64,000 bases of DNA from Nitrospiraceae bacterium (GTDB taxonomy: Bacteria; Nitrospirota; Nitrospiria; Nitrospirales; Nitrospiraceae): contig DASPUC010000033.1 of assembly GCA_035623075.1 (NCBI GenBank), positions 1 through 64,000 on the forward strand, read 5' to 3'. The position numbers and the translations under genes are program-made. This document shows positions 1-64,000 of the stretch, in pieces; the first letter of the stretch is position 1; each line of letters opens with the position of its first letter. Below the pieces are notes generated by a model, which saw nothing but the letters and a program-made list of their open reading frames with translations, did not search any database and was not told the DNA's origin.

Positions 1-78
1 CTGGCCCTTGCTCAGGGCGACTTCGGCTTCACGCAATTTGGCGAGGATCTGTTCGACGGTGTGACGGAAACGTGGCAT
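1..78 (-). CDS. IS3-family transposase OrfA, N-terminal fragment
   Basis: Twenty-six codons run off the left edge. The peptide begins MPRFRHTVEQILAKLREAEV, the usual start of IS3 OrfA proteins, which carry a helix-turn-helix and a leucine zipper and bind the element ends. AAGGAGGGCC sits a few bases upstream of the ATG. The ORF is too short to appear in a length-filtered gene list. The rest of OrfA and the DDE-type OrfB should lie just outside the window. Confidence 0.75.
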   Translation of the reverse strand, partial: MPRFRHTVEQILAKLREAEVALSKGQ

Positions 79-140
79 ATGGCCCTCCTTTTGGCCCGAC
101 CCTAACATACAGGGTGGACCGGATTAAGGGGGCTAGGTCA
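1..140 (-). mobile_element. Left end of an IS3-family insertion sequence
   Basis: Read on the minus strand, the coding sequence of the neighbouring regulator stops matching its family at base 141. A typical IS3-type terminus begins at 140 with TGACCTAGCCCCC. A short untranslated stretch follows, then a strong ribosome site (AAGGAGGGCC) and the start of a transposase. The TG-first terminus, the spacing to the first ORF and the ORF sequence all fit IS3. Only the left end is in the window, so the group, the full length and the target duplication cannot be read. Confidence 0.8.
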
Positions 141-792
141 ATTCACTTTCCAACAGGGTCGGGCTGAGTGCTGCGCAGTTGACTTTCACGAACGGCTTGT
201 CGGCGCGGTCGGAATTGCGGTGAATGGCGTTCGCGACCAACTCCTTTCCCGTGCCGCTTTCTCCGAGAATCAGCACCGACTCGCGGGTCGAAGCGACTTT
301 GCCGATCGTTTTGAACACCTCCAGCATTTCGGGTGTCTGTCCAACCAGTTCGTCTTGGACGAGGGGTTCGCTCTCTTCGTCGTTTGATAACGCCTGCACT
401 TGCGCCACCAACGCCGTCTGTGCCAAAGCCCGTCGAACAGTGAACAAGACTTCGTCCAGATCGAACGGTTTGGTGATGTAGTCATAAGCTCCGAGTTTCA
501 TGGCCTCGATCGCCGCGCTGCTTCCACCCAAGGCCGTGATGACAATGACCGGTCTTTCGTCCAGCCGGTCCTGGTGATCTCTCAAGATATCCAGGCCGGT
601 GCATCCGGGCATTTTCAGATCAAGCAGAACCAGCATGATGGAGGGGTCTTCTAACGCCTTGGAGGCGTCCATACCGTCCTCCGCCTCGACGACTCGATAC
701 CCCTCTGATTCCAGGAGCACACGGAGATTCCTCCGGATCACCCGGTCGTCGTCTGCAATGAGGATTGTGCCTGCGTCGTGGACTGGTGGCAT
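133..792 (-). pseudogene. NtrC-type sigma-54 response regulator, truncated by the IS
   Basis: An N-terminal receiver domain carries the acidic pocket D14-D15, phospho-acceptor D58, T86 and K108. The start of an AAA+ sigma-54 activator domain follows, with Walker A GESGTGKE at 177-184. The family normally continues ESELFGHEKGAFTGA and is about 450-460 residues long. Here the frame runs ESEL, then one IS-derived codon and a stop, giving 219 residues. The sigma-54 contact loop, Walker B and Fis-type DNA-binding domain are lost, so it cannot activate sigma-54 promoters. It starts 5 bases after the stop of the upstream histidine kinase, its likely partner. The missing half may lie beyond the IS. 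Confidence 0.9.
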
Positions 793-797
793 GGCTC

Positions 798-2150
798 CTA
801 CCTGTTGGCTATCGGAAGGAGGATACGAAACGTTGCACCAGGGTGCGCGTCAGTTTCAAGTTCAATCTGCCCGCCGTGCTGGAGGACGATCTCACGGCAC
901 AGCGCCAATCCCAGCCCGGTCCCCTCCGGGCGTGTGGTGAAGAACGGCTCAAACAGATGCTCCCGGTCTTTGAGTGACATGCCGGGTCCGGTGTCTGCGA
1001 TGGTGATCTCCACGGCCTGTGCCTGCCTTTGATGGCGAGTGCAGCAGCGAAGGTGTCCGCCGTTGGGCATAGTCTGGAGCGCGTTGGTCGCGAGGTTCAA
1101 CAGCACTTGACGCAACGCAGCCGGAGATCCCGGGACGAGCGGCAATCCCGGTTCCAGATCGCACTCAAGGCTCACACTCTGGGGGGTGGCCTGCGCTTCC
1201 AACAACTTGATCGTCTCCGTAACCAAGTCGTTCACCTGAGTTGGACGTCGCTCCGCATGTTCTGTTCGTGAGAAGTGGAGAAGTCGGGTCAGAATGTCGT
1301 TTAGCCGTTCCGTTGCGTGCACGACCGCATCGATAGATCCCGCAACGTGAGCCTGATCAGGTATCCGCTGCCAAAGCTGGATCGTCGAACGGATGCCGGC
1401 CAGGGGGTTTCGGATCTCATGCGCTACGCCGGCGAGCAATTTCCCGAGCGATGCGAGCTGCTCGGATCGTCGCAATTCATCGCGGAGTCTCTCGTGCGCA
1501 GCTCGTTGTCCTGCTAGCGATCGAGAGAGTGCGAACGTCAGGGCCAACGAGAGGGCTAAGCCGGCCAAAGCCAGGCCCACGGACACCTCATACCAACGAA
1601 GACGGCTTTCCAGCTGTTCAGGCCCTGTGAGGCTCACCATCACCCACGTCGCCCAATGCGCGGGACGCTGGGAACCGACTGCTTCGGTCACCACCATGAC
1701 TCGGCTGGGCCCTACGTCTCGGATGGTGAACAGCGGGGTTGGTTCAGACAGGCTCTGCTGGGCTTGCTGGCGAATTAACGGGGTTTCCAGTGGCGGCGGA
1801 TCAGTTCGATGCAGCTCAGTCGGATGCGCGACGTCAGCGGTAGGGAAGCCATATCCGCTGAACCGATCCACGTCATTGAGGTAAAAACCTCCTTCCACGC
1901 GGGGAAAATTCAGGAGGGTGTGATTGGTAACCGCGGTCAACGACCGGTGCAGTTCCTCCAACTGTGCTGAGTCGTGCCGGGACAGTGATTGAATGACTGA
2001 GTCTGCGGAACGAGCCATGAGGTGACTCGCTTCTTGCAGTGCGGTACGAAGCTGCAATTCCCGATGCGGGAGCGCCGTAGCCGTATAGGCGTTGTACAGG
2101 AGCGTGCCGACAGACCCGAGGAAAAGGGCGATCGCCAAACCGGCCTGCAC
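798..2150 (-). CDS. Membrane sensor histidine kinase with disrupted 5' end
   Basis: From the GTG at 2150 this gives 450 residues: a transmembrane helix at about 2-19, a periplasmic sensor region, a second helix at about 190-212, an H-box with H244 ([10 protein letters not shown]) and an HATPase domain with N-box, DTGPG and GTGLGLAL. It should phosphorylate the regulator that starts 5 bases downstream. The native start appears to be the ATG at 2186, which has a good ribosome site (AGAAGGA) and is in frame. Codon 9 of that frame is TAG (2162-2160). The GTG restart has no visible ribosome site and leaves almost no residues before the first helix. The gene is therefore probably silenced or poorly expressed, matching the broken partner. 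Confidence 0.85.
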
Positions 2151-2186
2151 TCGCGTATTCTAGTCTGATGATCTAGAGGCCGCCAT

Positions 2187-2514
2187 GTGTCCTTCTCAAA
2201 TGTCGCTGTCCGTTCGGCTAAGAAACAAGACTCATGCCACACTCAGGTCTACTCGTGGTTTCTTGCCTGAGAGCTCATTTGAGGATAGAAGACTGGCTAA
2301 ATGCAAGCTCTACGAGGAGGAATCTCTTGCGACGTGAATTACGAGAAACATGGAATGTGGTTGAAAAGGAGAGGGGTGGTTTGGTTGATTCCCTGTCCTG
2401 GTGGAAAACACAGGAAGGAACATAATGAAATCATGACCGAGGACGATGCTTGCGTGGTAAGGGGTGCCGCTTACTCCGAGGGAGATCGAGTGGATGAGAA
2501 CGGAGGGAGAATCA
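2187..2514. other. Gene-free interval between two kinase genes
   Basis: About 330 bases separate the divergently placed 3' end of the GAF kinase and the 5' end of the disrupted kinase. Short plus-strand frames exist but lack recognisable protein sequence. I see no clear terminator, tRNA or repeat. It must contain the promoter of the kinase-regulator pair. Confidence 0.5.
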
Positions 2515-3858
2515 TCACACGTTGCTGGGAGATTGTACGGCCTTCACCTGTCTGATCGGCAAAATGAGACGGAAAGTCGTACCCACACCAACAGTGCTCT
2601 CGACATTGATGTGACCTTTATGGGCATCAATGACGTCTTTGACGATCTTGGTCCCAAGCCCTGTTCCGCCAGATTTTCGGCTGATGGCACGAGCGGTGAA
2701 GAGGCTGTCACGGATTTCCGGAGGCATGCCACGCCCAGTATCAATGACAGATATGTCGAGCACGTCGGCTGTCTGCGCCGCCTCTCCGAGAATGGTGACT
2801 GAGCCGCCGGCGGAAACTTCTGATATGGCATTGTTGACGAGGTTGTAGAAGGCGTTGTAAAGCCGCTGTTCGTCTGCCTCAATAGCGGGCAACCCATCGA
2901 GATTCTGGCTCCTGAGTGTCACCCCCTTTTTTTTAGCCATCAGATCCAATGTCTTGAAAACCGCGCTCACCACATTCGCGACCTGACACAGCGCAAACCT
3001 GGGCGGCGAGGTCATGCCCTTTACGCAGTCCGCAAGCTCTCGGACCCGATCCGAGATTCGTCGAACGTCCTCTTCGACCATCGTGAGGACCTCGTGGCAC
3101 AGTTTCCGGCTTTTCTCCGTCTGAGGCGTTTTCCGAACGGACCACTTTTCGAACAATTCATCGAGTTCGTCTTTCAGCAACTCCGCTCCGCACAGGACCG
3201 GCATGAGCAAGTTCTTGATATCGTGGCTCATGTCACCAGCCAATTGAGCCACCTCCGCGAGTTTCTTGGCTTCAAGTAACCTCGCTTCCTCGATTGCGGG
3301 CGTAGCAAGCGAAGAAATCATTGTGAGGACAGCAACGTCGTCTTCATCGAGTTGACGATCGCGCTTATTGAGGATTTCAATCACCCCAATCGGCTCGCCT
3401 TGCCACCGTTTTAGCGGCACGATAACCAAATTCTTGATCACGGACCCCGTGGATTTATCAATTCTTTCCGGCAGCGAAGGGTCTTTCTCAGCATCCACGA
3501 TAATGGCGTGCTGAGCCGACTTGAAGACGGCACCTGCAATCCCGTGATTCCATGGAACGGCTGATCCAGGTGGAACAGGCTTCTCGCCGACAGAACGATA
3601 ATTGACGAGTTGTTGCGATGCGGCGTCCGCGATCAGAATGGACCCGCTTTCGGCATTGATGGCCTCCAAGGCGGTGTCCAGGGTCTGTGCAAGCAAATCT
3701 TCCAGCGTGTTGTATCGTGAAAGCGCCTGAGAGATGAGGAACGCTGTCTCTAATTCTCGACTTCCGTTGGTAACGCGAAGGTCGACCGTTCGTCGCGGAG
3801 CGCGACGCCGCTCTTGAAGTGCTGCCTTTTCCGCAGGCAGTTTCTGCTCAGGACGCAC
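2515..3858 (-). CDS. Soluble GAF-domain sensor histidine kinase
   Basis: This is a 447-residue protein without membrane segments. A GAF domain spans about 45-190, with typical closing residues GVIEILNKRD. An H-box with H212 in DMSHDIKNLLMP and an HATPase domain with DTGRG and GTGLGTKIV follow. The H-box carries DIKN instead of the usual E(I/L)RN, a variant seen in kinases of Nitrospirota and relatives. The GTG start at 3858 is preceded by AAAGGATG at good spacing; the ATG at 3866 is in another frame. It lies 41 bases downstream of a single-domain receiver gene on the same strand, so the two probably form a cytoplasmic sensing pair. The ligand cannot be told. Confidence 0.88.
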   Translation of the reverse strand: MRPEQKLPAEKAALQERRRAPRRTVDLRVTNGSRELETAFLISQALSRYNTLEDLLAQTLDTALEAINAESGSILIADAASQQLVNYRSVGEKPVPPGSAVPWNHGIAGAVFKSAQHAIIVDAEKDPSLPERIDKSTGSVIKNLVIVPLKRWQGEPIGVIEILNKRDRQLDEDDVAVLTMISSLATPAIEEARLLEAKKLAEVAQLAGDMSHDIKNLLMPVLCGAELLKDELDELFEKWSVRKTPQTEKSRKLCHEVLTMVEEDVRRISDRVRELADCVKGMTSPPRFALCQVANVVSAVFKTLDLMAKKKGVTLRSQNLDGLPAIEADEQRLYNAFYNLVNNAISEVSAGGSVTILGEAAQTADVLDISVIDTGRGMPPEIRDSLFTARAISRKSGGTGLGTKIVKDVIDAHKGHINVESTVGVGTTFRLILPIRQVKAVQSPSNV

Positions 3859-3899
3859 CGAGTCATCCTTTCGGCGGCCTCGGTCAGCTGGTGCAATAA

Positions 3900-4307
3900 T
3901 TAGGCGTGGAAGTTGTCCTTGAACAGGACATGTTGTTTAACCGCATCTTCGACGACTGCCAGCAGCTTTTCCTTCTCAATGGGTTTAACCAGATAATCCT
4001 TGATACCTTGCTTCATGAGTTTCGTGGCGGCTTGGATATCTGGGTGGCCGGTCATAACGACGACAGGGACGGAAGGAAATTGCGCTCGAAAATGGGCAAT
4101 CGCCCCGACCCCGTCGATCTTTGGCATCTGCATATCGCAGAGAATCATGTCTACCATGAGCGCGTTATCATCTGACCTGATCGCCTGAATGCCTTTTTCC
4201 CCGTCCTCTGCCTCGACCACGTCATATCCCGCTTTGGTCAAGACCATTTTGACGGTCGTTCTGATATGCGCCTCATCATCCACAACAAGTATTCTGCCCA
4301 GTCCCAT
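3900..4307 (-). CDS. Single-domain response regulator (receiver)
   Basis: The 135 residues are a CheY-like receiver with D10-D11, phospho-acceptor D58, a conserved T in VVMTGH and K in LVKPIEK. There is no output domain, so it acts by protein contact or as a phosphorelay intermediate. The start has a strong ribosome site (AAAGGAGGGCACT). It is the first gene of a unit with the GAF kinase downstream, its most likely phosphodonor. Confidence 0.9.
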   Translation of the reverse strand: MGLGRILVVDDEAHIRTTVKMVLTKAGYDVVEAEDGEKGIQAIRSDDNALMVDMILCDMQMPKIDGVGAIAHFRAQFPSVPVVVMTGHPDIQAATKLMKQGIKDYLVKPIEKEKLLAVVEDAVKQHVLFKDNFHA

Positions 4308-4662
4308 AGTGCCCTCCTTTAAGGTTGCGATGAACTTGACCAGTAATAGTCCTTGCTATCCTTACCTACGACTGTCAGTTTGACAAGAAATTGCAAAAAA
4401 ATGACTGAGGACCTGGGAGAGCCGGAAGGGGTGCCCGTCTTCGCTATGCTATGGTAAGCGGGTAAAGAGTCCGAGCGTATCGCTTGACAGATGGATTTCG
4501 CCTACACCGTTGGAGTGAGAACCTCAGGATGGCGCTTGCGCTGAGTTGGACGTGGATGAAAATGACAGAGGCGCCGCAATCATCCGACCGCTATGACAAG
4601 GATGCGAACGCCGTCGAGTACGCCTCGTTGCAAGAAATCCTTCAGCTTTTCTAGAATCATCT
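4308..4662. other. Intergenic region between divergent genes
   Basis: About 355 bases separate the receiver gene (minus) from the TPR gene (plus). The frames that cross it are shadows without family features. No convincing promoter hexamers, RNA gene or repeat was identified, although promoters for both flanking genes should lie here. Confidence 0.5.
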
Positions 4663-5373
4663 ATGCTCGTGCAAGTTCCCTGGCTCGCCATGCTCGTCCT
4701 CCTGCCTCACGCCGTCCCCACGGACACCGGCCGCGGCGTTGTCCATTCCGTTCAACACGCCGACAGCCCAACACCTGGGCCGACCGAAGAGGATTTAGGA
4801 GCGGAGTTCAGGCGATCGCGCGAGATGTTGCGGGCGTCGCCGGAGTTCCAAGGGGACACTGCCGACGCTCACTATCGATTGGGCAAGGCTCTTCACCATC
4901 GCGGCGATATGGTCGGCGGGGCAGAGGAGTATCGTCTTGCTCTCCGACGTGACCCCCGCCTCGGTGATGCCTATCGCGATCTCGGCGCATTGCTGCTCGA
5001 CTGGCACGACTACCCCGGTGCGATTGCGGCCCTCGAGCAGGCGGTGCAATTGGGACAGCAGGATGCTGAGACGTATTACTGGTTAGGGCGTGGCTTGATG
5101 GGGAAGAGTGACTGGCCTGCGGCTGCTGCGGCCTTTGAGACCGCGACACGAATGAAGCCCGATGACGCGGAAGCCTATGCGGACTTAGGGCTGGTCCGGA
5201 TGGTGCAGGGTGACGTGACAGGTGCGACAGAGGCGCTTCGCGCCTCGATCGAGTTGAAACCGGACAATGCGGACGCGCACGCGCTTCTGGAGACGCTCAC
5301 CCTCCATCACTCCGATCGTGACCAGGCGATCCAAGCCGCGCAGAAGGTTCTGGCCGTAATGTTTCGTCGATAG
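4663..5373 (+). CDS. Exported tetratricopeptide-repeat protein
   Basis: The 236 residues start with a short hydrophobic leader (about 4-16) that could be a signal peptide. A low-complexity linker and four or more TPR units follow from about residue 60, with the usual G-Y/A-P pattern (for example AYADLGLVRMVQGD). TPR arrays are protein-protein scaffolds, here probably in the periplasm. It ends 8 bases before the convergent stop of the next gene. No specific function can be assigned. Confidence 0.75.
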   Translation: MLVQVPWLAMLVLLPHAVPTDTGRGVVHSVQHADSPTPGPTEEDLGAEFRRSREMLRASPEFQGDTADAHYRLGKALHHRGDMVGGAEEYRLALRRDPRLGDAYRDLGALLLDWHDYPGAIAALEQAVQLGQQDAETYYWLGRGLMGKSDWPAAAAAFETATRMKPDDAEAYADLGLVRMVQGDVTGATEALRASIELKPDNADAHALLETLTLHHSDRDQAIQAAQKVLAVMFRR

Positions 5374-5390
5374 CCCCCCGTTCACGGGGT
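5374..5390. terminator. Short GC hairpin between convergent stops
   Basis: CCCCG-TTCA-CGGGG at 5376-5389 forms a five-pair stem with a four-base loop between two converging genes. There is no U-tract on either side, so it is at best a weak bidirectional terminator. It overlaps the 3' end of the minus-strand gene. Confidence 0.3.
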
Positions 5391-5954
5391 CCAGTCCGGT
5401 TTTGCGTCGATTGTGGAGAGGACGATCGCCTGCACGTAGAGTTGGTGTCCATAGGGTTGTTCCCACGTCTTCAGAAGCAGTAAGTGATGATCCCGCACCT
5501 CGATCCATCCGAGCGGTACCCACCCGGGAAGTAACGGAAGTTCCCCTTTGACGCAGGTTTTCCCACACAAGTTGACCCAGGGGTGCCCAGCCTCGCCCGC
5601 GCCATAGAGCCAGACAGCGTACCGGCCTTCGGGCAACTTGGACGTCGTGCGGATCGGCGAGACGCCGGGAAGCGGCTGGCGGAACATGACCACTCGATCG
5701 GCCTGTTCGCGCGGGACACCGCACCGGCTGCCCAAGGCATAGACCCAGAGCGCATACTCGCCCGAATCGGCTTTGCAATCTTCGAACGCGACGTCCGTCG
5801 CGCCCTTCCAATCGGAAGCGCGAAAGATCTGAGAGGTCGGTGGCGATGGGACAGGGCGAGAATTTTCTTCTCCGGTTGCCGGACTCATCGTGACGAGGAG
5901 AAGCACCAGCCCGGAGACGAGCCCGAATAGCATCAGCAGACGGAGTCGAACCAT
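5382..5954 (-). CDS. Exported protein of unknown function
   Basis: I place the start at the ATG at 5954, giving 190 residues. The protein then begins MVRLRLLMLFGLVSGLVLLL, a clear signal peptide; the longer frame from 6035 would bury it. The mature part has four cysteines that could form disulfides and a beta-rich, Trp/Tyr-rich composition with phrases such as GRYAVWLYGAGEAG. No known domain was recognised. It is a single gene, convergent with the TPR gene. Confidence 0.65.
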   Translation of the reverse strand: MVRLRLLMLFGLVSGLVLLLVTMSPATGEENSRPVPSPPTSQIFRASDWKGATDVAFEDCKADSGEYALWVYALGSRCGVPREQADRVVMFRQPLPGVSPIRTTSKLPEGRYAVWLYGAGEAGHPWVNLCGKTCVKGELPLLPGWVPLGWIEVRDHHLLLLKTWEQPYGHQLYVQAIVLSTIDAKPDWTP

Positions 5955-6157
5955 GTTGCGCTTGTAGCTGACTGTTATATGGTTGGTCAACGGATCAAGA
6001 AAAGAAGTGAGGTCGGTCCGGCCTCTCGAACGCAATGTCGATCTCGCGAGATGTCACTCTCTGTCGAGTCATCCGGTTGACACTGCGCTCTGTAGAACGT
6101 AGCCTCTCTTCGTTTCAACTCGACGAATAGATCGTTCACCTAAACAGACATTTGACG

Positions 6158-6703
6158 ATGGATTGGTTGATGCTGATCGGCTTGCTTGTTCTGGTTGTCG
6201 CGTGCGGTGTCGCGTCCTTCTCTGTGTATTCGTTCGTCGCCCGAACCAAGAAGGAGTTCCGTGAGACTCAACCCAGTCTGAGGATCTCCAATCTCTCGGC
6301 CATGAATGCGGGGAACGTCCTGACTCTCTCTCCTGAGATCGAAAACGTGGGTCGAGGAGTCGCGTATGATTGTGTGATGCATCTGGGTGGCTGGGAGGGG
6401 AATTTCGCGATCAAGAAGGTTCATCCTCATGGCCCACGACAACAGAAACACATGGCCTCGATTGTCTTAGGCCCGGATGCAGCGCTCCGCGCGAAGCCAA
6501 TGACCAACGGGTATCTCCGACTCAGTTATCGAGATCGCTGGGGGCTCAAGTATGAATGTTGGTATCCGGTCGCGCAATTCAAGAGCGTGGCCATTCCTCC
6601 CTACCATGTTCAGATCGACCTCGAACATCCTGAATTGACAGAGCCGAACCCTTCCTTCTGGGAAATGCAGAAATTTCTTCGACGGAGCTCCCTCTCCAAC
6701 TGA
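6158..6703 (+). CDS. Membrane-anchored protein of unknown function
   Basis: The ATG at 6158 gives 181 residues; a TTG two codons upstream is a weaker alternative. One N-terminal transmembrane helix (about 3-25) is followed by a soluble region with an Ig-like/beta-sandwich look (SPEIENVGRGVAYDCVMHLG). In unrelated proteins this pattern describes polarisation of charged groups around a conserved N-V-G. It has no recognisable enzyme motif. It stands alone upstream of the NADH dehydrogenase gene. Confidence 0.6.
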   Translation: MDWLMLIGLLVLVVACGVASFSVYSFVARTKKEFRETQPSLRISNLSAMNAGNVLTLSPEIENVGRGVAYDCVMHLGGWEGNFAIKKVHPHGPRQQKHMASIVLGPDAALRAKPMTNGYLRLSYRDRWGLKYECWYPVAQFKSVAIPPYHVQIDLEHPELTEPNPSFWEMQKFLRRSSLSN

Positions 6704-6810
6704 CCGACAGCGTCGCCAGCCGCTTCTTTCACAGCGGCCCGTGTTCCTTTTTTTGCTTTCGTTGCAGGTTTCTCCTTGAAACGGAGCCGGCCTATCGCTA
6801 TTTTTCTTTC

Positions 6811-8082
6811 ATGCCTCGTAAACGCGTCGTCATCATCGGGGGCGGTTTTGGAGGCCTCACAGTCGCGCAATCGCTCCGCACTGCCGATGTCGTGCTCGTC
6901 GACAGGACGAATCATCATCTCTTTCAACCGCTCCTCTATCAGGTCGCCACCGCTGCCCTGTCTCCCGGCGATATCGCCTGGCCGCTCCGCACCATCTTTC
7001 GTCGGAGACTCCATGTCCGCGTCATGATGGATGAGGTCCTGTCCATCGATCGTGCAGCGCGTCTGCTTCGATTACGCGAGAGCGGGCCGATCGCGTTCGA
7101 CGTCCTCATCCTGGCGCCGGGATCGCGACACTCCTATTTCGGCCACGACTCGTGGGAACAGTCCGCGCCTGGACTCAAGACCATGGCCGACGCGGTTCAA
7201 CTTCGGGAGAAGATGCTGCTGACGTTTGAGGAAGCCGCGCGACAGCGAGCCGCCACTCCGACAGAAACCCGACTCACATTCGTGATCGTTGGTGGAGGTC
7301 CCACCGGCGTCGAGTTGGCCGGTGCACTGGCCGAGATCGGGCGGAAGGCTTTGGGGCCTGACTTTCCGACGCTGCGTCTCGAGGACCTCGCCATCCTGCT
7401 CGTGGAAGCCGGTCCTCGTATTCTGCCCGGCTTCAGCTCCGATCTTTCCGCGAACGCCGCTACTGCGCTGGAACGCATGGGAGTCACGATCAAGCTGAAC
7501 AGCCCGGTGACTGATGTTCGCAGTGATGGCGTGATGATCGGTGACGAATTCATTCAATCCACGAATATCATCTGGGCCGCAGGTAATAAGGCGTCGCCTC
7601 TGCTCACGTCGCTTGCGGTTTCTCAAGACGGCGCCGGCCGCGTCAAGGTCCGACCGGATTTGACGATTCCGGGTGATCCGTGGGTCTTTGTTATCGGCGA
7701 CGCCGCTCATTGTATTGGCTCGGATGGGAACCCGCTGCCGGCATTGGCTCCTGTCGCCATGCAGCAAGGCCGCTATGTTGCGAAGCTCATTCGATATGAA
7801 ACTCCTCCAGAGCAGCGCCGGCCGTTTGCATACGCGGATCGAGGGATGCTGGCGACCATCGGCCGGGCTCAGGCGGTCGCACAGATCGGTCCGTTTCACT
7901 TCTCCGGACTCATGGCGTGGCTGCTCTGGTGCATCGTTCATATTTTCTTCCTGATTGGGTTCCGCAATCGTGTACGGGTGATGCTGGAATGGATGTGGTA
8001 CTACATCACGTTCAAGCCCGGCGCGAGAGTCATCTATCAACTTCCACAACTCCCCCGAGGACAGTTTCCTCCTGAAAAGTAA
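6811..8082 (+). CDS. ndh: Type II NADH:quinone oxidoreductase (NDH-2)
   Basis: This is a 423-residue flavoprotein with an N-terminal FAD-binding GGGFGG (about 10-15) and a second nucleotide site VGGGPTGVELAG (about 155-166) for NADH. The FAD-contact segment VIGDAAH and a hydrophobic, basic C-terminal tail (LLWCIVHIFFLIGF) for membrane attachment are also present. NDH-2 passes electrons from NADH to quinone without pumping protons. The ATG at 6811 directly precedes the conserved Rossmann strand. Related sulfide:quinone oxidoreductases lack this C-terminus, so NDH-2 is preferred. The cytochrome bd genes 10 kb away could oxidise the quinol made here. Confidence 0.9.
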   Translation: MPRKRVVIIGGGFGGLTVAQSLRTADVVLVDRTNHHLFQPLLYQVATAALSPGDIAWPLRTIFRRRLHVRVMMDEVLSIDRAARLLRLRESGPIAFDVLILAPGSRHSYFGHDSWEQSAPGLKTMADAVQLREKMLLTFEEAARQRAATPTETRLTFVIVGGGPTGVELAGALAEIGRKALGPDFPTLRLEDLAILLVEAGPRILPGFSSDLSANAATALERMGVTIKLNSPVTDVRSDGVMIGDEFIQSTNIIWAAGNKASPLLTSLAVSQDGAGRVKVRPDLTIPGDPWVFVIGDAAHCIGSDGNPLPALAPVAMQQGRYVAKLIRYETPPEQRRPFAYADRGMLATIGRAQAVAQIGPFHFSGLMAWLLWCIVHIFFLIGFRNRVRVMLEWMWYYITFKPGARVIYQLPQLPRGQFPPEK

Positions 8083-8339
8083 CCTGGCCTCACTCTCGAA
8101 CCTGAATCCAATCCGATAATTCCGTGAATCGGTTCTGATGCGACGACCATTGGCGGGAGGGCTGGTCTCCTCGAAACCGTGTTTCCCTGTTGAGGTAGAA
8201 CTCATCGTCAGATCAGTCGGTTGTAAAGATCTTCTCAATGCTCAGTGTGAAAGCCAGGCATGGCATGACTGATGCTCATTTATTAGGTCGGAGATTAAGA
8301 GCAATTGTTAGGGGCATGCCACCCGCAAGGAGGCGAGCC

Positions 8340-9353
8340 ATGAAGCGGGAGAACAAAAGCAGAACAATTGGCGGACTTAGGCGGAGCGTGATTAAGTTTA
8401 CCGTCACGTGGATCTGCGCGGCAGGCATCTTCAACCTGTTAGGAGTCCCCGTAGCTCCGGCGCTGGCCGAGATGAACCGGGGTGCTTCTATAGCACTAGG
8501 AGCAGGAGCAATGCATTTCTGCGCGGTGATGTCGGACGGCACGGTGCAGTGCTGGAAACACATCGCTTTCGACGAGCTCGGCGACAGGATGAGGCCCGAT
8601 TCGTTGGTACCTGTGACTATCAGCGGGATCACCAACGCCGTGGCGGTCTCCGGCAGGTGTGCGATCTTGGCCGACGGGCGCGTGCAGTGCTGGCGAGAAA
8701 ACTCTGCTGCTCCGGTGACTATGACCGGAATTACCAACGCAGTGACAATAACTGGCTCCTGCGCAGTATTGGCGGACGGCCGAGTCCAGTGTTGGGACAC
8801 TGACAAGTTGGACGAGGGGACCACTTCCAGCTCTTCCGTCTCGGTGAATATCCGTGGCATCACGAACGCTGTGGCGGTTTCCCGCGGCGGAGGTTACACC
8901 TGCGCGGTCTTGGCTGACGGCAGGGTGCAGTGCTGGGGACACAACGCTCAGGGCGAACTCGGTAATGGGACAACAACTAATTCGTCGGTCCCGGTCAACG
9001 TGAGCGGAATTACTAACGCCGTGGCCGTGGCGGCCAGTACGTGTAATTACACCTGCGCAGTGTTGGCTGACGGTTATGTCCAGTGCTGGGGACACAATCT
9101 TCACTTTGCCGTGCCTCGCATGAAGATGAATACTTACGCTAGTTCTTTGGTGCCGGTGACCGTGAAGGGAATCACCAACGCCGTCGCAGTCGTGGCTCTG
9201 GACCCGCACCCATGCGCCGTTCTGGCTGACGGCCGGGTGCAATGCTGGGGCTTCTTTGGCAGCGGCGGCGGAGGCATGTTGAAGACTTCTGCTCCGGTGA
9301 CACTCAACACGCTCGGCAAATCTGTCCGAGTCTCCACTAAAACGACTCGGTAG
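8340..9353 (+). CDS. Exported RCC1-repeat protein
   Basis: The start at 8340 has a strong ribosome site (AAGGAGG, seven bases upstream), giving 337 residues; the longer frame from 8238 is unlikely. An N-terminal signal helix ends near APALAE. The rest is six or more repeats built on CAVLADGRVQCWG and GITNAVAV, the bacterial RCC1/BNR beta-propeller pattern. Each blade carries a paired cysteine (C-A-V and Q-C-W), suggesting disulfide stapling outside the cytoplasm. Its first 20 residues resemble those of the next gene, 11 bases downstream, with which it is probably cotranscribed. The partner and ligand are unknown. Confidence 0.8.
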   Translation: MKRENKSRTIGGLRRSVIKFTVTWICAAGIFNLLGVPVAPALAEMNRGASIALGAGAMHFCAVMSDGTVQCWKHIAFDELGDRMRPDSLVPVTISGITNAVAVSGRCAILADGRVQCWRENSAAPVTMTGITNAVTITGSCAVLADGRVQCWDTDKLDEGTTSSSSVSVNIRGITNAVAVSRGGGYTCAVLADGRVQCWGHNAQGELGNGTTTNSSVPVNVSGITNAVAVAASTCNYTCAVLADGYVQCWGHNLHFAVPRMKMNTYASSLVPVTVKGITNAVAVVALDPHPCAVLADGRVQCWGFFGSGGGGMLKTSAPVTLNTLGKSVRVSTKTTR

Positions 9354-9364
9354 GGAGACACACC

Positions 9365-10276
9365 ATGAAAGGCGACATTGAACAAAGAACAATTGACGGA
9401 ATTCGGCGGAGCCCGATTCGATCCAGAGCATCAGTGATCCTCGCCTTGGGCCTTGCTGCGGGAATGATGTCGCCAACGCTGGCTGAGACGACTAAGCCTT
9501 CCACTGGCGTCCATGGAGTGACGGGACGAGTGACCTACAGCGGGCCTCCAGAAAAACAGCCCGCTTGGCTAAAGGAGTTGAAGGATAACCCCAAGTACAG
9601 AGACCTTATACCCCGTTCCAGTTTTTGTCGTAAGGTCGCTCCGAGCGAGCTTGTAGACGGTAACTTCCCCATGTTGAAGGCGATCGAGGTTGGCGCGAAG
9701 GGAGAGCTCAAGGGGGCCATCGTCGCCGTCACCGATATCTTGGATGACAAATTCATGGCCGATTATCCTGGAACGGACGTGGTGATAGAACGATGCAGGT
9801 ACTCTCCGTTTACTGGGGTGGTGGTGAAGGGAAAAAGTCTGCGCGTGGAGAACCTTGATGCAGATCCCAACGATCCAAAAGCAGTCAAAGGAGTATCCCA
9901 TAACGCACACGCCTTTGAGGTGCAAGGAGTAGTATCTAAGACCATCTTCAACGTTTTTCTGCCAGAAAAAGGGTCACGGTTCGACAAACCCGTTGGCTTG
10001 AATAAAGAAAAAAAGGGATCTGAAGTTCGGCTCCAGAGTGATGATCATCCATGGGAACAGGCCTTCTTTCTGTTCGTGACCAACCCCTACTACGCTAAAG
10101 CCACGGACGATGGAACCTTTGTGATCAAGGGCGTCCCGCCGGGACGGCACAGGATTGTCGCCTGGCATCCGTTTGCTGGCCGCGCCGAAGCAGACATCGT
10201 TGTGGATGAACGCGGTTCGGCACAAGTCAACTTTGAACTGCAGAAAAGGAAAGGGGAGTCTCGACCTTCAGATTAG
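9365..10276 (+). CDS. Exported carboxypeptidase-regulatory/plastocyanin-like protein
   Basis: The 303 residues carry a signal helix (ending near SPTLAE) after an N-terminal motif RTIDGIRRS shared with the upstream RCC1 gene. The mature protein begins GVTGRVTYSGPP and ends with GTFVIKGVPPGRHRIVAWHP, the layout of methylamine-utilisation/plastocyanin-like exported proteins. In that family an internal C-x-x-H-P-W site can bind metal. Here HPW is present but the Cys is not, so copper binding is doubtful. The ATG follows GGGAGACACACC. It forms an operon with the RCC1 gene; the two may work together on the cell surface. Confidence 0.72.
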   Translation: MKGDIEQRTIDGIRRSPIRSRASVILALGLAAGMMSPTLAETTKPSTGVHGVTGRVTYSGPPEKQPAWLKELKDNPKYRDLIPRSSFCRKVAPSELVDGNFPMLKAIEVGAKGELKGAIVAVTDILDDKFMADYPGTDVVIERCRYSPFTGVVVKGKSLRVENLDADPNDPKAVKGVSHNAHAFEVQGVVSKTIFNVFLPEKGSRFDKPVGLNKEKKGSEVRLQSDDHPWEQAFFLFVTNPYYAKATDDGTFVIKGVPPGRHRIVAWHPFAGRAEADIVVDERGSAQVNFELQKRKGESRPSD

Positions 10277-10310
10277 CAGCCCCGTTTCGCGGCGCGGTTT
10301 GCGCTCGCTA

Positions 10311-10826
10311 TTAGATGACACTTGCTTCAGCAAGAGGAATCTCAATCAGGGCCGGACTGCTTGAGGTGGCCGACAGCGGTTTCAGTCCCTCCGCTGCGTC
10401 ACCGCGAGGCGGTTTGTCCGAGAAGAGCATCACGATGCGCGATCGATCGATTTCGTCGCGAGAAGGCAGCCCGAATGCTTGGCAATACCAGGTTCCGGTA
10501 GGTCCCTGTATCGAACAGGGGATCGAGAACGGTTCGTATAAGTGCAACATGCGTCGGACATCAATGTGTTTGAGGATTCCATCCGCCAGATACGCGAGCA
10601 CCGGCGCGGGAATCTGTAGAGACTCTCCTTCGTTGGTGCCTTTGAGATCGCGCAATACTGTCATTCCGCCACGGCTGGCATAGAGGACGGCGAGGCTGGA
10701 TGACAGGACCACGATCGCGGAAGAGGTGTCGTGGTGCCGAACGACGCAAGTCTGATCTGCCGGCACGGCCTGTGTGTACATGGCGCCGATCTGCCTTTCG
10801 TGAAGATGAAGCCCCAGGCTCGACAT
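10311..10826 (-). CDS. PAS-like sensory protein
   Basis: The ATG at 10826 gives 171 residues and starts 8 bases after the upstream winged-helix gene stops; the longer frame would overlap that gene by more than 100 bases. An internal segment (AIVVLSSSLAVLYASRGG) looks like the first strands of a PAS fold. Further on, a second beta-rich block ends IVMLFSDKPP, as in PAS-LuxR proteins. No HTH or kinase domain follows, so it may act by binding its small DNA-binding partner. The absence of a ribosome site suggests translational coupling. The function is inferred from context only. Confidence 0.6.
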   Translation of the reverse strand: MSSLGLHLHERQIGAMYTQAVPADQTCVVRHHDTSSAIVVLSSSLAVLYASRGGMTVLRDLKGTNEGESLQIPAPVLAYLADGILKHIDVRRMLHLYEPFSIPCSIQGPTGTWYCQAFGLPSRDEIDRSRIVMLFSDKPPRGDAAEGLKPLSATSSSPALIEIPLAEASVI

Positions 10827-10834
10827 CGGCGGGG

Positions 10835-11053
10835 CTAGGCGACGATGTTCTGCGGGATGGGAGACACTTCGTACTCGTAGCCGCGGCGTCGCAAAGAGAT
10901 GATGCCGCGACGGCTTAGCGTATCGACTGTTTCGAAGATTTGGTTCCACGACAGTTGCGGTATGTCCTCAACGATCTGGTCGAGTATCACCGGATGAACC
11001 GTCTGTAGGTGATGCATCACCAGCGCTTCGTTTTCTTCCAGCGTTGACATCAT
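10835..11053 (-). CDS. Small winged-helix DNA-binding protein
   Basis: The ATG at 11053 (ribosome site GGAAGG upstream) gives 72 residues. The fold is helix-helix-wing: ILDQIVEDIPQLSWNQIFET supplies the recognition helices and GIISLRRRGYEYEV the wing. The protein encoded at 60348-60632 has the same core (LSWSQLFLAIIALSRAGDII...GFTYTL), so this is a small family in the genome. An 18-bp perfect palindrome lies 57-74 bases upstream and could be its operator. It is followed by the PAS-like gene. Confidence 0.7.
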   Translation of the reverse strand: MMSTLEENEALVMHHLQTVHPVILDQIVEDIPQLSWNQIFETVDTLSRRGIISLRRRGYEYEVSPIPQNIVA

Positions 11054-11108
11054 GGGCGTTCCTTCCGTCACACTGTGGCTTGATTCGCTTGTTAACGTAC
11101 AGACGCAG

Positions 11109-11126
11109 TATGACACCCGTGTCATA
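11109..11126. promoter_or_regulatory. Perfect 18-bp palindrome, candidate operator
   Basis: TATGACACCCGTGTCATA is an uninterrupted two-fold symmetric site of eight-base arms around CC. It lies in the divergent interval between the winged-helix gene (minus) and a lipoprotein gene (plus). Such position and symmetry fit a dimeric repressor or activator site, possibly of the winged-helix protein itself. The binding protein is inferred. Confidence 0.5.
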
Positions 11127-11274
11127 GGTGCGTTAATAATCGGTTACGTCTTTTTGAGGAAAACGAGGCAAGGGACCTCGTCTGCTCTCCACTTTATGCG
11201 TCCGTCCCCTCTGTTCGACCTATTGAAGCAAGCTCTTGGGAAGCATAGAGTAGAGGCATTGTTGGAGGGTATGC

Positions 11275-11871
11275 ATGCGGGCTCTCCTTCTCTCCCTTGT
11301 GGCCTGTCTACTGGTCGGCTGTCTGTCGACAACCCGCGCACGCGAGGTCAATTGTATGAGCGTGATGATGTTGGATGTCTGGCAGGCGGATGACGATCTC
11401 AAATCTGCCGAGCAGAGATGGCACAGCGTTCAACAGGCTCGCGTCGACCGTGCACAGGCGCTGCAAGACTCCTCGGTGCGATCATTGTTCGTCAGTCACG
11501 TTTCTTCTCCTCCCGGTGCTTTTGCACCCATACCTCTGCGCGAAGAGAGCTCAAGAGGTCGGGTGTCGGAGCCGGAAGAAGAGCGGGCGCTGTATCGACA
11601 GGTCGTCGCCGCACACAATCGACAGATAGAGGCGGTAGAGTGGTACGGCCGTGTCGCTCGCCGCGTGCAGACCAGAATGGAGGAAGATGAGATCCTCAAC
11701 CCCCTGCTGGGGACTCTGGTAACCTCAACGGCCATTGTGTTCTACCCTTTCATCCGCTGGAACGTACGATCAGTCCTCTGGGATGGTGTGGACCCCGACG
11801 CAGCCGATGATCCGGTGCAGGTATTTTGTGCGACACGCCTGGAGCGGGAGAACCTTGGTCCGCACCCCTAA
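11275..11871 (+). CDS. Lipoprotein of unknown function
   Basis: The 198 residues start with MRALLLSLVACLLVGC, a clean lipoprotein signal with lipobox LVGC. A charged, partly coiled-coil region follows (about 35-60 and 95-135), then a hydrophobic stretch (about 140-160, LVTSTAIVFYPFIRW) and a short C-terminus. The ribosome site TTGGAGGG precedes the ATG at 11275; the overlapping ATG at 11271 is out of frame. It is divergent from the winged-helix/PAS pair and shares the palindrome-bearing interval with it. Confidence 0.65.
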   Translation: MRALLLSLVACLLVGCLSTTRAREVNCMSVMMLDVWQADDDLKSAEQRWHSVQQARVDRAQALQDSSVRSLFVSHVSSPPGAFAPIPLREESSRGRVSEPEEERALYRQVVAAHNRQIEAVEWYGRVARRVQTRMEEDEILNPLLGTLVTSTAIVFYPFIRWNVRSVLWDGVDPDAADDPVQVFCATRLERENLGPHP

Positions 11872-11916
11872 CTGCTCGTATCTTGTCGTTCGCGAGACAC
11901 GCTTCACGCATCACGC

Positions 11917-14598
11917 TTATTCCCCGGACTGCTGAATCAGTTTTGCGACAAGGCCGGACCAACCGGTTTGATGACTTGCTCCCACGCCGGCGCCGTTGTC
12001 GCCGTGAAAGTATTCAAAGAAGGGGACGAGGTCGCGCCAGTGAGGATTGGACTGAAACTTCTCCACGCCGCCGAAGACCGGCCGTCGGCCGCTGGAATCC
12101 CGCAGAAAGATATGCGTGAGGCGCCGGGAGAGTTCGCCCGCCACCTCCCATAACGTCGCCATCCGACCGGAGCCGGTGGGGTATTCCACTTTATAGCCGT
12201 CTCCCAAGTAGTAATGAAATTTTTGTAACGACTCGATGATGAGGTAGTTGACCGGAAACCACACGGGACCACGCCAGTTTGAGTTTCCTCCGAAGAGGTT
12301 GGTGCTGGACTCAGCGGGTTCATAGTCCACCCGATGCTCTATCCCCATGACCGACAGGCTGTAGGGATGATCCTTGTGGTACCGCGACAGCGCTCTGACG
12401 CCATAGGGAGACAGGAATTCCTGCTCATCCAACATGTATCGCAACACTTTTTTCAGCCGGTGGCGACTGACCAACGATAGGAACCGCCGGACGATTCCGT
12501 CGGCTGATTGCGTCTCGACATGGATACCGAAGTCAGGACGATTCTCGATGAACCACTGCATCCGGTGTTTGAATCGCGGCAAACTGTCGATCAGGTCTGA
12601 TTCTAGCGTCTCCACGGCGAAGAGCGGAATCAACCCGACCATCGAGCGAACCTTGAGGGGATGGTTCTGTCCGTCAGGGAGGTGCAGGACGTCATAGAAG
12701 AAGCCGTCCTCCTTGTTCCAGAGCTCGATTTTTTCCTCTCCGATGTTGTTGATCGCCCGGCAGATGTAGACGAAATGCTCGAAGAACTTGCTGGCGACAT
12801 CCTCATAGGCGCGGTTGTCGCGTGCGAGTTCCAGCGCGATCGTCAGCATGTTGAGGCAATACATGCCCATCCAGCTGGTGGCGTCCGATTGTTCAATGTG
12901 GCCGCCGGTCGGGACCGGCGCGCTACGGTCGAAGACGCCGATATTATCGAGACCGAGAAAGCCGCCTTGAAAGATATTCTTCCCTTCTGTGTCTTTACGA
13001 TTCACCCACCAGGTGAAATTTAACAGCAGCTTGTGGAAGACCCGTTCTAAGAAAACGCGGTCGCTGATGCCCGTACGTTTCTTGTCGATCTTGTAGACAC
13101 GCCAGGCTGCCCAGGCATGGACCGGAGGATTCACGTCGCCGAAGGCCCATTCATACGCCGGGATCTGTCCGTTGGGATGCATGTACCATTCGCGGAGCAT
13201 CAGAACGAGCTGCTCCTTGGCGAACGTCGGATCGACCAACGCGAAGGGGATGCAATGAAAAGCCAAGTCCCATGCGGCGTACCAGGGATATTCCCATTTG
13301 TCCGGCATTGAAATGACGTCGGCGTTGAAGAGGTGGGTCCAGTCAGAATTGCGGCCGTGGAGTCGTTCCCGAGGCGGTTCGGGTCCCATCGGATCACCCT
13401 TCAGCCAACGGTTCACGTCGTAGTGATAGAACTGCTTGCTCCACAGAAGACCTGCGAACGCCTGCCGTTGCACCTGTCTGGCATCTTCGGACAAATCGGA
13501 GGGAGCCAGACCGCCATAAAATTCATCCGCCTCTCGGCGGCGTTGCGCGAAGACCGCGTCAAACTCCTTTCCTGACACGGCGACACTCTCTGAATGATTG
13601 GTAAACCGGAGCCGGATCGTCGAGGTCGCGCCTGGTCCAAGATTCAGCACATAGTGAGCGGACACCTTCGTACCAATTTGATCCGGATTGACCGCCCCCT
13701 TGTCTCCATGCACGATGTAATCGTTGATACTGTCCTTCACATAGCGCGAGCCGTCCGGATCACCATACAGTTTCCTTGTATTCGTCTCGTTCTCGGTGAA
13801 GAGCAGCTCCGGACCGCCCTGACAGAGAAGACGGCGGTACCCGTAGTAATCATGGTCGCATTCGATGACACTGGCATCTGTGAAAGGCTCTCCTTTGCGG
13901 AACCGGGGCCGGCGGAGATCAAGCCCCCACGACCAGGTATTTCGGAACCAGATGGTCGGGAGCACCGTCAGTTCAGCAGCATCGGATCCGCGATTGATGA
14001 CCTGGATCTGGACGAGCACGTCCTCTGGAGCGGCTTTCGCGTATTCCACAAATACGTCGAAGTAGCGGTCTCCCTCGAAGACGCCCGTATCAATCAGTTC
14101 AAATTCCAAATCCTTCCGTCCGCGTCGTTGGTTTTCTTCGAGGAGGTACGTGTAGGGGAACTCGCCCTGCGGGTACTTGTAGAGGTATTTCATATAAGAG
14201 TGGGTCGGCGTGGAATCCAGGTAAAAGTAATAGTCTTTGACGTCTTCGCCGTGGTTGCCTTGGTTTCCGGTCAGACCAAAGATCCGTTCTTTGAGCATGG
14301 GATCTCGTCCATTCCACAACGCGAGCGCGAAACAGATCATCTGGTGGCGATCGCAGATACCCGCCAGACCGTCCTCGTTCCAACGGTAGGCGCGTGAGCG
14401 GGCGTGTTCATGAGGGAAGGCGTCCCAGGCCGCGCCATTGGGGCTATAGTCTTCGCGCACCGTGCCCCACGCACGTTCACTGAGATAAGGACCCCATCGT
14501 TTCCAATGCTGATGTCTGTGGGCGTCTTGGTCGAGTCGCTGTTGTTCCGCGTTCAGTGACGGCGGGCTCGACGGAATGTCTCGGTCCGGACGAAGCAT
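11917..14598 (-). CDS. GH63-like glucosidase (MGH1-type glycoside hydrolase)
   Basis: This is a large cytoplasmic protein of 893 residues from the ATG at 14598, which has GAGGAG at good spacing; the frame to 14610 adds four residues without support. It shows the features of bacterial GH63/MGH1-like enzymes: an N-terminal beta-sandwich ([20 protein letters not shown]), a middle (alpha/alpha)6 barrel ([24 protein letters not shown]) and [20 protein letters not shown] near the C-terminus. Enzymes of this type hydrolyse glucosides such as glucosylglycerate or mannosylglycerate, or trim glycogen-like oligosaccharides. The exact substrate cannot be read from sequence. It stands alone, convergent with the lipoprotein gene. 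Confidence 0.85.
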
Positions 14599-14841
14599 AT
14601 GACTCCTCAATGAAATGTCTTGTTGAATAGACGGCGAGGCAACCTCATTCTGACAATGCTAGTGTGTGACTCTTGTGGTTGCAAGCTTCTGATAGATACA
14701 GCGAATGGTTCTCCCGTCGGTCGGAACCGTCGATCGGGGCGTTATCTGTTTGGTGAGGAATTTTGTGGGGCTCACGAGGACGTTCAGCGGGGATTCTGCG
14801 GCTGTTGGCCGGCACGCCGGATGAGCGACGGTCGCGGAGTC

Positions 14842-15066
14842 TTATGATCGTTCCGCTGAGATGCCTTGAATCAGCCGTTCGGTTTCCTGGTACCCGCCCT
14901 CGCCGATGCTGACGTATCGAATGGTGCCTTGCTTGTCAATCAGATACATCACCGGCCAGTCGTGATTCCCATACGGGTTCCCGGTGAACGGAAGGGATTC
15001 CCGCCGACCTGAAGGAGAAGACCCTCTTGTTGCTTGAGGGCGAGGGTTCTGTCAGTGGCAGTCGGG
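14842..15066 (-). pseudogene. Remnant of a redoxin (AhpC/TSA, thioredoxin-fold) gene
   Basis: On the minus strand a frame ending at 14842 reads NPYGNHDWPVMYLIDKQG and then IRYVSIGEGGYQETERLI. This is the C-terminal half of thioredoxin-fold redoxins of the kind fused to or near cytochrome c biogenesis proteins (pattern WP..Y.ID..G.IR....GEG.Y...E..I). Upstream, another frame reads LALKQQEGLLLQVGG and must be joined by a one-base shift near 15000. No start codon, active-site Cys pair or N-terminal domain remains. The region upstream to 15289 has no recognisable coding sequence. I read it as a truncated, frameshifted gene. Confidence 0.65.
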
Positions 15067-15289
15067 GAATACTTCGTACCTCTCATGTGTATTTTCCCCC
15101 AAGACTTCACTTTGTCGACGGAGTATACTGGCAGTTATTCATCCACTCACCGGCAAGCGTGTGGAGTCGCAATCGTGAGACTCGCTTCTCGCCAGACACA
15201 CGCCGTCATTCGCCAGGCAACAGTCCCTCTCATCCATTCCAGGCTCGACCTTCTCTGGAGGGTCGCTCATCACCTCAGGAGGTGTACTC

Positions 15290-15772
15290 ATGTCCATCTC
15301 GCGGACTTTGAAAGAATATCTTGACCGGGAACATGTCTATTACAACGTGTTGCCCCACCGAGAGGCCTATCGCGCGGCCGTGCTTGCCGAGGTGCTCCAG
15401 ACGCCGGTTCGGGAGATGGCCAAGGTGGTGATCCTCAAGGTGGACCACCGGTATGTGATGACCGTCCTCCCGGCCGGCTTGCACGTTGATCTCCACCGCC
15501 TCCGGGACGTCTTCATGACCAACCACGTTCGACTCGCGACGGAGCAGGAATTCAAGGGGCTCTTTCCGGATTGCGAGCTGGGTGCGATGCCGCCGTTCGG
15601 CCCCCTCTACGGCCTGCCGGTGTACGTCGATCGCTCGCTCACGGAGGACGAGTATATCGTCTTCGAAGCGGGGACCCATTCTGAAGCGATCCGCATGCGG
15701 TACTGGGACTTCGCCACACTTGTGTTCCCGGTGGTCGAGGAATTTCACCGCTCACCCTCAGCGGTCGGGTAG
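15290..15772 (+). CDS. YbaK/ProX-type aminoacyl-tRNA deacylase
   Basis: The 160 residues cover the whole YbaK/EbsC domain: YYNVLPHREAYRAA near the N-terminus, the catalytic-region Lys in AKVVILKVDH (about 46-50) and GAMPPFGPLYGLPVYVD (about 98-113), the strongest family signature. These enzymes hydrolyse mischarged tRNAs such as Cys-tRNAPro. Nitrospira genomes carry several stand-alone copies. The ribosome site CAGGAGGTG is strong. It lies alone between the redoxin remnant and the molybdoenzyme. Confidence 0.85.
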   Translation: MSISRTLKEYLDREHVYYNVLPHREAYRAAVLAEVLQTPVREMAKVVILKVDHRYVMTVLPAGLHVDLHRLRDVFMTNHVRLATEQEFKGLFPDCELGAMPPFGPLYGLPVYVDRSLTEDEYIVFEAGTHSEAIRMRYWDFATLVFPVVEEFHRSPSAVG

Positions 15773-15927
15773 GGTCTCGAATAGATCAGACGAATTGAGC
15801 GCCTGCTCGAAGTCGAGCTGCCAAGCGACGGTGAGACGCGCGACCACGTTGTCTCCCTTTTTCATCACGAGCGCGATCGTCGGACGAATTTCGGCTGGAG
15901 CCGCGATGAATTGGCCACCAGCTTGCC

Positions 15928-16701
15928 TCAGATCCCCGCATACCATTCATACCCTTGATCCTCCCAATACCCGCCACGTCCATCTCCAATGCCGGCCAGG
16001 GTTTCGACCAGTTCGATCTTCATCACGTACTTGGCATGCTTGTACCCCAGCTGCCGTTCGAACCGGAGGCGCAACGGGGCTCCGTGCGGGACATCCAACG
16101 GCGTGCCGTTCAGCTCATATGCGAGGATCGTCTGGGGGTGATAGGTGTCGGCGACCGCCATGCTTTCGTAGTAGGCCACGCCTTCGTCATCAACATCGGC
16201 ACAATGAAAGACAGCGTACCGCGCGTTCGGGAGCGGTTGGACTTGCCGCATCAAATCACCCAGCGGAACACCGGTCCATTTTCCGATGGCGCTCCACCCT
16301 TCGACGCAATCGTGCCTGGTTATCTGTGTCCGCGCCGGCAGTTCCTTGATTGCCGCTAGAGACCAGCTCATCGGCGCCCGGACCAGTCCGACGAGCTCTA
16401 CCTTCCATTCAGAAAAATTCTGCTCGATGTGGGCAGCATAGTCGGCAGTGCCAGGATCGATATTGCCGTTGGCCGGGAACACACGCGATACCTCCGATTC
16501 GCCATACTCCTTCGCCAAGGCGTTCGCCGGCGTGACGGCTCGCTGGATACGATCGGTCAGTTTCTCGGCCTTATTGAGGATCGATGGAAACCAACTGCTC
16601 TGCGTTAAATTGTCGCAGCCGGCGAGCGCGACCAGACTTGCGGCCCCGAGCGTACCCTTCAACAACTGACGGCGTTCCATAGCGCGTTTATGTGAATCCA
16701 T
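15928..16701 (-). CDS. Molybdopterin oxidoreductase, sulfite oxidase fold (MsrP/YedY-like)
   Basis: The 257 residues begin with a twin-arginine-like, lipoprotein-style leader (ERRQLLKGTLG...ALAGC). The sulfite-oxidase molybdopterin domain follows, including the Cys ligand of molybdenum in TRHDCVEGWSAIGKWTGV (C about 140). The dimerisation domain of true sulfite oxidases is absent, as in MsrP/YedY. It is therefore an exported Mo enzyme, possibly a methionine-sulfoxide or other S/N-oxide reductase, or a dehydrogenase; the substrate is unknown. The next gene on the same strand upstream encodes a membrane cytochrome b, the likely electron partner. Confidence 0.85.
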   Translation of the reverse strand: MDSHKRAMERRQLLKGTLGAASLVALAGCDNLTQSSWFPSILNKAEKLTDRIQRAVTPANALAKEYGESEVSRVFPANGNIDPGTADYAAHIEQNFSEWKVELVGLVRAPMSWSLAAIKELPARTQITRHDCVEGWSAIGKWTGVPLGDLMRQVQPLPNARYAVFHCADVDDEGVAYYESMAVADTYHPQTILAYELNGTPLDVPHGAPLRLRFERQLGYKHAKYVMKIELVETLAGIGDGRGGYWEDQGYEWYAGI

Positions 16702-16773
16702 ATGTGTTCTCCGTTTTTTAATAACTCGAAGAGATAGCAGTGTGGAGTGCCGGAAAGGTCGGATACCCGTCCC

Positions 16774-16899
16774 GCAGGACGTTCAAAGGAGACGTCCAAC
16801 AAGGCCGCAGCGGGCGAAGGGCCGAGGCGTACCCCCTGGGGTACGTCGAGGGTCTGAACGATGCGAGAACGAAGTTGGCGGCTTCTTTCAACGTCCTGC
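16774..16899. repeat. Small inverted-repeat element (REP/MITE-like)
   Basis: The element is bounded by near-perfect 15-base inverted ends: GCAGGACGTTCAAAG at 16774-16788 and the complement of GCAGGACGTTGAAAG at 16885-16899. Between them lie a hairpin CGTACCCC-CT-GGGGTACG (16828-16845) and a GC-rich arm. The end touches the stop codon of the cytochrome b gene. Only one copy is in this window. I recall similar sequences being dispersed in Nitrospira genomes, which a search should test. Confidence 0.6.
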
Positions 16900-17825
16900 T
16901 AGGCTTCATGGCGGACTCCGGTATGCTTGACGACAAACCATCCGGTGATCATGGAACGAAGATTGTTAAACAGGCCGGTCAGGATGACCTGTGATACGTG
17001 GATGACGATGAACCCGACGAAGGCAAAACAGGCGATGAAATGAATGGTGCGCGCTGCCTGGCGGCCGCCGAAGATCGTCAGGAGCCATGGGAAGGCGGTG
17101 TCAATGGTCGGAGACATAGTCAAACCGGTGAGGATGATCAGCGGCGCCAGCCCGAACAGCACGCCCATGTATGCCAACTTCTGCAAGACGTTGTAGCGTT
17201 TGGTTTCCTCCCCCGACGGATGTCGCAGCCGGACGTGGTCGTTGATCGCCTTTCCAATCTTGCGCAAATCCTTGCCGGTCGGAGCCAAATCGCGCGTGAC
17301 ATGCCGGCTGATCAGTGCGTAGGCCATGAAGAGCAAGCCGTTGATGACAAACACCCAGGCGAAAAACAGATGCCACTGGCGCCCCATGGCAAGCCAGCGG
17401 CCACTCGGAATCGTGGCCCAGACGGGAAAGGCGTGGCCGGAGCCATTCGAGTAGCCGAGCACGCCGGTTGTGTCGAAGGAGTGTCCGAGTATCCTGGTGA
17501 TCCCTCGCGTCTCGCCACTCTCGGTCTTCATGGGGCGGATGGAGAGCAGCGGCTTGTCACGATCGGAACGATTCCCCCAATAGAGTGCAGGGTGGGCATT
17601 AAAGATTTGCAGCCCGCTCATGATCAGGATGAACAAACAGACGACGTTCAGCCAATGCCCAAGACGCACCGGAAGCCTGTGGCGATAGACTTGTTCGATT
17701 GTCTGGGCCGGTGGATCAGTTCGTTCACAAGCTTCAGGCGTGACGGTCATTGAAGGAGGAAGCGGCTTGCCCGCTGTTTCGGGATCGTCGTTCAGGCTCG
17801 GCTCAGATTGTTGGAGGTGTACCAT
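16899..17825 (-). CDS. Cytochrome b561-type membrane subunit for the molybdoenzyme
   Basis: The ATG at 17825 has AAGGAG at ideal spacing and gives 308 residues; the longer frame (17897) starts on top of its own ribosome-like bases. After a short tail, RHRLPVRLGHWLNVVCLFIL opens a four-to-five-helix b-type cytochrome. Heme-ligand histidines sit in RLGHW, RQWHLFFAW, AARTIHFIACFAF and IVIHVSQVI. This is the thiosulfate reductase/formate dehydrogenase cytochrome b fold, exchanging electrons with quinone. It lies upstream of the Mo gene on the same strand with a repeat element between them. The stop codon falls at the edge of that element. Confidence 0.85.
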   Translation of the reverse strand: MVHLQQSEPSLNDDPETAGKPLPPSMTVTPEACERTDPPAQTIEQVYRHRLPVRLGHWLNVVCLFILIMSGLQIFNAHPALYWGNRSDRDKPLLSIRPMKTESGETRGITRILGHSFDTTGVLGYSNGSGHAFPVWATIPSGRWLAMGRQWHLFFAWVFVINGLLFMAYALISRHVTRDLAPTGKDLRKIGKAINDHVRLRHPSGEETKRYNVLQKLAYMGVLFGLAPLIILTGLTMSPTIDTAFPWLLTIFGGRQAARTIHFIACFAFVGFIVIHVSQVILTGLFNNLRSMITGWFVVKHTGVRHEA

Positions 17826-17937
17826 TGGAGGCTCCTTGGTAAGAAGGCGGCTGAATTCGTTATACATCGCCATTCGGTGAGCAGGGTAGGCCATCATCCT
17901 TCCAGGAACCTTAGAGAAATCTTACACGAAGACTCGA

Positions 17938-18972
17938 TCAGTGTTTGTCCAACCTGACTTTGCCCCAGAAGGCACGGTGCGCATAAAACTGGTAGACAAT
18001 CACCAGGCTGAACCCGATGAGGAACCACCACAGAGCCGCCTGCAGCCCATAGGCACCGGCGACCGCGTTGGTAATCGTCAGGCTATTGGCTGGATCGGTC
18101 GTGGCAATCAAAATGTTGGGATAGGATCCCCAGGCGGTGCTGGCGAGCATCGCTAGAATGAACAGACTCGAGGCGCCAAATGCAGCGGAATCTTCGTCAC
18201 GCCGTCTGAACTGGAACGCACCGACCAGGGCTGCCAGGCCGATCAATGGGAAGACAAATCCGATTGGATGGGCGGCGTAATTGAGTCGGAAGGTCGGCTG
18301 TACGAAAGGGGTCGCCGCGAGTACCAGGACGACCAACCCGACCACGACCAATCCGCTCAACTTTGAAACGCGACTCGCCCGGGTTCGCAACTCACTGTCG
18401 CATTTCATGGCCAGATAATTGGCGCCGTGGAACGCGAGGATTGCGGCGGTCGCGAGTCCCATGAGGGTCGTATACCAATCGAGAATCCCCGGTTCCGGTC
18501 CCGTCATGAAGTCGGTCCAGAGCGCCACGAAGAAGTAGCCGTCCCGGCTCAACGGCACACCACGGATCAGGTTGCCCAACGCTGCGCCGAACACCACCGC
18601 CAGCAGGATACTGGCACCGGAAAACGCCAGGTCCCAGAACTGTCGCCAGAGCACATGGTCCACATGCGACCGCAGCTCGAGCGCAAGCCCGCGGGCGATC
18701 AACAGCCACAACACGATGATCAACGCCAGGTAGAAGCCGCTGAACCCGGCAGCGTAGGCCTTCGGAAACGCAAAGAAGAGCAGCCCGCCGCTGGCTAACA
18801 GCCAGACTTCATTTCCGTTCCAGACCGGTCCGATCGCACCCAGGGCAGTCAGCCGCTCCTGTTCCGTTCGTGTCAGAAAGGGATAGACGATGCCCACGCC
18901 AAAGTCGAATCCGTCGAGGACGACGTAGATCCCCAGCATCACAGTCACCACCATGTACCAGAATGTTTCCAT
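17938..18972 (-). CDS. cydB: Cytochrome bd quinol oxidase subunit II
   Basis: The 344 residues start METFWYMVVTVMLGIYVVLD and include the family signature GFDFGVG and GAIGPVWNGNEVWLLASGG. About eight membrane helices are predicted, ending with a short charged tail. CydB pairs with CydA to reduce O2 to water with electrons from quinol, with high O2 affinity and no proton pumping. It starts 14 bases after cydA and probably shares its transcript. A gene for CydX-like subunits was not seen. Confidence 0.95.
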   Translation of the reverse strand: METFWYMVVTVMLGIYVVLDGFDFGVGIVYPFLTRTEQERLTALGAIGPVWNGNEVWLLASGGLLFFAFPKAYAAGFSGFYLALIIVLWLLIARGLALELRSHVDHVLWRQFWDLAFSGASILLAVVFGAALGNLIRGVPLSRDGYFFVALWTDFMTGPEPGILDWYTTLMGLATAAILAFHGANYLAMKCDSELRTRASRVSKLSGLVVVGLVVLVLAATPFVQPTFRLNYAAHPIGFVFPLIGLAALVGAFQFRRRDEDSAAFGASSLFILAMLASTAWGSYPNILIATTDPANSLTITNAVAGAYGLQAALWWFLIGFSLVIVYQFYAHRAFWGKVRLDKH

Positions 18973-18986
18973 CTGACGTGCTCCGA

Positions 18987-20327
18987 CTATGCCGCGTGGC
19001 CGGTCGAACGAGTTGCCGGCCCGTGCCGAAGCGTTTCAACGAATAAGAAGAGAAAGAGAATACCGAGCACCAGATAGAGCCCGAGAAAACCGAGCAGCGT
19101 GAACAGCGCGTTACCGGAATGGACAAGCGGCGACGCGCCTTCTGCGGTTCGCTGCAGGCCATAGACCAGCCAGGGCTGGCGACCGAGTTCGGCGGTCATC
19201 CATCCGGCGGTCGTCGCGATGTAGGGAAACGGCGCTGACAAGAGGAGCAGCCACAGCAGCCAATTGGCGGTGAAGAGCCGTCCTTGCCATAGCCAGAGCA
19301 GCGCCAGTCCCATCACGGATACGAGCATGGTCCCCAGGCCGGCCATGACGTGGTACGAGTAGTAAAGGAGCGGCAGATTATCGGGCCAATCCTTCCGCGG
19401 AAAGGCATCGAGCCCTTTCACCTTGGCGTAGAGCCGGTTGTACACCAGAATACTGAGTGCATCGGGCACGACAATCGGATTGTCGATGGTCATGGTTTCC
19501 ATGTTCGGCTGGCCGACTAGAAGCAAGTCGGCGCCGCGCTCGGTACGGAACAGTCCTTCGAAGGCTGCACCCTTGACCGGTTGATACTCGAACACCTGTT
19601 TCGCATTCCCGTCGCCCGTGGGGAAAATCATTAAGGCGGACGCGATGGCGCCGGCCACCACGCCGGTACGCACAAACGTCCGACCGTAGTCCTGGTACGT
19701 TTCCGAGAGCAGATAGAGTGCCCCGACGGCCGCCATGACGAACGAGGCGGTAACGACCGCTGCCGTCATGTTGTGCGTGAATTGCCAGAGGAGCCAGGGA
19801 TTGGTGAGCAAGCCGACAAGGCTGTTGACGAACAGACGTCCATCCGGCGCAATCGTGTAGGCGACGGGATGTTGCATCCAGGCATTCGTGGCGAGAATAA
19901 AATAACCCGACAGCCACGAGCCGAGGAACAGCATCAGCGAGGCGAACCATTGCGTGCGACGGCTGAATCGGTTTTCCCCGTAGAGGAGAATTCCCAGGAA
20001 CGACGATTCCAAAAAAAAGGCGAACACTCCTTCCATCGCCAGCGTCTGACCGATGACGCCCCCGGCGAAGTTGGAAAATTTCGCCCAGTTGGTGCCAAAC
20101 TGAAATTCCAGCGGAATCCCGGTGACGACGCCGAAGGCGAAGCTCAAGGCGAAGATCGTCGTCCAGAAGCGAGCCACGCGATGGTAATGCTCGTCGCCGG
20201 TCAGGAGCGCTCTACTCCTCAAGAAGAACAGCAGGAGAGCCAACCCCATGGTCAATTGCGGAAAGAGATAGTGAAAGGTGGCGGTGATCGCAAATTGCAG
20301 ACGGTCGTAGAAAAGCGCGCTCTCCAT
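18987..20327 (-). CDS. cydA: Cytochrome bd quinol oxidase subunit I
   Basis: The ATG at 20327 gives 446 residues and places heme-ligand H19 in LQFAITATFHYLFPQLTMG, as in other CydA proteins; the longer frame adds 17 residues without family match. GRQPW for quinol and heme d neighbourhood is present near 390, as is the start of the Q-loop. At 446 residues against about 520 in E. coli it belongs to the short Q-loop type. It is cotranscribed with cydB. Together with NDH-2 (6811-8082) it could form a short NADH-to-O2 chain. Confidence 0.95.
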   Translation of the reverse strand: MESALFYDRLQFAITATFHYLFPQLTMGLALLLFFLRSRALLTGDEHYHRVARFWTTIFALSFAFGVVTGIPLEFQFGTNWAKFSNFAGGVIGQTLAMEGVFAFFLESSFLGILLYGENRFSRRTQWFASLMLFLGSWLSGYFILATNAWMQHPVAYTIAPDGRLFVNSLVGLLTNPWLLWQFTHNMTAAVVTASFVMAAVGALYLLSETYQDYGRTFVRTGVVAGAIASALMIFPTGDGNAKQVFEYQPVKGAAFEGLFRTERGADLLLVGQPNMETMTIDNPIVVPDALSILVYNRLYAKVKGLDAFPRKDWPDNLPLLYYSYHVMAGLGTMLVSVMGLALLWLWQGRLFTANWLLWLLLLSAPFPYIATTAGWMTAELGRQPWLVYGLQRTAEGASPLVHSGNALFTLLGFLGLYLVLGILFLFLFVETLRHGPATRSTGHAA

Positions 20328-20535
20328 GAAGTCCCCGTGTTGACGAATCGAAAAGCGGAGGGGCGTGGAGCCCCACATGGCGACGCCGCATGATACCGGG
20401 AGGCCTTACAGCATACCCGAATCGTTTCGCTCACTGCAAAAAAGCATGGCACTGAGCAAAGCATTGGCGGAGTCCTAGCCGGCTAATGGCAGGGAGACGC
20501 GGCTTGGGGAGGAGTGCCGTCGCATCAGGAAGCGG

Positions 20536-22266
20536 TCAGGCCGGGAGTTCTGTGAGTCGGAGCGTATAGAGGTAGTGATACAGTCCCTTTTGGTCCATGA
20601 GCTGCTGATGGGTACCGATTTCCGCGACACGGCCTTTATTGAGGACAATGATGCGGTCGGCGCGTTGCACGGTAGTAAGGCGGTGGGCGACGACGAAGGT
20701 CGTTCGTCCTTTCATCAGCTGTTCAAGCGCCTCCTGCACGAGTCGTTCCGACTCGCTGTCGAGGGCCGAGGTGGCTTCATCGAGCAACAGAATTTTTGGA
20801 TTCTTCAGGATGGCCCGCGCAATGGCGATCCGCTGGCGTTGTCCGCCTGAGAGGTTGATTCCCTTCTCTCCTACGATCGTCTGATACCGGTCCGGCAGGC
20901 TAGCGATAAATTCATCGGCGTGAGCTGCACGGCTGGCGTCGAGGATGGCATCCTCACTCGCTCGCGTGTTGCCGTACCGGATATTGTCCAGGATGGTACC
21001 GCCAAACAGGATCGTTTCTTGTGGAACCAGCCCGACGTGCCGGTACCAACTATCCATCGCGACGTGGCGGAGGTCTTGTCTATCCACGGTAATCCGTCCC
21101 TCGGTGGGGTCGTAGAAGCGGTGAAGAAGATTGATCACGGTTGTCTTACCGGCTCCTGTTGGACCGACGACCGCGACGAGTTCGCCCGGCTCTGCTTCGA
21201 AGGAAATATCGGTGAGCACTGGTTGACGTTGGTCGTAAGCGAAACTGACCCGTTCGACGCGGACATGGCCGGTGACGGACGATAACGTCACTGCATCGGG
21301 TGCGTCGATGACCTCCGGTCTCGAATCCAGAATTTCGAAGATCCGTTCTGTCGCTCCCTGAGCCTCCCTGACTTGCGCAAAGACCCGTGCCGCGGAACTG
21401 AACGGTCCGATGAGGATGCCGGCGAAGAGCACAAAGGCAAAGAGGTCTCCGGGAGAAACAGTGCCTTCGATGACTTGGCTCCCCCCATACCACATGACCG
21501 CGGCGGCTGCGGAGAAGGTCAGCAGACTGATGACGGGAATGAATACCGCCATGATCCTGGCCCGGCGGAGAGTCAGAGAGAGCGTATGTTCGAGTTGCGC
21601 TGCAAACCGTGTTTCTTCGCGTTTCGTTTGCACGAACGATTTCACGATCCGGATGCCCGAAATCACCTCTTCGATGAGCGTGCTGAGGGAGGCGGTCTGA
21701 TCTTGAATCGACGTGGACAGGGCTTTCAGTTTGCGGCCGAAGAACCGGGCCACCAGCACCAGCAATGGCAGCAGAACGAGAATGAGCAAGCAGAGCCGCC
21801 AGTTCATGGCCAACAGAAAACCGATGCCTCCTACAAACGTGACGAGTTGTTTGGCCGTGTCGATCGGGGTTTCAGTGACGACCGACTGAATGACCGTTAC
21901 ATCGTTCATCAAGCGCGAGAGCAGTTCCCCGGTGCGGCGTCTGGCAAAGAAGCTCACAGCCAAGGTTTGCACGTGGGCGAAGAGATGTGTGCGAAAGTCG
22001 GCGATGATCCGTTGAGATACCCATGTGGTCAGATAACTATGCCCCATCGAGCAAAAGCCTTGAAGGATGACCAAACCGAGAAAGACGCCGATCAGTCCGA
22101 TCATCCGAGCATGATCATGCTGGACGGTGATGACATCCCAGAGCATGCCGGCCAGGCGAAGTAACGCCAGGTTGATGGCGGCCACGCCCATGACCAGGAG
22201 ACCGGCGGCCGCCATTCGTGGGAGATAAGGTCGAAGGAATGGGAAAAATCGCGTAAAGGTCGACAT
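20536..22266 (-). CDS. ABC exporter, lipid A/multidrug (MsbA-like) type
   Basis: This is a 576-residue half-transporter with six membrane helices in the first 300 residues, then a nucleotide-binding domain. Walker A GPTGAGKTT, signature LSGGQ, Walker B ILLLDEAT and the H-loop in VVAHRLTT are all intact. It acts as a homodimer in the inner membrane. The family includes MsbA lipid flippases and multidrug exporters; sequence alone does not separate them. It is downstream of two small genes on the same strand, from which it is separated by about 106 bases. Confidence 0.85.
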   Translation of the reverse strand: MSTFTRFFPFLRPYLPRMAAAGLLVMGVAAINLALLRLAGMLWDVITVQHDHARMIGLIGVFLGLVILQGFCSMGHSYLTTWVSQRIIADFRTHLFAHVQTLAVSFFARRRTGELLSRLMNDVTVIQSVVTETPIDTAKQLVTFVGGIGFLLAMNWRLCLLILVLLPLLVLVARFFGRKLKALSTSIQDQTASLSTLIEEVISGIRIVKSFVQTKREETRFAAQLEHTLSLTLRRARIMAVFIPVISLLTFSAAAAVMWYGGSQVIEGTVSPGDLFAFVLFAGILIGPFSSAARVFAQVREAQGATERIFEILDSRPEVIDAPDAVTLSSVTGHVRVERVSFAYDQRQPVLTDISFEAEPGELVAVVGPTGAGKTTVINLLHRFYDPTEGRITVDRQDLRHVAMDSWYRHVGLVPQETILFGGTILDNIRYGNTRASEDAILDASRAAHADEFIASLPDRYQTIVGEKGINLSGGQRQRIAIARAILKNPKILLLDEATSALDSESERLVQEALEQLMKGRTTFVVAHRLTTVQRADRIIVLNKGRVAEIGTHQQLMDQKGLYHYLYTLRLTELPA

Positions 22267-22372
22267 GATGCTGATCCGATCTTAGAGGAGGGGTGCCTCG
22301 AAAACCAAGAGGGAAACAGAGGGCACGTTCAGACTCTGTTCAGGGCGTTGAAAGAATGAGAACAAGAACGGG

Positions 22373-22591
22373 TTAAATTTGAGCGATGGATTCGATGAGA
22401 TTCTTGTTGAGGGCGACGAACTCCGATTTGTCCTTGTCGTTGATCACGACGTCGGTAAGATTGATGAAGAGCCGCTGCTCTTCGTTGATGGCATCGGAGA
22501 CACGGTTGCGCATGGGTGGGATGAGAAAGTCGCCGACGTAGACGGAATTCACCGTTCGGACGCGAATGCGAACCTTCTTGCCTTCGGCCAC
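22373..22591 (-). CDS. Small conserved protein (DUF6812-like)
   Basis: The 72 residues start at a GTG with GGAGGAGGGTGCC just upstream. The sequence is beta-rich (KKVRIRVRTVNSVYVGDFLI) with a conserved INLTDVVIND, suggesting a small Sm- or PilZ-like barrel. I recall this as a domain of unknown function in Nitrospirota and deltaproteobacteria; the name should be checked. It lies between the mS38-like gene and the ABC exporter on the same strand. Confidence 0.65.
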   Translation of the reverse strand: MAEGKKVRIRVRTVNSVYVGDFLIPPMRNRVSDAINEEQRLFINLTDVVINDKDKSEFVALNKNLIESIAQI

Positions 22592-22620
22592 GGCACCCTC
22601 CTCCCCCCAGCGGGATGGGT

Positions 22621-22716
22621 TTAGGTCTTACGGCGGAGAAATTTTTGGCGCCGGCGCAGCTTCTTGTACTTATGCTTGCGCATTTTCTTGCGGCGCTTCT
22701 TGAGGACACTCGACAT
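22621..22716 (-). CDS. Small ribosomal subunit protein of the mS38/COX24 (AURKAIP1) type
   Basis: A 31-residue ORF, too short for the usual length cut-off, reads MSSVLKKRRKKMRKHKYKKL and continues with a basic tail. This is the short SVxKKRRKKMxKHKYKK motif of mitochondrial mS38 and of tiny bacterial proteins annotated as AURKAIP1/COX24 domain proteins. Those have been found as small-subunit ribosomal proteins near the decoding site. AGGAGATAG precedes the ATG at good distance. It is the first gene of a unit with the DUF6812-like gene and the exporter. Likely role: ribosome component. Confidence 0.85.
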   Translation of the reverse strand: MSSVLKKRRKKMRKHKYKKLRRRQKFLRRKT

Positions 22717-22894
22717 TCGGTCTATCTCCTACGGTCGGGAGTCTAAAATCTTCACTAAGAAATTGCAAGCGAGCGAAGGAATTTGTTCCGGGTCATCTGC
22801 GGCAGACAAGACTCTGCGACGCCAACCAGACGATTGTGTGAGAGAAAGTGGGGCTAGCTTGACCTCTTTGAACACCCGTTCCTATACTGCTTCG

Positions 22895-23410
22895 ATGTTA
22901 CGATTGCCATATGCCACATCTGTGTGGCTCTTGCTTGGCGTGATCGCCGTCGTGCCGGCGGTCGGCACCGGATGTGGCGGTAAGACTATTCAATATCCCG
23001 AGGATCATGAACGGTATCGTCGCATCGACCAAGCGGTCGAATCACTGCGCCAAGCCTACGAAAAAAAGAGTGCGTCGAAAATGGCGGAGCTGATGGTTCC
23101 GACAGAGCAAATTGATCGGCTTCAGCGTGATGTGGACAGTGATTTTGAGTCGTTTTCCTCGATTGCGTTAGCGTTCTCGGTCGAGCGCATCATGATCGAC
23201 GGTGACGATGTCGACGTGTTTGTTCATTGGCAGGGGCTCTGGAAAAAGAATGCAGACGATCCCGGGCTGCGGCAGCGCGGTCATACACGTCTGCAGTGGG
23301 TCGGCACAGTCTCAATCCTTCTGCGAGGGGTTGAGGGCGATTCGCCCTTTGGCATGAAAGTCCGCCAGGCCATCACCGACAATTCCACGCCTCCGTCGCA
23401 GAAGAAATAA
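22895..23410 (+). CDS. Exported/lipoprotein-like protein upstream of nadB
   Basis: The ATG at 22895 gives 171 residues and puts a hydrophobic signal (LPYATSVWLLLGVIAVVPAV) at the N-terminus; the open frame upstream to 22664 has no family sequence. A Cys follows in GTGCGG, so a lipoprotein is possible though the lipobox is imperfect. The mature part is a small alpha+beta domain (RIDQAVESLRQAYEKKSASK) like SnoaL/NTF2-type folds. The nadB ATG lies 3 bases after the stop, so they are probably cotranscribed. Confidence 0.65.
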   Translation: MLRLPYATSVWLLLGVIAVVPAVGTGCGGKTIQYPEDHERYRRIDQAVESLRQAYEKKSASKMAELMVPTEQIDRLQRDVDSDFESFSSIALAFSVERIMIDGDDVDVFVHWQGLWKKNADDPGLRQRGHTRLQWVGTVSILLRGVEGDSPFGMKVRQAITDNSTPPSQKK

Positions 23411-23413
23411 CCC

Positions 23414-25057
23414 ATGCCATCCCGCATTGCTCGCTCCCCACTGCACGCCGATTTCCTCGTAATCGGTAGCGGTGTCGCTGGTCTACGCGCCGCCGTGGAA
23501 CTCGGCCAAAAAGGGCGAGTGCTTGTCCTGACGAAGGGACACCCTTTGCAAAGCAGTTCGATCCATGCGCAAGGCGGTGTCGCGGTAGCGATGAGCGAGG
23601 AAGACGACGTGTCCATCCATTTCACCGATACGCTCAAGGCCGGACATGGCCTTTGCCGAAAAGAAGCGGTGCGGGTACTGGTTGAAGAGGGCCCTGAACG
23701 GATTCAGGAGTTGATCCAATGGGGAGCGAGATTCGATAAAGCCGGAGGTAAGTTCGCGTTTGCCCGTGAAGCAGCACATAGCCGCAGCCGGATTCTCCGC
23801 GCGCGCGGTGATGCGACGGGCAACGAGATGGTTCGCGCGTTGATCGCACAAGTCAATCGCCAAAAGAATGTCCAGCGGCTCGACTATCACTTTACCGTCG
23901 ATCTTGTGATCGACAGGGGGCGCTGTTGCGGCGCAGTCGTGCTTGATGAAAGCTCAGGGCGCCATTTTGTATTGCCGGCTCGCGCGGTGGTCCTAAGTAC
24001 CGGCGGGGCTGGACAGATTTTTGCTCGGACGACAAATCCGCCCAATGCGACGGGTGACGGTATCGCGATGGCGCTTCGGGCAGGAGCTGTGCTGCAGGAT
24101 ATGGAATTTATCCAGTTTCACCCTACCGCTCTGTATCTTCCCTCAAGCCCTCCTTTTCTCCTGTCGGAAGCCATGCGTGGAGAGGGTGGTCAGCTCCGGA
24201 ACAGCAAGGCAGAATTATTCATGCATCGGTATCATCCGATGGGTGCCCTTGCCCCACGGGACATCGTCTCTCGCGCCATATGGGCTGAGATGGCGTCGAC
24301 TAAGGCACGGCATGTCTACCTCGACGTAACCCATCTCGGCGCGGAATTCGTAAAACGACGTTTTCCCACAATCTATGCGACCTGCCTGCGCTACGACATC
24401 GATATCACTGAGGAATGGATTCCTGTCTCGCCGAGCGCGCATTACACGATGGGCGGAGTCTGGACGGATGTAAACGGCGCAACGACTGTTCCGGGTTTGT
24501 TTGCGGCGGGCGAAGTGGCCTGCAGCGGCGTCCATGGTGCAAACAGGCTCGCGAGCAATTCTCTCCTGGAAGGGCTCGTGTTCGGTGCACGAGCGGCAGA
24601 CGCGGCCGTCGCCTTCGCCGGTCGTCACAGTGTGCCGTCACTCTCATCGTATGAGGCAGCCATTCGGCCCGGGCAGTTCGGCACGCTCGAGGATGCGGAA
24701 AAATTGCGCAGCTCACTGCGACGCACGATGTGGGGACAGGTCGGTATTATTCGTTCGGGCGAGTCTCTGATTCGAGCCTGTGCGCAACTGTCTCGCTGGG
24801 CCCAAGTCGTCTCTCAGCCATTTGCGAATCGGGCCGCGTTGGAAGTGAAGAATATGGTCCAAGTGGCGCAATGTGTTGCCGAAGCAGCCCTGTGGCGCGA
24901 GAACAGCGTCGGAGCCCATTACCGATCCGACTTTCCGCAGGCCAAGCGTATAGGCTGGCAACAGCACAGTCGAGTTTCCATGGTCGATGCGTTCAGCGAA
25001 CGGAAGGTGCGGAAGGCGCGGGGTCTTGTCTTGGCGCTCCCTGGACGTGCTGGTTGA
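23414..25057 (+). CDS. nadB: L-aspartate oxidase
   Basis: The 547 residues match NadB along their length. FAD site VIGSGVAGLRAAVELG at about 16-31, HAQGGVAVA (about 51-59), REAAHSRSRILRARGDATG with the active-site Arg, and GGVWTDVNGATTVPGLFAAGE before GVHGANRLASNSLLEGLVFG are all present. NadB oxidises L-aspartate to iminoaspartate, the first step of NAD synthesis; NadA and NadC are not in the window. Its last 65 bases overlap the 3' end of the convergent transglycosylase gene. The length is that of full NadB. Confidence 0.95.
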   Translation: MPSRIARSPLHADFLVIGSGVAGLRAAVELGQKGRVLVLTKGHPLQSSSIHAQGGVAVAMSEEDDVSIHFTDTLKAGHGLCRKEAVRVLVEEGPERIQELIQWGARFDKAGGKFAFAREAAHSRSRILRARGDATGNEMVRALIAQVNRQKNVQRLDYHFTVDLVIDRGRCCGAVVLDESSGRHFVLPARAVVLSTGGAGQIFARTTNPPNATGDGIAMALRAGAVLQDMEFIQFHPTALYLPSSPPFLLSEAMRGEGGQLRNSKAELFMHRYHPMGALAPRDIVSRAIWAEMASTKARHVYLDVTHLGAEFVKRRFPTIYATCLRYDIDITEEWIPVSPSAHYTMGGVWTDVNGATTVPGLFAAGEVACSGVHGANRLASNSLLEGLVFGARAADAAVAFAGRHSVPSLSSYEAAIRPGQFGTLEDAEKLRSSLRRTMWGQVGIIRSGESLIRACAQLSRWAQVVSQPFANRAALEVKNMVQVAQCVAEAALWRENSVGAHYRSDFPQAKRIGWQQHSRVSMVDAFSERKVRKARGLVLALPGRAG

Positions 25058-25694
25058 CCGGTCGTTCGGTGATGAAGCCGTCCTTCGTCAAGAAGGTCCG
25101 GTAATAGCGCAGAACCTTACGCACGTATTGGCGAGTTTCATCGATCGGTGGCAGTGATTGATAGTGGTCGACCACGTTTTCTCCCGCATTATAGGCTGCC
25201 AAGGCGAGCGGGAGATTTCCGTGGAACCGATCCAGTAGCTGGCGCAGGTATTTCGTGCCTCCCCCCACATTATCGTCCGGGTCGTAGAGGTCTCGTACGT
25301 CCAGTCGCACCGCAGTCTGTGGCATGAGTTGCATCAAGCCGACCGCACCAGCCCGCGAGATCGCGTGAGGATCAAAGTTCGATTCGGCCTTGATCACGGC
25401 TCGGATCAGTGCAGGATGTAGTTGCTGTTGCCGAGAATGCCGTGCGATCACGGGTGCCAGCTCCCGCTCAGGCAACACCATATGCAGAGGGGTCGAGTCC
25501 AAATCAATTCGGCGATACCGTACATCTGACGGGACGTTGGTCAACGCAATGGTCCCTGCGGCATCTACGTACTGATAGACCTCGGCTCGAAGCTTGGGGA
25601 GGTGGAAACTCCAGCTGGCCAGTAGGGCTATGACGAGGGCCGCGATAGCCCTGCTTCCGACCCGTGTGAATCTGAGACAAGCGGCTGAATTCAT
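24993..25694 (-). CDS. Exported lytic transglycosylase with DUF4124
   Basis: The 233 residues start with a hydrophobic signal peptide (about 17-36). A short DUF4124 strand (VYQYVDAAGTIALTNVP) and a goose-type/SLT transglycosylase domain follow. Catalytic Glu is in AVIKAESNFDPHAISRAGAV, and GLMQLMPQTA and AYNAGENVV are standard SLT blocks. It cleaves the MurNAc-GlcNAc bond of peptidoglycan in the periplasm. The gene runs against nadB and overlaps its last 65 bases, so its C-terminal tail is encoded opposite the nadB C-terminus. Confidence 0.9.
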   Translation of the reverse strand: MNSAACLRFTRVGSRAIAALVIALLASWSFHLPKLRAEVYQYVDAAGTIALTNVPSDVRYRRIDLDSTPLHMVLPERELAPVIARHSRQQQLHPALIRAVIKAESNFDPHAISRAGAVGLMQLMPQTAVRLDVRDLYDPDDNVGGGTKYLRQLLDRFHGNLPLALAAYNAGENVVDHYQSLPPIDETRQYVRKVLRYYRTFLTKDGFITERPVNQHVQGAPRQDPAPSAPSVR

Positions 25695-25797
25695 GGTTCC
25701 ACGATACCAGTCTAGGGTGTGCTGTCAAGAAAATGCACGACCTGTGCCGGTAGGAACCTCCGGTAAGCTCGCGGAAAATAGGAGGTAAGGGGCAATC

Positions 25798-26682
25798 TTA
25801 GTTGTAGTCTGATTCGAGAAATCGACGGCGATTGACTACAAATTGCGTCTGAAGCTGATGGGTAATAGGGCCAGGTTTTCCACTGCCGACCGGTCTCTTT
25901 TCAAAAGTGGTGACCGGCATCAGCTCCATGCTGGTGTTGGTGAGAAAACACTCTTCAGCCTGATGCAGGGCCTCGATTCCGAAGGGACCTTCCCGGACCG
26001 GAAGCCCCGCTTCTCTCGCAAGTGTCAGGACGATGTCACGCGTGATACCGTCCAGGATGCCACAATCCAGAGATGGTGTCGAAATGGTTCCACCCTTGAC
26101 CCAGAAGAGGTTGCTGGCAGTGCATTCCGCCACGTGATCTTGCCAATTCAGCAACACGCTATCGAATGCTCCTGCGACGATGGCTTCTCGTTTGGCAAGG
26201 ATGTTGTTGAGGAAGTTCGTCGCTTTGATGTGTGGCGAGAGCGCGCTCGGTAGGTTTCGTCTGGTCCGAGCGACGATGATGCTGACGCCTAGCTCGTATT
26301 GTTGACGGGAAGGAGGATGAAGCGGTTTGGCCATAATCACGATCGTCGGGATTGGACAGAGCGCCGGGTCCAAGCCGATTTCTCCAATTCCTCGGGAAAT
26401 GGTGATTCGCAGATACGCATCGCCGTGGTCATTGCCCACGCCGTTCCGCTCCATCGCCTCATGCAAAAGACCGGGCCAGTCTTTCTCGGGAATAGGCATC
26501 GCCAAGCCGATCGCATCGGCGGAACGACGAAGGCGAGCCAGATGCTGATCACGCATGAAAATCCGGCTCCCATACGACCGTATGGTCTCGTACACTCCGT
26601 CGCCGTAGAGGAAGCCGTGGTCGAAGACGGAAACGACTGCGTCCTCCTGTTTCACGAACCGGTTATTGAGAAAGATCCACAT
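25798..26682 (-). CDS. Aminotransferase class IV (PabC or IlvE type)
   Basis: The ATG at 26682 begins MWIFLNNRFVKQEDAVVSVF, the standard start of class IV PLP enzymes, giving 294 residues; the frame to 26808 overlaps pabB and is a shadow. PLP-lysine is in SPHIKATNFLNNILAKREA and the FLTNTSMELMPV block is near the C-terminus. The gene follows pabB by 8 bases, so aminodeoxychorismate lyase (PabC) is likely, making p-aminobenzoate. Branched-chain or D-amino-acid aminotransferases share this fold and remain possible. Confidence 0.85.
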   Translation of the reverse strand: MWIFLNNRFVKQEDAVVSVFDHGFLYGDGVYETIRSYGSRIFMRDQHLARLRRSADAIGLAMPIPEKDWPGLLHEAMERNGVGNDHGDAYLRITISRGIGEIGLDPALCPIPTIVIMAKPLHPPSRQQYELGVSIIVARTRRNLPSALSPHIKATNFLNNILAKREAIVAGAFDSVLLNWQDHVAECTASNLFWVKGGTISTPSLDCGILDGITRDIVLTLAREAGLPVREGPFGIEALHQAEECFLTNTSMELMPVTTFEKRPVGSGKPGPITHQLQTQFVVNRRRFLESDYN

Positions 26683-26690
26683 AATTCCGT

Positions 26691-28169
26691 CTATTGAAGC
26701 GAGCTGAAGAAAGCCTGGGCTTTGTGCAGGGTCTCGTCGTATTCTCTTGAAGGGATAGAGTCGGCGACGATGCCGGCCCCGACTTGCAAGTATCCGACTG
26801 TCTGACACAACACAAGCGTCCGAATCGTGATATTGAGATCAAGGTTACCGTTCCAGCTGAGGTAGCCGAACGAGCCGGTATAAGGGCCGCGGCGCACCGG
26901 CTCCAGCTCATCAATAATCTCCATGCACCGGATTTTAGGGACGCCTGTGATGGTCCCGCCAGGGAACATGGCTTTAATCAGGTCAAACGATGTTGCATCC
27001 GGACGCAACGTCCCACTGATGTTGGAGACGATGTGGCTCACATGGGAGTATTGCTCGACTGTCATAAACTCATCGACCTGGACTGTGCCGAATTGGCAGA
27101 CACGACCCAAGTCGTTGCGCTCAAGATCGACCAGCATCAAGTGTTCCGCTCGTTCCTTTTCATTTGAGAGGAGCTCGGTGACGAGACGCTGATCTTCAGC
27201 CTGGTCTCGCCCACGAGGTCTCGTCCCGGCGATCGGGCGGGTATCAGCCAGTCCACCCTGAAGACGGACCAGTCGCTCGGGTGAGCAACTCACCAGAGCC
27301 ACGTTATCGAAATACAAAAGTCCCGAGAACGGAGAAGGGTTGATGCGACGGAGTCGGCTATACAGGTCCTGGCAAGCTATGAGACGGTCGAGGTTGCGAT
27401 TGGGCATGTCTTTGATTGTCACGGTAAATCGATGAGAGAGATTGGCTTGGTAGATGTCTCCCGCCGCGATGTAGTTCTGGCAACGCCGCACGCGATCCAT
27501 GTAGGCAGCCTGAGTCTGTTCCGGATGAAACAACACCTGTCGGGCGTTCGGTGAAAGTGTCGACCTAGGCGGTGTTCCCACCATCTGTGCCGCAAATGCG
27601 GCCAGCCGGTCTAACCCCTCGCGGTAGAGTTTTTCTCGAGGTTCCCCGAGAAACCGCTCGCTGGAAGGACAAAAGATGAGATGGATACGATCGGTCTGGT
27701 GTTCGACCGCCGCGATCACGTCAAAGAAAGCGAACTGCAGGTCCGGGAGCGATAAATCATCTGCGGCGATCGACGGAAGAGCCTCAAATCGTCGGACGAG
27801 GTCATAACTCAGATAGCCGACCGCTCCACCAACGAATGGTGGAAGTCCATGTGTCTTATGGATGTGAGCATCGGCCATCATTTTCCCAAGTTGGCTGAAA
27901 GCATCGAGTAGGATGGTTTCCCGGCCTTCGCGCGTTCGGTACGACGAGTAGGTCCTGTGGCCTGTCAAAATTGCGGAAGGATTGCAACCGAGGAATGAAT
28001 AGCCGAGTTCACGACCACCGGCTGGCCCGCTGTCGAGCAAGAATGAAGGCTGAGAAGGAGAGGCAATTCGACAGAACAAATCAAAAGGATCGGCCTGCTG
28101 GTCTTCGAGCGTGAGAACCAGCGGCTGCGGAGTGCCGTGTAGGAATGATGGTTGAGTGAAATGTGTCAT
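26691..28169 (-). CDS. pabB: Aminodeoxychorismate synthase component I
   Basis: The ATG at 28169 gives 492 residues. The upstream candidate at 28208 falls inside the -10 box of the proposed promoter. The C-terminal half is the chorismate-binding domain: AGDIYQANLSHRF, RPIAGTRPRGRD, SNEKERAEHLMLVDLERNDLG, MFPGGTITGVPK. The N-terminal half is the lipocalin-like domain with GGAVGYLSYD. PabB aminates chorismate for folate synthesis with PabA. Anthranilate synthase (TrpE) is close, but the neighbouring class IV aminotransferase favours PabB. Confidence 0.88.
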   Translation of the reverse strand: MTHFTQPSFLHGTPQPLVLTLEDQQADPFDLFCRIASPSQPSFLLDSGPAGGRELGYSFLGCNPSAILTGHRTYSSYRTREGRETILLDAFSQLGKMMADAHIHKTHGLPPFVGGAVGYLSYDLVRRFEALPSIAADDLSLPDLQFAFFDVIAAVEHQTDRIHLIFCPSSERFLGEPREKLYREGLDRLAAFAAQMVGTPPRSTLSPNARQVLFHPEQTQAAYMDRVRRCQNYIAAGDIYQANLSHRFTVTIKDMPNRNLDRLIACQDLYSRLRRINPSPFSGLLYFDNVALVSCSPERLVRLQGGLADTRPIAGTRPRGRDQAEDQRLVTELLSNEKERAEHLMLVDLERNDLGRVCQFGTVQVDEFMTVEQYSHVSHIVSNISGTLRPDATSFDLIKAMFPGGTITGVPKIRCMEIIDELEPVRRGPYTGSFGYLSWNGNLDLNITIRTLVLCQTVGYLQVGAGIVADSIPSREYDETLHKAQAFFSSLQ

Positions 28170-28206
28170 GGTGGACGTGAGCCTGAGAGGCCACGGAGCG
28201 ACACTC

Positions 28207-28236
28207 ACTATACTCCAGGAATTTGTCTCCTGTCAC
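28207..28236 (-). promoter_or_regulatory. Sigma-70-type promoter of pabB
   Basis: On the minus strand GTGACA (28236-28231) and TATAGT (28212-28207) are 18 bases apart. Transcription would begin near 28200, about 30 bases before the pabB ATG. This position supports the 28169 start. The assignment is by pattern only. Confidence 0.5.
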
Positions 28237-28248
28237 AACGACGACGGC

Positions 28249-28278
28249 TTGACAACTTCACGAGGATTCTGCTTGAAT
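28249..28278 (+). promoter_or_regulatory. Candidate promoter of the atp Fo genes
   Basis: TTGACA (28249-28254, perfect -35) is followed after 18 bases by TTGAAT (28273-28278, 4 of 6). It lies about 40 bases upstream of the AtpI-like start. The -10 is weak, so the call is tentative. Confidence 0.4.
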
Positions 28279-28315
28279 TGCGCGCCCGCCATCCAGGGAG
28301 ACCCCGGGCCACAAC

Positions 28316-28537
28316 ATGCCCCCTTCACAAGATCCGTTTTACGCGGGGCTTGGTCAAGCGGTTCGGATCGGAACCGAACTGTTGGCTGCGCTAATTGTTG
28401 GAGGAGCGTCGGGCTGGGCTGTTGATACGTATCTTCTAGACAGCGGTCCATGGGGGATGGTGGGAGGGTTGATCTTAGGGGCGGTCGCAGGGGTCCGAAG
28501 TGCCTATCGCTCGGCGCAGCAATGGCCGAAGGACTAA
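28316..28537 (+). CDS. AtpI/AtpZ-like F-ATPase accessory protein
   Basis: This 73-residue protein has two transmembrane helices (about 18-37 and 45-62) joined by a short loop with Gly-rich packing (LIVGGASGWAVDTYLLD). It fits the AtpI/AtpZ family, which helps assemble the c-ring and may bind Mg/Ca. It is the first gene of the Fo cluster, 30 bases before atpB. The start ATG has no strong ribosome site. Confidence 0.75.
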   Translation: MPPSQDPFYAGLGQAVRIGTELLAALIVGGASGWAVDTYLLDSGPWGMVGGLILGAVAGVRSAYRSAQQWPKD

Positions 28538-28567
28538 GAAACGCCTCGCGCGTTCGTAGAAAGTCTC

Positions 28568-29320
28568 ATGGAAGAAAGTCCGTTACATCCCTTCGAGCTA
28601 CATAACTACATCCCGATTTCATTGGGTGGGCTCGACATCTCCATTAATAAGGCGGTCGTCATGATGTGGGTGGTGGTCGCCCTGGTGACGCTGTTGATGG
28701 TGATGGCAGGATCTGCTCGCCGGTTGGTTCCGGGGAAACTGCAGATTCTCGGGGAGATACTGGTTGATTTCATTCGGAGCATGATTCTCGACACAATGGG
28801 AAAAGATGGCATGAAATTTTTTCCTCTCATTGCGACCCTTTTCCTTTTCATACTCTTCTGCAATTGGTTAGGACTCATCCCAGGAACATACACCGTGACA
28901 AGCCAGATTATCGTGACAGGCATTTTTGCCGGTTCTGTGTATACATTGAGTCTCATCGTTGGATTCGCGATGCACGGTCTCAAATTCCTCGGCATTCTCG
29001 TTCCACCGGGCACACCAGCTTGGATGTTGCCGCTAATGATTCCCATCGAGCTCATAAGCCAATTGGCAAGGCCCGTTTCTCTGGCTGTACGGTTGTTTGC
29101 CAATATGACCGCTGGTCACACAATTCTTGCAGTCCTTTTCGGCATGGTGATCTCACTGCCATTCTATGTGAGCTGGCTACCCTTTGCAGCGACCCTGTTT
29201 GTGAATGGATTAGAGACGTTGTTGATCGCACCGATCCAGGCATACATATTTACGATTTTGACCTGCGTGTATATTGGGGATGCCATTACCCTGCATGGTC
29301 ATAGTGAGCACGCCCACTAA
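28568..29320 (+). CDS. atpB: ATP synthase Fo subunit a
   Basis: The 250 residues form five to six membrane helices. The family block SLAVRLFANMTAGHTILAVL holds the essential Arg that acts on the c-ring carboxylate. LETLLIAPIQAYIFTILTCV and YIGDAITLHGH follow at the C-terminus. The protein is the proton channel stator. It sits between the AtpI-like and atpE genes. Confidence 0.95.
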   Translation: MEESPLHPFELHNYIPISLGGLDISINKAVVMMWVVVALVTLLMVMAGSARRLVPGKLQILGEILVDFIRSMILDTMGKDGMKFFPLIATLFLFILFCNWLGLIPGTYTVTSQIIVTGIFAGSVYTLSLIVGFAMHGLKFLGILVPPGTPAWMLPLMIPIELISQLARPVSLAVRLFANMTAGHTILAVLFGMVISLPFYVSWLPFAATLFVNGLETLLIAPIQAYIFTILTCVYIGDAITLHGHSEHAH

Positions 29321-29355
29321 TCGGCGTGGTCTACACAAGGGAGGAAGGACAAACA

Positions 29356-29586
29356 ATGGATGCAGGAGCAGCAGCGTTGGTAGGGATGGGATTGGCCGCA
29401 GCAGGATTTGCCGGAGCCGGCGTGGGCATCGGATATATCTTCGGCAAGATGATCGAAGCAGTCGCGCGTCAGCCCGAAGCGGAAGGCCGAGTCGGCAAGT
29501 ACATGTGGATCGGGTTCGCGCTAGTCGAAGCCATCGCGCTGTACGGCTTGGTCATTGCGTTCATCATTATGGGTCTACGAAAATAG
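29356..29586 (+). CDS. atpE: ATP synthase Fo subunit c
   Basis: The ATG at 29356 with GGGAGGAAGG upstream gives 76 residues; the frame to 29326 is an artefact. Two helices are separated by the polar loop ARQPEAEG. The ion-binding Glu is in WIGFALVEAIALYGLVIAF. The residues around it (E-A-I-A-L-Y) fit a proton rather than a sodium site, though the exact pattern for coupling cannot be proven. It is the c-ring subunit. Confidence 0.95.
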   Translation: MDAGAAALVGMGLAAAGFAGAGVGIGYIFGKMIEAVARQPEAEGRVGKYMWIGFALVEAIALYGLVIAFIIMGLRK

Positions 29587-29676
29587 GAGCAGGTAAGAGA
29601 CTCTCGGCAATGGGCTGGAGGCAGACGATCATTGCCTTTCATCCCTCGCCGCGAAGCCTATGCCTGATTACCAGAT

Positions 29677-30183
29677 ATGCCGCAGTTTGACTCGCATTTC
29701 TTTTCTTCCTTGATTTTCTGGGAGGTGGTGTCTTTCGGCATTCTCCTCTTCGCGCTCTACAAGTTTGCCTTTCCCGGCATTCTGAGCGCGTTGGAAGAGC
29801 GCGAGAAGAAGATCAGGGACAGTCTCGACCAGGCGGAACGCCATCGAACTGAGGCAGAACACAAGCTGAAGGAGTATGAAGCCAAGTTGAGTGCCGCATC
29901 AAAAGAAGCCGATGGCATCCTGGCCACTGCGAAGGAACGAGCTCAGCGATTATTGGAAGAAAACGAACAGCGCCTGACGGCAGAAGCCGAACGGATTAAA
30001 GGTGATACGACCCGTGAAATCGATCAGGAACGGCGAAAGGCTATTCAGGATATCCGCGCCCAGACGACCGACTTGGCCCTAATGGTCGCCGAAAAAGTGG
30101 TGCAGCGCAGCTTGACCGATGCCGACCATCGTAAGTTAGCGGATGACGCATTGGCCGCCCTCGCGAAATCCTACCAGCAGTAG
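29677..30183 (+). CDS. atpF: ATP synthase Fo subunit b
   Basis: The 168 residues start with a membrane helix (about 10-27, FFSSLIFWEVVSFGILLFAL) and continue as a long charged coiled coil, the peripheral stalk. It follows atpE by 90 bases. No atpH, A, G, D or C follows: the next gene is larE, on the other strand. The F1 genes must therefore be elsewhere in the genome. Confidence 0.93.
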   Translation: MPQFDSHFFSSLIFWEVVSFGILLFALYKFAFPGILSALEEREKKIRDSLDQAERHRTEAEHKLKEYEAKLSAASKEADGILATAKERAQRLLEENEQRLTAEAERIKGDTTREIDQERRKAIQDIRAQTTDLALMVAEKVVQRSLTDADHRKLADDALAALAKSYQQ

Positions 30184-30208
30184 ATTTCACAGGCGCCGAC
30201 GGGGGAGC

Positions 30209-31018
30209 TTAGGCCACGCTGGTTCCGCCTCGCCTATAGCCTTGTAAATCCACACAGACGAAACGAAAGCCCAGTTCACGAAGGCGACTGCTGAGGAGTC
30301 CGCGGCGTTCGGGCTCATTCAGCAGAGCAAATTCTTCCTGGTTAAGCTCGATCCGGGCAATCTCACCGTGATCCCGGACTCGTACCTGGCGAAATCCTTC
30401 AGCGAGGAGGACCTCTTCGGCCCGTTCCACACGTCTAAGTTTGTCGACGGTGATCGGAATTCCACGCGGGATTCTTGAAGAAAGACAGGCAGCCGCTGGC
30501 TTATCCCAATTGGAGAGCCCTAGAGCTTTCGCCAATGTCCGGATCTCGGGTTTCGAAAGCCCGGCTTCAACTAATGGACTACGGACATTCCATTCACGCG
30601 CTGCTTTGATTCCCGGTCGGTCATCCCCCAGATCGTCAACGTTGGTCCCGTCCACAATCCAGCGGGTGGCTCGTGGTTCTCGAAATTCGTCGAGGAGCTT
30701 GTAGAGGTCACTCTTGCAGTGGAAACAACGGCTCGCATCGTTCTGAACGAACTCTGGAATAGCCAACTGATCCGTCTGGATGATCTCATGGCGAGCTCCA
30801 ATTTCTGCTGCCACTTGTGTCGCCATCAGGAGTTCGCTGGTGGGAAAAGTCGGCGAGACTGCCGTCACGCCGATGGCGCGGCTCCCGAGTTGCTCGTGGG
30901 CGACTTTCAATACAAAAGCACTATCAATTCCACCGGAGAACGCCACCAGAACGGAGCGCATGTCGGTAAGATTGTGACGAAGGTGCTCGAGCTTGGTTTG
31001 CAGTGTGTCAGGCGACAT
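30209..31018 (-). CDS. larE: ATP-dependent sacrificial sulfur transferase LarE
   Basis: The ATG at 31018 gives 269 residues; the longer frame is unsupported. A PP-loop SGGIDSAF binds ATP, and the sulfur-donor Cys sits in KPAAACLSSRIPRG. RCFHCKSDLYKLLDEF is a second Cys pair typical of this family. LarE helps make the nickel-pincer cofactor of lactate racemase and related enzymes, together with LarB and LarC. Neither partner is in the window, so it may serve another sulfur transfer. It follows the M16 pair by 32 bases on the same strand. Confidence 0.88.
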   Translation of the reverse strand: MSPDTLQTKLEHLRHNLTDMRSVLVAFSGGIDSAFVLKVAHEQLGSRAIGVTAVSPTFPTSELLMATQVAAEIGARHEIIQTDQLAIPEFVQNDASRCFHCKSDLYKLLDEFREPRATRWIVDGTNVDDLGDDRPGIKAAREWNVRSPLVEAGLSKPEIRTLAKALGLSNWDKPAAACLSSRIPRGIPITVDKLRRVERAEEVLLAEGFRQVRVRDHGEIARIELNQEEFALLNEPERRGLLSSRLRELGFRFVCVDLQGYRRGGTSVA

Positions 31019-31050
31019 AATCTGCTTGGTCCACGCCAGAGCCGTACCAG

Positions 31051-32415
31051 CTAGTGTTTGACTTTCGCCTTGGCGATATTGCCGACGACGACGAGGGCGT
31101 AGCGTTGCGGATCGAGATACTGTTTGGCGACGCGCTGGACATCTTCCTTCGTCACTCGTTCGATCCATTTCGGATATTGTGAGAAATATTCGAATCCCAG
31201 GCCATAGAACTCAACCTGCGCTGAGACTTGAGCCAGCTTGGTTGTCGAGTCGAACCGGAGCGGGAAACTGCCCATGAGAAACGACTTGGCCTCAGCCAGC
31301 TCCTGATCGGAAACCGGTGTTTCTCGGATGTTTTTGAGTTCCGCTAAAACACCGGCGATAGCTTGGTTGGTCGCTTCGGTCCTCGTTTGCAAGTTGATCC
31401 AGAAGGACCCGGGAAGCAAGCGTGCATCGAAGTGACTCATGATGCCATAGGCGAGTCCCTGCTTGTCACGAATCGAGTCCATGAGCCGAGATGAAAATCC
31501 ACCGGCGCCAAGGATGTAATTCATGACGGTCACGGCATAAAAATCCGGATGAGCCCGTTGAATGCCGCCGTGCCCCAAGATAATGGTGGATTGGGTCAGA
31601 TCCTTCTCGATCAGCTGGACGGTTTTTCGTTTGATCGGCGAGGGCTCCTTGATGTTTCGCGGAGACGTCCCTCCTTTTTTCCAAGCGCCGAAATGCGTTT
31701 GGACAAGTCCCGTGGCTTGTTCCACCGTCACATCGCCGACGATCGCTAGAATGGTTTGTGAGGGCTGATATTCCTTGGCATAAAACGCTTGGACATCGGC
31801 GAGCGTCACCTTGGCGAGCGTTTCTTCGGTTCCATTGACCGGCCAGCGATAAGGATGCCCATGGAACACCAGCTGGTTGAATGCCTTCATGGCCACATGG
31901 CCGGGATCATCGTTGTCGCTGGCTATCTCGCCGAGGAGCTGCGTGCGAATCCTCTCGAACTCCTGTTTCTGAAATGCGGGGCGTTGAAGAATATCGGCAA
32001 GGAGAGTAAATCCGAGGTCGACGTCTTTCTTCAGGACACGTGCGGAGGCTGTTGTAAAGTCTTCCGAGGCTTTGACTTCGAGTGATCCTCCGACGAAATC
32101 GATTTGTTCCGCCAGTTGTTTTGAACTCCTGGTTGTTGTGCCTTCATCTAACAGGCTGGCTGTCAGGTTGGCGACTCCAGCCTTCTCCGGAGGGTCTTGT
32201 GCTGAGCCGGTCTTGATGAGAGCGTGAATCTCGACGATGGGGAGAAAATGCTGTTCGAGCACGAGCACCGTTATTCCGTTTGTGGTGACGAACTTCGACG
32301 GGGCAATATCCGCCGCTGTGCTGACGGCAGATCCCCAGAGCCAGAACAAGACCGCGGCGACGACGAGGATCGATGAGGACGCTCTACATGCTGGCTTGGA
32401 GCTCGATGACTTCAT
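31051..32415 (-). CDS. M16 peptidase-family protein, non-catalytic partner
   Basis: The ATG at 32415 gives 454 residues and places a signal peptide at the N-terminus (SSILVVAAVLFWLWGSAVST). The M16 fold is complete (GVANLTASLLDEGTTTRSS and DNDDPGHVAMKAFNQLVFHG), but the H-x-x-E-H zinc site is absent: the corresponding position reads ANLTASLLDEG. It should pair with the catalytic protein of the gene 13 bases upstream. The two probably form a periplasmic heterodimer, as in other bacterial M16B pairs. Confidence 0.88.
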   Translation of the reverse strand: MKSSSSKPACRASSSILVVAAVLFWLWGSAVSTAADIAPSKFVTTNGITVLVLEQHFLPIVEIHALIKTGSAQDPPEKAGVANLTASLLDEGTTTRSSKQLAEQIDFVGGSLEVKASEDFTTASARVLKKDVDLGFTLLADILQRPAFQKQEFERIRTQLLGEIASDNDDPGHVAMKAFNQLVFHGHPYRWPVNGTEETLAKVTLADVQAFYAKEYQPSQTILAIVGDVTVEQATGLVQTHFGAWKKGGTSPRNIKEPSPIKRKTVQLIEKDLTQSTIILGHGGIQRAHPDFYAVTVMNYILGAGGFSSRLMDSIRDKQGLAYGIMSHFDARLLPGSFWINLQTRTEATNQAIAGVLAELKNIRETPVSDQELAEAKSFLMGSFPLRFDSTTKLAQVSAQVEFYGLGFEYFSQYPKWIERVTKEDVQRVAKQYLDPQRYALVVVGNIAKAKVKH

Positions 32416-32428
32416 TCTCTGACTGTCC

Positions 32429-33805
32429 CTAATGGATAGCTGCGGCTGGGGCATCGGATTGTTTGTTGGGAAGAGGAATGAGGGATCCGACCGTGCGATT
32501 GTCGTCGATGAGGTATTGACGCGCGACGCGCTGTACGTCCTTGGCGGTGACGGCTCTGATTCGCTCGAGAAATTGGTCGACTTTGCGCCAACCGGCCCCG
32601 ACCGTTTCGGCCTGGCCCAACAGCATGGCGTGCCGGAAATTCGAGTCTTGCTCAAATACCCGAGCGGCTTCGACCTGATTCTTGGCTCGTTGGAGCTCTT
32701 GGTCCGTCGGTGGATCAGTCTGTAGCCGCCTGATCTCCTTATTGAGTGCTTCTTCCACCGCTTCAATCTTTTGTCCCGGACTGACGAGGGCATAGAAATA
32801 GAAAAGGCCAGGATCGGTTTGCATCAAGCTATACTCGGCACCGACCGCGAGCGCGGATTTCTGATCATAAACCAGGCTCTGATAGAGACGTGAGCTTTTC
32901 CCTCGTTGCAAGATCGATTCGAGGATATCGAGGGCGTACGAATCCTCGCTCGTATAGTTCGGCACGCGATACCCCATCATCACAAACGGCACTTGCGCTT
33001 CCCGCTTCAACAGGAAGCGGCGTTCACCTTTTTGTTCCGGTTCTATTGTTGTCAGCGGCTTCGGTTCGGGCCCACGAGGGATGGGTTCGAATAGCTGCTT
33101 GATCGTCGGTAGAAGCGTATCGGCTTTGATATCACCCACGATGATTAACGTGGCGTTGTTAGGAGAATAGAATGTGTCATAGTGTCGCTGAAGGTCGTCC
33201 AACGTCATCGCATCCAGGTCACCGAACCAACCGATTACCGGCCAATGATACGGGTGGCTCAAGAACGCCTGAGCGAACAGGGCTTCGACCAGCGCCCCTT
33301 GAGGGTCGTCCTCTGTTCGGAGACGGCGTTCCTCCTTCACAACTTCACGTTCCGTCTTCAGCTCGTTCATGTCGAAAAGTAGCCCCTGCATCCGATCAGC
33401 TTCTAATTCTAACGCGAGTTCGACGCGATCGGCTGCCAGATTCTCAAAGTAGGCGGTGAAGTCCTGGCTGGTGAACGCGTTGTCCATGCCGCCATTTTTT
33501 CTGATGAGGCGAGAGAACGAACCTTTGGGATACTTGGTCGTTCCTTTGAACATCATGTGCTCGAGCATGTGAGAAAGCCCAGCTCGGCCCATCACTTCGT
33601 TTCGCGAACCGACCCTGTACCAGACTTGCACGGTCGCCACAGGGGCTTTGGGCACTTCCACCAACAGGACCTTCATCCCGTTGGCAAGCACGAACTCACG
33701 AGGCTCTGCCGCCAAGGCCGGCTGAATGAGAAAGAGGAAACAGAGGACAATGATCGACTCCAGGACGCGTCGAGAGGTTTTGTGCGGGGAATGCAACAAG
33801 GTCAT
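32429..33805 (-). CDS. M16 zinc peptidase, catalytic partner
   Basis: The ATG at 33805 gives 458 residues with a signal peptide (VLESIIVLCFLFLIQPALAA). H79 and H83 with E82 form the inverted zinc motif H-x-x-E-H (HMLEH), and the third ligand Glu is in ELKTEREVVKEERR. It is thus an active, exported M16 metallopeptidase. The upstream start at 33835 is possible but would place ten residues before the signal. It follows rlmN by 31 bases and is upstream of the inactive partner. Confidence 0.9.
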   Translation of the reverse strand: MTLLHSPHKTSRRVLESIIVLCFLFLIQPALAAEPREFVLANGMKVLLVEVPKAPVATVQVWYRVGSRNEVMGRAGLSHMLEHMMFKGTTKYPKGSFSRLIRKNGGMDNAFTSQDFTAYFENLAADRVELALELEADRMQGLLFDMNELKTEREVVKEERRLRTEDDPQGALVEALFAQAFLSHPYHWPVIGWFGDLDAMTLDDLQRHYDTFYSPNNATLIIVGDIKADTLLPTIKQLFEPIPRGPEPKPLTTIEPEQKGERRFLLKREAQVPFVMMGYRVPNYTSEDSYALDILESILQRGKSSRLYQSLVYDQKSALAVGAEYSLMQTDPGLFYFYALVSPGQKIEAVEEALNKEIRRLQTDPPTDQELQRAKNQVEAARVFEQDSNFRHAMLLGQAETVGAGWRKVDQFLERIRAVTAKDVQRVARQYLIDDNRTVGSLIPLPNKQSDAPAAAIH

Positions 33806-33836
33806 GATGACGTCGTGGGGGAAGGCACGATGCATG

Positions 33837-34943
33837 CTAACAACGGGGTTGAATTTGTGTCAAGGCGGACACCGGCTGAAGCGATGGCAGAGTTCCTAGC
33901 TGGCCACAGGCACCAAGGACATCGCGTCCCCGACTCTTTCGGATGAACGTGTCGATGCCCGACTGTTTCAGGATTGATTGAAAGACCAGGACCTCTGTGT
34001 CTAACGGACGACGAAAGCGACTTCCCGGGAATTCATTGAAGGGTATGAGATTGACCTTGCATGACAGCCCCCGCAAGAGCTTGGTCAATCGTTGAGCGTC
34101 ATCCGGACGGTCATTGACTCCCGCTAAGAGGACATACTCGAAGGTCAATCGTCGGTTCGGCGGCAAGGGATACCGACGGCAAGCGGCGAGGAGGGTCTTC
34201 AGCGAGGCGAGTCCATTGGCGGAAGGCATCAGACGCGCGCGTTGTTCATCCGTGGTGGCATTCAGTGAAATAGCCAGGTTGACTCCTAATGGAGCAACGT
34301 CTTTCAGTCGTGACGCAAGGCCGGCGGTCGAAACAGTGATCCGTCTGGGCGACCACTTGAGTCCCCATGCCTGATTGGTGAGTCGACGAATGGCGTCTGA
34401 GAGCGAATCTAAATTCGCGAGCGGTTCCCCCATGCCCATGAATACTAAATTTGTGATCCGTTCTCCTTCGTCGAGATGTTCGTAGGCTGTGAGGACTTGG
34501 TCGACGATTTCGTGGGATTTTAGATTCCGTCTCAGACCCATCGTGCCGGTCAGGCAAAATCCGCAGTCCAATGTACAGCCAACTTGGGTCGAAACACAGA
34601 GAGTCAACCGATCATTGTCCGGAATCAGAACCGCTTCGACATTCAATCCATCTTCGAGGGTGAGAACCAGTTTCCTGGTCTGGTCGGTCGATCGAAACAC
34701 CTGAGAGGCAGTGACCCGTCGTATCGTTGCAATGGCTTGCAGAGTTCTGCGCTCCGTCAAACTGAGGTCCGTCATTTGGTCGATTGTCTGCGCACCCCGT
34801 CGATAGAGCCACCGGAGCACCTGTCCGGTGCGGTACCTTGGCCACTGGAGTTTTTGGACGATTTGACCCACGCCGCGTTCGTCAAGGGCTAAGAGATTTA
34901 CCGCAGAGGAAGCGAGAGCTAGTTGGTCATGTTTCATAGACAT
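33837..34943 (-). CDS. rlmN: 23S rRNA (adenine-2503-C2)-methyltransferase
   Basis: The 368 residues contain the radical SAM triad in CTLDCGFC (C-x3-C-x2-C, about 122-129) and GMGEPLANLDSL for SAM binding. ATIRRVTASQVF is near the N-terminus. The C-terminal Cys used in methyl transfer is probably in RDVLGACGQL. RlmN methylates A2503 of 23S rRNA and A37 of some tRNAs. It heads the operon rlmN, M16 pair, larE. Confidence 0.95.
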   Translation of the reverse strand: MSMKHDQLALASSAVNLLALDERGVGQIVQKLQWPRYRTGQVLRWLYRRGAQTIDQMTDLSLTERRTLQAIATIRRVTASQVFRSTDQTRKLVLTLEDGLNVEAVLIPDNDRLTLCVSTQVGCTLDCGFCLTGTMGLRRNLKSHEIVDQVLTAYEHLDEGERITNLVFMGMGEPLANLDSLSDAIRRLTNQAWGLKWSPRRITVSTAGLASRLKDVAPLGVNLAISLNATTDEQRARLMPSANGLASLKTLLAACRRYPLPPNRRLTFEYVLLAGVNDRPDDAQRLTKLLRGLSCKVNLIPFNEFPGSRFRRPLDTEVLVFQSILKQSGIDTFIRKSRGRDVLGACGQLGTLPSLQPVSALTQIQPRC

Positions 34944-35020
34944 GAATACAGGCTAGCACAGGGCGAAAAAGCGGAACAAGCAGGAGACACATTCGGTTTG
35001 CTGGCAACAAAGCGAGGACG

Positions 35021-35030
35021 CTGATATAAA
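35021..35030 (+). promoter_or_regulatory. Extended -10 promoter upstream of slt
   Basis: TGATATAAA (TG then TATAAA at 35025-35030) is an extended -10 site. The -35 at 17 bases is poor. Transcription would begin near 35037, about 25 bases before the start codon. Confidence 0.4.
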
Positions 35031-35064
35031 GGGAGAAGAGTCGTAACGGCTAGAGACGGTGCAC

Positions 35065-37317
35065 ATGTCGGTCTACCTGCCTTCGATGCGGGTCCTCCTC
35101 TCGCTTGCACTGATAGCTGCGTGGGGAATGGGTCTTCCGCTCGACCAGCAGCTTAGAGCTTCTGCGTCATTGCAAGAAGACACGGACACGTGTGATGCGA
35201 TGGAGCAGTGTTTCCGAGCGGCTGCGCTGCCCAAAGAGCGGCTGGGCAAGGCTCTGACGAAAGAGCAGGTTTTATTGCTCAAGCTAGATCGTCTGAAGCG
35301 AATCATGGAGCGATTTCCTGCCACGCTCTGGGCCAAACGGGCTGGCTTATTGTCGGGCGTATTGCTCGTCGAGCGGAATCCTGCCGTGGCGATTCAATTT
35401 CTCCGAGGGGCTCAACGTGATTTTTCGGCACTCGACGACTACGTGCGGCTATGGATCGGGGAGGCTCTGTTGAACCTCGGCGATGCGAAGCAGGCCGCGG
35501 AGCAGTTTGAGAACATTCCGCGAGATGTCCCCGATTCGAACATCCTCACCAGAGCGGCCTATCGGACGGGAGAGGCCTGGTACCAGGCCTCCAGTTGTGC
35601 GGAGGCAACCGAGTGGTTTGAGAAGGCTGTGCGATTGAGCGACAAGGAATCTGGTACTCCGCAGGCGTTGCTCCGCCGGGCAGCCTGTCAGCTCAAAGAC
35701 AATAAGATCGACGATGGGCTAGAGACTTTGAAGCAATTGTGGGTTCGATTTCCGTACTCGGCTGAAGGCAAGGAGGCTAATACCTTGCTGACTTCTAATC
35801 TCGGAGGCAAGCTCTGGAAACCGCAACCGGCAGAGCGGCTCGCGAGGGCTCAGGCGTATTTTGGGCAAGCGTATCATGCCGAGGCGATCGAGGAATTACG
35901 GAAGTTTTTGACCGAGGAGCCGACTTCTTCGCAACGGTCCGAGGCGAAACTGAAGCTTGGCATCGCGCAGGCACGACTCAAACAGTACGAGCAGGCACGA
36001 GAGACCTTTCAAGGTCTCTTAAAGAATGGTTCAGCGGAGTCCCGTGAAGCGTCTGTCTGGCTCGCTCGCGTCTATTTGAGGCTCGGGCAAGGGGACAAAC
36101 TCCTGGACTTGGCCCTGTCCAGCCAAAATGGATCATTGACTGGTGAGCAGAGGGGACAAATTACTCTCTTGGCCGGAGTTTGGCTGGAGGACCAGGGGCA
36201 ATTTGATGACGCGATAGCACGCTATCGGCAAGTGATGAGATCTGGGGAACCTGCATCTCAGCGCATAGAGGGGCTCTGGCGCGTTGGGTGGGTTTACTAT
36301 CGCACTGCCCGTTATCGCGAAGCTGTCGATACGCTCCGTGTCATTGTCGACCAGCATGAAAGTGAGTTCGAGCCGCAGGCGCTCTATTGGATTGCACGGG
36401 CGGCCGAGCAGACCGAACCAACTCGTGCCCGCGACTACTATCTGGAAGTGTGTGCTCGATTTGTCTACACATATTATTGCCAGCTGGCTCGAGAGCGGAG
36501 CGACATGCCAGCACCGGATTCTTCAACGCCTGAGCGCGTCACGGCTGATGCACAATCGTCAATCGCACCGGACGGGTCTCTTCCTCGAGACAACCGATCA
36601 GAGATCGAGCAGCAGCCAGCCTATCGTCGGGCGATCGAACTCAAGGTTTTGGGTTTGGAGTCGGACGCGGCTCATGAGTTAGCCGTCCTGACCGATCGCT
36701 ATGCTCAGGACGCCAGTACGTTGATGGCCCTCTCGGTCATGCTGAACGAGGTTGGCGCCTATCACCATGCGCTCCGGTTGGCTCGGACTCGTTTCCGCGA
36801 CAAGCTGGAGCGTACCGGTGGTCCAGTCGCGCCGGAGATGTGGGAAGTGGCTTACCCGACTGGCCTGGTCACAACAATTAAGGACCAAGGTGCGAAGGGG
36901 GTCGATCCGTATTTGGTTGCAGCGATTATTCGAGAGGAAAGCCAGTATGATTGGAAAGCGGTTTCCCGTGTGGGCGCTATTGGGCTGATGCAAGTGATGC
37001 CCAGCACGGCAAACGCCGTAGCGCAACGCTATGGATTTCCTGCCGTGACGCGAGACGACCTGTTCGATCAGGAAACGAACATTCGGATAGGCGTGCGCTA
37101 CGTCGAGCAATTACTCGATCAGTTTTCCGGCGATGTTGTGCAGACGATCGCTGCATATAATGCAGGACCGGTGGTGGTGGGAACTTGGGTCACGCTGCAC
37201 CGTGGTCGGAGTCAGGATGAGTTTGTCGAGCTGATCCCGTATCAGGAGACACGACAATACGTGAAGCGGGTTTTTCGAAGCTATCGTGAATACACTCGTT
37301 TGAATGGCACGTCCTAA
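35065..37317 (+). CDS. slt: Soluble lytic murein transglycosylase (Slt70-like)
   Basis: The 750 residues (ATG at 35065; a GTG two codons earlier is possible) start with a signal peptide. A long superhelical TPR region follows (about 60-480). An SLT domain from about 610 onward ends the protein, with catalytic Glu in IIREESQYDWKAVSRVGAIG, GLMQVMPSTA and AYNAGPVVVG. It cleaves peptidoglycan glycosidic bonds in the periplasm. It is larger than E. coli Slt (645) because of extra TPR units. The zapB-like/zapA pair follows directly. Confidence 0.9.
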   Translation: MSVYLPSMRVLLSLALIAAWGMGLPLDQQLRASASLQEDTDTCDAMEQCFRAAALPKERLGKALTKEQVLLLKLDRLKRIMERFPATLWAKRAGLLSGVLLVERNPAVAIQFLRGAQRDFSALDDYVRLWIGEALLNLGDAKQAAEQFENIPRDVPDSNILTRAAYRTGEAWYQASSCAEATEWFEKAVRLSDKESGTPQALLRRAACQLKDNKIDDGLETLKQLWVRFPYSAEGKEANTLLTSNLGGKLWKPQPAERLARAQAYFGQAYHAEAIEELRKFLTEEPTSSQRSEAKLKLGIAQARLKQYEQARETFQGLLKNGSAESREASVWLARVYLRLGQGDKLLDLALSSQNGSLTGEQRGQITLLAGVWLEDQGQFDDAIARYRQVMRSGEPASQRIEGLWRVGWVYYRTARYREAVDTLRVIVDQHESEFEPQALYWIARAAEQTEPTRARDYYLEVCARFVYTYYCQLARERSDMPAPDSSTPERVTADAQSSIAPDGSLPRDNRSEIEQQPAYRRAIELKVLGLESDAAHELAVLTDRYAQDASTLMALSVMLNEVGAYHHALRLARTRFRDKLERTGGPVAPEMWEVAYPTGLVTTIKDQGAKGVDPYLVAAIIREESQYDWKAVSRVGAIGLMQVMPSTANAVAQRYGFPAVTRDDLFDQETNIRIGVRYVEQLLDQFSGDVVQTIAAYNAGPVVVGTWVTLHRGRSQDEFVELIPYQETRQYVKRVFRSYREYTRLNGTS

Positions 37318-37326
37318 TCAGCTTTC

Positions 37327-37375
37327 TTGACAATATTTGGGCAAGTTTCTATAGTTCCCCCCAATCCGTTGGGGG
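37327..37375 (+). promoter_or_regulatory. Strong sigma-70 promoter with overlapping hairpin, upstream of the zapB-like gene
   Basis: TTGACA (37327-37332), 17 bases, then TATAGT (37350-37355) is a near-consensus promoter just after the slt stop. A seven-pair hairpin CCCCCAA-TCCG-TTGGGGG (37358-37375) overlaps the expected start of transcription (about 37362). It may act as an operator or influence promoter escape. Confidence 0.6.
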
Positions 37376-37394
37376 TCTATGGAAGAAGAAGGAG

Positions 37395-37406
37395 AGCCCG
37401 CGGGCT
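37395..37406 (+). promoter_or_regulatory. Palindrome between ribosome site and start codon
   Basis: AGCCCGCGGGCT fills the interval between the ribosome site (AAGGAG, 37389-37394) and the ATG at 37407. The spacing of 12 is long, but folding of AGCC-CGCG-GGCT would bring the site closer. A role in translational control is conceivable; the sequence alone does not prove it. Confidence 0.35.
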
Positions 37407-37661
37407 ATGTCTTTGGATCGATTGGACGCGCTTGAGAGTCGAATCAGAGATCTCGTGAAGTTAGTGCAGGAGTTGAAGCGCCGGAACGTTGCGCTCGAAG
37501 GAGAACTGAAGACTGCTCGGGAGCGGCTTGCATTGCAAAACGATTCCAATCGACGTTGGGAAAGGGAACGCGTCGACATCAAATCTCGAATCGAAAAGGT
37601 CTTGGGGGAGCTAGATCTGCTGGACGGATACGACGAACGCAAGGAGGTGGCCATTGACTAA
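37407..37661 (+). CDS. ZapB-like coiled-coil cell-division protein
   Basis: This 84-residue protein is almost entirely heptad coiled coil (about 3-75: DRLDALESRIRDLVKLVQEL and following). Together with the zapA gene, which it overlaps by 8 bases, this is the pattern of ZapB-like partners that cross-link ZapA and FtsZ filaments. The family is defined by coiled coil rather than motif, so function is from context. Confidence 0.65.
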   Translation: MSLDRLDALESRIRDLVKLVQELKRRNVALEGELKTARERLALQNDSNRRWERERVDIKSRIEKVLGELDLLDGYDERKEVAID

Positions 37662-37950
37662 GACCATTGATGTGGAAATTTACGGTCAACGCTATGCCAT
37701 TAACGGTGATGCAGACGAAGGGTATATTCGGCGTCTCGCACACTTCATCGATGATCAAATGCGCCGGGTGGCGGAAGGTATGAATACCACCACCCCCTCG
37801 AGGTTAGCGGTCTTAACAGCCCTCAACCTGGCTCATCAATTGTTTGAACTGGAAAAGAAGCGAGTCCAGGGTGAGGCGGACGTCGAACGCCGCATGATGT
37901 CGCTCATGGCCTCCATTGAAGAGCAGGTTCCGACCTCGCTCTTTCGGTAG
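37654..37950 (+). CDS. zapA: Cell-division protein ZapA
   Basis: The 98 residues begin at a TTG at 37654 with AAGGAGGTGG six bases upstream, so this non-ATG start is well supported. The N-terminal ZapA block is TIDVEIYGQRYAINGDADEG, followed by a helix VLTALNLAHQLFELEKK and a coiled tail. ZapA stabilises the FtsZ ring. The gene overlaps the zapB-like gene by 8 bases (translational coupling) and is followed by a long interval before rny. Confidence 0.88.
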   Translation: MTKTIDVEIYGQRYAINGDADEGYIRRLAHFIDDQMRRVAEGMNTTTPSRLAVLTALNLAHQLFELEKKRVQGEADVERRMMSLMASIEEQVPTSLFR

Positions 37951-38509
37951 ATTCAGCTTGCAAAGGGCTGGAATCGTTTGGTATTCTAACGGGTGTATAA
38001 GCAGCGGTAGGCGCTGTTTGGGACGATTGGCGTAAGAGGCTAAGTCATTTTCGACCGGATATGTTCTCCGAGAATCTGACGTAGAAACCGTAAGGATGTC
38101 AGTAGGATCGTCGATGCTGACGACATTGTGGCAGGGGCAACCGATATCAAAGTTAGTGCTTCTTCAACAAGTCTTGTTCGAGCAGTTCGCGGAGTGGTTG
38201 GTGTTTGTGGGACGAAGTGTCTGCGGAATTGATCCACGGCCGCTTGCAGTCCTTGTAGCTCCTCCTTTCAGTCAATCGAGGGGAGGGCGACGGACACGAC
38301 TCTCTGGTGAGGTGCTAACAAGAGCTTCGCGTTGTCTCCGTTCACCCTGCTGTTCTCTCTTCTCGGAGTGAGCAAAGTTCCCGGTTCGACCCGACTTCTT
38401 CTCTTGATGGCCCATCCCTCTTAACGCACCTTACCGGTTCGATACTTTCTTAAATGTGTTTGGTCGGGACTGAGAAAGGCGATTTGTCTCGTCCCGAGAT
38501 GAGAAGGGG
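37951..38509. other. Long gene-free interval between zapA and rny
   Basis: About 560 bases hold no supported ORF; the frames present overlap in several directions without family content. In several phyla the 6S RNA gene follows zapA, but I could not fold a convincing 6S RNA here. A hairpin occurs just upstream of rny and is listed separately. The interval is long compared with its neighbours and may hold an RNA gene. Confidence 0.5.
38464..38497 (+). promoter_or_regulatory. Stem-loop in the rny leader
   Basis: TCGGGAC (38464-38470) pairs with GTCCCGA (38491-38497). After a bulged T, GAG pairs with CTC, giving ten pairs around a 13-base loop (AAAGGCGATTTGT). It ends 12 bases before the first possible start codon of rny. 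It could affect translation or be a cleavage site for the nuclease itself, as with RNase E autoregulation; that is inference. Confidence 0.45.
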
Positions 38510-40087
38510 GTGAGTCCCATTTCGACCTCGATCATGGCCAATCTGCTCATAGGGGTGGTTGGAGCGCTCCTCGGAATCGGGCTGTACGAGATCATTCGTC
38601 GAACGGCGAGTGGTGCGAAACAATCTCGTGCGGAAGAACAGTCTCGTCAAGTCGTGCAGAACGCACAACGAGAAGCGGAAAATATTATCAAGGAAGCCAA
38701 GCTCGAAGCGAAGGATCATATATTGCAGTCGAAAGCGGAACTCGAAAAGGAGCAGAAGCTTAAGTTGGCGGAACTGTCGACTACCGAAAAACGACTGGTT
38801 CAGCGCGAAGAGACCATGGAAAAACGAGTCAGTGTGCTGGATCGACGAGATAGTGAAGCCCAAAAGCGGGAGCAGGAACTCGCGAAGCGTGACGAGCGAT
38901 TGACGGCCAAAGAAGCCGCCTGTGCGCAGGCGGAAAAAGAACATCGCGAGGCCCTGGAGCGGGTTGCTGGTATGACGGCCGATGAAGCGAAAAAACATCT
39001 GCTCCAAGAAATGGAAAGTCAGGCTCGGCTCGATGCTGTCGGCATTGCCAAACGCACTCTCGAAGAGGCGAGGGAGAGTGCAGAGCGGGAGGCTCGCGAG
39101 ATCATTACTACTTCTATTCAACGGGTCGTGCGTGACTATGTCTCAGAGTCGACGATTTCAGTCGTCCCAATTCCGAATGATGCCATGAAAGGACGAATTA
39201 TTGGACGTGAGGGAAGAAATATTCGCGCGATTGAAGCAGCGACCGGAATCGACCTGATCATCGACGAAACTCCAGAAGCTGTGATTGTCTCCGGTTTCGA
39301 TCCGCTTCGGCGGGAGATCGCGAAGGTGTCCCTCGAGCGGTTGATGCATGACGGTCGGATCCATCCCACACGAATCGAAGAGATTGTCGAGAAAGTCAAA
39401 GCGGACATCGACAAGGTGATGATAGAGGAGGCGGAGAAGATCATCTTCGAGCTAGGGCTCTCCGACTTCCATCCGGAACTCGTCAAGGTTCTGGGCCGGC
39501 TGAAATACCGCACGAGCTATGGACAGAACAATCTTTATCATGCTCGAGAAGCCTCCTACATTTGTGGGATCATGGCGTCGGAACTCGGCTTGGATGTGAA
39601 ATTGGCCCGACGAGGTGCTCTGTTACACGACATTGGCAAGGCAGTGAGCCACGAAGAGGAGGGCCCGCATGCCATGTTGGGTGCCGAGATCGCCAAAAAG
39701 TACGGCGAAAGCGAGAAGATCGTCAATGCAATTGCGGCCCACCATGAACAGGTACCGCCTCTGTGCCCGGAGTCAGTCCTGGTGGCTGCGGCGGAGGCGC
39801 TATCAGCCGCAAGGCCGGGTGCCAGACGGGAGGCGTTGGAATCTTATGTCAAACGACTGGAGAAGCTCGAATCACTGGCCACAGCGATTAAGGGCGTGCA
39901 GAAGGCCTATGCAATTCAGGCTGGTCGCGAAATTCGGGTTATCGTCCGACAGGAGGATCTCACTGACTCAGAATCGTTCCAGCTGTCTCGAGATTTAGCC
40001 AAGAAGATTGAGCAAGAGCTGACGTATCCTGGCCAGATCAAAGTGACGGTCATTCGAGAAAGTCGATACGTGGAATACGCCAAATGA
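38510..40087 (+). CDS. rny: Ribonuclease Y
   Basis: The 525 residues begin with a membrane helix (about 10-25). A long coiled coil (about 30-190), a KH domain (VVPIPNDAMKGRIIGREGRN) and an HD domain with HDIGKAVSHEEEG follow. RNase Y starts mRNA decay at the membrane. The GTG at 38510 sits immediately next to AAGGGG, too close for a ribosome site, and ATG at 38534 is an alternative that shortens the protein by 8. The stop overlaps the ymdB ATG by 4 bases (ATGA). Confidence 0.95.
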   Translation: MSPISTSIMANLLIGVVGALLGIGLYEIIRRTASGAKQSRAEEQSRQVVQNAQREAENIIKEAKLEAKDHILQSKAELEKEQKLKLAELSTTEKRLVQREETMEKRVSVLDRRDSEAQKREQELAKRDERLTAKEAACAQAEKEHREALERVAGMTADEAKKHLLQEMESQARLDAVGIAKRTLEEARESAEREAREIITTSIQRVVRDYVSESTISVVPIPNDAMKGRIIGREGRNIRAIEAATGIDLIIDETPEAVIVSGFDPLRREIAKVSLERLMHDGRIHPTRIEEIVEKVKADIDKVMIEEAEKIIFELGLSDFHPELVKVLGRLKYRTSYGQNNLYHAREASYICGIMASELGLDVKLARRGALLHDIGKAVSHEEEGPHAMLGAEIAKKYGESEKIVNAIAAHHEQVPPLCPESVLVAAAEALSAARPGARREALESYVKRLEKLESLATAIKGVQKAYAIQAGREIRVIVRQEDLTDSESFQLSRDLAKKIEQELTYPGQIKVTVIRESRYVEYAK

Positions 40088-40863
40088 AGGTTCTTTTTAT
40101 CGGCGACATCATGGGGGAGCCTGGTCGCCGCGCTATTGCCAGAGCCGTCCCTCGGCTGGTGTCTCAACGACAGGTTGATGTGGTCATTGGCAACGGCGAG
40201 AACGTAGCAGGGGGATTTGGAATAACGCCAGAATTGGCGGAAGAATTGTTCGAACTGGGATTGGTGGTCATTACCACCGGTAATCATGCCTGGGATAAAA
40301 AGGAAATCCTCGACTATTTCCCTCGTGAGCCACGACTGCTTCGGCCGGCGAATTACCCTACCGGAGTTCCCGGCCAAGGGAGTTATGTGATCGAGACCCC
40401 CAGCGGTGAACATCTCGCTGTGCTCCACCTCATGGGCCGAGCCTATATGCCAACGTTGGATTGCCCGTTCCAAGTGGCAAAAAAAGAGTTAGCCAGTCTG
40501 AAAAAACGGGCTTCGGCGATTATCGTCGACATGCATGCCGAAGCCACGTCGGAAAAAATGGCCATGGGGCACTATCTCGACGGTGAAGTCACGGCAGTGG
40601 TCGGAACCCATACACATGTGCAGACCGCCGACGAGCAGATTCTTCCAAAGGGAACAGCATATCTGACAGACATTGGAATGACCGGTCCCCTCCATTCCGT
40701 GATCGGAGTGAAGAAGGAATTGGCGATTGAAAAGTTTCTCACCGGCATGCCGCGTCGATTCGAAGTCGCAAGTGGCCCCACTGTATTCTGTGCGGCTCTG
40801 GTTGAGCTGGAGGCTCGATTGGGGAAGGCCCTGTCCATCGAACGGATTCGGATTGTCGACTAA
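40084..40863 (+). CDS. ymdB: Metallophosphoesterase YmdB family
   Basis: The 259 residues match the TIGR00282/YmdB family: GDIMGEPGRR at 6-15, GNGENVAGGFGITPE, TGNHAWDK and VDMHAEATSEKMAMGHYL, giving the di-iron site. Known members act on 2',3'-cyclic nucleotides. rny-ymdB linkage is common in Firmicutes and other phyla. The ATG overlaps the stop of rny, so translation is coupled. Confidence 0.92.
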   Translation: MKVLFIGDIMGEPGRRAIARAVPRLVSQRQVDVVIGNGENVAGGFGITPELAEELFELGLVVITTGNHAWDKKEILDYFPREPRLLRPANYPTGVPGQGSYVIETPSGEHLAVLHLMGRAYMPTLDCPFQVAKKELASLKKRASAIIVDMHAEATSEKMAMGHYLDGEVTAVVGTHTHVQTADEQILPKGTAYLTDIGMTGPLHSVIGVKKELAIEKFLTGMPRRFEVASGPTVFCAALVELEARLGKALSIERIRIVD

Positions 40864-40874
40864 CGGAGTCCGCT

Positions 40875-42257
40875 ACGCGCGCACGCGAATCTTCTGCTCC
40901 TCTCTTCTCTGATACCCCGCCGAGACGGATCCTGACCGTTGCGGAACTCACGGGTTTGATTCGGACGTCGATCGAAGCACAGTTTTCGGACATCTGGTTG
41001 GAAGGCGAAATTTCCAATCTCCGTGCGCCAGGGTCAGGACATCTCTACTGTACCCTCAAAGATGGTACCAGCCAGATTCGGGCGGTGCTCTTTCGATCGA
41101 ATGGTCTTCGGTTGCGGTTTGCATTACAAGAAGGGTTGCATGTGATTGTGCGCGGTCGGCTCACTATCTATGAGCCGAGGGGGGAGTACCAAATCGTCCT
41201 CGAGCATGTCGAACCGAAGGGGATTGGTGCTCTTCAGCTGGCGTTCGAACAACTTAAGGAGCGGCTTGCCGTGGAGGGCCTTTTCGATCAAAAGCGGAAG
41301 AAGTCACTGTCGGCCTTTCCTCGCACTATCGGTCTCGTGACATCAATCTCGGGAGCGGCTATCCACGATATCCTTACGGTCCTTCACAAGCGGTGGCCGC
41401 TTCTGCATATCATCATCGCACCGGTACAAGTGCAAGGCGAAGGAGCGACAAAGCAGATAGCTGACGCGGTGGCTTCATTGAACGGCATTCGTGAGATTGA
41501 CGTCATCATCGTGGGCAGGGGTGGGGGATCCTGGGAAGATCTCTGGAGTTTTAATGAAGAGGCTGTCGTGCGTGCAATCGTGGCGTCGCGTATCCCGGTG
41601 GTATCGGCGGTCGGCCATGAGATTGATGTGACCTTGGCCGATCTTGCTGCTGATGTTCGGGCTCCGACGCCATCAGCAGCAGCTGAAATGGTAGTGCCTG
41701 TGCTGTCTCACTTGGTAGATCACCTGGAGGATTGTGCTGTTCGAATACAGCGGGTGATGACACGACGCTGTCTGCTCGAACGTCACCGGATCGAGGCCTA
41801 TTTGGGTGAGATTTCCCATGTGCGTTTTTATATTCAAGAAAGCTCTCAGCTTGTTGATGAACTGACGAGTCGTCTCTGTCAGGCTGTTGACGAACTGATG
41901 AGCATTATAAAACAGCGTGTGCAAGACAGGCATCAAGATCTTCTCGCTCATAATCCACTCCTTTTCGTTAAGCAAGGCCTCACGCTCATCCCTCAGCTCG
42001 TGACGAGACTGCATCAACAGATGAAAAACGTGACGTTCCATCGTCACCAACGAATCCAACACGCGGTCACAGAACTGAATAACCTCAGCCCCTTAGCCAT
42101 CCTTGGACGCGGCTATAGCATTCTCCAGAATGTTCGGACAGGTCGAATTATCCGTCATACACAGGATGTTCGTGTAGGAGATGAGTTGGAAGCCAAACTC
42201 GCGAGAGGTCAGCTGGGCTGTATTGTTAATGAGGTAATCCCTCATACCTCAACTTGA
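40875..42257 (+). CDS. xseA: Exodeoxyribonuclease VII large subunit, no canonical start codon
   Basis: The XseA sequence (OB-fold WLEGEISNLRAPGSGHLYCT, core PRTIGLVTSISGAAIHDILT, GRGGGSWEDLWSFNEE) spans at least 40956-42257. The first ATG/GTG/TTG in frame is the TTG at 40956. The conserved segment TVAELTGLIRTSIEAQFSDI begins before it, so the natural start is upstream. The best candidate is ACG at 40875, eleven bases after the ymdB stop, preceded by GGAG at spacing 6; it would give 460 residues. This looks like ATG changed to ACG. The TTG at 40956 gives a 433-residue protein. XseA with XseB degrades single-stranded DNA. Confidence 0.85.
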   Translation, partial: TRARESSAPLFSDTPPRRILTVAELTGLIRTSIEAQFSDIWLEGEISNLRAPGSGHLYCTLKDGTSQIRAVLFRSNGLRLRFALQEGLHVIVRGRLTIYEPRGEYQIVLEHVEPKGIGALQLAFEQLKERLAVEGLFDQKRKKSLSAFPRTIGLVTSISGAAIHDILTVLHKRWPLLHIIIAPVQVQGEGATKQIADAVASLNGIREIDVIIVGRGGGSWEDLWSFNEEAVVRAIVASRIPVVSAVGHEIDVTLADLAADVRAPTPSAAAEMVVPVLSHLVDHLEDCAVRIQRVMTRRCLLERHRIEAYLGEISHVRFYIQESSQLVDELTSRLCQAVDELMSIIKQRVQDRHQDLLAHNPLLFVKQGLTLIPQLVTRLHQQMKNVTFHRHQRIQHAVTELNNLSPLAILGRGYSILQNVRTGRIIRHTQDVRVGDELEAKLARGQLGCIVNEVIPHTST

Positions 42258-42315
42258 ATTCTCATTGATGAAAGGTATAATGACATCAATTTTGAGATGA
42301 TAGGGAGGAAACGTT

Positions 42316-42564
42316 GTGGCCACAGTGAAGTTTGAGCAGGCGATGGCGCGGTTAGAGGCCATTGTCGGTGAGTTGGAAAGAGGAGATTTACCGTTAGACG
42401 AATCCCTCAAGATTTTTGAGGAAGGGATTCGTCTGTCAAAGAGTTGTTTGAAGGTGTTGGAAGACGCGGAGAAAAAAGTCGAAGTGTTGGTCCAAGACAA
42501 GAATGGAAAGAAGAGAATTCACGCCTTTTCCTCTGACGATGAGGCTGATGAATCTTCCTCTTAG
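42316..42564 (+). CDS. xseB: Exodeoxyribonuclease VII small subunit
   Basis: The 82 residues begin at a GTG at 42316 with TAGGGAGGAAACGTT upstream. KFEQAMARLEAIVGELERGD and LDESLKIFEEGIRLSKSCLK are the XseB signature. Several XseB copies wrap around the XseA stem. It follows xseA by 58 bases. Confidence 0.93.
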   Translation: MATVKFEQAMARLEAIVGELERGDLPLDESLKIFEEGIRLSKSCLKVLEDAEKKVEVLVQDKNGKKRIHAFSSDDEADESSS

Positions 42565-42642
42565 GTCGCCTGGCTCGCCTTCCACGAGAAACCTACTCTC
42601 CCGCTACTTCATCGGCGTTTCTCCATGGATTTCAAAGGGTGC

Positions 42643-43386
42643 ATGTTGAAAGAACGATTAGACCGCCTTTTGGTAAGTCAACGTCTTGTCTCAAGTCGTG
42701 AAGTCGCCGTACGAGCGGTGTTGGCTGGGGGAGTCCTGGTCAATGGAGTCGTGATTGACAAACCGGCAAAACTCATTCCCACAGATGCGCGAATTGAAGT
42801 TATGAAATCCGCACCGTTTGTGAGCCGATCCGGTGAAAAACTGGCTGCTGCGTTAGATGCGTTTCATGTCGATCCACGGGAAAAGGTAGCACTGGATGTT
42901 GGATGTTCAACGGGCGGCTTTACTGACTGTCTATTACAGAGAGGGGCTAGACACATTTATGCAGTGGATGTGGGATATGGACAATTCGATTGGCGGCTTC
43001 GACAAGACCCACGGATTAGTCTCTGCGAGCGGACTAATATCCGCTATGTTGACCGCACGGTTGTACCGGAGCCGATCGATCTCGCCGTGATCGACGTTTC
43101 CTTTATTTCGTTGACCTTGGTATTACCCCGTGTAGTCTCCTTGCTAAAAGATACGGCAGCGATCGTTGTGTTAATAAAACCACAGTTTGAGGTTGGTAAG
43201 GGAGAAGTTGGGAGGGGAGGGATTGTTAAGGATGATAGTCAGCGTCGGACCGTAACAGACAAGGTAATCGCATGCGCGAGCAAACTTGGACTTCGCGTAA
43301 AAGGAGTGCTCGACTCTCCTGTGCATGGCCGGAAGGGAAACCGCGAGGTCCTTGTCGGATTTGAACGAGGAGAGGCGGCTAAGTAG
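42643..43386 (+). CDS. tlyA: TlyA-type rRNA methyltransferase
   Basis: The ATG at 42643 (AAAGGGTG upstream) gives 247 residues. An S4 RNA-binding domain lies at about 1-60 (LKERLDRLLVSQRLVSSREV) and an FtsJ-like Rossmann methyltransferase follows with DVGCSTGGFTDCLLQRGA and KPQFEVGKGEVGRGGIVKD. TlyA methylates the 2'-OH of cytidines in 16S and 23S rRNA; members can also be haemolysin-annotated. It is followed by the epimerase gene. Confidence 0.9.
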   Translation: MLKERLDRLLVSQRLVSSREVAVRAVLAGGVLVNGVVIDKPAKLIPTDARIEVMKSAPFVSRSGEKLAAALDAFHVDPREKVALDVGCSTGGFTDCLLQRGARHIYAVDVGYGQFDWRLRQDPRISLCERTNIRYVDRTVVPEPIDLAVIDVSFISLTLVLPRVVSLLKDTAAIVVLIKPQFEVGKGEVGRGGIVKDDSQRRTVTDKVIACASKLGLRVKGVLDSPVHGRKGNREVLVGFERGEAAK

Positions 43387-43432
43387 AAGACGAGAGCAAG
43401 ACAAGGGCAAGGGTGCAATCGCAGGAGGGAGC

Positions 43433-44356
43433 ATGAAGGTTCTGGTGACCGGAGGAGCCGGATTCATAGGGTCTCATATAGTTGATCGTCTGGTTTTGGA
43501 AGGGCACGAAGTCATTGTTGTTGACAATCTCTCCACAGGGAAGCGACGTAATCTCAATCGCGCAGCTCGTTTCTACAAGATTGATATTCAGAGTTGGCGG
43601 CTTGAGAGAGTCTTTCGCAACGAACGCCCAAATGTGGTGATGCATCTTGCAGCCCAAATGGACGTCAGAAAATCCGTTGAGGATCCGGTTTTTGATGCGC
43701 AAGTGAATGTGCTGGGGATGCTTAATGTATTGCAGCATTCGGTGAAATACGGAGCGCGAAAAGTTATTTTCTCTTCGTCTGGTGGCGCAATTTATGGAGA
43801 ACAGGAGGTATTTCCTGCACCCGAAACTCACATCACTCAGCCACTCTCACCCTACGGGCTCAGCAAGCTTTGTGGCGAGCAATATCTGTCCTACTACCAG
43901 CGTGTTGGCGGAATCCAAGCGGTGAATCTTCGTTATGCGAATGTGTATGGCCCTCGCCAGGATCCCTATGGGGAAGCCGGTGTCGTCGCGATCTTCATTC
44001 AAAAACTACTCAATAATGAACAGGCGATCATAAATGGTAATGGTCGGCAGACGAGAGATTTCGTGTTTGTGGATGATGTGGTTGAGGCAAACCTTGCTGT
44101 GATGGGACAGGAAACGCAGGGCACTTATAATGTGGGAATGGGGATCGAAACGTCGATCAATGACCTATTCAGAATACTTGTAGAGCAGATAGGATCGAAG
44201 TGCAAAGAGCTCCATGGTCCTGCGAAAAAAGGGGAGCAAGCCCGGAGCGTCATTGATCCGACGAAACTTCGACTAGAACTCTCATGGGAGCCACGAGTCG
44301 AACTGTCCGAAGGCCTCAAACGGACTGTGTGCTATTTCCAGGAAAGAATGGGTTAG
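43433..44356 (+). CDS. NAD-dependent sugar epimerase (GalE type)
   Basis: The ATG at 43433 has GCAGGAGGGAGC at ideal spacing and gives 307 residues; the longer frame to 43325 lies in tlyA. It starts MKVLVTGGAGFIGSHIVDRL, an extended short-chain dehydrogenase Rossmann start. The catalytic motif is SPYGLSKLCGEQY (Y-x3-K) and the substrate part RYANVYGPRQDPYGE. It may be UDP-glucose 4-epimerase or a related enzyme for surface sugars. No other polysaccharide genes are near. Confidence 0.85.
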   Translation: MKVLVTGGAGFIGSHIVDRLVLEGHEVIVVDNLSTGKRRNLNRAARFYKIDIQSWRLERVFRNERPNVVMHLAAQMDVRKSVEDPVFDAQVNVLGMLNVLQHSVKYGARKVIFSSSGGAIYGEQEVFPAPETHITQPLSPYGLSKLCGEQYLSYYQRVGGIQAVNLRYANVYGPRQDPYGEAGVVAIFIQKLLNNEQAIINGNGRQTRDFVFVDDVVEANLAVMGQETQGTYNVGMGIETSINDLFRILVEQIGSKCKELHGPAKKGEQARSVIDPTKLRLELSWEPRVELSEGLKRTVCYFQERMG

Positions 44357-44412
44357 CGCTGGAAACGAGAAGGGACTCCAGTCGTGGATCTAACAGTTTC
44401 AGTGCTTCACGG

Positions 44413-44733
44413 CTAGTACCGAGGCACAGCCCCATCCACCTGAACTGACCAGGCGTCGATTCCACCGACCAAATTCTTTACGTTCGTGAATCCTTGCTGA
44501 AGAAGAAAATTAGTAGCGTCCGCGCTTCTCATGCCGTGATGGCAGATGGCAATAATTTCTGCATCCCGGTTCAATTTAGCCACCGACTGAGGAAGTGTTC
44601 CAAGAGGAACAAGGATTGAGCCCGTTAGCTTGGCCAGGTCGTATTCCCACTGCTCCCGCACATCGAGCAGAACCAGCTTTTCGCCCTTGTCGAGTCGCGT
44701 TTTAAGTTCTTTGGGAGAAATCGTAAAGCCCAT
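44413..44733 (-). CDS. Single-domain rhodanese-like protein
   Basis: The ATG at 44733 with GGAGG upstream gives 106 residues; the longer frame would start inside the -10 box of the promoter described below. The active-site Cys is in AICHHGMRSADAT, with the six-residue loop of rhodanese (C-H-H-G-M-R), and LLDVREQWEYDLAKLTG is the N-terminal motif. The sulfur donor and acceptor are unknown. It stands alone, convergent with the epimerase gene. Confidence 0.85.
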   Translation of the reverse strand: MGFTISPKELKTRLDKGEKLVLLDVREQWEYDLAKLTGSILVPLGTLPQSVAKLNRDAEIIAICHHGMRSADATNFLLQQGFTNVKNLVGGIDAWSVQVDGAVPRY

Positions 44734-44755
44734 CGCGCAACCTCCGCACAAAAAT

Positions 44756-44785
44756 ATCATATGTGAGAAATTAAAAGGGTGTCAA
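44756..44785 (-). promoter_or_regulatory. Sigma-70 promoter of the rhodanese gene
   Basis: On the minus strand TTGACA (44785-44780, perfect) and TATGAT (44761-44756, 5 of 6) are 18 bases apart. Transcription would begin near 44750, shortly before the GGAGG ribosome site. It decides the translation start at 44733. Confidence 0.6.
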
Positions 44786-45108
44786 TGAGACTGCCGCATG
44801 CTTGTGTTGGACAGCTGAGTACGTTTGGCAAATTCAAAGGCACTAGGGATTTCAAAAAGGCAAGGATTGACGCGAAGCACATAACAAAATTTGTACATTT
44901 TTGTCATTTTTTAGCCATTGTGACGTTTTTTGAACTTCATCAGAGCTTACAGTTAGGAAGTTGAATATTTGATCCGTGCACGTAAGGTGATGATTAATAA
45001 TGACAAATTGTCTTTACGATACGTATTTGGCCCAGATTTTGCTTTTCTTTAATCCGTGGGCTATGGTCGTTGAAAGGCGGAAGGTTCTTCTGTAAGGTTG
45101 CCCCGCCA
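44786..45108. other. AT-rich intergenic region
   Basis: About 320 bases hold the rhodanese promoter on the left and lead to cutA on the right. The stretch has several runs of T and is poorer in GC than its neighbours. Plus-strand frames (to 44964) show no family sequence. No repeat or RNA was recognised. Confidence 0.45.
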
Positions 45109-45459
45109 ATGCAAAGGCCATCAGGGAGCAAAAAATTCTCAGGGAGAGCGCTCGTAGTTTTGATTACTGCACGAGACGCGCAACAGGCTGTGAAGATTGG
45201 AAAACGCGTGGTAGAGGCGAGGTTGGCTGCTTGCGCCAATGTTCTTTCTCCCATCCGATCAATTTATCGTTGGGAAGGAAAGATGGTTGTGGAAAAAGAG
45301 ACCTTGGTCATTCTAAAGTCCACCGCTGACCGTTACCCCGCCCTTGAGAAATTGGTCCTGGAGTTACACTCATACAAAGTACCAGAGATTATTGCGTTGC
45401 CTATTAAAAGAGGTTTCAAACAATATCTGGGGTGGATTGTGAGCGAAGTCCACACGTAA
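45109..45459 (+). CDS. cutA: Divalent-cation tolerance protein CutA
   Basis: The ATG at 45109 gives 116 residues, close to the usual 105-115. The family pattern is LVVLITARDAQQAVKIGKRV, RLAACANVLSPIRSIYRWEG and EKLVLELHSYKVPEIIALPI. CutA is a small trimeric protein with a disputed role in copper tolerance or protein folding. A TTG at 45070 would add 13 residues. It stands in front of an M23 peptidase gene. Confidence 0.9.
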   Translation: MQRPSGSKKFSGRALVVLITARDAQQAVKIGKRVVEARLAACANVLSPIRSIYRWEGKMVVEKETLVILKSTADRYPALEKLVLELHSYKVPEIIALPIKRGFKQYLGWIVSEVHT

Positions 45460-45583
45460 TTGTGGGGAAAGAGACTAGTTCAATACCATAGTGAGGGGTT
45501 GACCGAAGCTGGTTTGGTAGGTAGACTCGTCGAGTGTTTTTCTTTCACATAGCTGTGGAGTCCTCCGACAGGGGGCTAAATAT

Positions 45584-46615
45584 ATGGGCCAGATGACCGG
45601 AGCAGAAAACAACGATACCTATACGGTGGTTATTTTTCGTGGATCTACGGCCAAGCCGCTGCGATTCAGTTTTCCACGGAGATTCGTCCGCAGGTTACTC
45701 ATCGTAGGCTCTCTCTTTCTCTTGGCCGACTTGTTGGTGGTTTCACACTACCTCATTAGAACGAGTGAAGTCTGGGAACTCTCGGCGTTCAGAACTGAAG
45801 CGATGAGTGCCCGTGAGCAAACAGCTGCGTTTGCGGTTGCAATTGATGACTTGAAGAAACGCCTTACCAGTATGAAGGAGGTTAACCAACGGCTTCGCGT
45901 CATGCTGGGAATTGAAACTCCAAAAACTGGGGATGTTGTGAACGGTCGGGGCGGTGAAGATGTTCCCCTTCCAGAAGAGAACCGGGTACCAGCCCAAGAC
46001 AAAACGGTTGGCAATGAGGTTCAAATTCAGCATTCTAGTCTCGTGCCTTCAGCTAAAGGTGCGCAGGTTCCCAGCGTATCGACAACTCTGCATGGATTAA
46101 CCAGCGGTGAAGCAATTTCAGCAGTGGGCGAGGGTATTGACTGGCTTGAGAAAGAAGCGGCGAGCCAGGAACAGGTTCTTCAGGAGTTATCCGAAGCGGC
46201 GGAACGGAAATCCGCGCGATGGGCTGCAACGCCTTCGATATGGCCTGTTAAGGGGTGGATCACGTCCGGGTTTGGTCCGAGAGTGTCACCGTTTACTGAA
46301 AAACCGACTTGGCATGACGGGCTAGATATTGGAGCAGCGGCAAATGCCCCGGTTCAGGCGCCAGCCCAAGGCCGCGTGACTTCGGTCGGGTTTGATCCAA
46401 AGCTCGGGAATATGGTGAAACTTGACCATGGGTTTGGAATTGAGACGCTCTATGGTCACCTCGCTAAACCGTTGGTGAAGGAAGGACAGCGAGTCAAGCG
46501 GGGCGACGTTGTCGGCCTTGTAGGCAGCAGTGGCCTCGCGACAGGACCACACCTGCACTATATGGTGAAAGTCAACGGGCAGGCTCTTGATCCTTACAAG
46601 TACATCCTCGACTAA
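45584..46615 (+). CDS. Membrane-anchored M23 peptidase
   Basis: The 343 residues have one transmembrane helix (about 33-55), a coiled-coil region (about 60-115) and an M23 (LytM) domain at about 210-340. The zinc motifs are H-x3-D in WHDGLDIGAAANAPV and H-x-H in GLATGPHLHYMV, with GHLAKPL between. It may hydrolyse peptidoglycan cross-links or act as an amidase activator. The first helix lacks a cleavage site, so it stays bound to the membrane. Confidence 0.88.
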   Translation: MGQMTGAENNDTYTVVIFRGSTAKPLRFSFPRRFVRRLLIVGSLFLLADLLVVSHYLIRTSEVWELSAFRTEAMSAREQTAAFAVAIDDLKKRLTSMKEVNQRLRVMLGIETPKTGDVVNGRGGEDVPLPEENRVPAQDKTVGNEVQIQHSSLVPSAKGAQVPSVSTTLHGLTSGEAISAVGEGIDWLEKEAASQEQVLQELSEAAERKSARWAATPSIWPVKGWITSGFGPRVSPFTEKPTWHDGLDIGAAANAPVQAPAQGRVTSVGFDPKLGNMVKLDHGFGIETLYGHLAKPLVKEGQRVKRGDVVGLVGSSGLATGPHLHYMVKVNGQALDPYKYILD

Positions 46616-46696
46616 TACAGAATTCCACAAGGCCGTCCGCCACAATTTCTTCCCCAGACATTCTTTATCTCCACCTCGTCGTCATTGTGGGAAGAA

Positions 46697-46719
46697 AATG
46701 TCTCTCTTCTTGAGACATT
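46697..46719 (+). promoter_or_regulatory. Eight-pair stem-loop between the M23 gene and fhs
   Basis: AATGTCTC (46697-46704) and GAGACATT (46712-46719) form a perfect stem with a seven-base loop TCTTCTT. There is no U-tract on the plus side, so it does not look like an intrinsic terminator for the M23 gene. Its purpose is unclear; it may shield transcripts or bind a regulator. Confidence 0.4.
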
Positions 46720-46769
46720 CAAAGCCACAAACGTAGTCGACTACTAGTCCATCTCATTCAGATTCCATG

Positions 46770-46778
46770 TGCTATACT
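46770..46778 (+). promoter_or_regulatory. Extended -10 promoter of fhs
   Basis: TGC followed by TATACT (46773-46778) is an extended -10 element; the -35 is weak. It would start transcription near 46785, just before the short leader ORF. Confidence 0.4.
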
Positions 46779-46787
46779 CCGCTACTC

Positions 46788-46826
46788 ATGGATGTGAAAC
46801 CTTCTCTATTGCTTCTTGAAATATGA
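46788..46826 (+). other. Short leader ORF overlapping the fhs start
   Basis: Twelve codons, MDVKPSLLLLEI, end at a TGA that overlaps the fhs ATG by two bases (ATGA). fhs itself has no ribosome site, so coupled reinitiation is plausible. The ORF begins only a few bases after the expected transcription start, so it may be translated nearly leaderless. It may also be chance. Confidence 0.35.
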
Positions 46827-48505
46827 CTGACCTCGAAATAGCTAGGTCGGTTCGCCCTCAGTCAATTCAGTCAATTGCTCAGAAGCTCGGCATTGCACCA
46901 GACGAGCTAATCCTCTACGGAAAATTCAAAGCGAAAGTGTCTTTGGCTGTTCTGGCTCGTCAAGAGGTAAAACGATTAGGTCGATATATTCTTGTCACTG
47001 CAATTAATCCAACGCCTCTTGGAGAGGGAAAGACCACGACCTCGATCGGATTGGCGATGGGACTGGCAAAGATAGGGTGCCGGAGCGTTGTCACTCTCCG
47101 GCAACCCTCCTTAGGTCCGGTATTCGGCATCAAAGGAGGAGGAACGGGGGGAGGCCGAGCTCAGGTCTTGCCGATGGAAGATATTAATCTCCATTTTACA
47201 GGCGATTCCCACGCTGTATCTGCCAGTCACAACCTTCTATCCGCGTTTATTGATAATCACATCTTCCATGGAAACCTCCAGCAACTTGATCAACAGAATA
47301 TCCTCTGGCCACGAACCTGCGGAGTAAGTGATCGCACCCTGAGAAACGTGACCCTATCGGATGAGACCAGAAGTCGCGTAGGGCACTTTGTCATTACCGA
47401 AGCTTCGGAGGTCATGGCGATTTTGGCGCTCGCCCTGAACCAACAGGACCTTCGGAGTCGATTGAACCGTATCGTGATTGGATTGACCAAAAGTGGCAGG
47501 CCTGCTCGCGCAGAAGAGTTGGGATGTGCGGGATCAATGACGGTCTTGCTCAAAGAGGCGTTACTGCCGAATTTGGTTCAGACATTGGAGGGGACGCCTG
47601 CCTTGGTGCATACCGGTCCTTTCGGGAATATTGCACATGGCAATTGCTCTATCTTGTCTGACGCCATTGCAATGCGGTGTGCGGATTATGTCGTTACTGA
47701 GGCCGGATTTGGGAGCGAACTTGGAGGCGAGAAATTCTTCAATATCAAGTGTCGGGCGTCCGGGTTCAGGCCAGCTGCGGCAGTCGTTGTAGTGACCCTA
47801 CGTGCGCTCAAGCTGCATGGTGGCGGCGGTGTGGTCAAGGTAGGAGCTCCATTGCCTGCTGGTCTGACTGGCCCAAATCAGGACGCGCTAGCCAGAGGTT
47901 TCGTCAATCTGGAGCAGCATATAGCCAATGTGAAAGAACACGGAGTTCCAGTTGTGGTCGCAGTCAACGCATTTAGTGAGGATACTCAATTCGAATTGGA
48001 ATGGGTCAGAGAAAAGTCTCGCGAAGCCGGGGCGGTGGATGCCGCAATTTCGACGCATTGGGCGGAGGGCGGCAAGGGAGCAGAAGCATTGGCTGCCGCG
48101 GTGGTGAAGGCGACGGAACAAGGAGCGAAGTTTACCCATCTATATGATGTAAGCTGGTCGATTAGGGAAAAAATTGAAACCATCTCCACGAAAATGTATG
48201 GTGCGGCAGGGGTCACTTACTCTCCCGAAGCGGAACAGCAGCTTGATCTAGTCGAAACGTTAGGATTCGGTCAACTCCCTGTCTGCATGGCAAAGACTCC
48301 CCTCTCGCTTTCTCATGATCCAATGCTTAAGGGGCGCCCAACGGGGTTTATCCTTCCGATTAAAGAGCTGCGCTTGCTCGCCGGGGCCGGATTTGTGACC
48401 GCTGTCTCCTCTGGAATTCAACTGCTGCCGGGCTTACCGAAGAGGCCAGTGGGAGAAAGGATCGATCTGGATCCGTCAACTGGTGAAATTGTAGGTTTGT
48501 CGTAG
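46823..48505 (+). CDS. fhs: Formate-tetrahydrofolate ligase
   Basis: The 560 residues match FTHFS throughout. PTPLGEGKTTTSIGLAMGL is the ATP-binding P-loop region (about 66-84) and LRQPSLGPVFGIKGGGTGGG the catalytic loop. GNIAHGNCS and ATVDAA-type helices (GAVDAAISTHWAEGG) follow. It ATP-dependently makes 10-formyl-THF from formate. In nitrite oxidisers it feeds one-carbon metabolism with formate. The ATG lacks a ribosome site and overlaps a leader ORF; it is preceded by an extended -10 promoter. Confidence 0.95.
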   Translation: MTDLEIARSVRPQSIQSIAQKLGIAPDELILYGKFKAKVSLAVLARQEVKRLGRYILVTAINPTPLGEGKTTTSIGLAMGLAKIGCRSVVTLRQPSLGPVFGIKGGGTGGGRAQVLPMEDINLHFTGDSHAVSASHNLLSAFIDNHIFHGNLQQLDQQNILWPRTCGVSDRTLRNVTLSDETRSRVGHFVITEASEVMAILALALNQQDLRSRLNRIVIGLTKSGRPARAEELGCAGSMTVLLKEALLPNLVQTLEGTPALVHTGPFGNIAHGNCSILSDAIAMRCADYVVTEAGFGSELGGEKFFNIKCRASGFRPAAAVVVVTLRALKLHGGGGVVKVGAPLPAGLTGPNQDALARGFVNLEQHIANVKEHGVPVVVAVNAFSEDTQFELEWVREKSREAGAVDAAISTHWAEGGKGAEALAAAVVKATEQGAKFTHLYDVSWSIREKIETISTKMYGAAGVTYSPEAEQQLDLVETLGFGQLPVCMAKTPLSLSHDPMLKGRPTGFILPIKELRLLAGAGFVTAVSSGIQLLPGLPKRPVGERIDLDPSTGEIVGLS

Positions 48506-48510
48506 GCAGG

Positions 48511-49371
48511 TTAACGCTGCTTCAGATAGCGGAAGAATTCTGCATCCGGACTCATAATCACGGTCGATTTCTCGTTGAATGCCTTCTTGTAGGCTTCCAT
48601 CGAGCGGGTAAATTCGAAGAACCGCGGATCTTGCCGGTACGCGTCCGCATAGATGCGAAAAGCTTTGGCATCACCTGAACCGCGGAGTTCTTCTGATTCT
48701 TTATAGGCCTGCGCGAGGATAATCTCTCGATCTTTTTCCGCTTCCGATCGAATCTTCTGTGCCTCTTCGGCTCCTTCCGCACGATATTGCTTGGCCTGCT
48801 GCTCGCGCTCCGCTTGCATCCGTTGGAAGACTGTTTTCTCATTTTCCTGCGGAAGGTCCGCCCGCTTGATCCGAACATCCTGGATTTCAATCCCGTAGGC
48901 AGACGCCTTCTCATTCGATCGCTGCGTCACGACCTTCATCAGTGCTGCCCGTGCTGTTGAGACGATTTCGAGCAGATCATGGCGCCCGAGTTCGACGCGA
49001 AGTTCTGAGTAGATAATGTCGTGCAACCGTTGCAATGCTCCCCGTTGACTTTGGAAGTTTTGATACACCTTCAACGGATCGGTGATGCGCCACTTGGCGA
49101 AGTTGTCGAGGAGGAGCGTTTTTTTGTCTTGTGTAATTACGTCTTGAGGTTCTGAATCATAGTCGAGGAGTCGTTTGTCGAAATATGTGACCTCTTCAAA
49201 AAACGGCATCTTTACGTACAGTCCGGATTCCAGGATCGTGCGGACTGGTTTGCCCAGTTGGACGACAATCGCAGTCTGTGTGACATCAACGACGAAGAGC
49301 GGCGAAGCGCCCAGCACGAACAGGCCGAGGACGACGATCACGAGCCCAATCATAATCCCTTGCTTCGTCAT
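48511..49371 (-). CDS. hflC: HflC, SPFH modulator of FtsH
   Basis: The 286 residues have one N-terminal membrane helix (about 7-27) and an SPFH/Band 7 domain, followed by a long alpha segment (AQKIRSEAEKDREIILAQAY). The VVDVTQTAIVVQLGKPVR strand opens the domain. HflC with HflK forms a vault-like cage around the FtsH protease. Its ATG overlaps the hflK stop by 4 bases (ATGA), a sign of coupling. The stop comes 5 bases after the convergent fhs stop. Confidence 0.93.
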   Translation of the reverse strand: MTKQGIMIGLVIVVLGLFVLGASPLFVVDVTQTAIVVQLGKPVRTILESGLYVKMPFFEEVTYFDKRLLDYDSEPQDVITQDKKTLLLDNFAKWRITDPLKVYQNFQSQRGALQRLHDIIYSELRVELGRHDLLEIVSTARAALMKVVTQRSNEKASAYGIEIQDVRIKRADLPQENEKTVFQRMQAEREQQAKQYRAEGAEEAQKIRSEAEKDREIILAQAYKESEELRGSGDAKAFRIYADAYRQDPRFFEFTRSMEAYKKAFNEKSTVIMSPDAEFFRYLKQR

Positions 49372-50402
49372 GGCTTGCGCTCCTCTTGCGAAGCCGATGC
49401 CCGTCTGGATGAGCGGTCCACCGGTAAATAGGGGAGCAGGCGTTCACCGCCCTTGCCATCGATGATCACTTTTTCGACGTTCGGAAGAATTTCTTCCATG
49501 GTTTCAATGTAAATTCGCTTGCTGATGGTGTCTTTGGCCTGATTGTATTCCTTCAGCGTCGCAAGGAAGCGATTGGCCTCGCCCTGCGCACGGTTCAGCC
49601 GAGCCTGGGCGTAGCCTTTGGCTTGGTTTACGACCTGGGCGGCTTCACCCTTGGCTTTCGGCAGGATATCGTTCCGATACCCAATCGCCTGATTAATAAG
49701 TTTCTCACGGTCCTCCTTTGCATTTGTCACGTCCTTGAAGGCCGCGGCAACCGCTTCAGGAGGATCCACGTCCTGCAGCTGCACGGCAGCCACCTGAACG
49801 CCTGCTTGGTATTGATCTAAGACTTTTTGGAGGAGGTCTTGCGTATCCTGTTGAATCTGCGCTTTGCCGGTGGTCAAGGCTTCGTCGATCTTACTCTTGC
49901 CGATCACCTCCCGCATAGAAGCTTCCGCTGCTTTGCCGATGGTATCATGGATGTCGGCGACGTTGAACAGAAAACTCGCAGCTTCTTTGATCTTGAACTG
50001 CACGATAAACTCGATGGCCAGGATATTCATGTCTCCGGTCAACATCAGCGCTTCTTGCGGGATCATTTGCTGACGACCTTGCCGATCGGTTCGGAAGCCA
50101 ATTTCCACGCGATGCAACTTCGCTACCTTCGGCTGAAGTACGGTTTCCACTAGCGGGATCTTGAGATGAGGGCCTGGGCCGACTGTGCGGACCGGGGTTC
50201 CGAACCGTTTTACGACACCTTCCTCGTCTGGGGACACGATGAAGGCACTTTGCCACACCAGAAAAATGAGCAGGCCGGCAATAAGGATATTGCGAAAGCC
50301 GCTGGAAGGAACCAGATTACGCAGTTGACTTTGGGCTTGCTTGAAGGCGTCGTCGAACTGATCGCCTCGTTTGCTCCACGGATCTTTGGGGTCCCAGACC
50401 AT
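49368..50402 (-). CDS. hflK: HflK, SPFH modulator of FtsH
   Basis: The 344 residues have a short cytoplasmic head (VWDPKDPWSKRGDQ), a membrane helix (about 40-57) and an SPFH domain with VSPDEEGVVKRFGTPVRTVG, then a coiled region. The DPPEAVAAAFKDV and QARLNRAQGEANRFL stretches are typical of HflK. It forms heterocomplexes with HflC and guards access to FtsH. ftsH is not in the window. Confidence 0.93.
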   Translation of the reverse strand: MVWDPKDPWSKRGDQFDDAFKQAQSQLRNLVPSSGFRNILIAGLLIFLVWQSAFIVSPDEEGVVKRFGTPVRTVGPGPHLKIPLVETVLQPKVAKLHRVEIGFRTDRQGRQQMIPQEALMLTGDMNILAIEFIVQFKIKEAASFLFNVADIHDTIGKAAEASMREVIGKSKIDEALTTGKAQIQQDTQDLLQKVLDQYQAGVQVAAVQLQDVDPPEAVAAAFKDVTNAKEDREKLINQAIGYRNDILPKAKGEAAQVVNQAKGYAQARLNRAQGEANRFLATLKEYNQAKDTISKRIYIETMEEILPNVEKVIIDGKGGERLLPYLPVDRSSRRASASQEERKP

Positions 50403-50485
50403 GACAATTCTTCAGGGAGTGCAATGCAGCGATGAGCGGGCTCACCTTAGCAGACTAGTGTGAGCGGTGCAACACGGGACCTTGT

Positions 50486-51526
50486 TTATGCTGTGACCGC
50501 ACCGCCGCAGGAAGAACCGGCACCGGCGGTACAGCCGTAGCAGTGGTTGCGTGTCACGATCTGTCTTGAGGCAAGAAGAGCCAAGTTAAAGTCACGAATA
50601 TGTCGGGGGGCACCGTGACCGAGAGGGAGATCCAACATCTGGTTAAAGTCACAATCATACAGGGTGCCATCCCAGCCGATGGAGATCATCGACCGACACA
50701 TGACGCCTGACGCAGCCGCAGGGTTGAATGCGTTCGCAAGGCGCTCCATATAGCCGTCATAATTCCCGCTCTCGACCAGGAACTCCAGGAAGCGACTGAT
50801 CGGCATATTGGTGATGGTATAGAGGTGATTGAACATGATCCCGTGGTGGGTGCTCAATTCACGCCGGAATTGCGCTTCAATCGCATCTTGCTTCGGTGGA
50901 AGAAAGGCTCCGACAGGGTTGTAGACGAGATTCAAGACCAGCCCGCTTCCTTCACGTCCGTAACCGAGGCGGTTCAGCCGCTTCAAAACCTCCATCGATT
51001 TTTCAAAGACTCCTTCACCCCGCTGTGCGTCTGTTTGTGGGGCACGGTAGTAGGGAAGGGAGGCGACGATTTCCACCCGGTGTTCCGCCAGAAAATCGCC
51101 CAAGTCCGATTGAGAAGGCAGTAACAGCACGGAGAGATTACACCGATCCATCACATGGCGCCCGAGCGCGCGTGCCTGCTCGACCAGCCATCGAAAATTC
51201 GGATTCAATTCTGGCGCCCCACCAGTGATATCGACTGTTGGAATAGCAGTTTTAGCCAAGACCTCCATGCAGAGAACCGCAGTCTCGTGTGACATAGTCT
51301 CCCTACGATCCGGCCCCGCATCCACATGACAGTGTCGGCATGTCTGATTGCACAACTTTCCAACATTGATTTGAAAGATGCTTAAGCCGGTCGCTCGAAG
51401 CGGGTGCATTCCTGACTGTTCCAATCGTGAATCAAACGGCTGAGCCGACGGGGTCTGCGCCAAGATACGGAGTTGCTCGGCAGCCGAGGCCAGCGGACTT
51501 TGTCGGCCAAGAAGAGTCAGAGGCAT
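50486..51526 (-). CDS. arsS: ArsS, radical SAM enzyme of arsenosugar synthesis
   Basis: The ATG at 51526 gives 346 residues and begins 5 bases after the arsM stop; the longer frame lies in arsM. Radical SAM Cys triad C-x3-C-x2-C is in CNQTCRHCHVDAGPDRRE, followed by DITGGAPELNPNFRWLVE. The C-terminus carries the clustered cysteines of SPASM-like ArsS (NHCYGCTAGAGSSCGG). ArsS probably adds the deoxyadenosyl group to methylated arsenic (5'-deoxy-5'-dimethylarsinoyl-adenosine). The arsM-arsS pair is a known arsenosugar module. Confidence 0.9.
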   Translation of the reverse strand: MPLTLLGRQSPLASAAEQLRILAQTPSAQPFDSRLEQSGMHPLRATGLSIFQINVGKLCNQTCRHCHVDAGPDRRETMSHETAVLCMEVLAKTAIPTVDITGGAPELNPNFRWLVEQARALGRHVMDRCNLSVLLLPSQSDLGDFLAEHRVEIVASLPYYRAPQTDAQRGEGVFEKSMEVLKRLNRLGYGREGSGLVLNLVYNPVGAFLPPKQDAIEAQFRRELSTHHGIMFNHLYTITNMPISRFLEFLVESGNYDGYMERLANAFNPAAASGVMCRSMISIGWDGTLYDCDFNQMLDLPLGHGAPRHIRDFNLALLASRQIVTRNHCYGCTAGAGSSCGGAVTA

Positions 51527-51531
51527 AGAGT

Positions 51532-52719
51532 TTAACAGCACACGCCGCCCGGGTTGCACACAGTTGCCTCGCCGTCGGGAATCTGTCCCGCGCGATTGAG
51601 AATGACGAAATGGGAGGCATACGGATCCGACTCCAGGACACCGCGAGTTTTCGAGCAGATTTCGATCGGTTCTCCTCGACGATAGACGTGCTGATCGTCG
51701 TCCGCCACCTCCACAAACGGGCCGGCAAAGAACGCAAAATCTCCCCGCCAAATGCAAGGTGCTTGAGTGGGTAATACAGAGGACCACCTGGAATCGGAAC
51801 GGTCCAGCCATTGAGGGTCTGGAGATTGAATGAACAAGTCAGCCAGTGGAGGCTGGCTCAGCAGGGCCGAGGTTTGAGCGGTGATAGGTTGAGGGATACC
51901 GCGGAGATACGCGGTGCCCATTTCGTCCACCGCACGACTAAAAGGACCCCGCAGAATCGCAAAACGTGGAGTAGCCTGCGTAGGTCCCGGTGGAAGCTTG
52001 TACCCGGTAAGAGTCACGGAGAAAAAATGAATACCGTCAACAACCTGCCACGGTGCATACGTAGTCAAGTGAATGCCGAGAAACCCAGCCTGCACCATCG
52101 ATGCTGTGTAATCGCTCAACGTAAGTGCGCCCGACAGACAGTCGCCCCACTTCTTGGCATCGTGCACGAGATACTGCGGAACGGTTTGATCCGTCACGAT
52201 GTCGGAAATAGTAAACCGCCCTCCCGGCTTGGTGACTCGGAACATTTCCCGAAAGACCTTGCGTTTGTCCGGAGCGAGGTTGATCACGCAATTGGAGATG
52301 ATGACGTCGATCGTTTCATCTTCCACCGGCATCGCGTCGGCAGTCCCTTTGCGGAATTCGACGTTAGAGGTTGGATAACCCAAGTTCGTTGCGACGATGG
52401 CAGCGTGTTTACGCGCAATCGTCAACATTGTGTCGGTCATGTCGATGCCAATGACGTGACCGCTGGGACCCACGAGCCGCGAGGCTTCGAAACAGTCGAC
52501 GCCGCCACCCGAGCCGATATCGAGAACCGTTTCACCGGGCCTCACAGTTTTCAAGCCGGCCGGCGTTCCACAGCCGTAGGAGATCTTGAGCACGTCTTCG
52601 GGAATGAACGTCTTGAGGTCGGCAAAATTGTAGCCGGCTGGACAACAGATTTGCTCGCCGGTCGATGCAGCTCGTGTGTATCGTTCACGTACGTGCTGTG
52701 TTATCTCGTCAAGCGTCAT
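51532..52719 (-). CDS. arsM: Arsenite methyltransferase with C-terminal extension
   Basis: The 395 residues show the ArsM core (about 1-240): LDIGSGGGVDCFEASRLVG (SAM motif I), a Cys at 50 (YGCGTPAG), C144 (ISNCVINL) and C194 (GDCLSGAL), matching the three cysteines that bind As(III). A second domain (about 245-395) ends in CNPGGVCC and is longer than in animal or algal ArsM. It may bind metal or hand substrate to ArsS. GAGGAG precedes the ATG at 52719. It is cotranscribed with arsS; no arsR or arsB is next to it. Confidence 0.92.
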   Translation of the reverse strand: MTLDEITQHVRERYTRAASTGEQICCPAGYNFADLKTFIPEDVLKISYGCGTPAGLKTVRPGETVLDIGSGGGVDCFEASRLVGPSGHVIGIDMTDTMLTIARKHAAIVATNLGYPTSNVEFRKGTADAMPVEDETIDVIISNCVINLAPDKRKVFREMFRVTKPGGRFTISDIVTDQTVPQYLVHDAKKWGDCLSGALTLSDYTASMVQAGFLGIHLTTYAPWQVVDGIHFFSVTLTGYKLPPGPTQATPRFAILRGPFSRAVDEMGTAYLRGIPQPITAQTSALLSQPPLADLFIQSPDPQWLDRSDSRWSSVLPTQAPCIWRGDFAFFAGPFVEVADDDQHVYRRGEPIEICSKTRGVLESDPYASHFVILNRAGQIPDGEATVCNPGGVCC

Positions 52720-52826
52720 AGACTCCTCACAACGGTAAGAATGTGCAAGGTTCTCCGTCTATCAAGAGAACAAGGACAACGTCAACCACCATGTCCCTGG
52801 CATTGTATCACCACGTCTTGGTCTCT

Positions 52827-53231
52827 TCATGGCCCTTCCCTCCTCAATGCTCTCTGGGTAGGCGGTCCGGCGAATGAGTGTTGTTTCCAAAGCCACCAGT
52901 AGATCGCGACATTCAGGAAAACGACCGCGCAACCCAGGATCATTTGGACTTCTCGAGTGAGAGCATCAGGGTAGAGAATCGGGAGGAAGTAATGCGTCAT
53001 GAAGTCATCGTCATAGCCGGCCTCGCCCGCCTGTTCCCGCAGCCAATTCTCCAACGGTGTCAGCGGACAGATCCAGCCGCTGAATTCCACGAAAGCCCCC
53101 CACGCAGCGGCCGGTAAGTGTAGCCAGACCATGCGGCGCCACTTCAGGATAAGTATCCCACCGAGCAGCACGAAGCCGACAAAAGTGGCGTGGACGAATA
53201 AGACTAGATCTGCGGACAGGTGATACCACAT
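52827..53231 (-). CDS. DUF2784 membrane protein
   Basis: The 134 residues have three to four membrane helices and the family blocks MWYHLSADLVLFVHATFVGF, GWICPLTPLENWLREQAGE and DFMTHYFLPILYP. The family is small, membrane bound and without a known role. It lies between arsM and the Sel1 gene, on the strand of arsM but about 107 bases upstream of it. Confidence 0.85.
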   Translation of the reverse strand: MWYHLSADLVLFVHATFVGFVLLGGILILKWRRMVWLHLPAAAWGAFVEFSGWICPLTPLENWLREQAGEAGYDDDFMTHYFLPILYPDALTREVQMILGCAVVFLNVAIYWWLWKQHSFAGPPTQRALRREGP

Positions 53232-53413
53232 AGCCGTCTAGCTGTAGCCACAGTGCATCGTGAGCGACCGTGAAGGGAGAAGAGCAGTCTGGAGGAAAAC
53301 AACTGAGGATGCAAGAATCAGCGGATCGTGAGCGTTGAAACACTCTTGCTATGCCGAAAAGCCGGCAGTATGCTTCCCGCTCCGGTCGAGAAGTAGAAGG
53401 AAGGATAGGTCGG

Positions 53414-53989
53414 ATGTCTCTGACGACGCGGAATGATCGTGGCCCCGTCAGGTTGCGGATTCCTGACAAGACGGCTGTGGTGTGCATCGAGCTTGCCATC
53501 CTCTGTCTATTCATAGGAGGTTGTCTCGAAGATCGTCGTGCAGACAAGGCCTATCTGAAGAGTGATTATCGCAAGACCGAGCAAGAACTGCGATATTTGG
53601 CCGAGCACGGCGACGTGCGCGCACAATACGATCTTGGGGTGTTATACGACAGAGGCCAAGGGGTCCCACAGGATAACCAGGAGGCGATGAACTGGTATCG
53701 CAGAGCAGCGGAACAAGGTGAGGCGCGGGCGCAATATAACCTCGGGCTGATGTATGCGAATGGACAGGGGGTCTCCCAGGACTATGTAGAAGCATACTAC
53801 TGGATCGCTATTGCCGCGGCTCAAGGGAATGTCCACGCTGTGGAAGCACGAGGGTACTATTCCGAGAAAATGACACCGGATCAGATCACCAAAGCGAAGC
53901 AACTGGTAATCCAACGAGAATCGTCTGACAAGAGGGCCAAGTCTTGTGAGATCTGCGACTATTTTAGTGTAGAGAGCAAGCCGTATTAG
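53414..53989 (+). CDS. Sel1-repeat lipoprotein
   Basis: The ATG at 53414 with GGAAGGATAGG upstream gives 191 residues. An N-terminal hydrophobic segment ends with a lipobox LFIGGC (about 32-37). Two or three Sel1 repeats follow, for example ARAQYNLGLMYANGQGVSQD. Sel1 arrays are protein-binding scaffolds. Cysteines in SCEICDYF at the C-terminus are unusual for the family. It is divergent from the DUF2784 gene. Confidence 0.75.
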   Translation: MSLTTRNDRGPVRLRIPDKTAVVCIELAILCLFIGGCLEDRRADKAYLKSDYRKTEQELRYLAEHGDVRAQYDLGVLYDRGQGVPQDNQEAMNWYRRAAEQGEARAQYNLGLMYANGQGVSQDYVEAYYWIAIAAAQGNVHAVEARGYYSEKMTPDQITKAKQLVIQRESSDKRAKSCEICDYFSVESKPY

Positions 53990-54030
53990 AGCGCCAACGA
54001 CTCGTCCGCAGCCCATGAAAGGACGAAAGG

Positions 54031-54582
54031 CTAGAAGGGCAGACGTGCTGGTTCGTCTCCCGGATGACGAGGGTAGGTCAGAACCCCATCGCGTGCCACC
54101 GCAAACGTCGTCAGTGAATGAACGAGCGCCTCATTCCGATTCAAAATGTGCCGGACCATCCAGCCACGAATGGTCAGCATATCCGCGATCAGCGACCGGT
54201 GGCAGCGCCAGGGGATGGCTTCGGCGCACATGATCGCCGTCCGTTCACTCTCGCCATGCGCGATGATCTCTTCAATTGCTCTGAGGAATTCTCCCGTCTG
54301 CATGTAATCCGCATAGCCTCGGAAGCTGGCATTGCGCCACCCTGCATTCAAGGAACCTTTCATCGGTTTTCGTAACCCGCCGAGTTGAACGGAGTGCTGA
54401 TAACGCATGTCGGCCTCGGCCAAGCTCCTGGCCAACGCTTCTGTATTGAATTGTGGATTGAAACGTGAGCGAGGTACGGTGCGGACATCGACCAAGAGCA
54501 CGATCCCATGAATGCGTAGCAAGTCGAGCAACTCGCCAATCGGTCGCGTCGAATGGCCGATGGTCCAGAGTGTCGATGCCAT
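54031..54582 (-). CDS. DUF488 family protein
   Basis: The ATG at 54582 gives 183 residues beginning with WTIGHSTRPIGELLDLLRIH, the DUF488 start. LVDVRTVPRSRFNPQFN, LGGLRKP and CAEAIPWRCHRSLIADML are the other family blocks; the Cys and His in the last block may bind a metal or catalyse. Function is unknown. It ends 41 bases from the Sel1 gene on the opposite strand. Confidence 0.85.
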   Translation of the reverse strand: MASTLWTIGHSTRPIGELLDLLRIHGIVLLVDVRTVPRSRFNPQFNTEALARSLAEADMRYQHSVQLGGLRKPMKGSLNAGWRNASFRGYADYMQTGEFLRAIEEIIAHGESERTAIMCAEAIPWRCHRSLIADMLTIRGWMVRHILNRNEALVHSLTTFAVARDGVLTYPRHPGDEPARLPF

Positions 54583-54642
54583 GGTTCGGTCATTTTGACA
54601 CGGCAGAGGGGCCATCGTCACCGGCGAGGACCATGACAGATG

Positions 54643-55146
54643 TTAGTCGGGCGGGAGTTTGGCGGGATCGACTTCCAACAGACGGTGGCGCCCGTTCGAC
54701 ACATGTTCGACTTTGAAGAGTCGCTCACCCAGTTGGATCGTGCCCGTCACCACGGTGCTGTTCACGAGCAGCGTCACGTCTCCACGAGTGGAGCCCTTGA
54801 GGACACCACGAACGACGGCGGAGTCGTTGAATTTTGACAGGGTAGATGAAATCTCCAGTTGATACTGAACACCGTCAAAGAGCTCGATGGTCACGGGCGG
54901 ATGCGGCCTGGCGCCGGCGTCTTTCACAATAGCGAGCAGCTGAGGATCGAACGCAATCGCTCGCTCACGGATGACCCATGGTTTCCGGAGAGGCATGGGC
55001 AGATCGGCTTGCGTGTCGGAAGGCAGATCACGCCAGAGAGCATTTGGTGCAGGAGATTCTCCCGCAAGAAGAATGCCGGCGCACAGGCACTCGACGAGCG
55101 CACAGACGATGAGCAGGCCAATCCGTGCCTTGGTTAGACGAACCAT
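54643..55146 (-). CDS. Exported protein like the propeptide of secreted metallopeptidases
   Basis: The 167 residues begin with a signal peptide (KARIGLLIVCALVECLCAGI, ending near LLAG). The mature domain (VTIELFDGVQYQLEISS, RGDVTLLVNSTVVTGTIQLG, HRLLEVDP) resembles the N-terminal propeptide-like domain of bacterial reprolysin-type metallopeptidases. No HExxH peptidase domain follows; the gene stops at LPPD. It may be an orphan inhibitor or a truncated remnant. It sits upstream of the DUF488 gene. Confidence 0.6.
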   Translation of the reverse strand: MVRLTKARIGLLIVCALVECLCAGILLAGESPAPNALWRDLPSDTQADLPMPLRKPWVIRERAIAFDPQLLAIVKDAGARPHPPVTIELFDGVQYQLEISSTLSKFNDSAVVRGVLKGSTRGDVTLLVNSTVVTGTIQLGERLFKVEHVSNGRHRLLEVDPAKLPPD

Positions 55147-55246
55147 CGGGCGATCATTTCGGTTTGCAAGGTGATCAGGACCCGAGAATCATTATAGGGT
55201 GTGGATGGCGGCTGCGCGAGGAGAATCGAGATGTCGCCATCGAAAC

Positions 55247-56104
55247 TTATAGCAGGTTGCGTGCAGAGACGACCCGAACCGCAATAGGAAATGTCAGCTG
55301 ATCGTCGCGCCGGTACTGGTTGGCTGCCTGAAGAATAAGACGTTTCACCTTGGCCATCTGATCGGTCGAGAATTTTGCCATGAGATTTTGGATCGGCGCG
55401 GCCAGCTCCATCAGGCTGGTGAAATACTCCTCGGCTGAGGCATATGACCACTCGGCAAGAAATTCCTGCTCCGTCACATCGACGAACCCAGCTTGTAGGA
55501 GCATGCCTGTGAGGTCTCCGGGGTTAGCGAGGCGAAAAATACCGGGAACGGTGGGGTCGGGAGGCGGCAGCTCGACCACTTGCTTGATTGAGTCCATGGA
55601 CACGCGGAAGGAAGGATTCTTGTCCAGAGCGGACCAGACGGATGCCGCGAACCATGCGCCTGGTCTTAATACCCGCGCGATTTCTGAAACCGTCCGCGGG
55701 ATTTCCGGTAGGAACATCAGACAGAAGCGACTGGTCACGGCGTCGAACGAAGCTGCTCCGAAGGGAAGCGTGGTCACGTCACCGGTCCTGAGCGTCACGT
55801 TGCTCAGGCCGAGCGAGGCAGCCTTCCGCCTCGCCACAGCCAGCATCTGCTCGGCGAGGTCAATGCCGACCACGCTGCCGTTGGGGCCCACGGTCTGCGC
55901 CGCCAGGAGGGCGGGATAGCCTGTCCCTGATCCAAGATCGAGCACGTGCATGCCGGGCCGCACACGCGCATCGGCGATGAGCCGGTGATTGAGGAACACC
56001 ATCTGCCGCTCGAAGAAGGGATCCCACCTCTCCCACCCGCCGGCGACACGATTCCAATCCTCGCGTTGGCTTTCGATAACTTGCTGAGGCGTCTGGTGCC
56101 ACAT
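55247..56104 (-). CDS. Class I SAM methyltransferase
   Basis: The 285 residues start ATG at 56104 with GGGAG upstream. The methyltransferase domain (about 50-200) has motif I VLDLGSGTGYPALLAAQ and a UbiE-like VTSRFCLMFLPEIPRTV. The first 45 residues (QVIESQREDWNRVAGGWERW) are typical of small-molecule methyltransferases acting on quinones, arsenic or sterols, but the substrate is not visible. It is on the minus strand with the propeptide-like gene downstream. Confidence 0.8.
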   Translation of the reverse strand: MWHQTPQQVIESQREDWNRVAGGWERWDPFFERQMVFLNHRLIADARVRPGMHVLDLGSGTGYPALLAAQTVGPNGSVVGIDLAEQMLAVARRKAASLGLSNVTLRTGDVTTLPFGAASFDAVTSRFCLMFLPEIPRTVSEIARVLRPGAWFAASVWSALDKNPSFRVSMDSIKQVVELPPPDPTVPGIFRLANPGDLTGMLLQAGFVDVTEQEFLAEWSYASAEEYFTSLMELAAPIQNLMAKFSTDQMAKVKRLILQAANQYRRDDQLTFPIAVRVVSARNLL

Positions 56105-56186
56105 TTCACGCTCCCACAGGGGCTGACGCAGTAGCGAACGCGTCGGTGGCAGCCAATGAGGTCATCGCTCCTTCCTGCTCAGGTCC

Positions 56187-56621
56187 CTACTTAATGGTTT
56201 GTAGTGTTGTGCGGAGCTCCTGGAGTTCGGCCACCATCAAGTCGAGGTGTTGATCGCGCTGGGGCTGGTCGTCCTTGAATTTCCACAACCGTCTGAATAT
56301 GGCGTAGAGCTCCTTCTTGTGTGTGACAGCCAGGTCGTACGCGGGGGTTTCCGCTTGTTCTTTCGTCACATCGCAGAACGAATCACTCAGCGCATGAAAT
56401 TGGTTGTGGAAATCGTCCAACGCATTGTCCATGCCCTTTCCGCCTTTGGCGGCCTTGGCGCTGGCCTCCATCATATTCGTCAGATTAACCATCGTGTCGA
56501 CGCCTGTCGCACCCTTTGCCTGGTTTCGATAGTCGCCGGCGCGGGGATAAAACAGGTAACTGCATCCGGTTAATGTGATCAACAACACGGCGACCATGAG
56601 AAGACGTATCATGTTTCGCAT
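56187..56621 (-). CDS. Lipoprotein of unknown function
   Basis: The ATG at 56621 with GGAGG at good spacing gives 144 residues. The signal (MIRLLMVAVLLITLTGC) carries a clean lipobox LTGC. The mature part is alpha-helical and charged (MVNLTNMMEASAKAAKGGKG and QRDQHLDLMVAELQELRTTL). No family was recognised. It lies 82 bases upstream of the methyltransferase gene on the same strand. Confidence 0.65.
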   Translation of the reverse strand: MRNMIRLLMVAVLLITLTGCSYLFYPRAGDYRNQAKGATGVDTMVNLTNMMEASAKAAKGGKGMDNALDDFHNQFHALSDSFCDVTKEQAETPAYDLAVTHKKELYAIFRRLWKFKDDQPQRDQHLDLMVAELQELRTTLQTIK

Positions 56622-56914
56622 AAGCACCTCCGTAACTTGAGACATAGCTTACCGAGCTTCAATGATCTATTCAAACGCAGGCCGATTCAGTCACGCAGGA
56701 GGAACGATCGGCGAGTTGGATCGGGGGATATGCTCTGCGCATGATCGATCATGGTCAGCTACACATCGAGGGTAATTAAGAATCCTCATTATATGAGAAG
56801 GGTAGCGAAGTAGATGGTCATTGGTATTACTGCTAGGGCCATTTTCCTCGATATACAGGAGAGCCGGTCTCGTATTAGGTATGGCGGCCTCGCGCCATCC
56901 GAAGAGGCATCGTC
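56622..56914. other. Intergenic region upstream of the lipoprotein gene
   Basis: About 290 bases without a recognised gene. A minus-strand frame at 56789-57010 has no family content. No convincing promoter or RNA was found. Confidence 0.4.
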
Positions 56915-57058
56915 ATGATCAGCACCATGGATGGCGGGGGTACTCTCTCCGATGGTCGTGCCAGCGACTGCAAGGTCTTGGCGGATCGCACCACGACTCG
57001 GCTGACTCAAGCAACGGCACTCATCCTGCGTGGCGACGGTTCAGAAGATGCGGCATAA
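56915..57058 (+). CDS. Possible small protein of 47 residues
   Basis: An ORF too short for the usual cut-off begins at an ATG with GAGG seven bases upstream and ends at a TAA inside the first codons of the PilZ gene. The peptide starts MISTMDGGGTLSDGR and has no family motif. It may be a small gene coupled to the PilZ protein or chance. Confidence 0.3.
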   Translation: MISTMDGGGTLSDGRASDCKVLADRTTTRLTQATALILRGDGSEDAA

Positions 57059-57431
57059 GGTCCTTGATGATGAGCGCGCAGCCCGCCGTACCAAGACAGA
57101 CGCTCCTGAACGTCGACGCGAACTGCGAATTGTCCGTCTCCGCCCCTGCACATTTTGCATGATGCAAACGACAAGTCGGGGGACGGCCACGCTCGCAGAG
57201 GGGGAAGGCACGGCGGTCGACGACAGTGCGACGGGCATGCGGCTTCTGTTGGGCATTGCTCCTCCCGAGGGGCAGTTGCTGGAAATTCAGACCATCCAAT
57301 CATTATTAAAGCGCTCGATTTATCTCGTAGAAGTCTGTTGGACTAAGCCTGTGCGGAAAGATGCCCACGGTCGGTTATATCTCGTCGGTTGTCGACTGAT
57401 GTTTGATCCTTCCCACTACTGGGCCCTCTAG
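57030..57431 (+). CDS. PilZ-domain protein
   Basis: The frame from the GTG at 57030 gives 133 residues; ATG at 57048 is an alternative start. The PilZ pattern is present: R-x-x-R-like basic residues at ERRRELRIVRLRPC and a later D-x-S-x-x-G in VDDSATGMRLLLG, followed by beta strands LVEVCWTKPV and LVGCRLMF. PilZ domains bind cyclic di-GMP. No output domain is attached. It stands alone before the CBS gene. Confidence 0.75.
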   Translation: MATVQKMRHKVLDDERAARRTKTDAPERRRELRIVRLRPCTFCMMQTTSRGTATLAEGEGTAVDDSATGMRLLLGIAPPEGQLLEIQTIQSLLKRSIYLVEVCWTKPVRKDAHGRLYLVGCRLMFDPSHYWAL

Positions 57432-57591
57432 TTCGAACCAGTAATCAACACCCGTGTCTGCGTGCCGTGCAGGGACGTCCTGTTCGTCCGTCCCGGTAGT
57501 CAGAAGACCCCCCAAGCTAGTCACTTGCCTCGCCAATCCAGAGGGAGGTATGATCGGCCACCCTTCCCCGAGCATCTAAAGAGGAGACGCC

Positions 57592-58362
57592 ATGGCCACG
57601 CGCACCGCTCCCCCGAAACAACGGATCTCACTCGACCGCAGCATCGAGCGCATGCGAAAACAGCTCGCCGAGCTAGCTCACTTTTTGGGTAAAGGGAAAC
57701 CAACCCGCAGCGTGGAAGAGTTCGATCTGGAAACGGAACGGCTGATCAGTGATCTGATGGGGCAGACCTCCGACTTGCTGCATGCCTATGAATATGCGGA
57801 GCTGGGAGAGGCGGCCGGATTAGTGAACATGACCGACGAGGCGCCAGAAAGCGCCGATGTCGATGGCCAGCGGCAGAGTCTCCTACAGCGGAGCCGAGTG
57901 TTGGAGAGCTGCGTGGCGGAACTCGAGGCGCGCCGGGCTGCGGAGCCCAAGAAAGCCAAGGCCAACCGCCAGACCCTCATTGGTCCGCAAGTGGCCGAAC
58001 ACATGACGCCAGAGGTTCGGAGTTTGTCTCAAGATGCAAGCCTGCGGGAGGCAGGGCAGCTGATGCAGAAATGGAAACTCGGCTCGCTCCTCCTCACAGA
58101 CAATCAATCGTATGTAGGATTCATCACGGATTCAGCCCTCGCCCGCGACGTCGTGGCCAATGGACTCAATCCTAATACCACACCGGTGAAGACCTGCATG
58201 CGAAAGCCGGTGGTAGCGATCGAAGGCAATCGCCCGATTATCGACGCCGTGCGCCTGATGAAAGAACAGGCGACGCGGCATCTGGCCGTGACGCAAGACG
58301 GACAGATCATCGGCGTAATCTCCGTATCGAACATTCTGCGGTACTACTCAGGCATCGTGTAG
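57592..58362 (+). CDS. CBS-domain protein
   Basis: The 256 residues start at an ATG with AAGAGGAGACGCC upstream. The first 115 residues are helical with charged coiled segments (LDRSIERMRKQLAELAHFLG). Two CBS repeats follow (about 130-185 and 195-255): VAEHMTPEVRSLSQDASLRE and VKTCMRKPVVAIEGNRPI, ending GQIIGVISVSNILRYYSGI. Such tandems sense adenosyl nucleotides. The target is unknown. The zinc-ribbon gene follows by 45 bases. Confidence 0.8.
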   Translation: MATRTAPPKQRISLDRSIERMRKQLAELAHFLGKGKPTRSVEEFDLETERLISDLMGQTSDLLHAYEYAELGEAAGLVNMTDEAPESADVDGQRQSLLQRSRVLESCVAELEARRAAEPKKAKANRQTLIGPQVAEHMTPEVRSLSQDASLREAGQLMQKWKLGSLLLTDNQSYVGFITDSALARDVVANGLNPNTTPVKTCMRKPVVAIEGNRPIIDAVRLMKEQATRHLAVTQDGQIIGVISVSNILRYYSGIV

Positions 58363-58407
58363 CAGTCGGATTCAGCACCACAATTCAGGAGCCATTGGAG
58401 GTGCAAT

Positions 58408-58767
58408 ATGGGGCCGGTGAAAGCGATCGTGAAGGGTGATTCGTTGTACGAGGCGGTAGGAGGAAAGCTGATCAAGGCCGGGTTCACGAGTCGCAAAGAA
58501 ATCGAGGACTACGTCAATCATCACTATCTCGTCTTGCCGGTCGTGGACAATGCCGGCAACGCGTGGCTGATCGACGGAAAGCCGGTCTATTGTCTTCGTG
58601 GAACGCAATATGAGACCGTGAACGATGAACGAGTCCACCTGGCCCGGTGTCCGGATTGCGGCGGTATGGGAATCAGATCAGACGAGATTACGGTCGAGTC
58701 GGATTGCATCCGCTGTGCAGCCTGCGGGCATGAATTTGATGCACGGCTCGAAATGATGGAGACGTGA
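58408..58767 (+). CDS. Small protein with C-terminal zinc ribbon
   Basis: The ATG with GGAGGTGCAAT gives 119 residues. The N-terminal half (VKAIVKGDSLYEAVGGKLIK) is alpha/beta without a known family. The C-terminus has four cysteines in C-x2-C (CPDCGG) and C-x2-C-x2-C (CIRCAACG), a zinc ribbon. It probably binds nucleic acid or a partner protein; function is unknown. It follows the CBS gene and precedes the slipin gene. Confidence 0.65.
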   Translation: MGPVKAIVKGDSLYEAVGGKLIKAGFTSRKEIEDYVNHHYLVLPVVDNAGNAWLIDGKPVYCLRGTQYETVNDERVHLARCPDCGGMGIRSDEITVESDCIRCAACGHEFDARLEMMET

Positions 58768-58924
58768 GAGAGGACAAGCGAACAAGATTGGAGGGAGTGT
58801 TTATAGCGGTCGACGTGCGCACATAGGGATCTAACCGGGGTGCCTCACGCGTACCCTTCTCACAATTTTCTCGTCTCTCTACCCCGCAGCCGTTGCCTGG
58901 ACGTACACTTAAAAGGGGGTCTGT

Positions 58925-59788
58925 ATGGACCTTTCTCTGATCGTCGCACTCGCAGTCGCTGCCTTCCTGTTGTTTCTCACCATCAAGATCGTCCCGGAGT
59001 ACCAACGCCTGGTCGTGCTCCGTCTTGGCAAAGTGTTGCCAATGCCCAAAGGGCCCGGTCTGGTCCTGATCCTGCCGTTCATCGACCGGCCAATGCGGGT
59101 GGACCTGCGAGAGACCTATCTCGAAGTACCGCACCAAACCTGCATCACCAAAGACAATGCTCCGATCTCGATCGATTTTCTCATCTACTCCCGTGTCCTC
59201 GACCCGACCGCCAGCGTCGTAAAGGTTCAGGACTTTGCTGGGGCGTCACAGGGTATTGCCACCACCACATTGCGGGCTGTCGTGGGCGACATCCCACTGG
59301 ACGACGTGCTGGCCAAGCGTGACCAGATTAATCATCTCTTACAGGCCAAAATGGATGAAGTTACGCAACGATGGGGTGTCAAGATCACCACGGTCGAGAT
59401 TCGAGAGATCACTCCTCCTCAAGAGGTACAGGAGGCGATGACACGCCAGATGTCGGCCGAACGAAGCCGGCGAGCGACCGTCACAGAGGCGGAAGGTAAG
59501 AAACAAGCGGCCGTTGCCGTAGCAGAGGGTGAAAAGCAGGCGGCAATTCTCAGTGCCGAAGGCGACCGGCAGGCCAAAATCCTGCGTGCGGAGGGGTTCG
59601 CGCTCGCGCTCGGGAAGATCTTTGAAGTGGCCAAGAGCGTGGATGCCAAGACCATGAGTCTGCAATATTTGGAAACGTTGAAGGTGATGGGGGCGAGTCC
59701 AGCCACGAAATTTATTCTGCCCATGGAGTTCAGTTCGTTGTTGTCTGGTTTGTTGGCAGACAGCAAGCTGGCGTTCAAGAAAGAGTAA
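58925..59788 (+). CDS. Slipin/stomatin (SPFH) membrane protein
   Basis: The 287 residues have one N-terminal membrane helix (about 3-22) and an SPFH domain from VPEYQRLVVLRLGKVLPMPK. The usual stomatin features RVDLRETYLEVPHQTCITKD and QRWGVKITTVEIREITPPQE are present, followed by an alpha tail AILSAEGDRQAKILRAEGFA. These proteins form membrane microdomains. No NfeD-like partner gene adjoins. It is the second SPFH system in the window besides hflKC. Confidence 0.88.
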   Translation: MDLSLIVALAVAAFLLFLTIKIVPEYQRLVVLRLGKVLPMPKGPGLVLILPFIDRPMRVDLRETYLEVPHQTCITKDNAPISIDFLIYSRVLDPTASVVKVQDFAGASQGIATTTLRAVVGDIPLDDVLAKRDQINHLLQAKMDEVTQRWGVKITTVEIREITPPQEVQEAMTRQMSAERSRRATVTEAEGKKQAAVAVAEGEKQAAILSAEGDRQAKILRAEGFALALGKIFEVAKSVDAKTMSLQYLETLKVMGASPATKFILPMEFSSLLSGLLADSKLAFKKE

Positions 59789-59986
59789 GAGGAAAATCGC
59801 CTCATCCAGGGCAATCCGCGGCTTCGGCAGGAGAGGAGCGCGGCTTATCAGGTTCCCCGTATTCTCGCAACGCGTATCTTACGGATGGTCTTTGTCGTCG
59901 ATCGCACGTCACTCTGGGAGAAACAGAGCGGATAGCTGACGGTGAATCGCTAACGGATTCGCGGGAAGAGCCTGGCAGCAGAAATC

Positions 59987-60376
59987 TCATGCATCAGAGT
60001 CGGTCAGCGGAAAGGTTTGCTCACAAATTCGTGTAAACAGACTCGCATCGAGCGGTTTCGTGACGTAGTGCTTGACTCCCAGCTTCAGCGCCTGTTCACG
60101 AACCCTGTGATCCGGGTCGGCAGTCATCATCACAACAGGCACATGCTTGTGTTGAATCTGGAGCTCACGAAGCACCTGAATCCCGTCCATGATGGGCATA
60201 TGCATGTCCAGCAGCACGCCGCCGATCGGAGCCTGCTTTGCCTCAAGCGTCATCAATGCCAAGCCCGTCCTCCCGTCGTGAGCGACAATGACGGAGTAGC
60301 CCATCGCCTGGAGTCGATCTTTTAAGGCTACACAGAGAGAGGGATTGTCATCGATGATCAGAATCCGTCGTCCCAT
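59987..60376 (-). CDS. Single-domain response regulator (receiver)
   Basis: The 129 residues are a CheY-like receiver: D9-D10, phospho-acceptor D57, T in VVMMTADPD and K in HYVTKPLDA. There is no output domain. The start overlaps the upstream winged-helix gene by 29 bases, so the two are translated from one message. Coupling to that DNA-binding protein suggests the receiver controls it. Confidence 0.88.
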   Translation of the reverse strand: MGRRILIIDDNPSLCVALKDRLQAMGYSVIVAHDGRTGLALMTLEAKQAPIGGVLLDMHMPIMDGIQVLRELQIQHKHVPVVMMTADPDHRVREQALKLGVKHYVTKPLDASLFTRICEQTFPLTDSDA

Positions 60377-60632
60377 GTGATTCTCCTACCAGGATTGGCG
60401 AAGGTTTTGCGGTCTCCAAGGTATAGGTGAAACCTTCCTGACGAAGAATGATGTCTCCGGCCCGGCTCAAGGCAATGATGGCGAGAAAGAGCTGACTCCA
60501 GCTTAGGTTAGGAGCTCGTGCTACAAGCTCCTCAACCGTCAATTTACTCGAAGACCGAAGGAGTTCCATGATCGAGGATTCCTGTCCCGCATGCTCAATA
60601 GGATGAGTACTCGTGTGAGTCTCTGTCGGCAT
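60348..60632 (-). CDS. Small winged-helix DNA-binding protein, paralogue of 10835-11053
   Basis: The ATG with AGGGAGGACCCC gives 94 residues. The core SSSKLTVEELVARAPNLSWS and LFLAIIALSRAGDIILRQEG matches the protein at 10835-11053 (LSW-x-Q-x-F/L, ALSR-x-G, G-x-x-Y). Residues 1-20 (MPTETHTSTHPIEHAGQESS) are variable. Pairing with a receiver makes it a split two-component output: receiver and DNA-binding domain are on separate chains. Confidence 0.7.
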   Translation of the reverse strand: MPTETHTSTHPIEHAGQESSIMELLRSSSKLTVEELVARAPNLSWSQLFLAIIALSRAGDIILRQEGFTYTLETAKPSPILVGESHGTTDSDHR

Positions 60633-60706
60633 GGGGTCCTCCCTTCTTCGCTTACGCTCTCTGACCGGCAGCAGAACGGGTACCGGTCGTTCCGTGCGTT
60701 ATAGTT

Positions 60707-60934
60707 CTATCTTCCGCGGGCACGGCGATTGGCCGTAATCACGGGATCGATGATCGCGCCACATTGCACACAGCTCCATGCGAGAGCTGTTGGTGTGCCC
60801 GTCGTCCAACCCCAGTCCTCATACATGACCTGAATGAGAAACCCCTGACAGCGCGGACAGTGAGCCGGCGAAACATCGGTCGCTTCACTCTCCGTGCAAG
60901 TGAGGTCAACCGTTCGTTCAGTACGATCACTCAC
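60707..60934 (-). CDS. Zinc-ribbon-like small protein next to the cupredoxin
   Basis: The 75 residues begin at a GTG that overlaps the cupredoxin stop (GTGA). Four cysteines in AHCPRCQGF and WSCVQCGAII form two C-x2-C pairs, as in zinc ribbons. LIQVMYEDWGWTTGTPTALA joins them. No enzyme motif is present. Coupling to the cupredoxin suggests a joint role, possibly metal handling or regulation; this is inference. Confidence 0.65.
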   Translation of the reverse strand: MSDRTERTVDLTCTESEATDVSPAHCPRCQGFLIQVMYEDWGWTTGTPTALAWSCVQCGAIIDPVITANRRARGR

Positions 60935-61359
60935 CTGGATTGTTCCAGGACGGAAATCATTGCGTCGCCTCGCACGAGAGGATCAAGGACAATGAGCGTA
61001 CCCCTCATCAGGGGATGCAACTCGCAGTGATAGGCATAGCGTCCCGGTGGCAGCGGAGCGATGAGAAAGCTGCTATCCGGCGGGACCGCGATCGATTGAA
61101 AGGCGCAGGTTTCATCCGTCACACACCCGTCATGGCGGACGCTGTGATGAGAAGCTGTGGCATTGATCCACCGAACAGGCGTGCCCGCCGACACGACGGC
61201 GACACGAGGTTGATAGTAGGGCGAGGTCGTTTCGAACAAAATCTCGACCGGAGTTGGCGCCGCACCGACAGTCGCTACGATGACGGTCATGAGCATGACT
61301 GCGCAGAACAGAAAAAGCGCGATCACGAGTCGGGTCCTGAGTGGACAGGGTTGGCTCAT
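60931..61359 (-). CDS. Exported plastocyanin-type cupredoxin
   Basis: The ATG at 61359 with GAAAGGAGGGATGTT gives 142 residues; the longer frame lacks support. A signal peptide (RLVIALFLFCAVMLMTVIVA) is followed by a cupredoxin fold. Type-1 copper ligands are His in ATASHHSVRHDGC and the C-x-x-H-x-x-M cluster in YHCELHPLMRGTLIV, as in plastocyanin/azurin-like proteins. It should carry single electrons in the periplasm. A coupled zinc-ribbon gene follows. Confidence 0.88.
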   Translation of the reverse strand: MSQPCPLRTRLVIALFLFCAVMLMTVIVATVGAAPTPVEILFETTSPYYQPRVAVVSAGTPVRWINATASHHSVRHDGCVTDETCAFQSIAVPPDSSFLIAPLPPGRYAYHCELHPLMRGTLIVLDPLVRGDAMISVLEQSR

Positions 61360-61545
61360 AACATCCCTCCTTTCGACGGCGGATCCCACGTCGATCTGGC
61401 TCGCGAACAGGATACCGCTGGAGGGAATAAGGACTCGATACCTGAAAGAGTGGCATCGCATAAAGAATGTATAAAGATCGACCGTATGAGGGCTCTTGCG
61501 CAGACGGAAGAGAAGAACGATCAGGGGCTGAAGACAGAGCGGAGC

Positions 61546-62256
61546 TTAGGCGACCGACGGAGCATCGCCTTCGAGGCAGAAGCGATACCCGACGCCGGGA
61601 TCGGTCAGGATGAACCGAGGGCGAGTCGGGTCCTTTTCGAGTTTTTTCCTCAGTTGGCCGATGAAGACGCGCAGATATTGGGCCTGGTCCATGTACGCCT
61701 GCCCCCACACCTCCTGCAGCAGCATCCGGTGCGTGAGCACCTTGCCGGCATGTTCGATCATATATTTGAGCAGGTCATACTCGGTTGGGGTCAGTTTGAC
61801 CGGCTTGTGATCCAGCGTGACCTCACGCCGGTCAAAATTCACGCAGAGGCCGCCCGCGACGAATTCCGGTTGCGAGCTATGGGCGCCGGCCGCTCTCCGC
61901 AACAAGGAACGCATGCGGGCCAGCAGTTCATCCATGCCGAAGGGTTTTGTCATGTAATCGTCCGCGCCCAGTTCGAGCGCTTCGACCTTCCGGGACTCCT
62001 CGCCCATTGCCGAGAGCACAATGATCGGCACCGTCGAGGATTCGCGAATTCGGCGCACCACCGCGACTCCGCCCATCCCTGGCATGATGAGGTCAAGAAT
62101 GACGACATCGGGACGCCGGTTGCGGAAGGAATTCAGCGCACCTTCACCTGACTCCACCGTTTCGACCGCGTAACCGCTGCGTTCCAGATTCACTTGGAGG
62201 GATCGCCTGATCTGCGGTTCATCGTCCACGACGAGAATGCGGGCGCCCTGTGTCAC
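61546..62256 (-). CDS. OmpR/KdpE-type response regulator
   Basis: The 236 residues have a receiver (D11-D12, D55, K105 region in DDYMTKPFG) and a winged-helix OmpR/PhoB output domain with KLTPTEYDLLKYMIEHAGKV. It is close to KdpE by similarity, but no kdp genes are present. The GTG start overlaps the kinase stop (GTGA), so translation is coupled. The likely partner is the PilJ-type kinase just upstream. Confidence 0.9.
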   Translation of the reverse strand: MTQGARILVVDDEPQIRRSLQVNLERSGYAVETVESGEGALNSFRNRRPDVVILDLIMPGMGGVAVVRRIRESSTVPIIVLSAMGEESRKVEALELGADDYMTKPFGMDELLARMRSLLRRAAGAHSSQPEFVAGGLCVNFDRREVTLDHKPVKLTPTEYDLLKYMIEHAGKVLTHRMLLQEVWGQAYMDQAQYLRVFIGQLRKKLEKDPTRPRFILTDPGVGYRFCLEGDAPSVA

Positions 62257-63680
62257 GATGCCCTCTGAACAACGTGAGGCTCGGAGGTCGCTTGGTCTCC
62301 GTCAGATGGCGAGACGGCCACCGGGATCCGAAACACAATGGTCGTCTCTTTACTGGGAATCGACTCCGCAAGAATAGAACCGCCGTGAGCTTCGACGATG
62401 CCCTTGCATATTGCCAACCCAAGCCCGGTGCCGGGAGAGCCGGACGAGCGTCCGGACTGGACGCGGTAGAACCGGTCGAAGATCCGGTCCAGCTCGTGGG
62501 GGGGGATCCCTTCGCCGATATTCGTCACGCGCACTTCGAGAAAGTTTCCCGCCAGGGCGGCGGTGAGCCGGATCGGGGACTGTGCCGGAGAAAACTTAAT
62601 CGCGTTGTCCAGGAGATTCACGAACACCTGCTGAAGTTGCATCCCGTCGACAGAGATCGGGGGAAGATCCTGAGCCAGGTGGACGTGAAGTTCACGGCCC
62701 GCCAGTAACGGGTCGATGCGGCGGATCGCGCCTTCCACCAATTCCTCCAAGATCTGCCACTCCCGGCGGGGTGTGAGCGTCCCCGCCTCAAGACGTGACA
62801 TGTCTAGGAGATTGCCGACCAGGTTGTTCAAATAATCCAACTCACGATCGATACCAGTGAGAAACTCGTGGCGAACGGACGACGGTAGCGACTCTCTGTC
62901 GTGTTGAAGGCTGAACAACATCGTTTTGATCGCCGTCAGCGGTGTCCGAAGCTCATGCGAGACGGAAGACAGCAACGAAGATTTGACGGCGTCGCGCTGG
63001 CGCAAGGCTTGGACGGTCATTGCCTGACTCTGTTTCAGTGCCTGCTCCGCTCGCAGAAAGCGCCAGGTGCCCAACGTCGCCACTACCAACACCACCAAGA
63101 CCACCGCTAGTTCCCAACGAATGAGCGTCTGGACGTTGTTCTCCGAATGCTTGGTCAAGAGCATCACGACATCGTTGGCGGTCGTCAACAACGCAGTGTT
63201 GTCGCTGAGCAGTTCATCGCGCGCCGTGCTGCTCTCGATGCCGGTCCGTGCACGCAGAAGGAAGGCATCGGCTTGGGCAAACAACAATTCCATGAGCCGT
63301 TGCTGCTCGAGCAGCGCCTGTCGAATCTCGTCGGTCGGAGCTGCTGGAACTGCAACGGTCCCGCGATGATCGGCTTCGGCAACCGTCGTACCACCCTGGA
63401 TCAGTGTCTGCACGCGTTCCTTCAGAGCAGCGCGAGTTTGCTGGTACTGAGCGTCGACTCCTTGCGAGGCGAGGAGGATCTCTTTCACATGACGCTCGAG
63501 CAACATGCGTTGCCGGCCGGCGAGGTCGATGACGACCGCATCGGATTCACGACTATGGATGACAGTGAGAGTGAGGGGGACGATGGCGAGAGCAGTAATG
63601 ATCAGAAGGCCGAGGATGCCTACAACGGTCCAACTGATATCGTGCGATCTCACAGACGGGGAGGGTGTGGCGGCAGCCAT
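62253..63680 (-). CDS. PilJ/NIT-type membrane sensor histidine kinase
   Basis: The 475 residues have a membrane helix at about 17-38 and a second at about 190-207. Between them lies a type IV pilus/PilJ-like sensor (IDLAGRQRMLLERHVKEILL). A HisKA domain with LSSVSHELRTPLTAIKTMLF and an HATPase domain with DNAIKFSPAQS and GTGLGLAICKGIVEAHGG follow. The A-G-R-Q-R-M motif is shared by nitrate/nitrite-sensing and pilin-like sensors. The 4-base overlap with the regulator marks a pair. The signal is unknown. Confidence 0.9.
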   Translation of the reverse strand: MAAATPSPSVRSHDISWTVVGILGLLIITALAIVPLTLTVIHSRESDAVVIDLAGRQRMLLERHVKEILLASQGVDAQYQQTRAALKERVQTLIQGGTTVAEADHRGTVAVPAAPTDEIRQALLEQQRLMELLFAQADAFLLRARTGIESSTARDELLSDNTALLTTANDVVMLLTKHSENNVQTLIRWELAVVLVVLVVATLGTWRFLRAEQALKQSQAMTVQALRQRDAVKSSLLSSVSHELRTPLTAIKTMLFSLQHDRESLPSSVRHEFLTGIDRELDYLNNLVGNLLDMSRLEAGTLTPRREWQILEELVEGAIRRIDPLLAGRELHVHLAQDLPPISVDGMQLQQVFVNLLDNAIKFSPAQSPIRLTAALAGNFLEVRVTNIGEGIPPHELDRIFDRFYRVQSGRSSGSPGTGLGLAICKGIVEAHGGSILAESIPSKETTIVFRIPVAVSPSDGDQATSEPHVVQRAS

Positions 63681-63809
63681 CGTGGTCTCCAGTCGTTCCC
63701 ATCATATCAACGAGGCGCCGGAGAACTCCAGGCAAGAGCAGCGATGGGTAGGCTAACGGTCTTTAATGTGCGCGGAACGCGGGCTATACAAGATGCTCGT
63801 TGTGAAGAG

Positions 63810-64000
63810 CTAGCGATGTCCACCACCGCCGGAGTGACCGCCCCCGCCAAAATGTCCTCCCCCCCCGAAGTGTCCTCCCCCACCGAAATGCCCTCCTCCC
63901 ATGCCGCCATAGTGTCGTGACCCCATTGATGGCGCATACTGGGGGACTGAATAGGGCGCACGAAGGACGGGAGGATTTGGCTGCGCCACATGGGGCGGAT
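63810..64000 (-). CDS. C-terminus of a Gly/His-repeat protein
   Basis: A partial gene runs off the right edge. On the minus strand it reads Pro-rich PYSVPQYAPSMGSRHYGGMG and then five GGG(G)H units (GGGHFGGGGHFGGGGHF and so on), ending with H-R and a stop. It is too short for the usual length filter and is overlapped by shadow frames. Gly/His repeats may bind metal ions or form flexible, sticky tails. The N-terminal part is outside the window, so no function is assigned. Confidence 0.7.
   Translation of the reverse strand, partial: PPHVAQPNPPVLRAPYSVPQYAPSMGSRHYGGMGGGHFGGGGHFGGGGHFGGGGHSGGGGHR

Follow-up and report, generated by a model that had tools for sequence, protein, structure and literature searches.

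Small output domains that are restricted to one lineage, occur in many stand-alone copies per genome, are linked to receivers and are also found fused to them have been described in archaea as HalOD1 and NitrOD (PMC5847659). In the FilI-FilR1-FilR2 system of methanogens, a single kinase is accompanied by a stand-alone receiver and by a response regulator with a winged helix (PMC5847659). OmpR/PhoB-type response regulators such as KdpE carry a receiver followed by a winged-helix output on a single polypeptide, with a β-sheet preceding the winged helix. CheY and Spo0F are single receiver domains, and DUF2582 (PF10771) is a family of small winged helices.

Here we analyzed a pair of overlapping genes, encoding a stand-alone receiver and a small protein with a predicted winged-helix fold, in a stretch of 64,000 nucleotides of Nitrospiraceae DNA (the window). 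The small protein belongs to a family that is likewise lineage-specific, multi-copy, stand-alone and in some cases receiver-linked, but in contrast to HalOD1 and NitrOD (PMC5847659) its host is bacterial and no receiver fusion was found. In the Fil system winged helix and receiver are joined in one protein (PMC5847659); the predicted minimal winged helix of the pair has its own gene, which overlaps the gene of the stand-alone receiver. The locus shares the combination of receiver and winged-helix output with OmpR/PhoB-type regulators, and encodes a true KdpE-like member as well, but in the pair the domains are on two polypeptides, the gene order is reversed and the predicted fold is minimal. 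The receiver resembles CheY and Spo0F in its single domain with intact phosphorylation residues but, unlike such stand-alone receivers, has a fixed, overlapping partner gene. The small protein has the size and predicted fold of DUF2582, a model that distant members of the family from a different class of the phylum match weakly (E 0.00057), but the Nitrospiraceae members fall under its cut-off (the 94-residue protein gave no match; one of 27 members reached E 0.038).

The overlapping genes and the predicted fold

Both open reading frames proposed by the sequence-only reading are present on the minus strand and overlap by exactly the 29 bases it had given (Table 1). The receiver scored 84 bits against Response_reg (PF00072; cut-off 30.2), and direct reading of the protein identifies the acidic pair (D9/D10), the phospho-acceptor Asp (D57), Thr (T85) and Lys (K107). 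A TAGGAG Shine-Dalgarno-like sequence stands at the receiver start, and the TGA stop codon of the winged-helix gene sits within the GAT GAC (Asp-Asp) codons of the receiver. The 94-residue frame is not a chance open reading frame, because it has homologues in tens of genomes, its Trp and the Arg of its LSR motif are nearly universal among them, and the overlap was found again in five orthologous loci.

Table 1. Features of the window discussed in the text (all on the minus strand).
Feature	Position	Strand	Remarks
PAS-like neighbour of the second family member	10311..10781	-	start revised to 10781; homologues in loci L019, L135, L200
Second family member in the window	10835..11053	-	groups with the PsiE/Pho clade
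Stand-alone receiver, 129 aa	59987..60376	-	Pfam Response_reg 1e-23; phosphorylation residues complete
Gene overlap, 29 bases	60348..60376	-	end of winged-helix gene, start of receiver gene
Small winged-helix protein, 94 aa	60348..60632	-	winged helix predicted by AlphaFold; member of a multi-copy Nitrospiraceae family
Cys-rich zinc-ribbon-like protein, 75 aa	60707..60934	-	between cupredoxin and winged helix; weak rubrerythrin-like/zinc-ribbon matches only
Cupredoxin (blue copper protein-like)	60931..61359	-	Pfam Cupredoxin_1 5.7e-8; in 6/6 orthologous loci
Direct repeat CTTTAT-ACATT-CTTTAT, 11-bp period	61460..61476	-	candidate operator of the KdpE-like regulator
OmpR/PhoB-type response regulator, closest to KdpE	61546..62256	-	Response_reg and Trans_reg_C
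Histidine kinase, N-terminal PilJ (NarX-like) sensor domain	62253..63680	-	PilJ 4.6e-8, HisKA 3.4e-16, HATPase_c 6.7e-29

The AlphaFold model of the 94-residue protein, computed from eight sequences, has the H1-S1-H2-H3-S2-S3 topology of a winged helix (H12-28, E30-32, H33-39, H45-58, E61-66, E69-74), with pLDDT 84-90 in the core. The best Foldseek match (E 0.003) is under strict significance, and the match list consists mostly of winged helices. Re-examination of Foldseek's candidates by VIA comparison gave Z scores of 9-11.6, the matched structures being winged helices of RNA polymerase III, Rpa2, ArsR/MarR repressors and a DUF2582 protein. Solved structures searched with a profile yielded no convincing relative. 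The models thus agree with the fold assigned by the sequence-only reading and support a minimal winged helix. Many winged helices bind proteins, and DNA binding by this one is not favoured by the acidic core of the family (median pI 6.0; pI 5.4 and net charge -5 for the 94-residue protein).

That the small protein is the cut-off output half of an OmpR/PhoB protein, a split response regulator in that sense, is unlikely, given a minimal fold that lacks the OmpR-type N-terminal β-sheet. It had no Pfam match, Trans_reg_C (PF00486) included, at E 1, and no strand precedes helix 12-28.

The LSWxQ...LSRxG...Y core noticed earlier is indeed common to the 94-residue protein and its 72-residue homologue elsewhere in the window (second family member, Table 1): the two are reciprocal matches at E ~1e-6 in a search of the genome, and their Trp and LSR positions align. 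The PAS-like gene beside the second member probably starts at 10781, 53 bp from that member's gene and with no overlap. Its product matched no PAS profile, two of its homologues match PAS_9 and PAS_8 below cut-off, and its single-sequence AlphaFold model has a pLDDT of 34.

Conservation of the locus and a candidate operator

The genes for the kinase, the KdpE-like regulator, the cupredoxin and the 75-residue protein lie upstream of the pair and are all co-directional with it; past the receiver is a convergent SPFH gene. The best NCBIfam model for the regulator is KdpE (7.8e-66), under that model's cut-off. We know of no other pairing of a PilJ-sensor kinase with a KdpE-like regulator; that the kinase senses nitrate or nitrite is a guess.

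A profile of the pair's winged helix, searched against 175 genomes of family f1, recovered six orthologues at 85-155 bits and all other family members at 73 bits or less, a gap that sets the orthologue group apart. At all six orthologous loci, which belong to three genera (g1, g2 and g6), the order is KdpE-like regulator, cupredoxin, winged helix, receiver; the 75-residue Cys-rich protein had no call in the other five. One locus has its match in Nitrospira sp. CR1.3, and the kinase is present there too. The receivers retain the catalytic residues throughout (6/6), and the winged-helix and receiver genes overlap by 29, 29, 29, 23, 11 and 4 bp, the last value resting on a GTG start assigned by eye. 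The earlier proposal that the pair forms one functional unit is supported by this pattern, in which the receiver lies directly downstream with a 4-29 bp overlap in every orthologue while the genes beyond it vary from genome to genome.

Adjacency has outlasted much divergence, since identity to the window proteins is 39-49% for the winged helices and 35-48% for the receivers, as against 77-80% for the regulators (cupredoxins, 59-71%). An overlap kept despite such fast divergence argues for a functional link between winged helix and receiver. Owing to their common ancestry, however, the six loci count as one evolutionary event and not six. The evolutionary distances of winged helix and receiver correlate over the six loci (r = 0.6), but this signal is non-specific, because winged helix and regulator correlate equally (also 0.6).

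The spacer between the regulator and cupredoxin genes contains a direct repeat of the form CTTTAT-N5-CTTTAT that is kept in 6/6 orthologous loci. The repeat has a single perfect match in the 3.39-Mb genome; a control pattern had 0. Direct repeats with an 11-bp period are the type of site bound by OmpR-type regulators, so the operon targeted by the KdpE-like regulator is probably that of the cupredoxin, winged-helix and receiver genes, and the repeat is likely the regulator's operator. The spacer between the cupredoxin and winged-helix genes is short or absent in most of the six loci, consistent with co-transcription.

The winged-helix family and its neighbourhoods

The family is undescribed, centred on Nitrospiraceae and present in up to about ten copies per genome. 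Members occur in 56 of 198 genomes of the phylum, concentrated in family f1 and usually in 2-11 copies, with weaker relatives in two other families; a profile search found 11 in the present genome. Pfam and NCBIfam hold no model for it, no member in a 27-row alignment scored above the cut-off of any Pfam output-domain family, and we found no description of it among open papers. Scans of contigs with the 94-residue protein alone or with the 27-row alignment returned no matches, and a scan with a five-row alignment returned six loci, all from Nitrospira or Nitrospirae. Two members stand in tandem in the present genome (G000:C2:1483-2306; L002, L009), and contigs C1 and C51 carry close paralogues.

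We sampled the neighbourhoods of 145 members with flanks from 54 genomes, 144 of which have the conserved Trp and 143 the LSR Arg. The sequence-only reading had suggested that different sensors might use the family as a general small DNA-binding output, and had named homologues lacking receiver or PAS neighbours as the observation that would speak against it. The sample does speak against it: a receiver-domain gene adjoins 29 of the 145 on either side and none adjoins the other 116, PAS-like neighbours occur at only four places, and the clades lie beside diverse operons. A co-directional receiver gene within 100 bp downstream was present for 11. Because a receiver neighbour is missing for most members, the winged helix can in general do without one.

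The main clades instead adjoin PsiE/Ppx/PhoU (Pho), cyanase/AmtB, Hsp20, DUF2934 or phosphoribosyltransferase genes, and the tree tracks the neighbourhood. The family has the look of a collection of local regulators, with receivers gained by some of them. In a second receiver-linked clade, a NarL-type regulator lies upstream of the winged helix and a receiver lacking the phospho-acceptor Asp lies downstream; this trio is conserved at seven loci (L099, L117, L118, L128, L140, L144 and L147), mostly in genus g18. Locus L166 is a third case of a receiver directly downstream.

Several neighbourhoods have further regular features. A sigma-54-like promoter (TGGCAC-N6-TGCA) lies just upstream of the winged-helix gene at nine loci of the Hsp20 or phosphoribosyltransferase clades (L006, L017, L078, L084, L088, L103, L123, L148 and L165), and a sigma-54-like promoter resembling TGGCACTGAACTTGCT lies in the same place at four AmtB-clade loci (L016, L024, L033 and L126), so the members at these loci look like the first genes of sigma-54 operons. 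At L016, L024, L033, L035, L126 and L216 the member is flanked by a cyanase gene (in L216, one for a PII protein) on one side and the gene of an ammonium transporter on the other, and often overlaps the start of the latter. At L175, L178 and L181, distant members from another family of the order stand before a PstS-like gene, and those at L178 and L181 also come after a PAS-type kinase; these neighbourhoods connect the phosphate clade with a Pho context of greater age.

Readings of the pair and their significance

With confidence approaching but not reaching even, we read the pair as a response regulator made as two polypeptides that exerts feedback on the operon encoding it, and as one use among others of a lineage-specific winged-helix family. 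The phosphorylatable stand-alone receiver and the minimal winged helix would be its two halves, and translational coupling through the overlap would ensure that both are made together. The pair would be last in an operon with the cupredoxin gene, preceded by the PilJ-type kinase and the KdpE-like regulator, the latter probably controlling this operon from the CTTTAT repeat in front of the cupredoxin gene, to which it would bind. The receiver would be phosphorylated by the same or another kinase and would then bind the winged helix, altering its activity at its own or other promoters, most simply as feedback. The receivers directly downstream in two further clades (those lacking the Asp and linked to a NarL-type regulator, and L166) support the two-polypeptide reading. 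A search for fusions of winged helix and receiver found none, so there is no single polypeptide that proves joint action of the two domains.

Alternatively, the two proteins could be independent products of one operon. The receiver would take phosphate from the upstream kinase as a sink or relay of the CheY/Spo0F kind, a role that is plausible at a locus that already has a kinase and an intact response regulator; the winged helix would regulate its own operon locally, as its relatives beside PsiE, AmtB and Hsp20 genes may do; and the overlap would couple translation only. This would fit a family in which most members lack a receiver and the clades lie beside diverse operons, and the non-specific distance correlation is compatible with it, but the pair stays adjacent and overlapping at 6/6 loci despite strong divergence, and receivers recur downstream in two other clades. 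We consider independent products unlikely, though worth serious consideration. A mere chance neighbourhood, or an over-called reading frame with no functional link, is scarcely credible. A receiver was seen directly downstream of only one of the 11 members in this genome, which has 48 receiver matches in all, but the order is conserved at 6/6 loci in three genera with different genes downstream, and the homology of the 94-residue frame is clear; we rejected this explanation on the conserved order.

The winged helix might also be a protein-interaction module that does not bind DNA, such as one that inhibits the receiver or the KdpE-like regulator or serves either as an adaptor. Its acidic core favours such a role, as do best fold matches that include the interaction winged helices of Rpc34, Rpa2 and the cullin WHB domain. 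However, DNA-binding repressors of the ArsR and MarR-like kinds reach similar scores, several clades commonly have a basic wing (RRxGF), and members adjoin diverse operons as local transcription regulators do, so that we rate a purely protein-binding role as improbable.

If the two-polypeptide reading is extended to the family, the minimal winged helices may be detachable output modules in Nitrospira, each serving one operon, some of which became two-polypeptide response regulators by recruiting a downstream receiver, phosphorylatable or lacking the Asp, independently in at least three clades. We offer this generalization as a possibility that is more doubtful than probable. In many habitats Nitrospira is the dominant nitrite oxidizer, and to our knowledge little is known about its gene regulation. 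The family supplies concrete candidate local regulators, up to about ten per genome, many of them next to operons for nitrogen, phosphate, stress or copper, and the overlapping pair, with its defined operon and candidate promoter site, is a case in which the encoding of a response regulator by two polypeptides can be tested simply.
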